Positions 1-64,000 of a DNA stretch of 64,000 nt are shown here, piece after piece. The stretch is taken from positions 11,880,001 to 11,944,000 of the forward strand of contig OX387608.1 of NCBI GenBank assembly GCA_947568835.1, in the 5' to 3' direction. A program made the translations under genes and the position numbers. The stretch comes from Protonemura montana. Its lineage: Eukaryota; Arthropoda; Insecta; Plecoptera; Nemouridae. The notes below the pieces were generated by a model, which did not search any database, was not told the origin of the DNA, and saw only the letters and a list, made by a program, of their open reading frames with translations. Positions within the stretch are counted from its first letter, which is position 1. Each line of letters begins with the position of its first letter.

Positions 1-54
1 GGTTGTAACGAGCCTTCACAAATCTGACTGGCTTGCAGTACATGGACGTTTACA

Positions 55-1017
55 ATGAATTACAATATGTCATTAGAGCAAACGGCTTGCGAAGGTACCT
101 TCAAACCATTTCAAAACTGCGGCACATCGGAAACTTCGTGTTAAAACCTTGATCATAACCTAACATTTCTAATTTTCAGATCTCAAAGCATTTGAAAGGC
201 GATTGACAGAGGTTATTGCCTGTCTACAACCACAAACAATAAGATGGAGAAGTACGAAATTTTATTTCGCTTTTACATAATTTGTATTAGGTCTCCAACG
301 CTAAAACCCCTTTTTTTTGCTTTCCAGTTATGCTCGTTGTAATATCCGTATGCACCGCAGTTGGAGCGTACCACTGGCTAACTGACCCTCACACGTCAGC
401 TGTGTCGTTTACACAATCGCTGTGGAACCATCCTTTCTTCACAGTTGCCAGTATTGTACTAAGTAAGATATTTATCTGCTACTGAGTGGCTGCACTCGCT
501 TAATCAAGTTGCGTCGTTTCAATCTTGCATTACAGTATCGATGCAATCTTGTACCATTGAATTGACCATAAACTTATCTTGAAACTATGGTAGTTCTAGT
601 ATATTGTTAATGGAGATAATGTGGTTACATTGGGCCATTATTATTCACCAGAATTTTTTCAGCTTGATGCAACTATTTTCCCGAGAGTTTTTCACAACTT
701 ATTATTCGACAATAAGTAATCCTCGCTCCCTGAAGCTATTGTATAACTTATCCATAAATAATACTGTTATTAACTGTTAATAACCCATTTGATTAAGCGT
801 AACAAAGATATATCTGGACGTGGGATCTGTGTAACCAACTGTAATTTAAGTCTGATTTTTTTTCTTTTAAGTGATCCTGTTCGTAGTCGGAATACACAAG
901 CGAGTGATTGCTCCGTCGATTATCACAACGCGGACACGTGCAGTTTTGGGGGACTTCAACATGTCCTGCGACGATACCGGCAAGCTTATTCTGAAACCGA
1001 GACCATCGCCTAACTGA
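55..1017 (+). CDS. CNEP1R1: Nuclear envelope phosphatase-regulatory subunit 1 (TMEM188 family), 4 exons
   Basis: Seen: exons 55-94, 180-251, 328-462 and 872-1017 join in phase to 130 residues; the human protein is 125. The start ATG at 55 gives MNYNMSLEQ, and exon 2 reads [12 protein letters not shown]. Exon 3 holds WNHPFFT. Exon 4 holds [12 protein letters not shown] and [16 protein letters not shown], which are hallmark motifs of the family. Two hydrophobic membrane segments are visible, one starting [14 protein letters not shown] and one around VASIVLMILFVVGI. All introns are GT-AG. Known of the family: it binds the phosphatase CNEP1 (Dullard) at the ER/nuclear envelope, and the pair dephosphorylates lipin to control phospholipid synthesis. 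The gene looks complete, and the next gene, CYRI, converges on it. Any 5' UTR before position 1 is outside the window. Confidence 0.95.
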
Positions 1018-1527
1018 CGCCACTCCTCGCAATTGTGATTCCCAACACATGGAGCAAAGTGATGGAAGTGCATGTAAATAACATTGTCAAATTTTGGAGA
1101 ATTAATATCCAAAGTGCAATCAATTGCAATAGGATATCAAATTTGAAAGTAATTCACGCCGTACTGTTTTAGGTACCTGTCTATTTACCCTTTCTACTTA
1201 CTTTTTTTTCAGGCTCAAGTTTTGATTTCTAGCATTAAATGGATTATTACTATTTTAAGTTATGACTAGTGAACTATTGTGACTTTTACTTCATTTTAAA
1301 TGGGAGGCTAAAAATAGTTCTAAACTTCAAAAGTAAAACATTTTCTAAAAAAAAAAAAAAAAAAAATTTTATCTGTATTGTTTTCCTTGTAATAATATGT
1401 ATTAGTAAATATTTCCAAGGTAGTTGAAATGTGTCACTGAATTAACTTATTATATGATGCAAGGACTTGGTTCTCAAATACCCTGTAAAAAATGTAGATA
1501 CACTTTTACAAATGACAAAGTAATGTA

Positions 1528-1533
1528 AATAAA
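1528..1533 (+). terminator. Probable poly(A) signal of CNEP1R1
   Basis: AATAAA lies about 510 nt after the CNEP1R1 stop, in AT-rich DNA with no intervening gene. Use by CNEP1R1 is inferred from position and strand. Confidence 0.45.
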
Positions 1534-1799
1534 TATCGAATTAATATTACTTTCAATATTATCTCTATTCATATTCAAATGACACAGACCATGCGATTCT
1601 TACAAGTCCAAATAACGCACTTTCAATTATTTGCCAACGGTGGTGTGATTTTGTCTAAAAAAAACTGCCTACATTCTGGGAATTAAATGAAAAAAAGGAA
1701 ATCTTGTGAAATTATCTAGATCAGTAGGTATACCTTTCCCTAGCTACAATCTGCACATGCCAAGGCATTTTCGTTGCCAAATTTGCAAAAAAAATACTA

Positions 1800-1965
1800 T
1801 CTAGCACATAAGAATCAATGGTAGATTCAACTTTAGTAGCCATGGAGATGCTGAGATTGCCTGACATATTTTATTATTAACAACACTATAACCGTAACTA
1901 TTGCCTGACATAGCTTCTAAATTCTGCAGATTTTAAGTCAGGCAATCTCAGCATCTCCATGGGTA
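1800..1965. repeat. Foldback element with perfect 26-bp arms
   Basis: The 26 bp at 1840-1865 are the exact reverse complement of 1937-1962. The loop carries a scrap of the tRNA-SINE tail (ttattaacaacactataacc at about 1876-1895). The same arm sequence, ctcagcatctccatggctac, recurs at about 58180 and in altered form at about 58296. This looks like a small non-autonomous DNA element. I could not define a target duplication. Confidence 0.6.
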
Positions 1966-3070
1966 CACGTAGTACACCAATCCATGAGGGAAGAAAATCA
2001 ATTGAAACAAGGTATATTTCCACACTCTTGGCATATGCATCGTTAAATTTAGGTATAGTAATATCTAGTACAAAAGTTAACCAATTACTGGAAAGGATTG
2101 GTATTGGCATGGGGACATAAAACTGCTTCAGCTAAGACGAAAATATTAAATACTTTAATCTAAAATAAATGTCAAGAAAAATGTCACATTTTCTTGGTTT
2201 ATCAAAATGAAAATGTTCACTTTAGCTCTAATAGTGATTCGATGGCTCGCACATTTAAGTGGACACTGAGCATTTTAATACTTGTAAGCTCTACATTGCC
2301 TTGCATTTTAGAGTTTATTTTTTCTTAACATAAAGATAAAAATCACATAAAAGACACACACTTATATACACATTACACATATCGCATAGATCTGATAAAA
2401 GTAGAAATAAATCGGGTTGAAAATGGGCCAAAAATATCTAAGAACAAATTAAGCTAATTTATCAAAAAACTAACTTCATTTGGGTATCCTAAATCTAAAT
2501 GTGGCATCTTAGCAATGTTCGACATAATCTAGAGTAAAGAGAGACAGTTTTTCAGCATCTGCTATCGACATCTGACTTCCCGAACACAGACCACGCAATC
2601 CAAAGACTGAGAGACCTGTTAAATGCTCAAATAAATATTACATTATTATCTATCTAACTATTTACCGTTCATAACGTAACGATATGACATTTTAAAGCTT
2701 CTGCCAGCTAAACACACTGGTAACTATGACAATATTGATGTGTATCTTCCTTTAGGTGTTTGGTAAATGCGTAATTGTGCTATTCTTTTTATACCCGGCT
2801 ATAAAGTCACGTAAATTTTACTGATTGACTGATTTATTTGTGGACAATTTGTTAGGCTCTGTTGAAATTGCGGCAGTGGCAGTCGCGATTCACCTCGGAA
2901 GCAATTATGCGTTTCCAGATTCGGCTGGAATAGTGAATGGAATAGAGGGGTACTGAATACCTTAGCCGGAAGGAACTGGGGTATTACGAGGTATTAGACC
3001 AGCAATGACACTTAGGTAAGAGTTGACTTGAGTAGAGATAGAGATATGAACGTTCGATCTCAGCCGTACC
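1966..3070. other. Intergenic, between convergent genes
   Basis: AT-rich sequence without an ORF showing coding character. TTTATT at 2833-2838, which is AATAAA on the minus strand, lies about 235 nt beyond the CYRI stop and is a plausible poly(A) signal for that gene. Nothing else was recognised. Confidence 0.5.
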
Positions 3071-5627
3071 CTATGCAGCGAGAAGGTTTTTTATGTTCTT
3101 TGGCGTCGCGTCTTCGTTCAGGTGCTTTGTTGTGTACCTGCGACAAGAAAGAACTTTTTAAAACACGGGCATTACGTAAAACATGGTAGGAAAAAGACGT
3201 TTGAGCATGACGAAGTTTCAGTGAAGGTACATCAAATAATAATAAAGAAAACATTTTTGACATTTAAGAGAGACAGATATTTCAGCCAACTAGGTCTGAT
3301 TTCCAATATCTCCCACCTCGATCTTTCAAGTTTCAAACATTTATGTAAACAACCGCTATGAGAATGATATTCCAATAAAGCTTTGTCATATTAATCAGTA
3401 TCTCGATTGCTGGCATTTTACGAGCTTGGCTTTAGAAGGCAAGAGCCGTAACAATGTGCATAATACAATGCCATACGAAAGGAACTTGGTAAGTTGCACT
3501 TTTCCTTCCTTTTTCTCCCACACACACCAAATATTTAGCTTTTTGGCACCCTAACCATCACGCCAAATATGCGACTTTCTAAATACAGATTCAAGTGGTT
3601 AGCAATCTTTACCCATTACAATCTGCTGGATATTCATAAACAAATAAAATATGTCTCTAAGACGTTACATAATCCAAAGGCAATTCTAACCACTAAGCTA
3701 AGCTGGCAACCATCAATAGACAATCATAGCTTTGATTGACCATTTGTTTAGTTTTAATTTGAGAAACAAAGTTTTTTTTGGCAGCTGGCAGTTTTTTGGC
3801 TCTGACCTTACTCATCACTGTCTACGCAACGCCCAACGCATTGGAGCACTTACCAACCACCGACCACTTACTAACCTCAACGCGTTGAGTAGTCCTTCTG
3901 AACGTGCGGCGGGCTGATCCTTGAGCAGTTTGACGCAGCCCTTGACGTCGACGTTGGACGCCTTGACGAATGCCCCCGATGGATGAACGTGATCGTACAG
4001 GATCACGAGGCCGACCATGACTCGCAGAACGAACAGGTGCGTCTCCTCGCGTTGGAACTGAGCGATCAGGTTGCTGCAATCAACAATCGTTTGTTGTGGA
4101 ATCTAAGACAAATCTGTGACAACTCTTGTCTCTTGATAAAAGCGTAGGATTTTTTTTTTGTAAATTCTTGTTTAGATTCTGCCTAAAGGCAGACCATTTT
4201 ATTATTTACTTAACCAATGCAGAAAACAAGAATTGCTTATTTTAAAGGCTGCCAAAAACTAAAAAGGCACAACAGCAATTCTGCTGATCTAAGGTTCAAC
4301 GGGTGTTAAACAAAATTGTTAGCATAGGCAACTTCAGTGATTTTATCAATTTTAACGGACAACGACGAACATAGTGTAGTTACATTAATGCTATGCTGGT
4401 TAGGTTAGTTTAACACCAAGATCATAAAGAAAATTATGATCTTAAGTACTATCTAGTTCTTGATATAAAATTAATATTGCATACTGCAAGCTTTATTTAT
4501 ACTGCTTCACCAGATAAACTTCAATAGCAAAAATAACATTCCAACTACTATCACTAATGGAACTTACGGGTTTTCGAGCATCCTCAAACAAACTTTTGCC
4601 ATTGTGCTTAAAGTCTCGGTTGTATTCTCTATCGGGATATCTTCATTGTCTGCAACAAAACTCGTGGTTGCCTCGCTGAGGACTTTAAGCATGGGTGTTG
4701 CGTGTGCGTAGAACAGTGACATTCGATTGGCAAGCTCGTTGTTCACTTCCCGAGTGTCGTTGTGCTCGAAACCATCGGAGCTCGACATTCGTTGTCGCGT
4801 GATTGTTCGACGATAGTAGCTGAAGTCGTTCTGGATAGCTGGAGTTTTCATCTGGAATAGAATAAGTGTTAGGTTAGCTCAGTCGTTTGTCAAAAATTGA
4901 GAGCCAGACGACATTAAAATAATGCATAGGTACTTAAAATATACCAACATGCTCAAAATACCTAGTAACCTACATATAACAAACCAAAAAAGCAAACCTT
5001 GTGTTCATCAAACTTTAGAACAAATTCCAGAATTTCTGCTAGTTGCTTTACGAGTGCCTGTTGCGTCTCGAGATGTTGTGTAGGTGACATTACTCCGGAG
5101 CACAGCTTATAAAGAATCTTGGGAACTACGTTATCTGTCAAAAGACAAGAAGGAATCAGATAGAATAAATAAAAAGTTTTAAGTTATAATTGTAATGATG
5201 TTTCTGTCAAACAAATTTGATTGCTCAGTGCTTACTAAGTTCTGTAGAAAATTCATAAAATCGTTTTAATTTTGTAACTAATGGCATGACTGCTTGCCAA
5301 GCCCTTCGTTGACATTCTTCAGTCGGTGACGATATGGCTTCCCTAATTTCTTTCCCTGCTCCTTTGTAGCATTGTATTTCTTCCAATATCGATTCAGAAT
5401 TCTTCAACACTTGTTGAACTTCATTAAATGTTTCTTGCTCACATTCTGATGGCTGAGCATCTAAAAAACGACAAAAAGTGTAAATAGGTGCACAATATTT
5501 TATAAAAATTAAATTATTTCGCAATTAATAGCAATATCTTACTTTCAAAGTCGAGAAAGACATCATATTTCTGGGGTGAACAGCAATTGGAATCGTCTCT
5601 AGCAAGGAGGCTCAATAATTTGCCCAT
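3071..5627 (-). CDS. CYRI: CYFIP-related Rac1 interactor (FAM49 family), 6 exons
   Basis: Seen on the minus strand: exons 5543-5627, 5236-5460, 4998-5134, 4568-4851, 3876-4073 and 3071-3137. They join in phase to 331 residues, against 324 in human CYRIB. The start [11 protein letters not shown] has Gly2 and Ser6, as in an N-myristoylation site. Family motifs in order are [89 protein letters not shown] and, in the small last exon, YTTKHLN. The paired Arg in YYRR corresponds to the Rac1-binding surface in vertebrate CYRI. Known: it binds active Rac1 and restrains the Scar/WAVE complex, limiting lamellipodia. After exon 5 the donor GTTAGT at 3875 fits the phase of exon 6; a nearby GTAAGT is the rejected alternative. 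Confidence 0.95.
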
Positions 5628-7832
5628 TTTCGTTGCTAAATGCTCACTGTATTTATTTATCTGCTATTCTACAGTTTCATTGTACGTTCTGAAAAATACA
5701 AATACACAAAATTACGACATGCATTAAAAATAAATCTCAGACTAGTGTTGATACTGGAAAAACAAGGAGCTGTCAGATAGTTGCAGTGGCAGGACACCCA
5801 CACAGCTACACTTATATTTAATAAGTCGAAGAAACAAAGAAAATGTTACCCTCGATAGTGGGTTGATATGATAAAATAACTTATAAGTTTCAATATAAAA
5901 TACCTAAACACTTCAATGCAAAAGCAAAACCCGCAATAATATCATATTTTTGTACTGCATCAACACAATCTACCAACTACGAGCGCCATCTTGCTTCCTG
6001 GAGAAGCCGCAAGTGTTGCGGGGTGCCTGAATTTTTCAGGGGCAAACTCAAAATCAAATAAGTGAAAACACAATAATATCTGTTAACGTGCACTGTTCAA
6101 GGTATGAAAAAGGTACGTACGTAAAACTTTAACTTTATTTTAACGCTTTTGTGATTTTTTAACGTCAAGAAATGTCAGAAACTCTGGATTTTAAACCATT
6201 TCAGTGTTTCCCCCACACACAACGACATGCTATTTCCATATTACCGTTTGATGCTATCTTCATGTTGAAACATGCAAAGTAGGAACGGAAATTTTAGGGT
6301 GTCTCACTTGGCCTACACAATATTAAAACGCTATAAATTCAGCAATTGATTGGCAGATACAATAATGTGAATATATATTCTGTAAATCTATTGCTGCACT
6401 TTTGCCTAACGTACAGCAACCTCTCCGAGTTCGGAGTTGGCAGTTACTAGCAACGCATGACCTCCCACAACGCGACGACTTTCATCTTATTTCTGGGGTC
6501 TACTTCCCGCACACTGAGAAACAACAAAACAACTGGAACCAGCGACCATTTTTTTGCGTGTCAACGGGAATCGTCACGCAGCGGCAACAAAATGTGTCGA
6601 GCCAACTGTCGTAATTGCCTTCTTTTGTAAGAAGGGGTGGGTGTTGCTGAGGTAGCGTTGACATGCACAACGCGATTCGAATTCGCTGACCCAGTGACCT
6701 AAAACCAAAGGCAATGCTCGGGGAACAAAGAGCCATCATTGATTTTCTTTCTATTACGGAGAACAAGGCAGTCATTAAACAGCTCATTGGAACCAATAGA
6801 AGCGCATATATGACATTCACATTGACGTTTTTTTTTTGTATTCATTTCTGTGTTTCCGTAGAGTTGTGAGGGCGCAAAAATAAAGGATAGGGGATGATTA
6901 TCATTCCGTTATGACACTTATCATGTTGTATGAAAAAAAAATAGGCTATATGGAGCACTTTTAAATAACGGAATGCAATAATAGTTCTCAACGATGAGGG
7001 CTTAACTGTCAGGGACTTCAAATGCTGAATACTGAAACGTTTTGACAGCCCAGTTATTGGTAGGATAAAGTTTCATTGCGCTTTGTAGTAGATGCAGGTG
7101 CAAAAGGTTCTGAACGTGAGAGAAGTTACCGTGTCAAAGTCCTCTGCATGAATTTGTTTCCACTATCTCATATGGCAGAAATGAATCAAGAGGACTTTGA
7201 TTTGGTATGTTGTGAAATATTTCAAATTTCCTTGCATGGTGTAAGTGATTCTCTAAAGTCTATGTAATTGTGTATAAGTGAACAATTTAAAAGTGAATAT
7301 TTTCAACTGGTGTCTATTTCGAGCCGACGCTGATACCCCTGATCCGGTGCACCCTTTAATCTGCCAATAAACCAAAGGTAAACATTGCGGTGTCACCTCT
7401 TTGATTGGTATGGGCGAAGGTCGTCTTCTTGAACAGTCAATAATTACACTAGTCTCCAGGAAATTGGAACATGGGTAATAAAAGACGAGGTCATCCCTCG
7501 TCGATAATTCAACGGCTTTTTGTATTTTAGTATGCACAAAATAACATGGTGCCGTTTTGCCATCATACCAACTGGTCACTCTACCCACACCAAAGTAAGG
7601 ATTTGACTTTTACAAAGTCTGTGTCAAGCTGAATCTTTCAGAATATGTTCAGAAAACCTCCCTGAACGTTGTTAAAAAAACTGTGCAAAAATCAGCATTG
7701 GACATCTTTGCTTTTCTACCCCTTTTTAGAGATATTTTTCATAAAAACTAAATTTATGGCCACGATGCGGTAGGTATCAGAAAAGTTCAACTACAGTGTT
7801 GTAGCTATTTATCACAGCCAAATTATTACAGC
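5628..7832. other. CYRI upstream region and intergenic DNA
   Basis: 5628-6070 should contain the CYRI promoter and 5' UTR. I see a possible upstream splice site near 5690 but cannot fix it. From 6070 to 7832 there are only short ORFs without family resemblance. No repeat recognised elsewhere in the window occurs here. Confidence 0.4.
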
Positions 7833-8222
7833 TTATCCAACTTGCCAACTTATTACAGCCATTAGACGGTAAATCATTTCCATATGTTTTACATTTCGCT
7901 TGCTTTCAATTGGCATTTTGTCAGCTTTGTTTGAAATTATCACAATATGCATGTGGTCAGTGGTTGACTGATAAAAGAACAACATAACACCCTTATCACA
8001 ATATCTCAGTTTTACATCATGTCCATGTTTTAGCACCACAATCGTCGGAGCAAGGATGCCATCGCTATGGCAATGACATTTAATTTTCGAGCAGAGGTCG
8101 TCTCGGTTACCGACGTAGATGTGCATGCATTTATGCGGTTCATTGGATAATTGTTCGGGTTTCGGTGCGAAGAGGCGGGCTCCGAGCAGGATACACGAGA
8201 TACACGAGAGCGATTTGACCAT
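7833..8222 (-). CDS. Hypothetical small Cys-rich ORF, possibly secreted
   Basis: A 129-residue ORF with a true ATG at 8222. The N-terminus MVKSLSCISCILLGARLFA could be a signal peptide. It is followed by a region with several Cys and His residues (HKCMHIYVGNRDDLCSKIKC and HCHSDG, then RYCDKG). The last third has low coding character and could be intron read-through, but I found no convincing donor. No family recognised and no flanking exons found. It may be chance. Confidence 0.25.
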   Translation of the reverse strand: MVKSLSCISCILLGARLFAPKPEQLSNEPHKCMHIYVGNRDDLCSKIKCHCHSDGILAPTIVVLKHGHDVKLRYCDKGVMLFFYQSTTDHMHIVIISNKADKMPIESKRNVKHMEMIYRLMAVISWQVG

Positions 8223-8850
8223 GGGCTTGGATGACTATGCAATTCACTGGAATGTAGGTATTTTACATAAATAATGCTCATTGCGGATAAAAAATTGTGA
8301 TGCGGCGTTAAGGGGGTTGTATCACCTCCATCTCCTTTTTCTGGGAGGTCCAGGAACAAAACCCTATTTATTATTCTTTGATTGAGATTGGTAAAAAATG
8401 TTTCATCGACTGAACATTTTTAGTGCACATTTTTCGGAAAAACTATTTAAAAAAAATATCTATGTAAATCTGTATACAACTAATAATGGAAGCTTTTCAA
8501 AGTGGTCGGCTCGAGTCTTTTTTTAATGTAGTTTGGAAATGTTAACAGATTAAAGAAATTTTGGATCCGCAGCTGGCACGAAAACTATTTTTTTTTTAAT
8601 ACCGGGAAAGTAATATTTTTTATTTTTTAAAAGCATCGATCTGTTTCCAATAGTGTGATGAGTAGCCTAGTTTTTGTTTCGTCACGATCGGACAAGTGGT
8701 TTGACCGATTAGTTGTATCCAGTAAGCCTAGATTTAGACCAGAGTAAGCACCCGATACAATGATCCTGATTTTATTTGATCATGTAGATCATGTAATGGT
8801 CAGTAGCCAATCAAAAGGCGAAAAGAGGTCATGCTCGTAGACGATTTATT
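8223..8850. other. Intergenic, nothing recognised
   Basis: AT-rich DNA with poly-T and poly-A runs. I see no gene, repeat copy or RNA gene here. Confidence 0.4.
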
Positions 8851-8854
8851 GGTT

Positions 8855-9215
8855 GATTAATTGATTATTGGTGTTTAACGACGCACTTTTTTGACTTCTG
8901 GCCATGTGACACTGGTCTAATGGCGTCGGTAAATGAGTGGATGATGATTAATCTAACTTAGTCTAGAAGGGAGGAGAAGAAACCCGGTGCCGGCACGGAG
9001 CCTGCTCCTGTCGATGAGCACCAATGGTACCGCCGACTTAACGTCCTTCCAAAGGACGGTAAAATGTGAATATGATTCCTCCACAAATCCGTGCTGTCGA
9101 GAGGTTGATAAGCAAGGCGAGTGAAGTTGCTGTACTAACTTTCATCCCTCCAACCTCTCTCCCGAACAGAACTGGTCATGTGTATGATGGTCACCCATCC
9201 AATCCGACGAGTTAT
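8855..9215 (-). mobile_element. 5S-derived SINE copy, 5' end truncated
   Basis: Minus-strand copy of the family whose best example is at 15030-15450. Shared blocks include gtgccggcac, gaggttgataagcaaggcga, ctttcatccctccaacctct and the 5S-like end ggtcacccatccaat (9189-9203). The 5S head breaks off after that point. The 3' end carries the shared tail with gtttaacgacgcac and a string of attgatt units (8856-8886). Confidence 0.75.
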
Positions 9216-10625
9216 TGGTAAACCACGATAAACAAGCATGAATCTCCGGACAATGCAACACTTGCAACTAGAAATTCTAGTTCAGTTACTGATTAATCCT
9301 TTACTTTGTGTTTAATTGTGTTTTTGATTTAAATAAAATCAAGTACATGTCACTTTCGCTACATTCTCGTTCCAAGCACCTAGATAAATTGCAATTAAAA
9401 CGTAAATAATAATAAGGCGCTATGTTTTAAGCCAACGGTAACTAAATAATTCTACGTGCATTGTTGAAATCAAAAGAAATGGAAAGAAATCCATCGCTGT
9501 TGCGTTGTCTTTCCATAAAAGGAAGTGAAACAACTCGAAACGGTACCGACCGGTGTCGTCCTACGAACTCACTCATCGCGATCAACGGTGCGTGAAAATA
9601 GCTAACAGAACTTCGACACCGCGAGCACCATGATTACACGATTTTAATTCATTATTAATTACCTGTTCATTTTAATTCTGCATCTTTAATCGACTTGCAA
9701 GTGCAAGAGTCGAGCACGCGAGCAGAAAGGCCAGTGAACTTGACGGTAAGCCAATAAAATTGGTCGTAGTTAATTTTAATTGAAATAAACCATATTCTAC
9801 CCAGACGGTTTATCATCTTAAATAGCGACAGGAATCTGCCGTTTCTTCGTTAATGTACTGAAAAGAAGAGAGATTCTTTCATGGTTTCATGATCTCGAGA
9901 ATATCAATAGGTATATCTATTCGAATTGCTAGTGCGCTTCGCCAAAAGATTTCACGATACATTAAGGAAAGGGTCATTTCCGTCTTCCGGAAGTGAAACT
10001 ATTTAGGATGTGCACAAAGAGCAGCTATGGTTCTGGCGGAACCTCGCCTATGTCAAACAGCATGGTATTAAATTAGTGAGTCAATTGAGTTAATTAATAA
10101 AAAATATACCATGTTGGGCTTGCAACAAGTAGTCCGTATTCTAATGGCGAGGCAAAACGTGGGCCCTCCCCAGCGCCATTTCGAAACGCTCGCTTTCAGT
10201 TTTCTTTCTATTCTGTTTTTTGCTTTTTAAAAACTATGTGTCATATGCCACTAGTCAAGTGACATTTACCTATAAACATAATATTTATTTGGCCACCTGT
10301 AAGTTACTAAAAATCCCATAATGCCAATGTTAAAATGTTTATAACCAAAACTACCCAGAAGATGAACCTAACCTAGCCCAGAAACGAGTAAAAAAATTTT
10401 TTTGTAAGAGCTGGCATGTGGATTTGAAAGGCGACGTGTGAAAGTATTTTTGATTTCCTGTCCGCTTTTATCGCAGAGATTTTAGACAGTTTTGTGGGGA
10501 ACGTTTACATTTGTTGGTGCAGTTAAGTAAAAAAGTGTTAACAATTAAAAGTTTTTGTACTTATTGCTACTGTTAAAATCAATCAAAACTCAAGTTCTAA
10601 ACACGCGGAATGGAGAAACTTTGAA
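9216..10625. other. Intergenic, with a possible unassigned promoter or 5' UTR exon
   Basis: The stretch 9480-9750 is richer in CpG than its surroundings and ends in a good donor (gacggtaagc at about 9743-9752). A 5' UTR exon of a plus-strand gene is possible, but I found no coding exon to attach to it. The rest is unremarkable AT-rich DNA. Confidence 0.25.
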
Positions 10626-10629
10626 ATAT

Positions 10630-10975
10630 ACGACTCATAGGTCGATGAACTTAACCTAGCCTAGAAGAGAGTATTGGAAATTCGGTGCCGGCACGTAGCC
10701 TGCTCCTGTCGAAGAGTACAAAGGGTACCACCGGCTTAACGTCTCTTCCGAAGGACGGTACAACACGAAAAAAAGGATACCTCCACGAATCCATGCTGTC
10801 GAGAGGTTGATAAGCAAGACGAATGAAGTTGTACTAAATTTCATCCCTCCAACCTCTCTACCGAACAGAACTGATCATGTGTATGACGGTCACCCATCCA
10901 ATACCTGACGCAGCGCAGTGTTGCTTAACTTCTGTGACACTAAACCGACTTTTCCAACACGCTAAACTACCGATG
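10630..10975 (-). mobile_element. 5S-derived SINE copy, nearly complete
   Basis: Minus strand. It contains the shared middle region (gtgccggcac, ggttgataagcaagac, ctttcat-like block) and most of the 5S head, seen as ggtcacccatccaatacc, cagcgcagtgttgcttaact and ttccaacacgc. The 3' tail is missing: the copy begins near aacctagcctag at about 10651. Confidence 0.8.
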
Positions 10976-11479
10976 TTTCATGGGAAATGACAGAAGGAAA
11001 ACAGAAATAAGAAATTCAAATAAAAATTAGAGTTAAAATCCGTGCGTTGCTCTCCTTAAAATCGAGTTCTATTCGGGTCAGAACCAACGCCACTGTGCCT
11101 CCCTATTTACAGTGCGGATTTCCTCTCTTCTCCATGAAGCTGCAAATGCTCGTGGCATGGCAGCGTCCAATCATTACGTTACATGGCGCAGGGCACTTCC
11201 TGATTTCGTGAAAAGTCCCCCTTTGAGTGCCATTCAAACATCCCATGCATAGGACCAGCGTTTCAAAATCAAACATGACACTGTTCATTAATTGACATTA
11301 TTGCCGAGGTGTACGACGAGAGCAGTACCAGAGATACTGGTAAGTGTATTTATAAACAAAAATCTATAATTGTTACTGTAGTGTTTTATCCTATGAGAGA
11401 AATTACCATTTTAAAGACCGCTAAGGTGCAGAATTACAATTTTCTAAACTCCTAGTTAAAGTGGGGATTAAATTAATAA

Positions 11480-11710
11480 CTTTATCATTAGGAACACTAT
11501 CAAAAATTGGCTCCTTGGATATCCGTCATTCTCATAAAATGTAGTAAAATCCTCTCAAAAGTGATGTGTCCAAGTAGCTCAATGGGTGAGAGCAACACCC
11601 GCGCTAGGTGGAGATCGGGTTTCGAGTCCCCATTTGGGCATCAAGTTTTCCTAATAATAAATTATCCAGCTCATTGCAAGCGTTTGCAATTTATATCAGA
11701 TTTCATATAG
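11480..11710 (+). mobile_element. tRNA-derived SINE copy
   Basis: tRNA-like head at about 11568-11640, with box A-like tagctcaatgggtgagagc and a slightly altered box B, gtttcgagtcc. The family tail follows: attgcaagcgtttgcaattt, then agatttcat. Upstream, 11500-11565 (ctccttggatatccgtcattctc) matches sequence next to the 57.5-kb copy, so the repeat unit is longer than the tRNA part alone. Confidence 0.75.
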
Positions 11711-14475
11711 TTAAAAATATAATAATGACCAATCACAAGCAGGGAAAGTCAGCTGTTTCTGAGAGTTAGTAGCTTAACTCTGAGTTGAACAATATTGTAA
11801 TTCCTACGAACTACGGGCTGGACTGCAGTAAAAATGACCGAACGATCAGCCTTCTTGGAAAGTTACGCAAATGCTTGTGGGTGAGTGTTGCAGTGTGTCG
11901 GTCACTTTTTAATTGAGGTTGCAATCCTGAAAATGCTATGAAAAGACTATATTTGTTTTCATAATTTCCGTTGCATTAAATAAGAAGATTTTTCATGCTC
12001 AATTAGCCCCCCGCCCCATTGCGAAACGTAAATAGCATGGAACATTTTAACTAACGTTTTATGGGACGTTTTATGGAACGTTATGGAACATATGGAACGT
12101 TTTAACTAAATAGTTATCAAGAACGATTTTTCAAAAATTTGTGATAATTTGCATGGTTAATGACGTTTTGGCTCTTGGCTTTGCCGATAGATAGTGCTTA
12201 CATTCAACTGGTCAATTTTTTGAATATTTTTTTCGAACAAAACAATCTTTCAACAAATGACAAACGTATTTTAACGGTTTTTGAGCGCGGTGAACAAGCA
12301 CTCAGCCTAGCATCTTTGCATGGCACTCTTCTTGATCGATAACTGTGTTTTCAAGACGGCGTGCGTTGTTAAACACCGAAAATCAAACATAACCGTGTTC
12401 AGAGTACAGTGCATGCAAGTTTGTGCATGCAAGTTGTTTGGGTCAGAGCAGAAGTGCAACAGTTGCAGTTGGCTGCACTTTGCAAGCTCGTGTGCTGTAT
12501 ATTCAACTCAAAAAGGGAGTACACCTGTTATCAGCACGTCTCAGGATGCTTTCCTAACCAGACTGTACTCCATCCATATCCTTGCTGTCAAGCTTCCTGT
12601 GTTTCTCATTTTTGCTGATAATCTTTCTCCTATGCGGCTTGCTATATATAAATATTTGTATGTGCGTGTGTGTAGCAAATGGTGTAAGAACCACTATCTA
12701 AAAAGGTAAGGCATTTCTAGAGATATTTCATTCAGAATAAAACTATCAATGAAATCTTTTCTGTGTTATCATCGCTTTGGAAGCAGTGGGCATTTGTGCT
12801 GGAGAGGTTTTTCAGTCACTGGTTTTGCTACCGTTTTCAATGAGGAATGTAAGTTTTAAATTTCTCACTCTGGTTCGGAGAAAATTAAAAAATTTTCTCT
12901 CGTGACATTAAAGCAGGAAGCCAATTGGATCCCTTTGCCTTAAAATCTGCCTACTTTGTTTCACTGATTTGATGTCACACGGAATTTTCTTGAGGGCTGT
13001 GACATTTCATTTTCACTGTACTTTTTTATCTGTAAAATTTTTGAACACCACGTTTATTCGTAAATTTTTTATCAAACCGCTCGAATATTCCAGTCTGGGG
13101 CGAAATAATTTAACTAACGAGCTTTAATAGTACCTATGTGATTTCAATAAAGCGTGTGCAGAGTACTGCATTTCGTCAAAGATCTCGTGTAGCTAAAAAA
13201 TCTGTTAGTTTTAGCATCTAAGAATAGCAATGTATATTAAAAAGACGCGTTGCGGTCGCTACGCACTCAAGAAAAGTGCAAACATTTACATTTATAGCCA
13301 CATGGTGAACATGAGTATTGCAAGCAGATTTCCTATAAGTATTTTTAGAATCCAGTTTTTCTGTAGTGGAGGTAACACGGGTCATAAAAGCATTCGGCGA
13401 TTGACTAGTTTCGAAGAAACTGTAATTTACATTTTATATGAGCGTGTCCCTTGATTTAGAATGGGATGACTGTTGGGTATGGAATTACATTTCTGTCATC
13501 GCGATTTGATTATAATCAGAGTGACCAATTCATTTTGAGTCACGTTTTTATGTGAAAGCTGGCATCCCACTTATCTGTTATCTATGGTGGTGAAAATGTT
13601 ACCTTGTACTTTTTATTTATAAAGATAAGATTAGAAGAATGTTTATTGTGAGAACTCCTATGCGAATTCCCAATAAGCAGCCTCTTATTATTGGCAACAG
13701 ATAATATTTTCACTACTGCTTGTGCATGATTCTGAATTTACCGGTATATATACCAAAAAATGTCACTCCCTTAGCGTATATTGTCGTGTATTTACCTGCA
13801 AACAATAACAACACATCCAAGTTTTGTTCTCAAACTGTAGCCAAGAATACTTCAATGCAACAGATGCAATAATTCCACCAATCACTTCAACACGATTTCA
13901 ATTAATAATCACTTAGTCAAATACTTAAATTTTAATTGGATCCGATCCAAAAAGAAAAGAAGACACTTAAAATCCCACTCAACTTCAAGAGACGCAAGCG
14001 GTTTTCAGAAACACACTTCGCAACGATCTCTTGAAAAGAACAGACTGCACTGAAACTTCGCAAATAATTTTCTGTAACTAATTATTATTTTAGAAGAGCT
14101 TGACCCTCGCACATGCACATCCCACAACGACAAACAAAAAACTGTTTTCAAACGCGATCTAGTTGGCGGTGGGTAAAACAATTCACATGTGATTTCTATG
14201 TAGACACTCCCACTAGCCCGTCATCTCTCTTCTCTTCTCTCCCCGCCAGCTAATTGATAATTGTCGGTGGCCATATAATTGCGCTCTAATTACGCACAGT
14301 GATAATGACATTCACTGCTCTAATTGCATTGTCATTGATAACTTGTGTTTCAGTGTGAATTTTCATCCGTTACTCGACCATTTTCTAAATGTCAAAAGTT
14401 TGTGTAAACATTTGCGTTAGCTTGTCGGCATGTTCAGGGTGACATCATACTAGATCGACGAAAAGCAAATTAGCA
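11711..14475. other. Intergenic, with one possible isolated first exon
   Basis: At 11834 an ATG in good context (gtaaaaATG) opens a short stretch reading MTERSAFLESYANACG that runs into a strong donor (ggtgagtg). It could be a first coding exon. I found no partner exon downstream, so I do not call a gene. The rest is AT-rich with only low-quality ORFs. Confidence 0.25.
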
Positions 14476-14836
14476 TTGAGTTTATAGGTATAGTCAGAGG
14501 TCTAGTGTTAATGTTAAACTTTCTGCTGAGTAAAAGAACCGGTGAAGCATGATAACGGTAGGTGCCAACCGATGGCGCTTGCAACCGTTCTTTGTACAAC
14601 TCAAAATATCGATACATTTCTATCAATCGTTGAGGTTAACATGCGTAATGAATTAGATTAAACCATTCTCAAACAAGAGTACCTAATCAGCGAGAAATAA
14701 TGAAATAAAATGTCTTAACTCTCAAAACAACGGTGACCTCCACCAGTTATATCCTTCATTTTGGTTGGTAAAGTAGGTAATGATTTGGTGGCCATTTTTC
14801 GCGAAGACAGCTGAAAATTAGCGCTTTGACAGTACG
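14476..14836 (+). repeat. Unnamed repeat of about 360 bp, copy 1
   Basis: Begins gagtttataggtatag and includes cgatggcgcttgcaaccgtt, caactcaaaatatcgata, gagaaataatgaaat, a ggtgacctccac block and attagcgct near the end. The copies at 24612 and 59938 share these blocks in the same order. No ORF, no tRNA or 5S head and no terminal inverted repeat was seen. Confidence 0.6.
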
Positions 14837-15029
14837 GTTTTATTTTTTATATTTATATAGAGTGACAATGAGGAAAGACTGTCAGTCATGTGTTTCTGAA
14901 CGGAGTTTTAAAATTGCTGGTGGTATGGACAGTCCCAAATTTTACGGAAAAAACTAAAAATGCGTACATCTCAATAACAGCGTTTAAGCATCATAAAATC
15001 AACCATTGACTGTATACTGAAGTCACCGA

Positions 15030-15450
15030 ACGGTTTGGCGTGTTGGAAACACCGGTTCTCATGAATTCACCGAAGTTAAGCAGCACTGCGCTGAGTCAGG
15101 TATTGGATGGGTGACCATATTACACATGACCAGTTCTATTCGGGAGAGAGGTTGAAGAGATGAAAGTTATTACAGAAATTTTTATCGCCTTGCTCATCAA
15201 CCTCTCGACAGCATGGATTTGTGGAGGAATCCTGCTGTTTGAGTTGTATCGTTCTTCAGAAGGGACGTTAAGCCGGTGGTACCCTTCGACAGTGGTAGAC
15301 TACGTGCCGGCACCGGGTTTCCCCTCCTCCCTTCTAGGCTAGGTTAGGTTCATCATCATCCACTCATTCACCGACGCCATTAGACCAGTGTCGTAGAGTC
15401 CGTTGTCTAAACAGTGCGTCGTTAAAGCCCAGTATCAATCAATCGATATT
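15030..15450 (+). mobile_element. 5S rRNA-derived SINE (SINE3-like), best copy
   Basis: The head (about 15035-15120) is clearly 5S rRNA-like. It has aacaccggttctc at 15048-15060, ttcaccgaagttaagcag at 15066-15083 and ggatgggtgacc at 15105-15116, which are the positions of the 5S internal promoter (box A/IE/box C region). A body of about 200 bp follows (gggagagaggttg, ctcgacagcatggatttgtg, gacgttaagccggtgg, gtgccggcaccggg). It ends in a tail with gaccagtgtcgta, gtgcgtcgttaaa and short atca repeats. No ORF of its own is expected: the 60-codon ORF inside is incidental. Confidence 0.88.
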
Positions 15451-16900
15451 GTAGTCAAGTTTTTGGTGTCTAGATAGATGTCATTACATATTCATCACAT
15501 GATTAGAAGATGATTGATGAATTGATTGATGATTGAAGATTGATGCAAATCAAGCAAATGGTAGAAACAGAGTTCGAGTTGTCAAGACTAGAGGAGTAAT
15601 AAAGCATTGCAGTATTTAAAAATGCTGGCCACTCTTGACGAATTTGACTAGTAACTTGACTTTAGGCATAATCAAGTGAAAAATTTGGAATTTAGTGCGT
15701 TTTCTGGAGGCAAAATATTCCTAAAATTGATCGAATTTCTTGATATGTAGTTGATTCGAACATTTTATCCTTTAAAAATATGTTTTAATTCCATGTTGCA
15801 AGTAATACGCATCTTTTATAAGTCCTGGAGTTCTAAAAACCCATGTTTACAGATTGCTGCTAAGTAGTGTTATGTGAAATAAAGGTTAATACAAATATTA
15901 CGTAGATAAATTGACAAAAATAAAACACAAAAACGAAGTGGCCGAATAATAAATTTGATTTCCCTGGAAAATCTAAAACGCTAGCCAAGGAAATTTCTCC
16001 CTCAGTTTCAACATAATTTTCAAACTCGTTGGCGAATGGACGTAAACAAATAAATCAAGAAGCCAAGTGGCCAACGGTGACATGTTATCCAATTCCTTGC
16101 TGCAACTCGTTTGACTACAATTACATTTATTGCACTCAAATTATTTATCGACTTGCCCTTGCAAAGACCATTCAAGTATCAACGTAACACATAAATTATA
16201 TTAAAACCACTTACGATACTGATTAGCTATTTGTGTTGATGAGTCAAACTATTTTTCCAAACCACCACCACACACAAAACAGCCAAAGATTTGCTACAAC
16301 ACCAAAACAAACTATCTTCTTTGCACTTCGATATATCACAGTAAAACCTACCAAAACTATCCGGATCTGTATCCCTGTCACTGGAACTCGACGCTGTACG
16401 AAGTGAATTCTCATCAGGATATCCCTGCACTTGCTGCTTGGTCACCACACCACATGCGTTGCGGTGACGTACAGGACTTTCAAACCGAATTGTTGAGCGG
16501 TTACAAAGCGCTTGGTGACACGATCTGACGGTGAGAAATAAAAGCGAGACTAGGTTGTCGATAAAAACGTACTATATACGTGCGTGCAATGTTGGTTGCC
16601 TACTTATCGTACAGAAGCTGTCGCTCTGGTGAATCGTAACATTGCATGATTTACTTTATATAGTTGAACATTTTAGCTATGCAAGGAGTTTACAGCTACA
16701 TCGTGGGGAACAGTGGCATAGGGACTAAGCCCAAAATTAATTCATTTAGGGACAAGGTATCCTACCTGTTTCATTGATAGGTGTAGCGAGCGAAGCAAAA
16801 TCTTCAATTTTACATACCCCAAAAAATCACTTGAATTTTTTTTCAACCACGCACCTCAAATTGCGTTGCGAAGCCCTGGTTAAGGTAAAAAAATGTCCTC
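15451..16900. other. Intergenic, nothing recognised
   Basis: A minus-strand reading frame at about 16340-16448 ends in a possible donor but has no ATG and no partner exon. No other signal was found. Confidence 0.35.
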
Positions 16901-16904
16901 TGAT

Positions 16905-17255
16905 GACCAATTTTGTTCGGGAGAGAGGTTGGAGGGGTTGTAGTTGGTGCAACATCATTCGCCTTGCTTATTAACCTCTTGAGAGCTTGGATTTGTGGAG
17001 GAATCTTGTTGTTCGCGTTGTACCGTCCTTCGGAAGGGACTTGAGCCGGTGGTCCCCTTGGTGGTCTTTGACAGGGGTAGGCTAGGTGTCGGCACCAGTT
17101 TTCCCGCCCTCCCTTCTGGGCGAAGAAGTTCATCATCCTAGGTTTAACACATTATCATCATCAATTATCAATTATAATTATCATCAATCATTTACCGGGG
17201 CCATAATACTAGTGCCGCACGATCGGTTGTCAAAACAATGTGGTGTTATGAACCA
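16905..17255 (+). mobile_element. 5S-derived SINE copy, 5' truncated
   Basis: Begins inside the body (gttcgggagagaggttgg) and keeps ggatttgtggaggaatc, accgtccttcggaagggac, a cggcacc block and the tail (cattatcatcatcaatt, ccataatactagtgccgcac). The 5S head is absent. Confidence 0.75.
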
Positions 17256-17999
17256 CAAATCAAACAATTTTCCTCTCATGATGTCTGTGTTTGTATTTTT
17301 ATTTTTTTTATTTGACATAAGATTTATTAAGATTTATTTGACATATTCGACATCATTATACATGATGTCGAAAATTGTCAATTATAAACACATTACTTTT
17401 ATCAAACATTTTTGGTCAAACCAAAACAAAAAAAATACATACTTAATAGTGAATCACATTTGGTATTTGTACTTTTAGTTACTTAAAACTAAAACTATCA
17501 TGAACAAAACTAATATACACAAATATGAGTACAAACAAAACTACGAGGTAAATCTAAAACTCAAGAGTTATCGTCAAAGCTGTGGTCAAAGTATACCAAT
17601 CTTTTATTTTGTATGGGAGGTTGGCCATGGGAGACTCTTTTGTGCGATTTTGAAAGTGTTAAAGTTTGTTATCGTCAATAAATAAGGCAGCATATTAAAC
17701 ACTTTTATTCCAGTATATCCTTTCTCGAAAAGTATTTTGGAATCACAAATGTTGCAGCACTTTTCATTTGGTGACTATGAGTACCTGCTGTATTGAAAGG
17801 CAATTTGCTATTGGAGTGGGAGCTTACTCAGAATCTTATCCAGAATTACTGGATGTACCTACTATTAGGCGGCCACACTACTTGTCCCATCTCGACAAAA
17901 CAAAAACTACGTAACTAGCCTAGTTTAGTTGATTAAACAGTGCACACCAACCTCAGAGAAAGAGTCAAAATTGTGTAAAAAAAAATTTGCATGGACAAT

Positions 18000-18365
18000 G
18001 AATAGGTTGCAGGATATGAAAGTTCGTAAATGCTCAAGCATGGGATGGGTGATCATCTTAACTTTATTGCGGTATTGGCGAGATGTTATCTTGGTCAATC
18101 TATCCTGGTTAAAAGAGAGAATAGAAAACCTGGTGCCGAAATTGTAGCCATCCTGTCGATAACTCGGAACCGTTTAAACGTCAAGCCAAAGTTTAAACTC
18201 TTCTATGGTCCTGTCCTGGTTACATCGACAGCGACGATCACAATCAGCTAAGCAATTATTCCCTTTGGTATAGAGGTATCGGCACCGGTTTTTCTAATAT
18301 TTCCAGGCTTTGCAAGGTTCACGTCATCCTCGCAGTCATCCATGAGTTCACACATCCCCGATTTC
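18000..18365 (+). mobile_element. Very diverged 5S-derived SINE copy (tentative)
   Basis: Matching scraps occur in the family order: gggatgggtgatc (18041-18053), a gagagaatagaaaacctggtgccg stretch and ggtatcggcaccgg. A tail-like ggttcacgtcatcctcgcag and catccatgagttcac follow. Divergence is high, so this is a weak call. Confidence 0.35.
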
Positions 18366-18902
18366 TGGAGCCTAGAGCTGGAAAGTTATATTTGGAATTT
18401 ATTTTTTACTATTTTTTTCGTTTATTTATTTATTAGCTTATTAACTTTATAACAAAAATATCATTGATCATTTCGCAGTAGTCAAGCTAAAGATATCAAA
18501 GACATTCACAAGTTGAACCAAGAACCATCGTTGAAGAAATGTTTGAACGATTCGTAAATGGCGCCGGCCCGTGAATCGATTTAATTGCAAGCAAATAATC
18601 GAGTCGGTCTTTGGTCGAATCTGTGATCGAATCGTCCACTCTGTCCCCAGCCTCGTGGTGTTTCGGTAGTAGTAACTTGTTGGATATTGTTGTGGAGTAT
18701 TGCATGTGCAATATCTCTAAATTTGTTTGAAATTATATTAATTACTGTATTGACAGTCATTTACGAAGATTTCAATTGGTAAGACTGCCCTGAAAATTTG
18801 CTTTAAAGTCCTGAAAACAAGTCTGAAGGCACACTCGCTCACGTCTCGTGCGTGCATAACCTACAAACACATTTTTACTTTGGATACATAAAATTGTTTG
18901 AA

Positions 18903-20352
18903 ATGGTACTGAAGAAATCAAAAGAGTCATTTGTCAAACCACTGACAGAGGAATCAAATGGTGAAGAGAAGAAAAACATGGATGTAGATATCCAGCCTGT
19001 AGGAAAGAAATCGAGGAAAAGACAATCTGGGCAGAATGGAGCTATAGAAAGTAACGGAGGGGCTGTTTCTGGCAACTCTAGCGATGAAACAAGTAACACT
19101 GAGAAAAAGCTTTCGCCTGCTAAGAAAGCCAGAAAAGAACAGAGCGTGAAACCTACTGAAGCAACCACGACACCAACTACAGTGGATGCTAGTACAAAGA
19201 AAGAAAAGAAGAACAAGAAGAAAAAGAAAAATGTTGATGGTAAAACTGAGGAAACTGTCATTGACAACCAGGTTGATGAATCTGGAGAAGAAGAAGAAAC
19301 TCCCTTGCCAGGAAAAAAAATATCAAACAGCAACAAATCCACAAAAGGAACTCAAGACATAAAGGAAAAGAAAAAAGGGGAGACTCAATCGAAATATAAA
19401 GATATGTTTGCTGAAAAAATTGCTCCGCATTTGAAAGTATGGAAAGAAAGTCGTCTTGAGTGGAAGTTTAAGACACAGCCTCAATCATGGTTGGTTCAGC
19501 ACATGCTGGATGTTTCCCAAGTAAGTATCTACTGTAAAATTATCTCTACAGATATATTGATTGAAGAATCAAGCGATCTAAACAGAAAATTAAAATGGGT
19601 TTGTGGAATGTAATAGTCTGTCTTGGATTCAATGAAAATACCTAATCTCTGGCTGTTATCAATAACACAAAGTAAAATTAAGATTTTGCCATCAAGTTAT
19701 TACAAATTTAGTAGAATGTTGCCGTGGTTCAAAGCCCTGGTCATAGGGTGGTGGGATCATAGTCACCAAACTACACCACCAAAATTTGGTTCTTTCTTAC
19801 TTGTCGGTGTGTTGTGTGCCAAAATCTGGATATGCGTGAGGGAAGGGCAAGTGGAGTTGTTGCAAAGATTGTTGAAAAGAATTACCAAAAAGCCAAGCAA
19901 TGGTGGTAATCCATGATAGATCACTTGTCTCGGCTTACCACCATAGCTTCGCTTCTCGGTAAGTTTTGTAACACTCCGCTTTACACTTGGACTTTCCCAC
20001 TTGTTATTTCCTCTGACATCAAATGTTAGGACAGGGCAGCTAGATTACAGCTAGGTAAAAATCAACTCACACTGTTAAATTTCAGGCTTTAATTCCCCTT
20101 AAAAATAATTGTTAACTATTTATGAAATATGCTGAAAAGCTCCTAATAATATATATATTTTTTTTATAGCTACCAGAAGACTATTTTTCCATATTTTTGG
20201 AGTATATTGCTGGAGCAAACAAGACAATTCTGACACGCGTCCTCAAGATCGCAAACGACGTGATGGAAGAAGCCGAGAAAAATGAAGCAGATTTAGATGA
20301 TCCAAAACTCGTGCGTGCACGTAGTATCATCCAGACCGTTCATATCGATTGA
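18903..20352 (+). CDS. WKF-domain protein (C7orf50-like), 2 exons
   Basis: Exons 18903-19520 and 20170-20352 join in phase 0 to 266 residues. ATG 18903 (gaaATGG) is the first in-frame ATG. Residues 1-170 are low-complexity Lys/Glu/Ser with several basic clusters (KKSRKRQ, KKEKKNKKKKKN), as expected for a nuclear or nucleolar protein. The C-terminal third carries the WKF domain: LEWKFKTQPQSWLVQHM, then across the intron LPEDYFSIFLEYI and a helical stretch ending ARSIIQTVHID. The intron splits the domain. The family, human C7orf50 and relatives, is poorly characterised and tied to the nucleolus. The next gene (TXN2) converges, with about 645 bp between the stop codons. Confidence 0.87.
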
Positions 20353-20997
20353 AAATATGGAATTGCAATCTATTGGTACTGCTGAAGATACCTTACTCAA
20401 TTATTATACACTGGATTTTTTTTTAAACTATTCAAACTAAAATTGAACCATAACCTACTGTTTGAAAATTGCCGTCTTATTCCAAAGTACAAAGAAATAT
20501 AGATGAAAATGTGCATCTATACACAGATTGTAAAATAGTGATTTGCTGATTTGCTGAAACACCTTTCGGTGTTGCAATTTAAGATGGGAACCTACATCAT
20601 GAAAGCAAACAAAAAATACTCTTAATTTAGCCATACTTCTTATGACCACATTTGAAACGAAATAGGAACTGAACATTTTAAATGGTGAACCATCTCTCAG
20701 TTAGTTATGATAACAAAAATGGACTTCTTGTTGAATTCCACAGGGAAGTGGTGGGTCCTACATACATTATTGAGTAAGGTCTGGACCTAGAACAGGCACC
20801 TGAAATGTTAACAGCCAGTGTTCGAGAATACATTTTTGAAATAATTCGCTGTTTTTCTAACCAACCTTTAATATTTATCCCAGCATATTTTATTTTACAT
20901 ATTTAACTTGAAATTAGGTACATAGTATTGATTAGTATATTTTTTAGTGTTCTCATTGAAGTACTTCCAGTCGGTCAAACTGCATTGCTTGAATCGG
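20353..20997. other. 3' regions of two convergent genes
   Basis: No coding signal. TTTATT at 20889-20894, AATAAA on the minus strand, is a likely poly(A) signal for the thioredoxin gene, about 105 nt after its stop. Confidence 0.45.
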
Positions 20998-21610
20998 TTA
21001 TTTTGAAGGTATTTCTTCCGAATCTCCTATTGCCTTGTCGACGAACTTTCGCAGCTTGTCTGTGTCTTGCAGCCCTACGAGTTTGGCTCCTGCTTTCCCA
21101 TTTGTAAAAACCATTAGCACGGGAACGGAGCCGACCTGAAAAAAGGGTGATCACGGATTGTGATTAAGCAGCAATTGTAGGATTTTTAAAAGATTGTGCC
21201 ACCATTTGCTTTAAAACTGATCATACCTCGTAGTCCAGTGCCAAATCTGTGTTCTCATCAATGTCAACTTTGGCTAAAATAATTTTTCCTTTGTTTTCGG
21301 CGATAACACTCTCCAGGCGAGGTGTCAACATACGGCAGGGGTTGCACCACCTAAAAATATGCATATTTTGATCACCTTACTAGGTAGCCAAATATTAAAA
21401 AATATGTGAGCGTAGTTATTTGTATGCTCACGTTGCAAAGAAGTCGACTATAACAGGCACTTTGCTATTCTTCACTCTATCATTAAAATCTTTCGGATCT
21501 TGAACTTTGAAGGAATTTTCGGCTCTTGTTGAAGACGTAATGCTGATACCACGGAATGACACCTGATTATGCTTGGCTATGGTTTTTCCAAAACGCACCA
21601 ATGAGCTCAT
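20998..21610 (-). CDS. TXN2: Mitochondrial thioredoxin, 3 exons
   Basis: Exons 21432-21610, 21227-21350 and 20998-21135 give 146 residues. ATG 21610 is the only in-frame ATG before the mature domain. The N-terminal 40 residues are basic and Ser-rich without acidic residues until RAENSF, consistent with a mitochondrial targeting peptide. The mature fold reads VPVIVDFFAT-WCNPC, then KVDIDENTDLALDYE and VGSVPVLMVF with the conserved cis-Pro. The active site is WCNPC rather than WCGPC; from memory, fly mitochondrial thioredoxin has the same residue. The exon 1 donor falls right before the active-site Trp. Known: it reduces mitochondrial disulfides and supplies peroxiredoxin 3, using thioredoxin reductase. 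It lies head-to-head with MARCHF6. Confidence 0.93.
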
Positions 21611-22434
21611 TTTGATTATATTTGGTTGAACGATCAAAATTGGGATTTATTACGATTCAACTTCTGTGCTGCTGTCAACTTTTCCAATGGATTTGATTGT
21701 GTGTATGTTGAGTTGCATAACCAAACCCTTTATACAGTTGCACCAATCTTATAAACTAAGCACCTAATGAGGTCTTGCATTAAAAATAATTACTTTTTCT
21801 CTTTCGCCACTAAAAATTAGCAGTTTTTCCTGGAGGAAAGTATTCGATTTCAAAAATTATTCGATTTGATCTTGTTTTCGTGGCTTTTGTTTCTTCGGTG
21901 TTCTTTCATTTCGCCACACTGGCTGCACTGCATGCCCTAAAATCTAGCCTTGAGAAGTTCAGCTGTTCAGTTTTCGTTGGAAAAGGTAGAGAACGAACGA
22001 TTCTCGTAATGTCATCAAATTTTAGACAGCATAGGTACCAAATAATTGTTTATCTGTGATTGGTGATAAGTGTGCTCTACTAGTCGCAGTGAAGCGAAAG
22101 AAAAGTAAGAAATTACATTATCTGGAAGTGCACGCGTTTAGGCGTCATGCTTCGTGGATGACCTAGGTCCTAGGTCTCGTAATAATTCTCAAATAATAAT
22201 GGCCTCGACCGCATTCGACAACAAATTAGGAGTTTATTAGGAATTTATTGTCACTTGTGTGGTTATTTATGACATTCTGAGTCACATTCTCCTTTGCTTG
22301 GTAAAAATCGAAAGTTTCAGGCGTGGACAAGTACACAATGTGTGATGCACCTTTCCATCAAAGATATTATTGTAAGGCAACACTAACACAATGCATTTTC
22401 TTTCAGCCCTTGAGGGGGTCGCCAAGATCTGAAG
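21611..22434. promoter_or_regulatory. Shared upstream region of TXN2 and MARCHF6
   Basis: The two start codons are 824 bp apart on opposite strands, so the promoters lie in this interval. For MARCHF6 a good acceptor (cattttctttcag at about 22394-22406) sits 28 nt before its ATG, implying an upstream non-coding exon, perhaps near 21950-22100. No TATA box was recognised. Confidence 0.5.
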
Positions 22435-25400
22435 ATGGATGACACATCGGGAGCGGACATATGCCGGGTGTGCCGCTCCGAAGGATTGGCAGACCGGCCG
22501 CTGTTCCACCCTTGCATCTGCACAGGCAGCATAAAATGGATCCACCAAGAATGTCTGACGCAATGGATGCGTTACAGCCGAAAGGAGTATTGCGAGCTAT
22601 GCAGCCATCGTTTCTCCTTCACTCCCATCTATTCGCCAGACATGCCAAGACGACTCCCACTAAAAGACGTCTTTGGCGGTCTTTTATCGAGTGTCGCTAC
22701 AGCATTTAAATACTGGCTACACTATACCCTAGTCGTTCTCGCGTGGCTAGGCGTCGTGCCGTTGACAGCCTGCCGAATCTACCGCTGCCTATTCACAGGT
22801 TCGGTCGATTCTGTCTTGTCGTTACCTTTCGACATGCTCTCGACAGATAACTGGGCTTCGGACATATTCCACGGCTGCTTCGTCGTCACATGCACCCTGT
22901 TCGCATTCATCGGTCTCGTCTGGCTCCGGGAACAAATCCTCCACGGCGGCGGACCCGACTGGCTCGAGCGTGACAACAACAATCCTCCGCCGATCGTTGA
23001 CCTGCCAGCTCCGAACCCTCTGCAGCCGCCGCCGCCCGACAACAACAACATCCTGCCGCAAGACGTTGACGTACCACACGTCTTTCCTCCGGCCGAGCTG
23101 CCCGCCATCGAGGAAGAAGACGTCGACGTGGCCGCAGGCGACGCCCCGCCCGTCGACGAGGGTAACTGGAACCCGATGGAGTGGGAACGAGCTGCCGAAG
23201 AACTCACCTGGGAACGGCTGCTCGGACTGGACGGCTCGCTCGTGTTCCTGGAACACGTGTTCTGGGTTGTCTCGCTCAACACGCTCTTCATCCTAGTGTT
23301 TGCGTTCATACCCTACCATATTGGACACCTGACGATCTACTGCCTGAACGTGCGGGAACAGGCAGCCGCGTCCCACTTCGAGGGGCTTGTCACGACGCTA
23401 TGCGGCTATTGCGGCATCGGCTTGCTCTTCGTGGTGCTGCATAGCTTCGCGTCGCTGCTCGGGCTGAAGAAGTCGCAGCGCATCCTCGGGCTTTGCTACG
23501 TGGTGGTCAAGGTTTCGTTGCTGTCTGTCGTTGAGATCGGAGTGTTGCCGCTGATCTGCGGATGGTGGCTGGACATTTGCTCCCTGTCGATGTTCGATGC
23601 CACTCTCAGGGACCGCGAGACGAGTTTCCGACAGGCACCCGGCACTTCGATGTTCATTCATTGGCTGGTCGGCATGATCTATGTCTACTACTTTGCTTCG
23701 TTTATCTTGCTGCTGAGGGAAGTGCTGAGGCCGGGCGTTCTGTGGTTTCTGCGTAATCTCAACGATCCGGACTTCAGTCCGATTCAGGTCTGTAACGGCA
23801 GGTTGAATTCGTAGAGTTCAAAACTTTGTTTCAATTTGATTTTCCATACCATTAATTTAATGAGAGAACAGGGACTTGGACATGTCACCAGCAGTTTTTG
23901 GAGTTTTACAAATTTTGCAACAAAAGCTTTATAGGAAAAGCAAAATTAGGGATACCAGCAAAGACCGTCTGTGTTTACAATATGCAGTTGGCCCACATGT
24001 CACCTAAAAAAGGAAAAAAGAAAAACAGTAGTTTTTTTCCCTGCAGGGGTCTGCAGGGAAAAAAATCTCTCATTAAGCGAAGTATAGAAATTTTTGTGCT
24101 CACTCCTTACCAGTTCATTGCAAACACTCTCACGTAATGGAATTTTGAGTGTTTCGTTGGTGCCCTTAACAGCAAGTCTTATTGCAGACAAGCAATGCTT
24201 TAAGCGATTGGTGTGTAAAAGGGCGTATCAAATACAATATCAATTCATTACCCATTTTTTCACTCAATGAAAGCCTCATTCAGTGCTCATTTCGAAGCCA
24301 ACTAATTGAAAAGAAGCCTCGACACGCTTTCTCGCCGGCTTGCAATTTGCCCGTCGGTATATTTCTATCGTGCGCCATTACAGGAGATGATCCACCTGCC
24401 TATCGTGCGCCACGTGCGCCGGCTTCTGGCCTCGGCAGTCATCTTCGGCACGGCCGTGCTGCTCATGCTGTGGCTTCCAGTCGGGCTACTTCGCGCCCTC
24501 TGGCCCAGCTTCTTGCCGTATACGGTTTCGCTGCATACCGAGGCACAGGTCAATGAACTCTCCCTCGAGCTTCTGCTGCTCCAGGTAATGGATTGAAGAA
24601 GCCTCAGTACCCTTGAGTTTATAGGTATAAGCAGCGAATCAGCAGTTATGTTAATATTTCCGCTGAGCAAAGCAGCCAGTAACACGTGGTAACGGATCCA
24701 TGGCGCTTGCAGTTGTCCTTTTTAACATAGGTCTACAATTATATAATTACAACTGAAAATATCGCTACGTGTATATCAATTGTTGAGGTTACCATTATGA
24801 AAAAGTAATTGAGCGTAAACCAGCCTCAAATGCGAGTAATGTACGAGAAATAACGAAATGAAATTTGTTAACACTCAAAACTACGGTGACTCCACTTAGT
24901 AGAATCCTCCATTGTCAGTAAAGTAGTCATTTGGCAGCTATTTTTCACGCAGACAGTTCAACATTAGCGCTGGCCGTCTAACTATACCTAAACACACAAC
25001 GTCGATGCGTGATTAGACCAGTACCACAAGGCCCGATGTCAAAATAACATGTTTAATAGGTGAACTAGGTAGTAATCTATCTGAATAGCTGTTAGTTCTT
25101 GTTTTATATTAATTTTTGCTGCTGAGTATTTGATCATTATCAACAATCCTGTCATTTATACCCAGGAGTCGAAAGGTTCAACCAAAAAGGAATCGAAAGG
25201 AACAACCTGTCCAAAGTTAAAGTGGTCATGAGTATGACGGTCACCCATACAATACCTATCCCAGCAATTCGTTTGGTGGTAACCCATCCTAAAGTCTTGC
25301 TTAACTTTGGTGATCTCATAAGGTGTCTCCCTAGGTACAAAAGCAACGTGGGCCATCAAGCCTTCTTAGCCTGATTAATTAGACTGTGGAATGCGCTGCC

Positions 25401-28400
25401 CCATGATACATTTCCAAAAAATGTGAAATACTACTGTAAATTTATAAACTAACCACCAAATTCTATGTAATTATATTTTAAATTCTATAATCACTATTGT
25501 AATTCTATTGGCCTCAGGTAATTATTGCAATACCAAAGGTAACAAACAAATAAATAAACAAAGAGCTACTGTTTCAACACACCAAACTGTCCGGTATCGT
25601 AACATGACCCCAGATCAGTAACTTACAATGCCGTGCTTGCAGGTGATCTTGCCTGCGCTACTGGAGCAATCGCACACGCGCACGTGGCTCAAGGGGTTGG
25701 TACGAGCGTGGTGTCGCGCCGTGTCGTGGTTGCTCGACCTGCACTCCTACCTGCTCGGTGCTCCGGAGCCCGCGGAGCCTGCCGCCGGGGTTCCCGCCGA
25801 AGACGTACCCGCCGACGAGATGCCCGCCCCTGTTGGCGACCAGGACGCGCCGGTCGGCGGGCTGGGTGCTGCCCACCAGGCTTTGTTGCAGCGGGAAGGG
25901 CCGACAGGTAAATGACCACAAAACACTAGTTCATGGGAGGAAAACCTGTGCCTTTGTCTGAATTTCCATTGCCATTGCCTTTGTCTGAGTGTCGTGTGAA
26001 AAATATCTTTGAATCTTCTCTCAAAGTTTTAGGTTTATATTCAAGCAATAAAGTCCTTTGGGTATTTCAAGCTAGCACATCAGCAATATTCAAATGGTAA
26101 ATTCCTCTTATCAAGCATCTCTTATAGTAATAATTTAATAAATGCACTGACGGGAGAAAGGGGGAGAAAATGTTTGTAGGGAAAGCATCTTTCACGTTTG
26201 CGGCAATGCACACGAAGTAGATATTGATCCTCGTGACAAGACCTAAAATTTTGAGCGTCCTCGCATAGTGATAATTCATTTTATAAAGTAATCGTCTATA
26301 GTACAACAAACAACTTATTATCTCAAAGCTTCTAGGTATTAGCCACAGGAAAACAAAAAAATAACAAAGCCATATCCAAGTCTTCACATTCATAAACTTT
26401 TTTATTGCACAAAATTACAGAGAATTCCTCAAAATAAGAAACCACAATTCTCAGATGCTGGAGATTATACATGAGTTGATACGAGATGAGATGGTACCCC
26501 TTGTTGAAGACAAGATGAGCGGTCTTCCTCGGAGACAAGTCTTTGAAAAAAGGCACATTCGTACCTCATTTCAAAAACCATGATTCCTGGATGCTGCAGT
26601 GCGATGATAGGGTGATTCGAGAGGAAATGGTGTCCAGTTGTGGACAAGACATGCGCTCTTACTCGGAAACGAGTTGAATTCTTCAACAAAATATCGAGAA
26701 GAGGCAAATTCGTAACTCATTCCAAAAACCCCGATTCCTGGATGCTGCAGTTCGATGATAGGGTGATACGAGACGAGATAGAATGAAGTCCAGTTGTTGT
26801 GGCAAGATGAGCGTTCTTCCTCGGAAACAAGTATTCGAGAAAAATCACATTCGTACCTTATTCCAAAAACCATGATTCCTGGATGCTGCAGTTTGATGAT
26901 AGGGTGATCCGAGACGAGATGAGTTGGTGTCTTGTTGAGGTGGCAAGACGAGCGTTTTTTCTCGGAAACCAGTTATTGAAAAAGGAGTTCATTGGTAACT
27001 TCTTCAGAAAGCCATGATTCCTGGAAGCTGCAGTTCGATGATAGGGTGATACGAGACGAGAGGAGATGGAGTCCAGTTGTTGTGACAAGATAAGCGTTCT
27101 TCCTCGGAAACAAGTCTTTGAGAAGAGGCACATAACTACCTCCTTCAGAAAGCCATGATTCCTGGAAGCTGCAGTTCAATGATAGGGTGAAACAAGATGA
27201 GATGGTGTCCAGTTGTTGTGGACACGATGACCGTTCTTCCTCGGAAACAAGTCTTTGAGAAGAGGCACATAAGTACCTCCTTCAGAAAGCCATGATTCCT
27301 GGATGCTGCAGTTCGATGATAGGTTGATAGGAGACGAGATGAGATGGTGTCCAGTTGTTGTGGACACGATGACCGTTCTTCCTCGGAAACAAGTCTTTGA
27401 GAAGAGGCACATAAGTACCTCCTTCAGAAAGCCATGATTCCTGGATGCTGCAGTTCGATGATAGGGTGATAGGAGACGAGATGAGATGGTGTCCAGTTGT
27501 TGTGGACAAGATGAGCGTTCTTCCTCGGAATCGAGTCTTCAAGTATGAGAGCATTCGTAACTCATTCCAAAAACCACGGTTCCTGGATGCTACAGTTCAA
27601 TGATAGGGTGATCCGAGACGAGATGAGTTGGTGTCTTGTTGTGGTGGCAATACGAGAGTTTTTTCTCGGAAACAAGTCTTTGAGAAGAGGCACATAAGTA
27701 CCTCCTTCAGAAAGCCATGATTCCTGGATGCTGCAGTTCGATGATAGGGTGATAGGAGACGAGATGAGATGGTGTCCAGTTGTTGTGACAAGATGAACGT
27801 TCTTCCTCGTAATCAAGTCTTTAAGTATGAGGGCATTCGTAACTCATTCCAAAAACCACGATTCCTGGATGCAGCAGTTCGATGATAGGGTGTTCCGAGA
27901 CGAGATGAGTTGGTGTCTTGTTGTGGTGGTTGGTGTCTTGTTGTGGTGGCAAGACAAGCGTTCTTCCTCGGAAACGAGTCGTTGAGAAGGAAAGCATTCG
28001 TTCCTCCTTCAGAAAGCCATGATTCCTGGATGCTGCAGTACGATGATAGGGTGAAACAAGATGAGAGGAGATGGAGTCCAGTTGTTGTGGCAAGACGAGC
28101 ATTCTTCCTCAGAAACAAGTCTTTAAGTAGAGGCACATAAGTACGTCCTACAGAAAGCCATGATTCCTGGATGCTGCAGTTTAATGATAGGGTGATAGGA
28201 GACGAGACGGGATGGTGTCCAGTTGTTGTGACAAGATGAGCGTTCTTCCTCGGAAACGAGTCTTTGAGAAGGAGGGCATTCGTTCCTCCTTCAAAAAACC
28301 ATGATTCCTGGATGCTGCAGTACGATGATAGGGTGATACAATAGGAGTTGAGTTGGTGTCTTGTTGTGGTGGCAAGACGAGCGTTTTTTCTCGGAAACGA

Positions 28401-31400
28401 GTTATTGGAAAAGTAGTTCATTGGTAACTTCTTCAGAAAGCCATGATTCCTGGATGCAGCAGTTCGATGATAGGGTGAAACAAGATGAGATGGTGTCCAG
28501 TTGTTGTGACGAGATGAACGTTCTTCCTCGGAATCGAGTCTTTAAGTATGAGGGCATTCGTAACTCATTCCAAAAACCACGATTCCTGGATGCTGCAGTT
28601 CGATGATAGGGTGATCCGAGACGAGAGGAGATGGAGTCCAGTTGTTGTGACAAGACGAGCATTCTTCCTCGGAATCGAGTCTTTAAGTATGAGGGCATTC
28701 GTAACTCATTCCAAAAACCATGATTCCTGGAAGCTGCAGTTCAATGATAGGGTGATACGAGACGAGAGGAGATGGAGTCCAGTTGTTGTGGCAAGACAAG
28801 CGTTCTTCCTCGGAAACGAGTCTTTGAAAAGGAAAGCATTCTTTCCTCCTTCAGAAAGCCATAATTCCTGGATGCTGCAGTACGATGATAGGGTGATAGG
28901 AGACGAGATGAGATGGTGTCCAGCTGTTGTGACAAGATGAACGTTCTTCCTCGGAATCGAGTCTTTAAGTATGAGGGCATTCGTAACTCATTCCAAAAAC
29001 CACGATTCCTGGAAGCTGCAGTTCGATGATAGGGTGATACGAGACGAGAGGAGATGGAGTCCAGTCGTTGTGGCAAGACTAGCGTTCTTCCTCGGAAACA
29101 ATCTTTGAGAAAGAAAGCATTCGTTCCTCCTTCAGAAAGCCATGATTCCTGGATGCTGCAGTACGATGATAGGGTGATAGGAGACGAGATGAGATGGTGT
29201 CCAGTTGTTGTGACAAGATGAACGTTCTTCCTCGGAATCGAGTCTTTAAGTATGAGGGCATTCGTAACTCATTCCAAAAACCACGATTCCTGGATGCTGC
29301 AGTTCGATGATAGGGTGATCCGAGACGAGAGGAGATGGAGTCCAGTTGTTGTGACAAGACGAGCATTCTTCCTCGGAATCGAGTCTTTAAGTATGAGGGC
29401 ATTCGTAACTCATTCCAAAAACCATGATTCCTGGAAGCTGCAGTTCAATGATAGGGTGATACGAGACGAGAGGAGATGGAGTCCAGTTGTTGTGGCAAGA
29501 CGAGCGTTCTTCCTCGGAAACGAGTCTTTGAGAAGGAAAGCATTCTTTCCTCCTTCAGAAAGCCATAATTCCTGGATGCTGCAGTACGATGATAGGGTGA
29601 TAGGAGACGAGATGAGATGGTGTCCAGCTGTTGTGACAAGATGAACGTTCTTCCTCGGAATCAAGTCTTTAAGTATGAGGGCATTCGTAACTCATTCCAA
29701 AAACCACGATTCCTGGAAGCTGCAGTTCGATGATAGGGTGATACGAGACGAGAGGAGATGGAGTCCAGTCGTTGTGGCAAGACTAGCGTTCTTCCTCGGA
29801 AACAATCTTTGAGAAGGAAAGCATTCGTTCCTCCTTCAGAAAGCCATGATTCCTGGATGCTGCAGTACGATGATAGGGTGATAGGAGACGAGATGAGATG
29901 GTGTCCAGTTGTTGTGACAAGATGAACGTTCTTCCTCGGAATCGAGTCTTTAAGTATGAGGGCATTCGTAACTCATTCCTAAAGCCATGATTCCTGGATG
30001 CTGCAGTTCAATGATAGGGTGAAACAAGATGAGATGGTGTCCAGACAAGATGAACGTTCTTCCTCGGAATCGAGTCTTTAAGTATGAGGGCATTCGTAAC
30101 TCATTCCAAAAACCACGATTCCTGGATGCAGCAGTTCGATGATAGGGTGATACAAGATGAGATGGTCTCCAGTTGTTGTGACAAGATGAACGTTCTTCCT
30201 CGGAATCGAGTCTTCAAGTATGAGGGCATTCGTAACTCATTCCAAAAACCACGATTCCTGGATGCTGCAGTTCGATGATAGGGTGAAACAAGATGAGATG
30301 GTTTCCAGTTGTTGTGACAAGATGAACGTTCTTCCTCGGAATCAAGTCTTTAAGTATGAGGGCACTCGTAACTCATTCCAAAAACCATGATTCCTGGAAG
30401 CTGCTGTTCGATGATAGGGTGATACGAGACCAGAGGAGATGGAGTCCAGTCGTTGTGGCAAGACTAGCATTCTTCCTCGGAAACGAGTCTTTGAGAAGTA
30501 AAGCATTCGTTCCTCCTTCAGAACGCCATGATTCCTGGATGCTGCGGTACGATGATAGGGTGATACGAGACGAGAGGAGATGGAGTCCAGTCGTTGTGGA
30601 AAGACTAGCGTTCTTCCTCGGAAACGAGTCTTTGAGAAGGAAAGCATTCGTTCCACCTTCAGAAAGCCATGATTCCTGGATGCTGCGGTACGATGATAGG
30701 GTGATAGGAGACGAGATGAGATGGTGTCCAGTTGTTGTGGCAAGACGAGCGTTCTTCCTCGGAAACAAGTCTTTGAGAAGAGGCACATAAGTACGTCCTA
30801 CAGAAAGCCATGATTCCTAGATGCTGCGGTACGATGATAGGGTGATAGGGGACGAGACGAGATGGTGTCCAGTTGTTGTGACAAGATGAGCGTTCTTCCT
30901 CGGAAACGAGTCTTTGAGAAGGAGAGCATTCGTTCCTCCTTCAAAAACCATGATTCCTGGATGCTGCAGTTCAATGATAGGGTGATACAATAGGAGTTGA
31001 GTTGGTGTCTTGTTGTGGGGGCAAGACGAGCGTTTTTTCTCGGAAACGAGTTATTGGAAAAGTAGTTAATTGGTAACTTCTTCAGAAAGCCATGATTCCT
31101 GGAAGCTACAGTTCAATGATAGGGTGAAACAAGATGAGATGGTGTCCAGTTGTTGTGACAAGATGAACGTTCTTCCTCGGAATCGAGTCTTTAAGTATGA
31201 GGGCATTCGTAACTCATTCTAAAAACCACGATTCCTGGATGCTGCAGTTCGATGATAGGGTGATCCGAGACGAGAGGAGATGGAGTCCAGTTGTTGTGAC
31301 AAGACGAGCATTCTTCCTCGGAATCGAGTCTTTAAGTATGAGGGCATTCGTAACTCATTCCAAAAACCACGATTCCTGGATGCAGCAGTTCGATGATAGG

Positions 31401-34400
31401 GCGATAAAAGATGAGATGGTTTCCAGTTGTTGTGACAAGATGAACGTTCTTCCTCGGTATCGAGTCTTTAAGTATGAGGGCATTCGTAACTCATTCCAAA
31501 AACCATGATTCCTGGAAGCTGCTGTTCGATGATAGGGTGATAGGAGACGAGATGAGATGGTGTCCAGTTGTTGTGGCAAGACGAGCGTTCTTCCTCGGAA
31601 ACAAGTCTTTGAGAAGAGGCACATAAGTACGTCCTACAGAAAGCCATGATTCCTGGATGCTGCAGTTCAATGATAGGGCGATAGGAGAAGAGATGAGATG
31701 GTGTCCAGTTGTTGCGACAAGATGAGCGTTCTTCCTCGGAAACGAGTCTTTGAGAAGGAGAGCATTCGTTCCTCCTTGAAAAAACCATGGTTCCTGGATG
31801 CTGCAGTTCAATGATAGGGTGATACAAGAGGAGATGAGTTGGTGTCTTGTTGTGGTGGCAAGACGAGCGTTTTTTTCTCTGAAACGAGTTATTGGAAAAG
31901 TAGTTCATTGGTAACTTCTTCAGAAAGCCATGATTCCTGGAAGCTACAGTTCAATGATAGGGTGAAACAAGATGAGATGGTGTCCAGTTGTTGTGACAAG
32001 ATGAGCGTTCTTCCTCGGAATCGAGTCTTTAAATATGAGGGCATTCGTAACTCATTCCAAAAACCATGATTCCGGGAGCTGCAGTTCGATGATAGGGTGA
32101 TACGAGACGAGAGGAGATGGAGTCCAGTTGTTGTGGCAAGACTAGCGTTCTTCCTCGGAAACGAGTCTTTGAGAAGGAAAGCATTCGTTCCTCCTTCAGA
32201 AAGCCATGATTCCTGGATGCTGCAGTACGATGATAGGGTGATAGGAGATGAGAAGAGATGGTGTCCAGTTGTTGTGACAAGATGAACGTTCTTCCTCGGA
32301 ATCGAGTCTGTAAGTATGAGGGCATTCGTAACTCATTCCAAAAACCACGATTCCTGGATGCTGCAGTTCGATGATAGGGTGATCCGAGACGAGAGGAGAT
32401 GGAGTCCAGTTGTTGTGACAAGATGAACGTTCTTCCTCGGAATCGAGTCTTAAAGTATGAGGGCATTCGTAACTCATTCCAAAAACCACGATTCCTGGAT
32501 GCTGCAGTTCGATGATAGGGTGATACAAGATGAGATGGTTTCCAGTTGTTGTGGCAAGACTAGCGTTCTTCCTCGGAAACGAGTCTTTGAGAAGGAAAGC
32601 ATTTGTTCCTCCTTCAGAAAGCCATGATTTCTGGATGCTGCAGTACGATGATAGGGTGATAGGAGACGAGATGAGATGGTGTCCAGTTGTTGTGGACAGG
32701 ATGAGCGTTCTTCCTCGGAAACAAGTCTTTGAGAAGAGGCACATAAGTACCTTCTTCAGAAAGCCATGATTCCTGGATGCTGCAGTTGGATGATAGGGTG
32801 ATAGGAGACGAGATGAGATGGTGTCCAGTTGTTGTGGTTAAGATGAGCGTTCTTCCTCGGAATCGAGTCTTCAAGTATGAGGGCATTCGTAACTCATTCC
32901 ATAAGCCATGATTCCTGGAAGCTGCAGTTCAATGATAGTGTGAAACAAGATGAGATGGTGTCTAGTTGTTGTGACAAGATGAATGTTCTTCCTCGGAATC
33001 GAGTCTTTAAGTATGAGGGCATTTGTAACTCATTCCAAAAACCATGATTCCTGGAAGCAGCAGTTTAATGATAGGGTGATACGAGACGAGATGAGTTGGT
33101 GTCTTGTTGTTGTGGCAAGAAGAGCTTTTTTTCTCGGAAACAAGTCTTTGAGAAGAGGCACATAAGTACCTCCTTCAGAAAGCCATGATTCCTGGATGCT
33201 GCAGTTGGATGATAGGGTGATAGGAGACGAGATGAGATGGTGTCCAGTTGTTGTAGACAAGACGAGCGTTCTTCCTCGGAATCGAGTCTTTAAGTATGAG
33301 GGCATTCGTAACTCATTCAGAAAGCCATGATTCCTGGAAGCTGCAGTTCGATGATAGGGTGAAACAAGATGAGATGGTGTCCAGTTGTTGTGGACAACAT
33401 GAGCGTTCTTCCTCGGAAACGAGTCTTTGAAAAAGGAGGTCATTCGTACCTACTCTAAAAAAAGCACGATTCCTGGATGCTGCAGTTGAATTATGTGATG
33501 AGAAGAATTTTGATGAGAGAAAAGATGGTGTCATATTTTTGTGGACTTCTTGTGAATTTTCCCTTGAAAACGAGACTGGCGAAGAAGGGTATTCATACCT
33601 CCTGAAACTGAAATTTCTGGGTGCTGCAGTTTGAAGATGAGATGAGATGAATAATTTGGATCTTTTTGAGCAAATTTTTTCTTTTCTTGAAAGTAGGTTC
33701 CTGAAAATTAAGGGCTATTCTTGGTCATTTCTGAGTCCTGATTTGTTTCTTCGAATTTTTGTAGTTATGTAATTTCTTTGAGAAAACTTTGCTGCATATG
33801 CAACAGGCAGTCCTCACTTCGCCTTCTTTGCACCTTTACGATTGCTGCGTATAGGGACGCAGCACATAAATAGCCTTTTGAATCGCTTCCACCTTGAACT
33901 TTTGCCTTGGCTTTTTGGCAACGTCTCCACATCTTCAACCTTATCCTGGCCAAGTTCCTCCAGTGTCGATGTGGAAGACTTGCGAACATGAGACTTAGCA
34001 TCATCTCCAAATGCTGGTTGGTCTTTTAAGTCTGGGTGAATCTGATCCTCTGATGCACTGTCATTCAGAAAGCCATACTGTTCCACTGTGACGTTCGGTA
34101 ACAAGACCTCTATATTGCCTTCATTTAGGCAATTGTCTCCTTGGTCCTGCTGGTTTCTTCCCTCTGTCACCTCAAGGTCCTTCTGGCTTGACACCTCGTT
34201 TTCTTCGCTTTCCTCGATGTTAGATGGAAACACCATGGGGAACGTAACTCGATGAGCTTTTCTGACAGATGGTTGCTCTTCCAAGTCTCGGTGCATCTGA
34301 ACCTCTGACACGCTGTCACTCAGAGAGTCTAGCTGTTCAACTGTGACGTTCGGTAACAAGGCCTCTGGGTTGCCTTCATTTAGGAAATTCTCTTCTGGGA

Positions 34401-37400
34401 TGATGTCTGATGGGTTTCTTACCATCGTAGCCTCCAGGTCCTCCTGGTGTGACACCTTCTCTTCTTCTCTATCATTAACGAAAGGTGGCAGCACTGGACA
34501 GAAACTTGATTCAAACGCTTTTTTCACTAACATAGGCGTGAATCCAAACTTCCACGAGTCATTTTGCCAACAAACCCTGTGATCCTCTAGAGCTTTGGCT
34601 AAGTCCACAAGGGCCACAGGATTGCCTTCATTCAGGCAATTCTCTTCAGGTTCCTGCTGGTTTCTTACCACGGCTGCCTCAAGGTCCTTCTGGCATGACA
34701 CCTCGTTTTCTTCCCTTTCCTCGATGACAGATGAAAGCACCGGACAGAACCTTAATCGATGAGCTGATTGCTCCTCCAAATCTTGGTGCATCTCACCCTC
34801 TGACACACTGTCACTCGGAGAGCCTAACTGTTCCACTCTGACATTCGGTAACAAGGCCTCTGCACCGCTTTCATTTAGGCAATTTTCTCCTGGGATGATG
34901 TCTTGTGGGATTACTGCCATAGGCCAGTTTCCAAAATTCCACATGTCAGTTGGCCTACGGAATCTGTGATTTACCAAGGATGGTGCTAAGTCCACTACTT
35001 TCTTTGACAAGTCTATAAAGTGCCTCATTTGCATAATTATTTCCCAAAACATGCTTTCGTCTCGGAGGTATCGGTATTCTGACCTGAGGGAGATGTTATG
35101 GAATTCCGCAGAGGGAAGACGGGACTGCATCAAGTTGTACGAGCGGAATATAGACCTGTGGGTTGCCGGTGGTAAACGACGCAATCTAAATTTCGGTACC
35201 TTGGGTGGTTCTTTGCTCGTTTCCTTTCGTTGTCCTCTCGTAGAACGTGATGATACGGATGGTGACCACGATGATGTTGATGATGAAGAACTTGTTGTCC
35301 AGTTCATTTGCCTTTCTTGATATTCCCGGGTTCGGTGGCAAACCGGTCCCAGGGCTGCAACGCCCATTCCGCCACTCCATCCCCGCTGGGCAGGCGCTGT
35401 GAATAGCAAAACACTCGGTCATAAGGAATCTCGAATCGAATGTTGTATGATGATAGTCTTGGGTTACACAAATTACTACCAGGGTAGAAGGTCATCTATA
35501 CAGACTAGGAAATGAAATATCAGATAACAGACTTAAGATTTATGGTAATTATGTTGAAGGATGTTTTTTTTCACTTGAATTGTGGAATTTTTAGCCTGAT
35601 CAGTTGACATTGAGCACACATACCGTGGGCAACTCCCGACTTCTTGGTGTTTTTGTAGTTAGATGTCATTCTTAAAGTTTTTTAGAGAGCAAAAATTTAC
35701 ACTATCTAACACGAATCTAACCGCAAAGAAAAAAAGTTTCCTTGGAAACACATCGATTTATTTGTTGGCAAATTTAGGATTTAAATTGTTGCATACCATT
35801 GTTGGTCATTGTTGACGTTTCTTTTGTGCATTGTTGCCTCAATGAAAGGTTACACCCATTTCACATGCCTACAAATCGAACCCGCTCGAGTGCAATTAAA
35901 ATCGGTGTGGCATTTTAATAAAATGAGAAAGCTCCAAACCCCGGCAAGTTCTAAATCTGAGTTATTTGGTGATTCTCAAAAGATATTTATAGCCGATTTC
36001 ACTAGCATAGTGCTAAATTTGGTTGAAACTGTTTTTTTTTTTTATTAAATTTTAATTATTTTCTGATATTTTGAAAGATTAAAAAGAATAATAATTACAC
36101 ATGACTTAAAAAAATACTGAAATTGACATTTAAACGTGGAATTTATTCAAAAAGGCTCTGTTCTGTCGCACCAAACAAATTTAGTTCGTAGTTGTCAATA
36201 TTTTCTCCTTGTGCTATCCTCCATTTAAAATTCTAACGAAGATCAATAAAGATTACAATTTTAAACCACTCTTTGAGTTAAATTGTGCCAGAATAAACTG
36301 TTCTGTATATCGATATCACAAGACATTCCCTTCTGGTTTCAACTCGGTGCAAAAAACTGTAGTTTTCTTGTTTTACTTTTGTTGCCTACATTTATTTGCT
36401 TAATGTTTGCTAAATTGAATTGATTCTTAGGCTTTAACTAAGTTTCAACAAATTTTACCCTGATGTTGGTGAAATCAACCATTATTGGCTCAATGCTATC
36501 AAATAATTAAAACTTAATTCTTCATAAGGAACCACTTTTAGAATTAGTCTGCATAATAGCAACGTTTCTCTGAATAATAAACCTAATTAACATTTTCTGA
36601 AAAGTGTACTGGCCCACATTGAAACGTTGTATAGTATTTGGAATACGAAGGGCAGCTTTAGGTAAATGCTAGGAAAAATGTAGTTGCCTACTGGACTGAT
36701 TAGATGGTTGACGTAGTTCCCTATTCTATGTCAGAGAGTCCTTTCAATAGAATTACAAATAATTTGTCACCTTATATCCCTTATTTCCTAATTCTGTCGT
36801 GGATAGCCGCATGGGTTCACTACTATGATGCAGCTCAAGTTAAACGTACACAAATTTCAACGATTTATAAAATGAATATCCCGTCTGAGTTCACTCACCA
36901 TAGGCAACTTCTAACTTCGTAGTTTTCTTGTGGTTTGACATTTTTCTGTACATTATTCAGGGAGAAAATATTTCACACCTGTCTTGTACGACGAACAAGT
37001 TTAACTGTAAAGTTTCCGAGGCAAAGTGCTTTAATTGTAGTGAAATTCTACCGATTTGAATCATTGTGTGCAATTTAATTGGCCATTGTTGATTTTAGTA
37101 CTATGCCGGTTATTTGTCTCTCATATGAATGCCCCCCAAGATTCCTATAAATATATATATTAATTGCTACCCACAACCTCGACTCGTGATTGAAATGAAA
37201 CCACTGAACATGTAGACTGCAATTCTGAACCCTTGGACATAAAGGGTGACCACAAGGTTATTAAACATAGCCTTTAGGGATTAGCTATCATCTATCAAGG
37301 CTAGTCGGCTTGTGCTATTCAGCTGACATTCATAATTAGAAAATGTTGCAACCTTTTTGTATTTTTAAAAATGATCTTTTCCTGGATTTTCTTACTTTTT

Positions 37401-39490
37401 TACACTTAAACAGGACTTGTAGTTGTCGTAACGTGGGTTTCACAAGGATGTGATTGTCAGATTGTAATTCGATCACCTGTACTGGACTTTCCAGCCAGAT
37501 TGAGAACTGCAACATAGGTTATCAGCTTCTTTACCCTCTAGTCCCATTGGCTTCCAGTGATACAAGCTATTTGCATTTAAAACCAGCCTCGAATATGTTT
37601 TCTGTCGTAGACTAGTAATTGAAAAACCAAAAGAAACAAGTAAGTGACCCGCAAGAGCACTGCGCGGCCCTAAAATCAAATTATCTTGTAAAAGACATTA
37701 CGGTGCCTTTGAATGTGTGTAGATTGTGTTTGCAAATCTTTGAAAAAACGTGGAAAGAGCTGGATGTGGAGCTCGAGGTAGACTGGTATTAGGAGAGGCA
37801 AAATTTAAAGTTAAAATTTGGTGGGAAGGAAAAAGCAATAAGCTGTAAAGGAAGACCGGTAAAAATATAACTGACTAAAGAAAACCATAAAAGTTAAAAA
37901 AATATTCACTGAAAAAAAACATTGATTTGATATTTTATAATATTAGAAGGCATACCCACTCAAACAGAGCAACTTGTTTTACCAATTCGTTTCATCTCCC
38001 TCAGGTTTCCAACCGTACGAGCGACCTCGCTGGTTTGCAGCGCGACTGGCAGGTCTCCTAGTGGCAGTCTGCGCGACCCTGGTCGTGGCAAGTGTGGCCG
38101 CTCTGACGCTGCCAGTGTGGCTGGGTCGCCGCGTGATGGCGCTGTGGCTGGTTGGTTCGCCGCCAGCCATTCCTGCGCTCAAGCTGCCTTCCGCTGCAAT
38201 CGCCATCGCTGCAGGGGCCGATCGCGTGCCCGTAGGCCGCGTTCACGAGTTGTACACAGCTGCGTGTGGCTCCTACCTGTGCTGGTTGGCAGCGCGCGCG
38301 ATAGCGCTCGTCGTTAGCTGGCTGCCTCAGGTTTGTTATGTCGGAGGTTCTTGAGATGTTAGGCTTTCTTGGTCAACCACGAAAACAAGCTTTTTATTAT
38401 TTTGAACACTACTTCTGTCTCAAAAATTGATGCCAATCAATGGACATCAATTTTTTGAGACGTTAGTAGTATTCATAATAATAAAATACCCTGCGCGTTG
38501 GAAGCGTTTGCAATTTAAATAAGATTTCAAATACAATTTTTTTGTTTTTTATTTGTGTACAATTACGAAGTAATATTACAATTGTCAGAAAATAAAAACT
38601 AAATTAATTAGTGCAGGGGAGGACAGGCATGAGGCCAATGAGAGCCATATTCTGGGTTTTTCTGAGTTAAGGAACCATATCATAGTTACACAGATTCTAC
38701 CTATGACAAAGCATACCATACTGAATGTGTTGGACTTGACACAAATACTGCCCCATAAACTTTGAAAACCACCTTCCATGAACCATTCAGCAAGTACAGA
38801 ATTTATCCTGTGCCACCCTTAAGAATGAAACCCTATTCAAAGCCGATGACCACCACTGTTTGCCCGCAGGGTCGCGCCGCCGTTGCCGCCCGCCTCAAGA
38901 CGTGGTGCGTGCTCGGTCTCAAGTCGGCCGTCGCGTTCCTCGCTCTCCTCGGTCTTGTGCCGTTGCTCTTCGGTCTGCTGCTCGAGCTCGTCGTCGTCAT
39001 CCCCTTGCGCGTGCCCCTCGACCAGACGCCCATCCTCTTCCTCTGGCAGGACTGGGCACTAGGAGTGCTCTACACAAAGATAGCTTGCGCCGTCACCATG
39101 ATGGGACCCGACTGGTACTTAAAGCGTGCCATCGAGCGTGCGTATCGCGACGGCATTCGCAACATGAGCCTAACGTTTGTGCTACTGGAGCTGGCTGCAC
39201 CGGTGGTCGTCTGCTTCGGCTTGGCGCTGGCGCTGCCGTACGTTGTCGCGTTCGGCATCGTGCCGGTGTTCGTCGGGAATGCGCAGACCCGGAATCTGGT
39301 CGCTCGGCGGCTCTATCCGTTCTTGTTGCTCGCGATGTTCGTCGGCGGGGTGTGTTTGTTCCAGGTACGACAGTTTAAGAAGTTGTACGAGCACATCAAG
39401 AATGATAAGTACCTGGTAGGGCGGCGGCTCGTCAACTACGACCATCGGCGGCAGAAAGCCGTCACCACGCAGACTTCTGTGCAGAACTGA
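22435..39490 (+). CDS. MARCHF6: E3 ubiquitin ligase MARCHF6 (Doa10/TEB4), 5 coding exons
   Basis: Exons 22435-23787, 24384-24584, 25643-25907, 38005-38330 and 38870-39490 join in phase to 921 residues; the human protein is 910. The N-terminus holds a RING-CH finger in C4HC3 order: CRVC, then [20 protein letters not shown], then CELC. A Pro/Asp-rich acidic loop (about residues 180-240) and many hydrophobic membrane segments follow. Signature stretches near the end are PLRVPLDQTPILF, WQDWALGVL, GPDWYLKR and QVRQFKKLYEHIKNDKYLVG, all strongly conserved in Doa10 proteins. Known: an ER and inner-nuclear-membrane ubiquitin ligase that marks squalene epoxidase, N-degron and misfolded clients for proteasomal destruction. 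Exons are distinctly GC-rich, introns AT-rich. Intron 4 is 12.1 kb and carries a satellite and a nested ORF. Confidence 0.95.
24032..24065. repeat. Short perfect hairpin in MARCHF6 intron 1
   Basis: Arms of 15 bp (seven T then ccctgcag, and the reverse complement) flank a 4-nt loop, gggt. It is not related to any other repeat I noticed in the window. Confidence 0.6.
24612..24980 (+). repeat. Unnamed repeat of about 360 bp, copy 2
   Basis: Starts 27 bp after MARCHF6 exon 2. It shares gagtttataggtata, ccatggcgcttgcag, acaactgaaaatatcg, gagaaataacgaaatgaaat and cattagcgct with the copies at 14476 and 59938. Confidence 0.6.
25190..25345 (-). mobile_element. 5S-head fragment of the SINE family
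   Basis: On the minus strand it reads gagatcaccaaagttaagca and, further on, tattgtatgggtgaccgtc. These are the 5S promoter blocks, here separated by about 35 extra bases that include gatgggttaccacc. Only the head is present. It lies in MARCHF6 intron 2. Confidence 0.6.
26410..33640. repeat. 141-bp satellite array, about 50 units
   Basis: The landmark gattcctggatgctgcag recurs every 141-143 bp (for example ending at 27300, 27441 and 27584) across about 7 kb. Each unit has blocks such as cgatgatagggtgat, gtccagttgttgtg and cgttcttcctcgga. Two unit types differ in the stretch before the landmark: ctccttcagaaagcc in one and aactcattccaaaaacc in the other. Edges (26410-26560 and 33440-33640) are degenerate. 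Because 141 is divisible by 3, long open frames on both strands run through several units. They end at unit variants and are not credible genes. The array fills much of MARCHF6 intron 4. Confidence 0.95.
33814..35367 (-). CDS. Unrecognised repeat-containing protein, nested in MARCHF6 intron 4
   Basis: One uninterrupted frame from ATG 35367 to the stop at 33814 gives 517 residues. The frame stays open upstream, and a good acceptor (ctattcacag, minus strand, exon starting at about 35396) suggests an earlier exon. Residues after about 165 form four repeats of about 80 residues. Each starts near ENCLNEG and continues ALLPNVTVEQ with SDSVSE and DLEEQ, then EENEVS-QKDLE and RNQQ. Repeat 2 has lost the central block. 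The C-terminus is strongly basic around a Cys pair (RWKRFKRLFMCCVP), which could act as a palmitoylated membrane anchor (inference). The N-terminal third is Ser-rich, then basic. No family recognised. The satellite begins within 200 bp of its 3' end. Confidence 0.6.
   Translation of the reverse strand: MGVAALGPVCHRTREYQERQMNWTTSSSSSTSSWSPSVSSRSTRGQRKETSKEPPKVPKFRLRRLPPATHRSIFRSYNLMQSRLPSAEFHNISLRSEYRYLRDESMFWEIIMQMRHFIDLSKKVVDLAPSLVNHRFRRPTDMWNFGNWPMAVIPQDIIPGENCLNESGAEALLPNVRVEQLGSPSDSVSEGEMHQDLEEQSAHRLRFCPVLSSVIEEREENEVSCQKDLEAAVVRNQQEPEENCLNEGNPVALVDLAKALEDHRVCWQNDSWKFGFTPMLVKKAFESSFCPVLPPFVNDREEEKVSHQEDLEATMVRNPSDIIPEENFLNEGNPEALLPNVTVEQLDSLSDSVSEVQMHRDLEEQPSVRKAHRVTFPMVFPSNIEESEENEVSSQKDLEVTEGRNQQDQGDNCLNEGNIEVLLPNVTVEQYGFLNDSASEDQIHPDLKDQPAFGDDAKSHVRKSSTSTLEELGQDKVEDVETLPKSQGKSSRWKRFKRLFMCCVPIRSNRKGAKKAK
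35410..38004. other. Distal part of MARCHF6 intron 4
   Basis: AT-rich sequence with only short ORFs. I saw no SINE copy, no tandem repeat and no exon between the nested ORF and MARCHF6 exon 4. Confidence 0.4.
38400..38535 (+). mobile_element. tRNA-SINE remnant: tail plus short palindrome
   Basis: The tail (aataataaaataccctgcgc, gcgtttgcaatttaaataag) is intact. The tRNA head is gone, replaced by a palindrome: gtctcaaaaattgatg, a 12-nt spacer, and its near-perfect complement (about 38418-38462). This matches what would remain of an inverted pair like that at 52985 after loss of its centre. It lies in MARCHF6 intron 4 and after exon 4. Confidence 0.65.
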
Positions 39491-40412
39491 TTCGAGTGTT
39501 TTCGATTGCTTTTTAATATTTTTTTGTATAGTTATTGTTTCAAAATTGTTATTTTGTTTTATTGAGTTTAACTTGCTGTCTCGCTAAGTCTGACGTGCGG
39601 AACGGGTCTAAAATATTTACTGGAACCTACTGACTGAACGCTTATTTCGATGTTTGGCAGTACCTTAATCTCGTTGACCCAGATTCCTTACATGCAATCT
39701 CTCGCTTGCGGTCTTTGCTGCTAGCTGATTGGCGTTGCTGTGGGCCATCCTACATTCATAAAGTACTATTTAATTAACAATGCAAGTGCATTATTGTTTT
39801 CACTTCAAATTTTGGTATGCAATTGCATTCACAGGGTCATGTAATTAAGGTGTTAATATAGGTATCACAGATACATTTGGTCTTCAATATTTAATTTGTA
39901 TATTAAATGAATTACTTAGACAAATATTTTGTCGCAGATGAAATTTTTTTGTTATTAGGAAATTATGTTTATTCCAAAAATATGGTTACTTTTATTGAGT
40001 GAAGTATTTAATGAAATGCATAGTAAATGTATTCTTACGCAAAGTGGTTGTTTTAGACATTTTTTCATCTATGGCTTCAACCTTACAAATTTTAGTATTT
40101 GTTACACATAGCTGCTTTCTGGTAAAAGCAATGTTGGGCACAAATTTGCATGGTGCCAATTCAATGGATTCCTGACAAGGCTCTTAAACTCAGTGGGTTT
40201 TTTTTTGTAGTGGAACATGAAAATACATTAGCAGTGCTGACCCTATTGTGGCCATAGCTGTCTTTCGTGAGTAGTTACATTTCCAGGAATGTTTTTTCTA
40301 GTAATCACCACTCCATGCATCAACTGACGACTGGACAGTATTCATAAAATTGTAAGGGAATCCTCCTGTTCAAGCATTTGGTTGAATGGAAATAGCTTAG
40401 AAATAGTAGTTG
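39491..40412. other. MARCHF6 3' UTR and flanking DNA
   Basis: AT-rich DNA following the MARCHF6 stop. No clear AATAAA lies in the first 250 nt. No ORF or repeat recognised. Confidence 0.4.
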
Positions 40413-41320
40413 GTATTGTGGCGTCCTGGTTCCCGCGCCGAGATTGAACAGGGGGCCGGGGGGCGCCTTTCCTTTCCCAGCATTAGCCCAGCAGATCTCT
40501 GCAAATCAGCCATTTCATTGGTTGAAACTTTAAAGGGCCGCGGGCAACCTTGGCCGCGGGCGTAATGCGCCGACAGCGCCAGTCTATGAAGTGTCTAACT
40601 CTACGGTGAAAAGATCTCTGCGTGCCTTTTGCGCCCGTATCAATTTTGCCAAATTGGTGCGATCGATCGAGAAGATTGTTACGCTGAAAATCAGTGGGTG
40701 CAATAAGGTAGCTAGCGCGCATTTGAATGAACCGCCTTCGCCGAAAACGACGAAGCTCTGCAAGATGCGCGATTTTGTAGGTCACGTCCGTTACGTCGTA
40801 GCGACAACAAAACCTATTTCACATTACCAAACTTCTTTGATACGACTAAATAAATGCTGATAAATGCTGTGCTATCGTGACTATTTTAAACCGCAAGTAA
40901 GTTAATGCTGTATTATCCGAAGATCGCAGGTAAGTAGAGAATATCATTTATTAATCTATGCTCGAACCACAGATTCTTTCTTCTGTGCTCTAACCTAACC
41001 TTACTTACCTGTCAGAAAATTATTCACAGTTATTTACAGTTTTCAATATTTTATTGACTAAATAGCGCCGACTAGTAATATTAAGCAACATTAATAACAA
41101 AATAATCAGCTCACTATGCATTTTGATAGTTTTAGTTACATATTTACTAGGCTAGTCGCTCAAAATTGAACTAAAGCACAATATAAAGGTAGTCATTGAA
41201 TTCAATAGTGCGGTATAGTACTGTACAGAAAGAAGTAAGTAACTATGAGCATTGTATTTCAAAGCTAAAATTATTTACGAAATAAATTGGTAAAATACTG
41301 TGCTTTTATACAGTACTGCA

Positions 41321-44300
41321 TTAGTGACCTGCACCATGTCCTTTAGCATGAGCTACATTGGCTTCAACACTTAGACACAATCGGTGAGCTCGTTTCCGTA
41401 TTTTTAGTGACGCAGTAGCGACTGGCGGTCTTCCTGCAGGAACCCTGCTGGACCCTCGTGTCAAACCATCACGTCTCCGAGCTATCGACGTGGGCTGCAC
41501 CTTTATCTTGCCACCTTGCCTTCGAGTAGCTGCTGTGCATCGTCGAAATGCAACCATTGCTGTGATCAGGTCTGTTACATTGTGAATCTTTGACAAATCC
41601 TTTTCTAGCTTTTCCATATGTGATACACAACTTGCTGTAACAAAGGACTTGATACGTTCCATCTGAGCATTTACTAGCGCAATAGATTTGTCAAGATCGT
41701 CACTGCCTGGTGCCTCTGTAGTTTGCAGCGGTACAATCTCCATTTCAGTGTCGTCTAGTGCACTTGAAGGCCCAGGCTCAGCCATGTCATAACGTGAAGC
41801 AGTGATCACTTGGCATTCACTGTCATCTTTCAATTCCTAAAAGAAAAGTAAACATTATTGAATTGTCAGTCCTGTAAAATATATATTATGTGTACCTTTT
41901 TTTTATGTAGGTAGTGCATAATATGAACTGCTTTATCAAATCAAAGTCATAGAACTTTTCTGACTTTAATTATTATCAAGAGAGATTGGTTATAGGTGTA
42001 CCAACTTTGAATACTAAAATACATTATATTATATCAGTCACTTACCTTGAAAAAGTGTATTCCTGGGCATTTTTTCCCCAGTGCTAATTGGGCAAGGGAA
42101 TATCTGCCCTGCAAGGTAATTGGTGGCAAGTTGGGAAGCATCACATCTTTGTGCTTGTGAAGGATTGCTTGGTGCTTACAAAAAGCTCCTTCTGATCCTT
42201 GGTGACAGCTGCATACACCCAAGTGCACATCTACGATGTAGTCTGTATCAGCAAGTGTGGCACTGGGTACAGAGTAGGCACTGTCGCTGACTTTCTTTAT
42301 CTTTTCCAGGTTGATGCCAGCCATTCGCTTGCACAGTACTGAATATCCCAGAACGGGTTCCGCACGGCGCCCATGGGCAAAGTTCAGAAGTCGCGCCTTG
42401 AAATATTGGCTCCATATGGTTCCGCAGAAGTCTACAAGTGCCACAATATTAAAGGCCTTGGTCCTGCTAAGGATAACATCTTTCAAAATACGAATTGAAG
42501 CCTCCGCATAATTATTTGTGTGGTTATTGCGACTGATTAGCTTCATTCGGTGAAATTGAACCCATTCTTCTTCTCTGGAAAGGTTCTTTTCCATTCGAGA
42601 AACAAATTTGTCTTGGCCTTCTAGCTCATTGATTGCCAGCTTTGCATCAGCAAGTTTTTGTGATGTGTCAGCTTTCATGACCTGTGAATAAATATCCACA
42701 TTAAGAAGGGAATGCTTATCCATTAGAGGATTTTTATTTTATTATCAGGCCATGGCTTCGCACATTATATTACTTCATTGTTTTAAGATGAGGGCATTTA
42801 ATTTTATCTGGAATAGCATTCAGTATCTACATACATTTTGAAATAACTTCATCAACTCTTTTCGGCTTTCCTTATTCACACCACTCTTTGTAGAAATCAG
42901 CCAACGCCACTCAGCCTGAGCCATATGGAAGTGGCAAAGAAACTGAGTAGCGCTTGGCCAAACTGTGCGCAATGCTGACTTCTCTGCAGATGAGTCGTCA
43001 GTCATAAATATTTGGGGCTCCTAGAAGTTGGTCATTAAATGTTCATTAAAATGTAATACGTTCTTACTTCTTACCAACACCTAAGTTTTTTCTATAATAA
43101 TTTTCAAACACATTGCAATTCAATACACTGGATTTTACCTTCTCTCCACCAAAACACCGAGGGAAGTTTTCCTTTAGCAGAGCAAATGCTTCCATGTAGC
43201 CTTCTTTTGACTGACTCTCATGGATGAGAATTCCAATCGGAATGGCCCCTGCTGCAGTTGCAGTCAAAATAATAGTAACTGTGGCACAAGTGACATCACA
43301 GCTTGAACTGGAGTCAATAAAAATTATTTCCTTAGAGCAGGGCAAAGCTTGAGCCCGCTCCATTAAATCCGTCACCACTAATACGGAATAGGGGTGCTCC
43401 TCTTTTATGGCCACAAATATTCCTGAAATTGTTTTATTTTTCTTAGTGCTTACTATTTTATTTTATTTTCTCATACTTATAGGTACCTACTTGTATTTTG
43501 GCTAGCAATGCATTATTAAGGTACCTCTATTTTAAGATATTGTCATAGCTGTAGATCAGAGTCATATAGATAGGAGTCGAGCATGATGCCAAAAATACGC
43601 CTTAGACGTAGGAACTAGCATAGGCCTAATATAGTACTAACCACCAGTATGCTTGTACCTAGGAATTAGCATAGGCCTAATATAGTACTAACCACCAGTA
43701 TGCTTGTACCTAGGAATTAGCATAGGCCTAATATAGTACTTAACCACCGATATGTTGTACCGTCTTTGCTTGTACCTAAATTAAAATATCATATATATAT
43801 ATATAATATAAAATATCATAGATAATCACCTTCTTCTCTTAATTTTGGCATTTTTTCGCGTAGCTTTTGAAACGGCGCAGAAACGGGACCAAAATTTTCT
43901 AATTTCCAAGCGTCGTGCAGACTGTAAACTCTTCGCCGGATTGGATTTATTGTCCCATTTGCCAGCGCCTCCACCGAGTTATCCAAGAGCAGAAGGCTAT
44001 TCTCATGAGCGCGAATGGCTTCTGCAGGTGACATTCCGGCATTAAAAAAATCGCAGAAAGCAGATTTGGTTTCATTGCTCACTCGTAAATTCTTTAATGA
44101 ACCCACAGAGCCAACACTGTGGTTGTGGTTTGTGTTCACGGTGACTTTTCCGCAGAGTGCTGGACTCTGCTGCAGGTAGGGGTCATTGCGGCGGGTGTAA
44201 TAGTTATTTTTCTTCACTAAAATGTCTATTGACGCCTTGCAGCCTGTGGCTCGCTTGCTACCAGCTACTTTATTAATGTTGCTGTGATGGCACACCCAAA

Positions 44301-44655
44301 GCTTGTGCATCACGAACCTGCAGATTTTTTTAATGTTAAGTGTACATTTAAACATTGGAATATGTTATGAAATATAAATAATATTTGAGAAAATGGGTGC
44401 AGTTGAACTATTCAGTTTCTTGGTGACAAGTCCTTGCACTTTTTTGGTGCATTACCTCTTAGGCTCCATTTGCCGCTGCCTGCCTACTAACCAATTAGTA
44501 TTCGTTTTCATTCCGAAACACTTAATCCACTTCCGCGCTTCGTCTAAGTCCCTTATAGTGCATCTTACAACTGTCTCTGAGGGACTGGATTTTTCGATGA
44601 CATGTTGAAAGTCTGAAATCTGGTGGAAAACGGCAGACAGATCATGCTTTGACAT
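41321..44655 (-). CDS. MULE transposase, 6 exons, no breaks seen
   Basis: Minus-strand exons 44456-44655, 43830-44317, 43139-43422, 42835-43020, 42046-42681 and 41321-41836 join in phase to 769 residues with GT-AG introns throughout. The N-terminal part has a possible zinc-binding region (MHKLWVCHHSN, then GCKASIDI), as in FAR1/WRKY-GCM1-like domains of MULE proteins. The catalytic core shows plausible DDE residues: Asp in EIIFIDSSSSCD, Asp in QIFMTDDSSAE and Glu in HTNNYAEASIR, with LCHFHMAQAEWRW between. A SWIM zinc finger, CSCHQGSEGAFCKHQ, follows. Residues after about 600 are acidic, then basic and Arg/Lys-rich, possibly a nuclear localisation or DNA-binding tail. The DDE assignment is by motif spacing only. 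Confidence 0.88.
43605..43765. repeat. Three 51-bp tandem repeats inside the MULE
   Basis: Unit taggaattagcataggcct continuing to gtatgcttgtacc, repeated with few changes. The third unit is altered at its end. It lies in the transposase intron between exons 2 and 3. Confidence 0.85.
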
Positions 44656-45065
44656 GGTGACAGAAATTCCAAATACAAAGTGGGGTTATAAAGCATGGCG
44701 CAGTGCGAGATTATTCTGTCAGCTAGCACGTGCGCACTTCACGCGGGCGCGTGACGTCATGTGACATTTTAAATTTTTAACCAATGAAACGGCTTGATTT
44801 GGCGAGGTCTGCTGGGCTAATGCTGGGAAAGGAAAGGCGCGGCCGGGGGACCAGGGGGCAATACGCGAGAGGATGCATCAGCGGTAATTTGGGGCAGGTA
44901 CCTAGCTACCTGCACAGTCTACATCCGACAGCACACCGGTGAGCATCATCGCTCAATTTGTCCATCGCAAATATTATCTTTGTTCATCGATTGTATATCT
45001 AACCATCCGAACAAATAAAATCACGCTATCATCTTGAATTACCACGCCGCACCCGGCCAAAGTAT

Positions 45066-45609
45066 CTTGGTGTATCACCAAACCGAGGGTAATCTTTTTA
45101 AACTACACGTGTGGTCATGAAGCCCACAGCCAATGACCTTCGTTTCAGACAGCTGTGAGCCGACATCGCGTCACTCATCTTGCGTTCGTCGAGAGAGGTT
45201 AATGAGGGTGTCTTCTTAAACGGGGCTAAAAACCATCAGATTACAGGTATTTGTACTTAATAAAATACTAATATTCCGTTGTATATCCTTTCTAAATGAG
45301 TTAATATTGTTCTTTTTTGTTTTTATGTAAGTGCAAGCATGTTGCAAAAGACAATAAAAGAATAGGGATGTTAAATAGTACCATAGAATATGATAGTAAC
45401 GTTTTCTATGGTACCATATAGCACCCAATCGTACCTATGCCTTTACCTACCATCCAATATATAATCGTTCATCATCAGTCCTGTATGTGAACTTATATTC
45501 AAACAAATAACTTTAAATATCGTGCCTACTTCCTACCTAGTTCATACCTCGCAATTTCTGAAACAGACTTTATTTTTCAGAGTTATTCGTCTCCGATCAC
45601 TTTTCAGTA
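45066..45609 (+). promoter_or_regulatory. Upstream region of COA3/TFB1M
   Basis: Must hold the promoter of the COA3-TFB1M unit. A polypyrimidine stretch and acceptor (actttatttttcag, ending at about 45580) lies 30 nt before the COA3 ATG, suggesting a 5' UTR intron. A hairpin with arms around atagtaccatagaa and ttctatggtaccat (about 45376-45418) is also present. No gene here. Confidence 0.35.
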
Positions 45610-45879
45610 ATGGGAGATAACGAACGAATGCCCAAAGTTGATTTCCTCAAAGACAAGGCAAATCTCAAACACACTGCATTGGATTACATGAAATTGGTCG
45701 AGCAACAAAACCTTGAACGTGTCCAAAAACTCAAGCGTATACGAAGAGGCAATCTTATTACAGGCACTTTGCTTGGCGTTGGAGTTTTTGGCATTTATAT
45801 GTACTCTATGCTTGCTGTTAAGCAAGAGCGATTTTTAGACGACTTTGACGAGCCGGCGAGAGTTGATGAAAAGTTATAA
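45610..45879 (+). CDS. COA3: Cytochrome c oxidase assembly factor 3 (CCDC56)
   Basis: A single exon of 89 residues, the expected size. The N-terminal half is charged and helical (LDYMKLVEQQNLERVQKLK). It is followed by one membrane segment (GNLITGTLLGVGVFGIYMYS) and the conserved tail SMLAVKQERFLDDFDEPA. This basic region, single membrane span and QERFLDD motif define the COA3 family. Known: an inner-membrane protein that stabilises newly made COX1 in early complex IV assembly. ATG 45610 is the first in frame and follows an acceptor-like site. TFB1M starts 72 nt after the stop on the same strand, as in Drosophila, where the two are made from one dicistronic mRNA. Confidence 0.92.
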   Translation: MGDNERMPKVDFLKDKANLKHTALDYMKLVEQQNLERVQKLKRIRRGNLITGTLLGVGVFGIYMYSMLAVKQERFLDDFDEPARVDEKL

Positions 45880-49160
<3,281 letters not shown>

Positions 49161-49222
49161 TTTAGAAAGCGTAGATTGATGAAGTCATTGATTATCTGCT
49201 GCTATGTAGTTATTAAATAGAA

Positions 49223-49228
49223 AATAAA
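49223..49228 (+). terminator. Probable poly(A) signal of COA3/TFB1M
   Basis: AATAAA 63 nt after the TFB1M stop, in aaaataaaatatcg. Position and strand make it the best candidate for the end of the shared transcript. Confidence 0.6.
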
Positions 49229-51116
49229 ATATCGAAAAATCTATGTTTTGCTTTAATATGCTAACGATAGAGAATGAATGCAGATAGCACAGGCGATAAA
49301 CCTCAGGCTGAATGCGATGAAGTTAGTACTTTTGAATGTTTCTGTATGTTTGGCGGTGCAATTATTCTGCTTTCTGTTTCAGTTGACTGGAAAACGGTGC
49401 AATCAACGCATCGATTGCTGAGATGCAGGGCTGATGTTGCCAGCGCAGATGTTGATCAGCGTTTTTCTAGCTGGCAAATGCTGGGATCCATCGGTCATTA
49501 CTTGGCATCAAGTTGAAACTTGAAGGGTAATTGGATAAGATCCCAATGATCCTTATCTAGATCTGTGGCAGAGTGAACTACATCCAAGCACTTGGGTTGG
49601 GATCCTCCAGGATTTTCCCTATAATTTCTTTAAAAAAAAACAAGTACCCTTTGTTCTCCAATTAGATCAAAAATGCTTTTGAATCTTAGTGCAGGTTTTT
49701 CAGTGGCATATTAAAAATTAACAGTCTGTTAACACACAAAAAGAATCTTTTGATTGGCTGTTGCTAAACAAATAACAAGTTGACGGACTGTTAGGTTGTT
49801 AACGGGCCACTAATAAACTGGCCGTAAGCCATGACATCAAGAGGTAGAAATGCTATGCAACTAGATGCTTAAATTTAAAATCCTTCAGTTCTCCAACCTT
49901 CCACAAACGCAACGCTTGTCGGAACGGATGGTCAGCCATCCAATAGTCGACTCCATACAGTGTTGCTTATCTTAAGGGTTTCAAGCATGCTAAATGGTCA
50001 GTGTAGATGGGTGGAGGTGAACATTTTGTGGGCCAGATTTTTGTGTCTCTTTGTTAAGAGCGTTATGGTGAATCATTCTTAAATATACAACAAAATCCTG
50101 AGACTAAAAATGATGGCAAGGAAACTTTCACATTGATGACAACCTTTCAACAGGTAGAGTAATTCACCCACATTCCATTTTAAGGCTCCGTCTCTTAGAC
50201 TGCAATGAAAATTTCCCAGCAATTAGTTGCTAGTTTTTTTTTGTGTTTTTGCTGTTTAATTCTAGATTGGATACGCCCCATAAATGCTATCTGCTGTATA
50301 GAAATACGGATTGCACTTCTCATGGAATGGGCATGCTGCAAACCTTTTCCTGGCCCTGCTCTAAAGAGTTTTGCTAATTTTTGCCCAAATTTAAAGTCTG
50401 TGTCAACTGTCAAAACGTAATAAAATTCGGCTAGTTTTTTTGTTGGTATTTATGATTAAGACTGACGCTCTGCCTAAACGTGAGAAGTTTGTAACCTGTT
50501 GAGGCCTGTTTTAGTGCACTGTTTTAGCTCAAGTGGTACGTTCTATTACTATTAGATTTATTAGTAACACAGCTGTAACTATATTATAAAAGCTAATAAA
50601 TTTATGTAAATTTAGAATTAAGCAATTGTGAGTGACCTAGTATTAATACTTGGTCGGATTGGTAGGTACTTTGTAAAAGCCAATTTTTGTTTTTTTCATG
50701 TCATTTATTTTGAAGCTAGCCTCGTCGACGGTGCTACTTTGGTGACATTTCCGCTAGCGTCAAACGGCAGCTATGGCAGACTCCGAGAACAAGGATTAGG
50801 AGTTCCACTTTGTTTAAGATATGGAATTTGTTTGTTTCCTACTTTTTTGATAGGCTTGATCTTTAAGCTGGCGATGCCAGCGAGGCGGCCGTGGGACGTA
50901 CATCAAAACTGCACCTGCGGTGAACGGAGAGAGCTACCGACTGTCGGTAGCAGTCATCGGTTTGTTTGTTGCTGTTTTCTGGACACATGTAATATTTTGA
51001 AATAAAGCTGTCAGATTATTTTCAAATTCTGCTTTTTATTTAAAAATTGACAACGGCTTGCGTTGAAATTGCGACAACTAGCGTTGCCTCCGAGAATCGT
51101 CACGGTAAGGCGGTGG
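49229..51116. other. Intergenic, with one diverged SINE head
   Basis: At about 49889-50010, ctccaaccttcc, cggatggtcagccatccaat and cagtgttgcttatctt match the minus-strand 5S-SINE in order but with many changes. The rest has only short ORFs of no recognisable family. Confidence 0.4.
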
Positions 51117-51545
51117 GAAAGTACCTCCTCGTTCATTATACTTGCCTGATACTAACAGCCAAATTTTCACTGATTTTGTAGTCATAAAAGCCCTCAGGCT
51201 AAAAGACCTCCTCGCTCATTATACTTGCCTGATACGAACGGCCAAATTTTCACGACAAATTTCAGTCATTAAAGCCCTCGGGCACCAAGACCTCCTCACT
51301 CATTATACTTGCCTGATACATATGAACAAATTTTCGCGAACATTTGAAACCATAAAAGCCCTCGGGCGTTATACAAAAGACCTCCTCGCACATTATACTT
51401 GCCTGATACAAACGGCCAAATTTTCACTGATTTTGTAGCCATAAAAGCCCTCAGGCTCAAAGACCTCCTCGCTCATTATACTTGCCTGATAGAAACGGCG
51501 AAATTTCCAACAAATGTTAGTGCCCTTGGGCGTTGAATTGCCGCA
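51117..51545. repeat. Minisatellite, five units of about 83-88 bp
   Basis: Each unit has acctcctcgctcattatact, then tgcctgatacgaacggccaa, attttcac and cataaaagccctcgggc. Starts are near 51124, 51206, 51290, 51379 and 51464. An incidental ORF runs through part of it. Confidence 0.9.
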
Positions 51546-51880
51546 GGTTGCTATAGCCCTGGGCCTTTTTTTTTTTCAATTCAAAGGATTATTTCTTGAA
51601 GTCAATCAAATAGCTCTCTTTAATCAAGTAATTTAGCTAATTTGGTAGTGATTTTCCTTGAATTCCTTACCATTTTGAAAACGACTCACCCGAACAAAAG
51701 ATATTCAAAATCAAATGAAACATATGTTTAATTCTGGAGGGAGGACAGCACCAATTTAGGAATTACTACAAATAGGCTTCATAAAATGTCAAACGTTCAT
51801 TCAAAAAATTTATTATTTAACCAGAGGCATACATTTTACATTTTCACATGATATTGTTTAACGAGATGAAATGTGGCGAT

Positions 51881-52021
51881 TTACACCAAGGTTATAGTAG
51901 CGGCAACATTCTCCAAATTCCTATTTTCACTGAGCTGGCACGGAAACGCAAACTTGGAACTCGGACATCTATTGCGACCTTCTGGAGGTTGAAATCTTGC
52001 TGGGCACTGATGGTTTACCAC
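51881..52021 (-). CDS. Possible isolated Cys-containing terminal exon (weak)
   Basis: Behind a plausible acceptor (tttgttacag, minus strand) a phase-0 frame of 46 codons reads VVNHQCPARFQPPEGRNRCP and ends LENVAATITLV then a stop. The three Cys and the compact ending look exon-like. No upstream exon could be joined with confidence and no family was recognised. Chance is quite possible. Confidence 0.2.
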   Translation of the reverse strand: MVNHQCPARFQPPEGRNRCPSSKFAFPCQLSENRNLENVAATITLV

Positions 52022-52980
52022 CTGTAACAAACAAAATTGGCATTAAATCCAGGAATTCCACGTATACCACCAGTTTTTCCTCTCAATTTCCTTTTACACC
52101 AACTCGGACAAAGTTGGTACATTATTTTGTCAATAAATTTCATAATTTGGGTCACTATCATTAAGTTGCCCCCAATTTTTGGTTACTTATGTACGAATTA
52201 CCACCTGCAAAACACCATGGGATGAAGGGGATCTGAACGGCTCTTGGAAATACTCGGTTCATGGCATTGGAGGGCTCGGAGTTTAATCTAGCTCATAACG
52301 AAAGGCCCCGTGCTTTTAGCACGGCATGCAGCACCAACTACGTCTACTTCAATCTCATGATCCCAGGCTCTTTCTCCAAAGAACCTCAAAGAGGCTTTTA
52401 ACGTGGTTAATAATAACCGACAAAAATTGATAGTGACTTTGAGTAACATCTTGGGATCGGCTAGGTGATAAAGGGAAAGGAGGGGGATTCTGTATGTTTT
52501 CATATCTGCACTGGTTTTGAGATGCAATAGTGGTAGTTTACATTCAAATTCTGTACAAGTAGGCCTCATAACCTAAGGGTCTATAGTGTACCGCTGTTGG
52601 TACCGCTGATCAGCATTGACAAACCTTTTTGCAAAAGCGATCATAGATAGAAATGAAGCTAATATCTTCAATGTGAGATCTTTTAGGAATGCCAACTGAA
52701 CATTCCAACTGGAGGAGACAACTGGGATGTCAATAGATATCGATATTACACCGTTCATAGGTTCACTGGCCTGCTAATCAGATACATAATCCATGTCAAA
52801 TTTAAAGAAAAGGAGGCCACTTTAGTAAAATCTCGAGTACAATAAATTGGAATAAAAATTTAATTAAAAAAAAAAAAATAGCATGCAGTTAATTGACGAA
52901 CTGAGTTAGAGCTATGGACAGACTAGGCTATGAAAGATGAAATGTAAAGTATGGTATTACAAGCCCCAAACAAGCTGGTT
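52022..52980. other. Intergenic, nothing firm
   Basis: Two minus-strand frames (52288-52569 and 52573-52758) are open but lack family resemblance or splice signals that join them. Confidence 0.35.
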
Positions 52981-52984
52981 AATT

Positions 52985-53280
52985 TTATTCTTAACAACAC
53001 TATAACCGTCTCAAAAATCGATGCCCGAACGCGGAGTCTAACCCCGATCTCCACCTTTCGCGGGTGTTGCTCTGAACCATTGAGCTATCTGGACACCTTG
53101 AGGACACCATTGAGCTATCTGGTGTCCAGATAGCTCAATGGTTCAGAGCAACACCCACGAAAGGTGGAGATCGGGGTTCGAGTCCGCATTTGGGCATCGA
53201 TTTTTGAGACAGTTATAGTGTTGTTAATAATAAAATACCCCGCGCATTGCAAGCGTTTGCAATTTAAATAAGAGTTCATC
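52985..53280. mobile_element. Inverted pair of tRNA-derived SINEs (large palindrome)
   Basis: A minus-strand copy (about 52985-53097) and a plus-strand copy (about 53123-53280) meet head to head across a short centre that repeats the head sequence. The plus copy has a clean box A region (tagctcaatggttcagagc) and perfect box B (ggttcgagtcc), then gatttttgagacagttatag, aataataaaatacc and the tail gcattgcaagcgtttgcaat. Arm identity looks above 95% over more than 100 bp. Confidence 0.88.
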
Positions 53281-54411
53281 CTAATAAAGCTGGTTAATTC
53301 TTTAACTTTTTAAAGACAGATTCAAAAAGTTATGGAATATTATACAGCCAATAGTTTTGTTATGTCTCAGTTTCTGAAGCTCAGCACATGTTTCTACTCA
53401 TCCAAATTTCTTTGTTTTTAAGTAAAAACGAGCCCATTTTATTGGATTTTGGCTGACCGCAATTGTCGGTGGATTTTATTTCTTCCATTGTCTAAGACCT
53501 CTCACAAAATTAAAAAATTACCCTTCCAAAATATCGTTCCAGTCTACCACGGCACACTGCTTTTCGATTGGCTAGAACTCCACTCTAGGTCCAAACCAGT
53601 TCCCAAGCACAGGAAGTGTATCTTTGAAACTCTGTCTTAGCTCTGTCTGCTAAAACGACCCATCTCTGAACAGTAGAGGCAAGGGTTTAGGACAGAGCAA
53701 CCAAGAAATCTAGAATCTAGATCCACATTAATTTTTAGCCTAACAAGACTGAGTCTTTCCCTATTAAGGTACCTTCTGTTGCTTCTTAAGTTTGTCCACG
53801 GGAGAAAAGAGGAGCCGAAACGATTGCATTGACCGTGCAAACATTTGATTTACCTTTGCATCTAAGCCGAAATCTCAGCAGGTGCTGAGGGTGCCAACTT
53901 GTCGCATGACCGAAGCCACCGAAGCCACCAACATCACATCCGAAGCCACTCTTGGCCAAAGCGTAATCACCCCGGAAAACGCTGAGCCAGCAGACAAGCA
54001 GATTTGCAACAAAAAGCGAACAACCAGGTCAAAATACAAGAACAAGAACAATTAAGGAAAAAATTGGTCTTGTACAAAAACACGTGGTTTAGGGGAAAGG
54101 TCGGATGGAAAACATGGATATGGAAAAGAATGGACCATGTGTTTTGTTTCTGGATGCGAAATATAATTGTTTTTGTGCAGAAATATATGTTTCTGCAATC
54201 TAATTTAATTGGTTTGAACATTTTGCAGTTATTTTCTACCTAGAATTGCTTTTAATGCGTATTTGTGGATTAATTATGTCGAACAGAATTTAAATTTCTC
54301 CTTCGAGCTAGGGATTGAGGTGCTTGAAGTTGAAATGCTCGGTTTTCATTGTATGGTAGTTGTCATATTCCTCATGACTACTTACATGTCAATTCAATCA
54401 CTCTTCTCCGT
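53281..54411. other. Intergenic region 3' of TRIT1
   Basis: No coding signal. A few imperfect ccgaagccac repeats occur near 53910-53960. Confidence 0.4.
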
Positions 54412-55841
54412 CTACACGGGCGGAACCGCTTCTTCCTTCGACTTTGTACTTGTCACGACCTTTGGCACAGGATTCAGCTTTGCCATCCGACCCACCATCT
54501 TCTTGTGCTTCTTGGAGCCGAGGTGAATCTTCCACTGCAGATTGCCGACAAACACGCGACTGCACGTTTGACACGTGTGACTGCCCCACTCGTGGTTGAG
54601 CGGAGAGTCGACGGGGAGAGGGGTCACGTCTGTGAGGTTGCGATCGTGCAGGTAGCTCTCCACGACCTTGCACGCCGGCGCCGTCACCAGCTCGTCCCAG
54701 CGCGAGACGTCCGAACCATCAAGCGCAAATACAGGCGGCACCTGGGAAATTTTTTAGAGCTAAGTTAGAGGGTCATTCACACATCTATCCAATCTTTCGT
54801 AGGACAGTAGGTATGACTTGAACTACGACATTTCACTTATCCATCTCTAAAACGGATGATAAGCGAGGGGAATGAAGTTTTGGCCGGGTGCGGCGTGGTA
54901 CACGGGTTATACAGGTTAATACAAGATGATAGCGTGATTTTATTTGTTCGGATGGTTAGATATACAATCGATGAACAAAGATAATATTTGCGATGGACAA
55001 ATTGAGCGATGATGTTCACCGGTGTGCTGTCGGATGTAGACTGTGCAGGTAGCTAGGTACCTGCCCCGAATTACCGCTGATGCATCCTCTCGCGTATTGC
55101 CCCCTGGTCCCCCGGCCCTCTGTTCAATCTCGGCGCGGGAACCAGGCCGCCACAAAGTTTTTGTACTAACTTTCATCCCTCCAGACTCTCTCCCGAACAG
55201 AATTAGGGATGGAAACCCATTGTGAACCATAGAAAGCAACAACTCTTTCAGCAATGAGCCCCAATACCTAACCCCGCAAAGTGTAGCTGAACGTTTAAGA
55301 TTTCAGCAAACACATCAAACCGTACTGACAGTGATACCATTTTTCTCACGATGACAGCTACCAAATTAATTGGGGCCCGACTGTAAATATGTCTAAAGAG
55401 TTGCTACTTCTTCTCGACAGAACAGTCTATTTGAAACCCATTTTTAAAACCCAGAGGCACAAGTTATTGCACAACTTTTTTGACAATTTTGAGGTTAGCT
55501 ATTGGATTTTCCGTGCTTCCCCACATTCCTGTGATTTGCCAGGCAAAAAAAAATCCACTGCAATGGACTTCCTCCAGAATCAACATCTTCCACAGATCAA
55601 ACCTTTTTTAAATAAGGTTTTTCCCCCCACCTGTCTGTCCGGTCGGCGTAGGAAGCGGTTGACGACCCATTTCACTTGTCTTCGCGCATATCGCCGCGTG
55701 ACCAGCTTGAGCTCGTCGACGCCGTTCTGCAGGAGGCGTTTGCCAGCCTCTGTGTCGCGTTCCTCGGTGGGCAGGGTCAGGTATGCGTGGAACTCTTTGA
55801 AGCCGATCGACTGGAAGATGCCCGTCGTGTAATCGGGACAG
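54412..55841 (-). CDS. TRIT1: tRNA isopentenyltransferase, last two exons (5' part not found)
   Basis: Exon 55631-55841 reads [19 protein letters not shown], the family signature, then [12 protein letters not shown]. The last exon, 54412-54741, reads [17 protein letters not shown] and then a C2H2 zinc finger of the matrin/U1 type: [17 protein letters not shown] with the second His in GSKKH. This C-terminal finger is typical of eukaryotic TRIT1/MOD5. Known: it adds an isopentenyl group to A37 of cytosolic and mitochondrial tRNAs that read UNN codons. The ATP-binding P-loop and catalytic exons should lie upstream (higher coordinates), but I did not find them on the minus strand before 64000. 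A solo LTR inside a SINE sits in the intron between these two exons. Confidence 0.9.
54840..55212 (-). mobile_element. 5S-derived SINE fragment split by a solo LTR
   Basis: Left piece 54854-54878 (gatgataagcgaggggaatg) and right piece 55155-55212 (gtactaactttcatccctcc, ctctctcccgaacagaa) are adjacent in intact SINE copies. The 276-bp repeat between them is a later insertion. Confidence 0.75.
54879..55154 (-). mobile_element. Solo-LTR-like repeat, copy 2, unoccupied
   Basis: 276 bp with the same ends as copy 1 (on the minus strand TGTGGCGGCC at the start and CCCGGCCAAA at the end). It is flanked by AAGT at 54875-54878 and 55155-55158. It includes the single ggccggggg 9-mer that the MULE duplicated in copy 1, and a 13-bp-plus stretch (gtataacccgtg) missing from copy 1. 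Confidence 0.75.
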
Positions 55842-55898
55842 CTGTAAGGAAGACGTGGAAAAGTTAGTTTCGAGGCGTTCCAGAGTGTGGGAGGGATT

Positions 55899-55920
55899 GG
55901 GGGGGGGGGGGGGGGGGGGG
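55899..55920. repeat. 22-G homopolymer
   Basis: An uninterrupted run of G, 58 bp from the TRIT1 exon, within the upstream intron. Such a run is prone to length error in sequencing and could form a G-quadruplex. Confidence 0.9.
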
Positions 55921-56039
55921 ACATTCTGAAGCTTTTAATTATAATAAAAACAGTAATAATAAAATATTAATAATAAGACAGTAAGATATGTAGATTTCTG
56001 CGATCACGTCAATCTGTAGACCAATCTTCAACCTCTCTG

Positions 56040-56408
56040 CCTTATCATTGATGATTGATAATGACTGTTTTGACAACGGGCCCCGTGGCACTGGTCTAAT
56101 AGTGTCGGTGAATGAGTGGATGATTATAAGGATGATGATGAAACAAACATATCCTAGTAAGGAGGGGAAACCCAGTGCCGCCAAGTAGCCTACTCCTGTC
56201 GAAGAGCACCTATGGGGCCACCGGCTTAACGTCCCCTCCGGAGGGCGGTACAACGCGAACAGGAGGATTCCTCCACAAATCCATGCTGTCGAGAGGTTGA
56301 TAAACAAGGCGAGTGACCAATACCTGACCCAGCGCAGTGTAGCTTAACTTTGGTGATCTCAAAAGAATCAGTGTTTCCAACACGCCAAGCCGTTTGGTTG
56401 CCATATCT
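56040..56408 (-). mobile_element. 5S-derived SINE copy with internal deletion
   Basis: Tail (gtggcactggtctaatagtg), body (gttgataaacaaggcgagtg) and 5S head (ccaatacctgacccagcgca, gcttaactttggtgatctc, gtgtttccaacacgcc) are present. The segment from ctttcat to ggtcaccc is deleted, joining body directly to head. It lies upstream of the last TRIT1 exons, presumably in an intron. Confidence 0.85.
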
Positions 56409-56717
56409 TTTAGAAGTAAACGATCCCCTATTCCTGTATAGCAATGCCTGGGGTTGGGACACCCTTTTTACCATAGGTCGGGGAATAAATAGCGATGCTA
56501 GGAAATAAAAAGTTGGTAATTTTATATTTAAGGGCGTTGTAGACAAACACTACGCATAAGAATGAACACAAAAATATCGTACTAAGTTTCACAAAATAAA
56601 CTAAGTTTCGGATTTCAGCCCTTTTTTAGAAGTTATGACAAAATATAGGAAAACCAATTTCGTACAAGGTGCTTTGTCAACATCTTTCTCTATGGTTGTG
56701 TAGTCAAAAGTAAGTCA

Positions 56718-56764
56718 TTCTGAGCCAAGGGCTCAGAAAGTCATTCTGAGCCAAGGGCTCAGAA
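56718..56764. repeat. Two tandem copies of a 21-bp palindrome
   Basis: ttctgagcc-aag-ggctcagaa occurs at 56718-56738 and again at 56744-56764, a 26-bp period. Confidence 0.85.
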
Positions 56765-57417
56765 TATATTAATATATTAATTATTTATAAAGGGCTGGAA
56801 TTATTTCCGTCGCCCTCTGCATTGTTTTTTTTTGCGGAAACCGCTAAAAACACGGCCTAGGATCGAGATATAAAATAATTTATAATCACTTAACACGTGG
56901 AATGTTTCGATCGATTTGTGGTCAAAATTTTCAATTACCTGGTGGTAGTGGTATTTGTCAATCAATTGGCATTTTTCTTTATCCCGCATAACCGATACCT
57001 GGACCTAACTCAAACCTAGTCTAAAACCTCTTCAAGTCGAGACTTGTTATAAATGTATGTATGTGTTAGTGATCCATTTTTCATCCCTCAGTTTAAAACG
57101 AACATCGAGGTTTATCTGTGTAACGAGACCAATCGATTGGCTCTTTAAAAATATCCAAATTCCAAAATCCACACATTTTATTCTTGATCGGCGATATAAT
57201 CTTTGGGAGACCCACTAATCTAGCTGGACGTGCATACTACAAACCAAAACAATCCGCAAACTATGCACTTGTGTTACACTGGTAGACAGAGAGGTAAGTG
57301 GTAAATTATGAGATGGTCTTATGTCCCCTTATACATTGCCCTTTCCTCCAGCTGCATGGGAAAAATAATTTCTTTCCACACATCTAAAGTAGACTCGTTG
57401 GCAGAGAACATTTTTGC

Positions 57418-57670
57418 GACGATTATAGTGTTCATAATAATAAAATACCCCGCGCATTGCAAGCGTTTGCAATTTAAATAAGATTTCATCTATCTTTAAT
57501 AAGAAACATTGATAACCTCTCAAAAATTGGTGTCCGACCGTGGACTCGAACCCCGATCTCCACCTGTCGTGGGTGTTGCTATAACCAATTGAGCTAATTA
57601 GACATCGCCTGTAAAATCTGATATAAATTGCAAATGCTTGCATTGCGTTAAGTACGGTTGACAGAATTTT
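57418..57670. mobile_element. tRNA-derived SINE: plus-strand tail joined to a minus-strand copy
   Basis: The tail at 57424-57488 (aataataaaataccccgcgc, gcgtttgcaatttaaataag) faces a minus-strand copy at about 57510-57665 with box B seen as ggactcgaaccccgatctcc and box A as caattgagcta. The flank gaatgaccgatctccaagga (57686-57705) matches the flank of the 11.5-kb copy. Confidence 0.8.
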
Positions 57671-57797
57671 AGTGCATTTGATGAGAATGACCGATCTCCA
57701 AGGAGCAGAACCATTAGGCTGTGAAGTGATTTCAGTAACGTTGACAGTGATTGACTCACTGTAACGCGTATAACGAGAGTCATCCCCAGAGAGACAC

Positions 57798-58088
57798 ATG
57801 TTTACCCCATCCCTTCCGGTCTCTGGTAACCAAACAGAATGGCCGCGCCCAATTGTCGATTGTCCATCAGCCGAGGACAAGCTCGTCCTTGGCGCCGACC
57901 CCCTGGCCTCTTCGGTCTTGCCTCCCGATGCGCGTAAGATCGCTGCCTATCGCGGTGACCGGAAGTCGGTGAAAGAGACAGGAAGTGCGAACGAGCGCGC
58001 GCTCTGCCACTCGTCAAAGACGTTAGGCCTCTTTCGACTGTCAGTTGTCACGCTCTTCGTGACCTGCGCGCGACGACAAGACATTTAA
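57798..58088 (+). other. GC-rich ORF with faint isopentenyltransferase-like stretch
   Basis: A 96-residue plus-strand ORF in a GC-rich island of about 280 bp. One stretch, DPLASSVLPPDARKIAAY, recalls the DP-x-A-x-HP-x-D-x-RKI segment of TRIT1-type enzymes. It is on the strand opposite to the TRIT1 exons, so it cannot be part of that gene as arranged. It may be chance, an inverted fragment, or an unrelated first exon. Confidence 0.2.
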
Positions 58089-58136
58089 AGAGGCTTAGGC
58101 AGGGTTATTTTTTTAAGGGATGCCAATCAGTTCAAG

Positions 58137-58350
58137 CTTTAGTAACATAAGATAGCAGAATTTAGAATATCTTTCAGCCGATCTCAGCATCTCCATGGCT
58201 ACCAAACGTTGAATCTACCATTGAACCTTCTATGCTAGGCCATGATATACCCTTGGTAACATAAGATAGCAGAATTGATAAGCTCTGTCAGTCGATGTCA
58301 GCATCTCCATGACTTTCAAAAGCTAAATCTATAGTTGAATCTCGTTTTCA
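58137..58350. repeat. Tandem pair of about 117 bp related to the 1.8-kb foldback
   Basis: taacataagatagcagaatt recurs 117 bp apart. Each unit contains a form of tcagcatctccatggctac and a gaatcta block, the same sequence as the arms at 1840 and 1937. Confidence 0.65.
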
Positions 58351-59935
58351 GAATGTTCAGAATTCAATGCCCATTTTTGATAACATTTTTCTTAAAATGT
58401 GTTAATGCTTAATAGGAACTTTCCCAAAATTGCAGCCTGAACGGAGCCCACCCATTGCAAGCGTTAGCAGTTAGGTTACCATTTTCAGCATTTGCAAGAA
58501 TTCAGAAATTATTATACATGTAAGATATTTTCTGATTTCAACAGCACAGCTAAACAACGCCAAATGATTTACCATTTACTAAGAACTAAGAAGACGTAAC
58601 CCGCATCAAATGCGGGTCCCCACATAGGCGCTAATGACTGCGATGTACGGTGCTAAATGACCCTGGGAGACTACAGCCACGTGCGTGAATGGGGAGGGAC
58701 TCTTAGAAATAATTCAGCAAACACACCTGCTTGTGTATAGGTATTGTAGGTTATTCTAGTCTATCGCATACCTATGCTCAACATCTATCCACGACTGGCT
58801 GAAGAGTCTTGAGATAGGGAAGATAAGGAAGATATCGGGCAGCTATACCACAAATTGTACCCATAATGACAGTTAACCAGCACCCATTCTTCCCTAAATT
58901 CCTATCAGAGCCCATATGTGGGGCGTCGTGCGGCAAGTCACAATCACAAAGTCAAAATCAAGAATTTAAAGATTCTTGAGACTCTTGCAATTTCAAAATC
59001 TGATAAAAAATAAGCGACGCAAAGATTCGCGCTCCCGTTCATTGCAGTTTATTCATGTTGTTTGTTAGAAGATTCAATTTTTACAACTGCAAAATGATGC
59101 CAAATTTTCCTATTCAAAGATCAAACCTGTGATCAAACTCTCATTTATGGGAGGGATGGGTGGCGGGAGGCATAACTGGGTTCCTAGCTGCTGGATAAAA
59201 ATACGACTAGTGTATTTGTAAACTGTGATTATATTTGATTGTCCATCTTATTTCGGTAACGATTGCCAAACAATTTAGTAAATTCCTATAAATATATATA
59301 AGTATCGCACGCTTACAGTATCACCTGCAATCAGTCATGCTTTAGAAGAAACTCCGAGAAATGTTCGCCTGCAATTATCCCCCCACCTGAAACCCCCGAG
59401 TAATGATCACGAGATCTAGTCTATCACTACAACCGAACGTAACATGCGTTACGCTGCTGTACGCACAGTCGTGCGACAATGTCGCGTACTCCACGCGTGT
59501 CCAATTTAATCTTTTAACCTGCACGCATTAAAACGACTCTGCTGAGACAAGGTCTTCAGAGAGTCAGTGCGCACGCCCAGAGGCACACACACTGATATCT
59601 ATCAGGATGGAAGGCCCTCAGGATGTAGTCAGGACACGCAACTGCGGGGCGCCTCTAACGCTGGAATAAACCAGAATAATCCGGTGATTTGTATTCTAAT
59701 TCTAATTCGAAATGGAAAATTGGTTTTAGAAATTGTGGTTCGGTGTTAATCGGACAAAATTATGGAATCGATATCGTGTTATTTTTTTAAAACGCTTTAT
59801 CGAGATGCTGAGAGAACTATATAATCGCATTGAAAAAATAATTTACAGAAAAAACGTAGTCATCCGACGTATTTATTTAAATTTTCGGTCCAAGTGTGCA
59901 AACTTAGGTGTTATCCAGTGCGTAAAAATGGTACC
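58351..59935. other. Unassigned DNA
   Basis: Only short ORFs. The segment 59320-59600 is slightly GC-richer, but no exon can be defined in it. Confidence 0.35.
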
Positions 59936-59937
59936 AC

Positions 59938-60112
59938 CGTTGAGTTTATAAGCATAGTTAGAGAGCCAGCGTTAATGTTAAGCTTTCTTCTGAGCAAACG
60001 AGCCGGCAGTAAGTGGTAACGGTTGGCGCCACCCGATGGCGCTTGCGACCGTTCTTTTTAACAAACCATATATACAATTAAATAATTACAACTCAAAATA
60101 TCGATATGCTGT
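59938..60112 (+). repeat. Unnamed repeat of about 360 bp, copy 3, truncated
   Basis: gagtttataagcatag, cttctgagcaaacgagcc, aacggttggcgccacccgat, cttgcgaccgttctttttaa and caactcaaaatatcgatatg match the first half of copies 1 and 2. It stops after about 175 bp. Confidence 0.6.
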
Positions 60113-60435
60113 TGTGTTACGTGGCGATATGTGTTAAAAGTTGAAAAAAAAACTGATGGCATGTTCTCGAAAACACAAGGGACCGAAAGAACAAAGCAGA
60201 GTTTAAGAAGCTTTGGGAGTTAAGTTGTTATCACCATGGTAACAAATCGTGAACATCTGGAAAGACCATCTGTGATTTGCTGATCATCTTAAAACTCCGA
60301 GGTTAAACCTATAGCAGATCTGCGCCTAAACTCTCCTTTGTGGATCCGGCTCAAGGATTGATCTTCACCTCCATATGAAGATGTCCCCCGATCACCTGGC
60401 CAAAGATCCCATAACACACCATCAGTCGCTTGGGG

Positions 60436-60805
60436 CAGTGTTTCCCAAAGTAAGGTACGCGTACCTCCTGGGATACGCGAATAGTTTAGTGGGGGTTCGC
60501 GATGCACTTATCTGTTTTTTAATTTTAAGCATGGGGAACCTCATGAATTGAATTTCAACGTTTTCATTAATTTTTGTTACCTGAAAGTCACAACATTTTC
60601 TCACCTTTCCAATTGCTCAAGTTCAGACGGCTGCTGCGCGTGAACAGTGCGAGATAAAGCTTACATACCTATAAAAATCTATACTAGAATATAAGGCACA
60701 TTAAATTATAATGTCCTTGCCAGTAGCCAATAAACAAAGACAAATACTCGGTGTTTAGAAAATGATAAAAGGGGTACACCGATGTCGAAATTTTGGGAAA
60801 AACTG
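60436..60805. mobile_element. hAT-type MITE, 370 bp
   Basis: Terminal inverted repeats cagtgtttcccaaag and, at the other end in reverse complement, cagtttttcccaaaa. They are flanked by 8-bp direct repeats differing at one base (gcttgggg at 60428-60435, gcttcggg at 60806-60813). The CAG start, CCCAAA motif, adjacent ggtacgcg block and 8-bp duplication are typical of hAT elements. No transposase inside. Confidence 0.82.
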
Positions 60806-60813
60806 GCTTCGGG

Positions 60814-63330
60814 GCATGGATATCGTGGTCTCTAATCGCCCACTAACTATGATCCGCCCGTCGATCATTACACAATTAATCACTGCTGCGCACTGAAGCG
60901 ATTAATTGATGAGTAATGCCGACACCTGACCGCCTAATCAGCGATGCAAATGATCGTGGGAAATTGAAATTGAATTTTCAATTCCTCGCACAGCTCGTGA
61001 TAAATCTTGAGACGTAGTCACCCGTGAGAAAACGGTAAAGACAAGGGACAGGTAAGACTGGGTGCGCGACACAAATTGTCGTCCCTCTGTGATAACTGCC
61101 ATTGTTTATGTACAGAGGAAGCGACGTCGGCAGGTGATCGAAACTCAGTCGCATATACGAACCTGTAAAAAAATCCACCTGCCTTTGCGTCATGAGACGC
61201 TACACGAAATGTAAAATAATTTATAACTAATTTAAGTGGAAAGAATTTTTAGATATAGCGCATAGTAGGAGAGGAATAAGAGGTTGTCCTTGGATTTTTG
61301 TATCCCATTATCATATTTGAAGCAAGCAAGCTCGCTGAACAGCAGGAAATAGGACATGACTAACAATAAGGTGAGCTCGTGTCTCATAGGTGAAAAACAA
61401 TGGATCCAGGCACACACTTGTTCGCCGGCGTGGATGTACGAATAATTACTTTTATAAACGCAGTAAAACTGTGTTCTTTTGATCACCTCACTGTAATAGT
61501 CGCCGATTAATGGGGCTTAGCACATAAAAGCTGAGTGACTTTCTATTTGTTAGTCCTTTACGGCAGGGTTTTTTTTTTTTTTTTGAGAAATCGAACATAG
61601 GTCCCTAAATAGTTTTGCTGTGTTTTTTTTTCGTCGGGCGGCTACGTTTTAGGTGGACCAAGGTCTTGGCCCGGTGACTTGAATGCGCTAGCTTCTGGTG
61701 GCGTTGCATCACCTTTGTTTCATAGTAAGGCAGCTAGCATGTCAGAATATCACCCATGGTGTAATCGATTAGGAAACGAACCGAGGAACTCGAAAGTTTT
61801 GTTTTTTAAAGATTCCTAAAGGGGAAACAATCAAGACATATTAATGTTTCGCATTCGGAAGGATATAACTATATTTTTTTGTTTTGTTATCTTGTTTGAA
61901 AAGGTAATGTGAAATGTTTTAAGAAACTGGAACATCTCAGAGGGTAATTTATCTTCCGTTAGCCTATTCTACTGATTCCTACTGATAGCAATAGATTTTC
62001 AATTTGAAAAGGTACTAAGCTGTCAATTAATAAAAAATGTATTGAATGTATACCTATACCTATTCACATGGAACAAAGCATTTCAAGTGGGTGGTCAATT
62101 CACTCTAAAATTCGAGAAACTCGTAAAAACCACAGCCCCTCTAAAAAAACAGATCCCACACACTAAAAAAAAGAGAAGAAAAGCCCAAAGAGTATTTTGA
62201 CTACCGCACATTTTAGCTGTCAACGCTTAACTTTCCACCCCTAAAACGTAAAAAAAAAAAAACTTTACGCAGTTCGGGTCGACCTCATTAAGCTTGGTTT
62301 AAAGACCACACTTCCGAGTCCCCAAGGAATCCCCCCCCCCCCCCCCTCCTTCCACCCCGTGGACACCGCTATTTTATAAACACTTTTAAATATCTCCGGA
62401 CGCCAGACTCGGAACACAATGGGCCACCACTTTTTTTTTGTGTACACCTTTGTGATTGTTGTTTTTTTTTTGGCTCGACAGACTGATCGAATGGCACCTG
62501 CTCAAATGCTGCAGTGTTGTGTTTTCGTTTTTTTTCTTTCTCTCTCATTTTCTCTCTCTCTCTCTTTCGCTTGCTCCGGGAGTTTCCACCTGCGGTCTAC
62601 GACCACCTGCCCGACACGAGGAGTCAGAACACGCGGCCTGCCGCCGTCTCATCATCGCCCCTGGCCGGCCACTCATCTCGCCGAGATCATAGGCATAAGA
62701 TACGACCCCGAATTACTGTACTAATTAGTCATGAGAATACAGCCATATTTCTAGGAAGGTCCATTTAATAATAGAACTTTCCATTTTTATGGTGGCGAGC
62801 GTGTTTCTGTAGTTAATTTTATAGTTTTGTCTGATGATTAAGTGTACATTAAAGTGATAAGCGGTTGGATGTGTACCGAGGCATGGCCAATTAGTGTGTT
62901 GGTACTAATTGTCCAGATGCATTTTAATAGTATTACCTGCGTTTTCGCGGAAATCTGCAATTGCGCTGGTGCATGTGCATGATGTGAGACTTGGGATCAA
63001 ATTCTTTCGATTCCTTATTTCCTTCACATCCTGGTGGTGTAGGAGCGCGTGGATGTCAAGTAAGAGGGAGAGATGCTTTGCCATTTCAAGACTCAAAAAA
63101 CGTAATTTTTTCTCCAGAAATTAACTGTATTGTCACACATTTCTCGGGGACTTCTGATAGCTCCGTTTCCTCCGCGCTCTCACACTGGAACGGGGGAAAG
63201 TTGAGATGCACTAGAATCCAACGCTATACAAATAACCAAAACTTACTGTCTTGGCTGTCTTTCGATATAGATTTAATTGTCCTTGTACATTTTAATACTT
63301 GCATTTCTGAGCGATTAACGAGCTGGGATG
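60814..63330. other. Unassigned DNA with low-complexity tracts
   Basis: Contains a 16-C run (62331-62346), a CT-rich microsatellite (about 62535-62570) and, just after it, a GC-rich island at 62570-62700. The island could be an untranslated first exon or promoter, but no coding exon is supportable. Confidence 0.35.
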
Positions 63331-63339
63331 TCAATGGTC

Positions 63340-63645
63340 TAATGGTCTAACCTAGCCTAGAAGTGATGAGGGGAAACTCGGTGCCGGCACGTAGCCTACT
63401 CCTGTCGAAGAGCACCAAGGGGACCATCTTTCACAGGACGGTGCAACGCGAACAACAGAATCTCTCAACAAATCCATGCTGTCGAGAGGTTGATAAGCAA
63501 GGAGAATGAAGTTGTTACTAACTTTCATCCATCCAGCCTCTCTTCCAAACAGAACTGGCCATGTATATGATGGTCTCCCATCCAATAACTGACCCAGCGC
63601 AATGTTGAACCGAGAACCGGTGTTTCCAACACGCCAAACCAAAAG
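63340..63645 (-). mobile_element. 5S-derived SINE copy lacking the 3' tail
   Basis: gtgccggcacgtag, gtcgagaggttgataagcaa, ctttcatccatccagcctct, ggtctcccatccaataact, cccagcgcaatgttg and the head end accggtgtttccaacacgcc are all in family order on the minus strand. A small deletion removes part of the 5S middle. Confidence 0.85.
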
Positions 63646-64000
63646 CAATTTGCTCTCTTTTACCATAGCGCGGTCCAATTTCCACATGAAGTGGATTAAA
63701 ATTCTCTTAGCTTACTAATTCCTACAATTTCGTACAAAAATGAAACATTCCATCCCACATTCGCTAGCCATCAGGGGCAATGTTTAAGCCATTCATTTGG
63801 GGGTAAAGTTGTTATTTTAATAACCTCTGAAAATCTGACAACACCACCTGTGATTAGCTGGCCGTCTGTACCTCCATCGGTCTAACTTAGACACTGTTTA
63901 GGTCGGGTTTAAAGAAAAAGTTCAACTACGAGTTGAACTTTAAGCTCACAGAAATATCTTAATTTCACTGCATGTGATTGGAAGTCGCTATGAGAAGTTT

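Follow-up and report, generated by a model that had tools for sequence, protein, structure and literature searches.

The window analysed here, a stretch of 64,000 nucleotides from the plecopteran Protonemura montana, contains a short repeat that is interrupted by more than 4 kb of DNA. An earlier note on this locus, made from the letters of the window, described the interrupting DNA as an intact MULE nested in a solo-LTR-like repeat, with the empty site in the same window. This raises the question of whether the element is complete and recently mobile, and how its insertion site was chosen. On the evidence of the sequence, it is very likely that this is a complete autonomous MULE that transposed very recently, with a transposase that would cut a 9-bp stagger centred on a selected CCSGG.

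The element and its nesting in a solo LTR

The MULE spans positions 40463–44840 of the window (4,378 bp). On either side stands the 9-bp direct repeat ggccggggg, at 40454–40462 (left copy, centred core CCGGG) and at 44841–44849 (right copy), both flush with the terminal repeats and seen exactly as described earlier. The TIRs start with GCGCCTTTCC and are located at 40463–40534 (left, plus strand, 72 bp) and 44768–44840 (right, minus strand). Their 33 outer bases are identical, as had been counted, whereas the earlier length of about 65 bp has to be revised to about 72 bp at 90% identity overall. Because the same termini are present on seven full-length copies at unrelated places, a chance origin of this arrangement is excluded.

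The repeat that hosts the MULE is split into a left part (40417–40462) and a right part (44850–45061), both on the plus strand, and is itself bounded by the 4-bp target duplication GTAT at 40413–40416 and 45062–45065. About 10 kb away lies an unoccupied copy of 276 bp (54879–55154, minus strand), which is bounded by ACTT and carries a single ggccggggg at 55109–55117. It represents the empty site that the earlier note had pointed out, as the minus strand from 55155 to 54917 matches the joined flanks of the occupied copy at 234 of 239 bases. Related LTRs (85–86%) elsewhere in the genome come in pairs with a spacing of about 4,412 bp. Between the LTRs of the one pair that was opened lie domains of reverse transcriptase, RNase H and an integrase with an H2C2 zinc-binding domain; from these domains the LTR-paired element is read as being of Ty3/gypsy type. 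The 4-bp duplications, the paired relatives and the retroelement domains inside the opened pair identify the host repeat as a genuine solo LTR, in line with the proposed nesting.

The insertion site lies about 1 kb beyond an open frame that encodes the MARCHF6 C-terminal domain, in the opposite orientation. The MARCHF6 exons next to the element have their matches in insects: among the 120 matches listed out of 1,697, polyneopterans score best of the named ones (74–76% over 59% of the query), closely followed by Hemiptera. Further away in the window (26500–33500), several long open frames overlap one another and their repeated translations resemble each other; this is apparently a tandem repeat array between MARCHF6 coding exons.

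The transposase gene and its relatives

The transposase gene is on the minus strand and its six exons, separated by five GT-AG introns, join to 769 residues without a stop or frameshift, as proposed; the genomic sequence has no missing splice site. Exon 1 (44655–44456, 200 nt) carries the ATG start codon and exon 2 (44317–43830, 488 nt) an N-terminal zinc-finger-like region. The proposed catalytic D266 lies in exon 3 (43422–43139, 284 nt), and the proposed catalytic D332 in exon 4 (43020–42835, 186 nt) together with a C353..H356 motif. Exon 5 (42681–42046, 636 nt) carries the proposed catalytic E446 and a SWIM-like CxCx8CxH motif (C543, C545, C554, H556), and exon 6 (41836–41321, 516 nt) ends at the stop codon. 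These catalytic roles are suggested by conservation: in an alignment of 14 sequences D332, E446, C353 and H356 are invariant and D266 is at least 90% conserved, a pattern that points to a DDE triad with the C..H motif between the second D and the E. The spliced gene would encode a DDE transposase with a zinc-finger-like N-terminal region, an RNase-H-like core containing an inserted helical domain, and a SWIM-like zinc knuckle.

Intron 2 contains three tandem 51-bp repeats (43601–43753) that are 69–83% identical to a repeat in the genome. The relatives have a unit of about 100–105 bp and are dispersed as well as locally arrayed at many places. Their presence in the intron suggests either that the element has long been resident in this lineage or that it captured a host repeat.

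The Pfam scan places the window protein with the MULE domain PF10551 (3.8e-10, 40.5 bits against a cut-off of 27.6) and with no other family above cut-off, which agrees with the earlier assignment. A SWIM or FLYWCH zinc finger is common, but not universal, in the MULE superfamily. Neither Pfam SWIM nor FLYWCH matches the window protein, which has the CxCx8CxH motif; Pfam SWIM is found in 5 of 34 homologues, and matches to WRKY-like folds are weak (E 0.09 and above). The predicted structure that we compared is that of a tick homologue, P0001, which is 41% identical to the window protein, and its fold test (VIA) is good only for about residues 250–579. The best fold match to this model is the transposase of ISCth4 (12% identity over the aligned part), which we take to be a bacterial transposase of the IS256 family; the likeness lies in the RNase-H-like DDE core, and an IS256-like catalytic fold is accordingly predicted for the homologue. 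PDB sequence searches gave nothing useful, and a single IMG/VR scan with the protein alignment found no relatives. Databases yielded 40 homologues, with aphids, ticks, thrips and spiders among the sources of such proteins, and the highest identity to any of the 40 is 53% over 238 residues. The Pfam domain, the DDE triad, the TIRs, the 9-bp target duplication (8–11 bp is taken as the range for MULEs) and the fold of the homologue all place the element in the MULE superfamily.

Copies of the element and a second family

A search of the assembly (258.5 Mb, 34 contigs) with the element, as the earlier note had advised, turns up seven copies of full length, distributed over six contigs (C1, C3, C4, C11 with two, C13 and C15); C13 also holds a truncated one. 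Searched with a tolerance of three mismatches, the terminal 26-mer occurs at 15 ends that belong exactly to these eight known copies, while the reversed control gives 0. TIRs of about 72 bp at about 90% identity are present in all seven full copies and the 9-bp target duplication is exact in six, the remaining one being a poly-C copy whose duplication is ambiguous in length. The 769-codon frame is open in 7/7, with a single residue change in one. Such a long open spliced frame might also be expected of a host gene domesticated from a MULE; the dispersal of seven copies, complete with termini and duplications, is the behaviour of a mobile element, and leaves domestication with a negligible probability.

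The seven full copies differ pairwise by 0–18 substitutions and form three subfamilies (L001–L003, L004–L005 and L006–L007). The recent insertion that had been suggested is borne out. Variable positions are fewer in coding columns (3 of 2,310) than in non-coding columns (11 of 2,046; Fisher p 0.028, with gapped columns and a complex 15-bp block at 40794–40808 left out). The events are few, but they give a hint that the protein was under selection during the spread of the copies.

L006 and L007 are about 150 bp longer towards one end, by the 3' end of the transposase, apparently a partial tandem duplication. The right flanks of L005 and L007 contain a common tandem repeat with about 91-bp spacing, located some hundred bases from the insertions. 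The truncated copy (L057, C13:3567648–3569195) retains one end only and is 96–99.7% identical in two pieces.

Empty sites were found for two of the three copies tested, namely the window copy and L003 (551 bp, 4 mismatches, no gap); no second copy was found of the sequence in which L006 lies. No similarity was found between the sequences adjoining the seven insertions. Since the copies occupy seven different target sites, lack adjoining similarity and in two cases have an empty site, they moved as units. A reading in which the copies are intact but silenced, or were spread by segmental duplication rather than by transposition, is unlikely on the whole, although two long copies of a second family, described below, are indeed parts of such a duplication; the copies may nonetheless be silenced at present. 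Transposition by the encoded protein remains our preferred reading, in which the transposase would bind the TIRs and excise the element. The earlier statement that everything needed for a functional autonomous element is present holds as a statement on sequence and goes too far beyond it; the copies may still be active at present.

A protein search reveals a second MULE family in the same genome. The element is 3,676 bp long with 73-bp termini at 97% identity, which also start with GCGCCTTTCC, and its six exons (from L058) encode 772 residues that are 53% identical to the window protein. The two long copies, L058 (C11:457539–461214) and L059 (C11:728990–732700), are parts of one segmental duplication, with the L059 element exceeding that of L058 by 35 bp. 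Two shorter derivatives of 1,471 bp and 693 bp reach 99.7% and 99.8% identity to the long copy over the longest stretches that match; this family has thus been recently mobile as well. The 1,471-bp derivative (L060, C12:14725627–14727097) is flanked by different 9-mers at its two ends and is perhaps a recombinant of two insertions. The 693-bp one (L061, C14:2086550–2087242) is non-autonomous and has a perfect 9-bp duplication.

In a tree of both proteins and all 40 homologues, the two families fall into one clade with a partial protein from Aphis craccivora (96/93), while their grouping without the aphid protein is weakly supported (89/56). The second family had appeared as sister of the window family with full support when 29 of the 40 homologues were used, and we have given up this placement. 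Older relatives on C14 (33–35% identity, with stops; two of three were fetched) have no recognisable termini and therefore offer no test of the target motif.

The copies could descend from a recent horizontal transfer and now be spreading in a naive genome, or they could belong to a reactivated resident lineage. Only near-identical copies and the truncated one were found, and a search for the terminal 26 bases that tolerated 3 mismatches gave no diverged copies; the position of the aphid protein in the 40-homologue tree adds to the weight of a transfer. However, a second family with the same target motif resides in this genome, none of the 40 database homologues exceeds 53% identity (over 238 residues), and the intron 2 repeat is related to one dispersed in the host genome. 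We regard a recent transfer as possible but rather doubtful.

A centred CCSGG at the insertion sites

The duplications of the seven full copies, in one orientation each, are GGCCGGGGG, CGCCCGGGC, TCCCCGGAC, CCCCCCCCC, TGCCGGGTT, GCCCGGGGC and GGCCCGGAA. Six of them conform to NNCCSGGNN, the exception being poly-C. The motif was named after these seven sites, and the truncated copy and four sites of the second family were held out. A centred CCSGG is present in the truncated copy (TACCGGGAC), in the 9-bp duplication of the second-family long copies (GTCCCGGTG) and in both flanks of the 1,471-bp derivative (CACCGGGCC and CCCCCGGAT); the 693-bp derivative (GCCCGGTCT) has the core CCGGT instead. 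This amounts to 4/5 held-out sites and 10/12 in total, where L058 and L059 contribute a single site and the ends of L060 two. The latter count holds only if L060 is a recombinant, as may be suspected from its different 9-mers, which leave it without a proper duplication; counted once, the figures become 3/4 and 9/11. The second-family copies came from a search that was independent of the motif, and a pattern search conditioned on the motif was kept out of the counts. One match to the pattern on C3, with one mismatch, has only one end within the 301 bp that were retrieved, the similarity failing inside the terminus, and was not counted.

CCSGG is rare in the background, at 26 of 63,996 positions in the window and 11 of 12,544 in the flanks (0.04–0.09%). 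The GC content is raised to about 7 bp on either side of the insertion centre, and maize Mu prefers GC-rich open regions (PMC2774946); sequence recognition might accordingly play no part, and the pattern be a by-product of a preference for open GC-rich DNA or of the survival of insertions. However, only 20 of 2,859 9-mers with at least 7 G/C have a centred CCSGG, against 10 of the 12 sites, and the binomial chance of 4/5 at this GC-matched rate is about 1e-8 if the sites are assumed to be independent. The pattern is also centred and palindromic, and among the held-out sites it is kept in 3/4 sites of the second family. A by-product of this kind is thus quite improbable. In the preferred reading, the element would reinsert through a 9-bp staggered cut centred on the 5-bp palindromic core CCSGG, a core that would be selected by the transposase, probably acting as a symmetric dimer.

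We consider it fairly probable that these elements represent an animal MULE lineage whose transposase reads a centred palindrome, CCSGG, within the 9-bp duplication, and that this has been kept across two families with 53% identity. If true, it would to our knowledge be the first sequence-specific animal MULE. Our literature search, with subscription papers outside its coverage, found no published MULE with a GC palindrome as target.

A palindrome as such is to be expected, because Drosophila TIR and LTR elements generally have palindromic target motifs, which, as here, are common to related families (PMC3276498). Those motifs differ in being AT-rich in all but one family, and Mutator is not mentioned in that text (PMC3276498). 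What is unusual is the strength of the motif and its GC core in a MULE, for which we found no report; such a strict palindromic preference is not described for the few MULEs compared. Muta1 of Aedes aegypti, an active mosquito MULE of the Phantom clade, resembles the window element, as do other MULEs of this mosquito, in being an autonomous arthropod element with a DDE transposase, TIRs, 8–9 bp duplications and several identical full-length copies (PMC5225508). In contrast to the sites reported here, Muta1, which we compare by its description, shows little or no target preference in yeast insertions and at 171 mosquito sites (PMC5225508). Maize Mu/MuDR shares the 9-bp duplication and a MULE transposase, but has a weak outer consensus (SW::SWNNNNNWS::WS, matched exactly by 61 of 2,127 sites) and an association with open chromatin (PMC2774946). 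The MULE family MuTAnT of Medicago likewise chooses its targets clearly; these are TA microsatellites and not a GC palindrome (PMC4486113).

The earlier note had held that intact autonomous MULEs are described less often in arthropods than in plants. They have since ceased to be a rarity in the arthropod literature: a survey of 2026 lists 322 types from 222 species and reports a complete transposase for 305 of these types (PMC13359780). The length of 4.4 kb, the TIRs of about 72 bp and the 769 aa fall within its reported ranges, and low divergence is read there, too, as recent activity; the accessible text gives no target motif, unlike the CCSGG found here (PMC13359780). Ghost and Spectre are arthropod-centred MULEs with aphids and spiders among their hosts, as is the case for several of our homologues, and SWIM is listed for Ghost, comparable to the SWIM-like motif of the window protein (PMC6446971). 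As of 2019, according to that report, no complete Ghost, Ghost TIR or Ghost TSD was known, and the one complete Spectre had an 8-bp TSD, in contrast to 9 bp here, with 74-bp TIRs and C2H2 (PMC6446971). For Ghost 84 aligned columns are reported (PMC13359780), a measure not directly comparable to the 66 residues between D266 and D332.

Within a known superfamily, the window element is a new and exemplary yet ordinary member. The part that deserves specialist attention is that two families, both intact and recently mobile and with CCSGG as their common target, reside in the same genome. Both are ready candidates for a transposition assay in yeast or insect cells, and might also provide an integration tool whose target is predictable. 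If the choice of CCSGG is real, the superfamily, whose studied members are chiefly guided by chromatin or without sequence preference, includes members that read their target. A comparison of the window transposase with Muta1 would then help to locate the target-reading part, and would open a route to mapping target recognition in the MULE superfamily.
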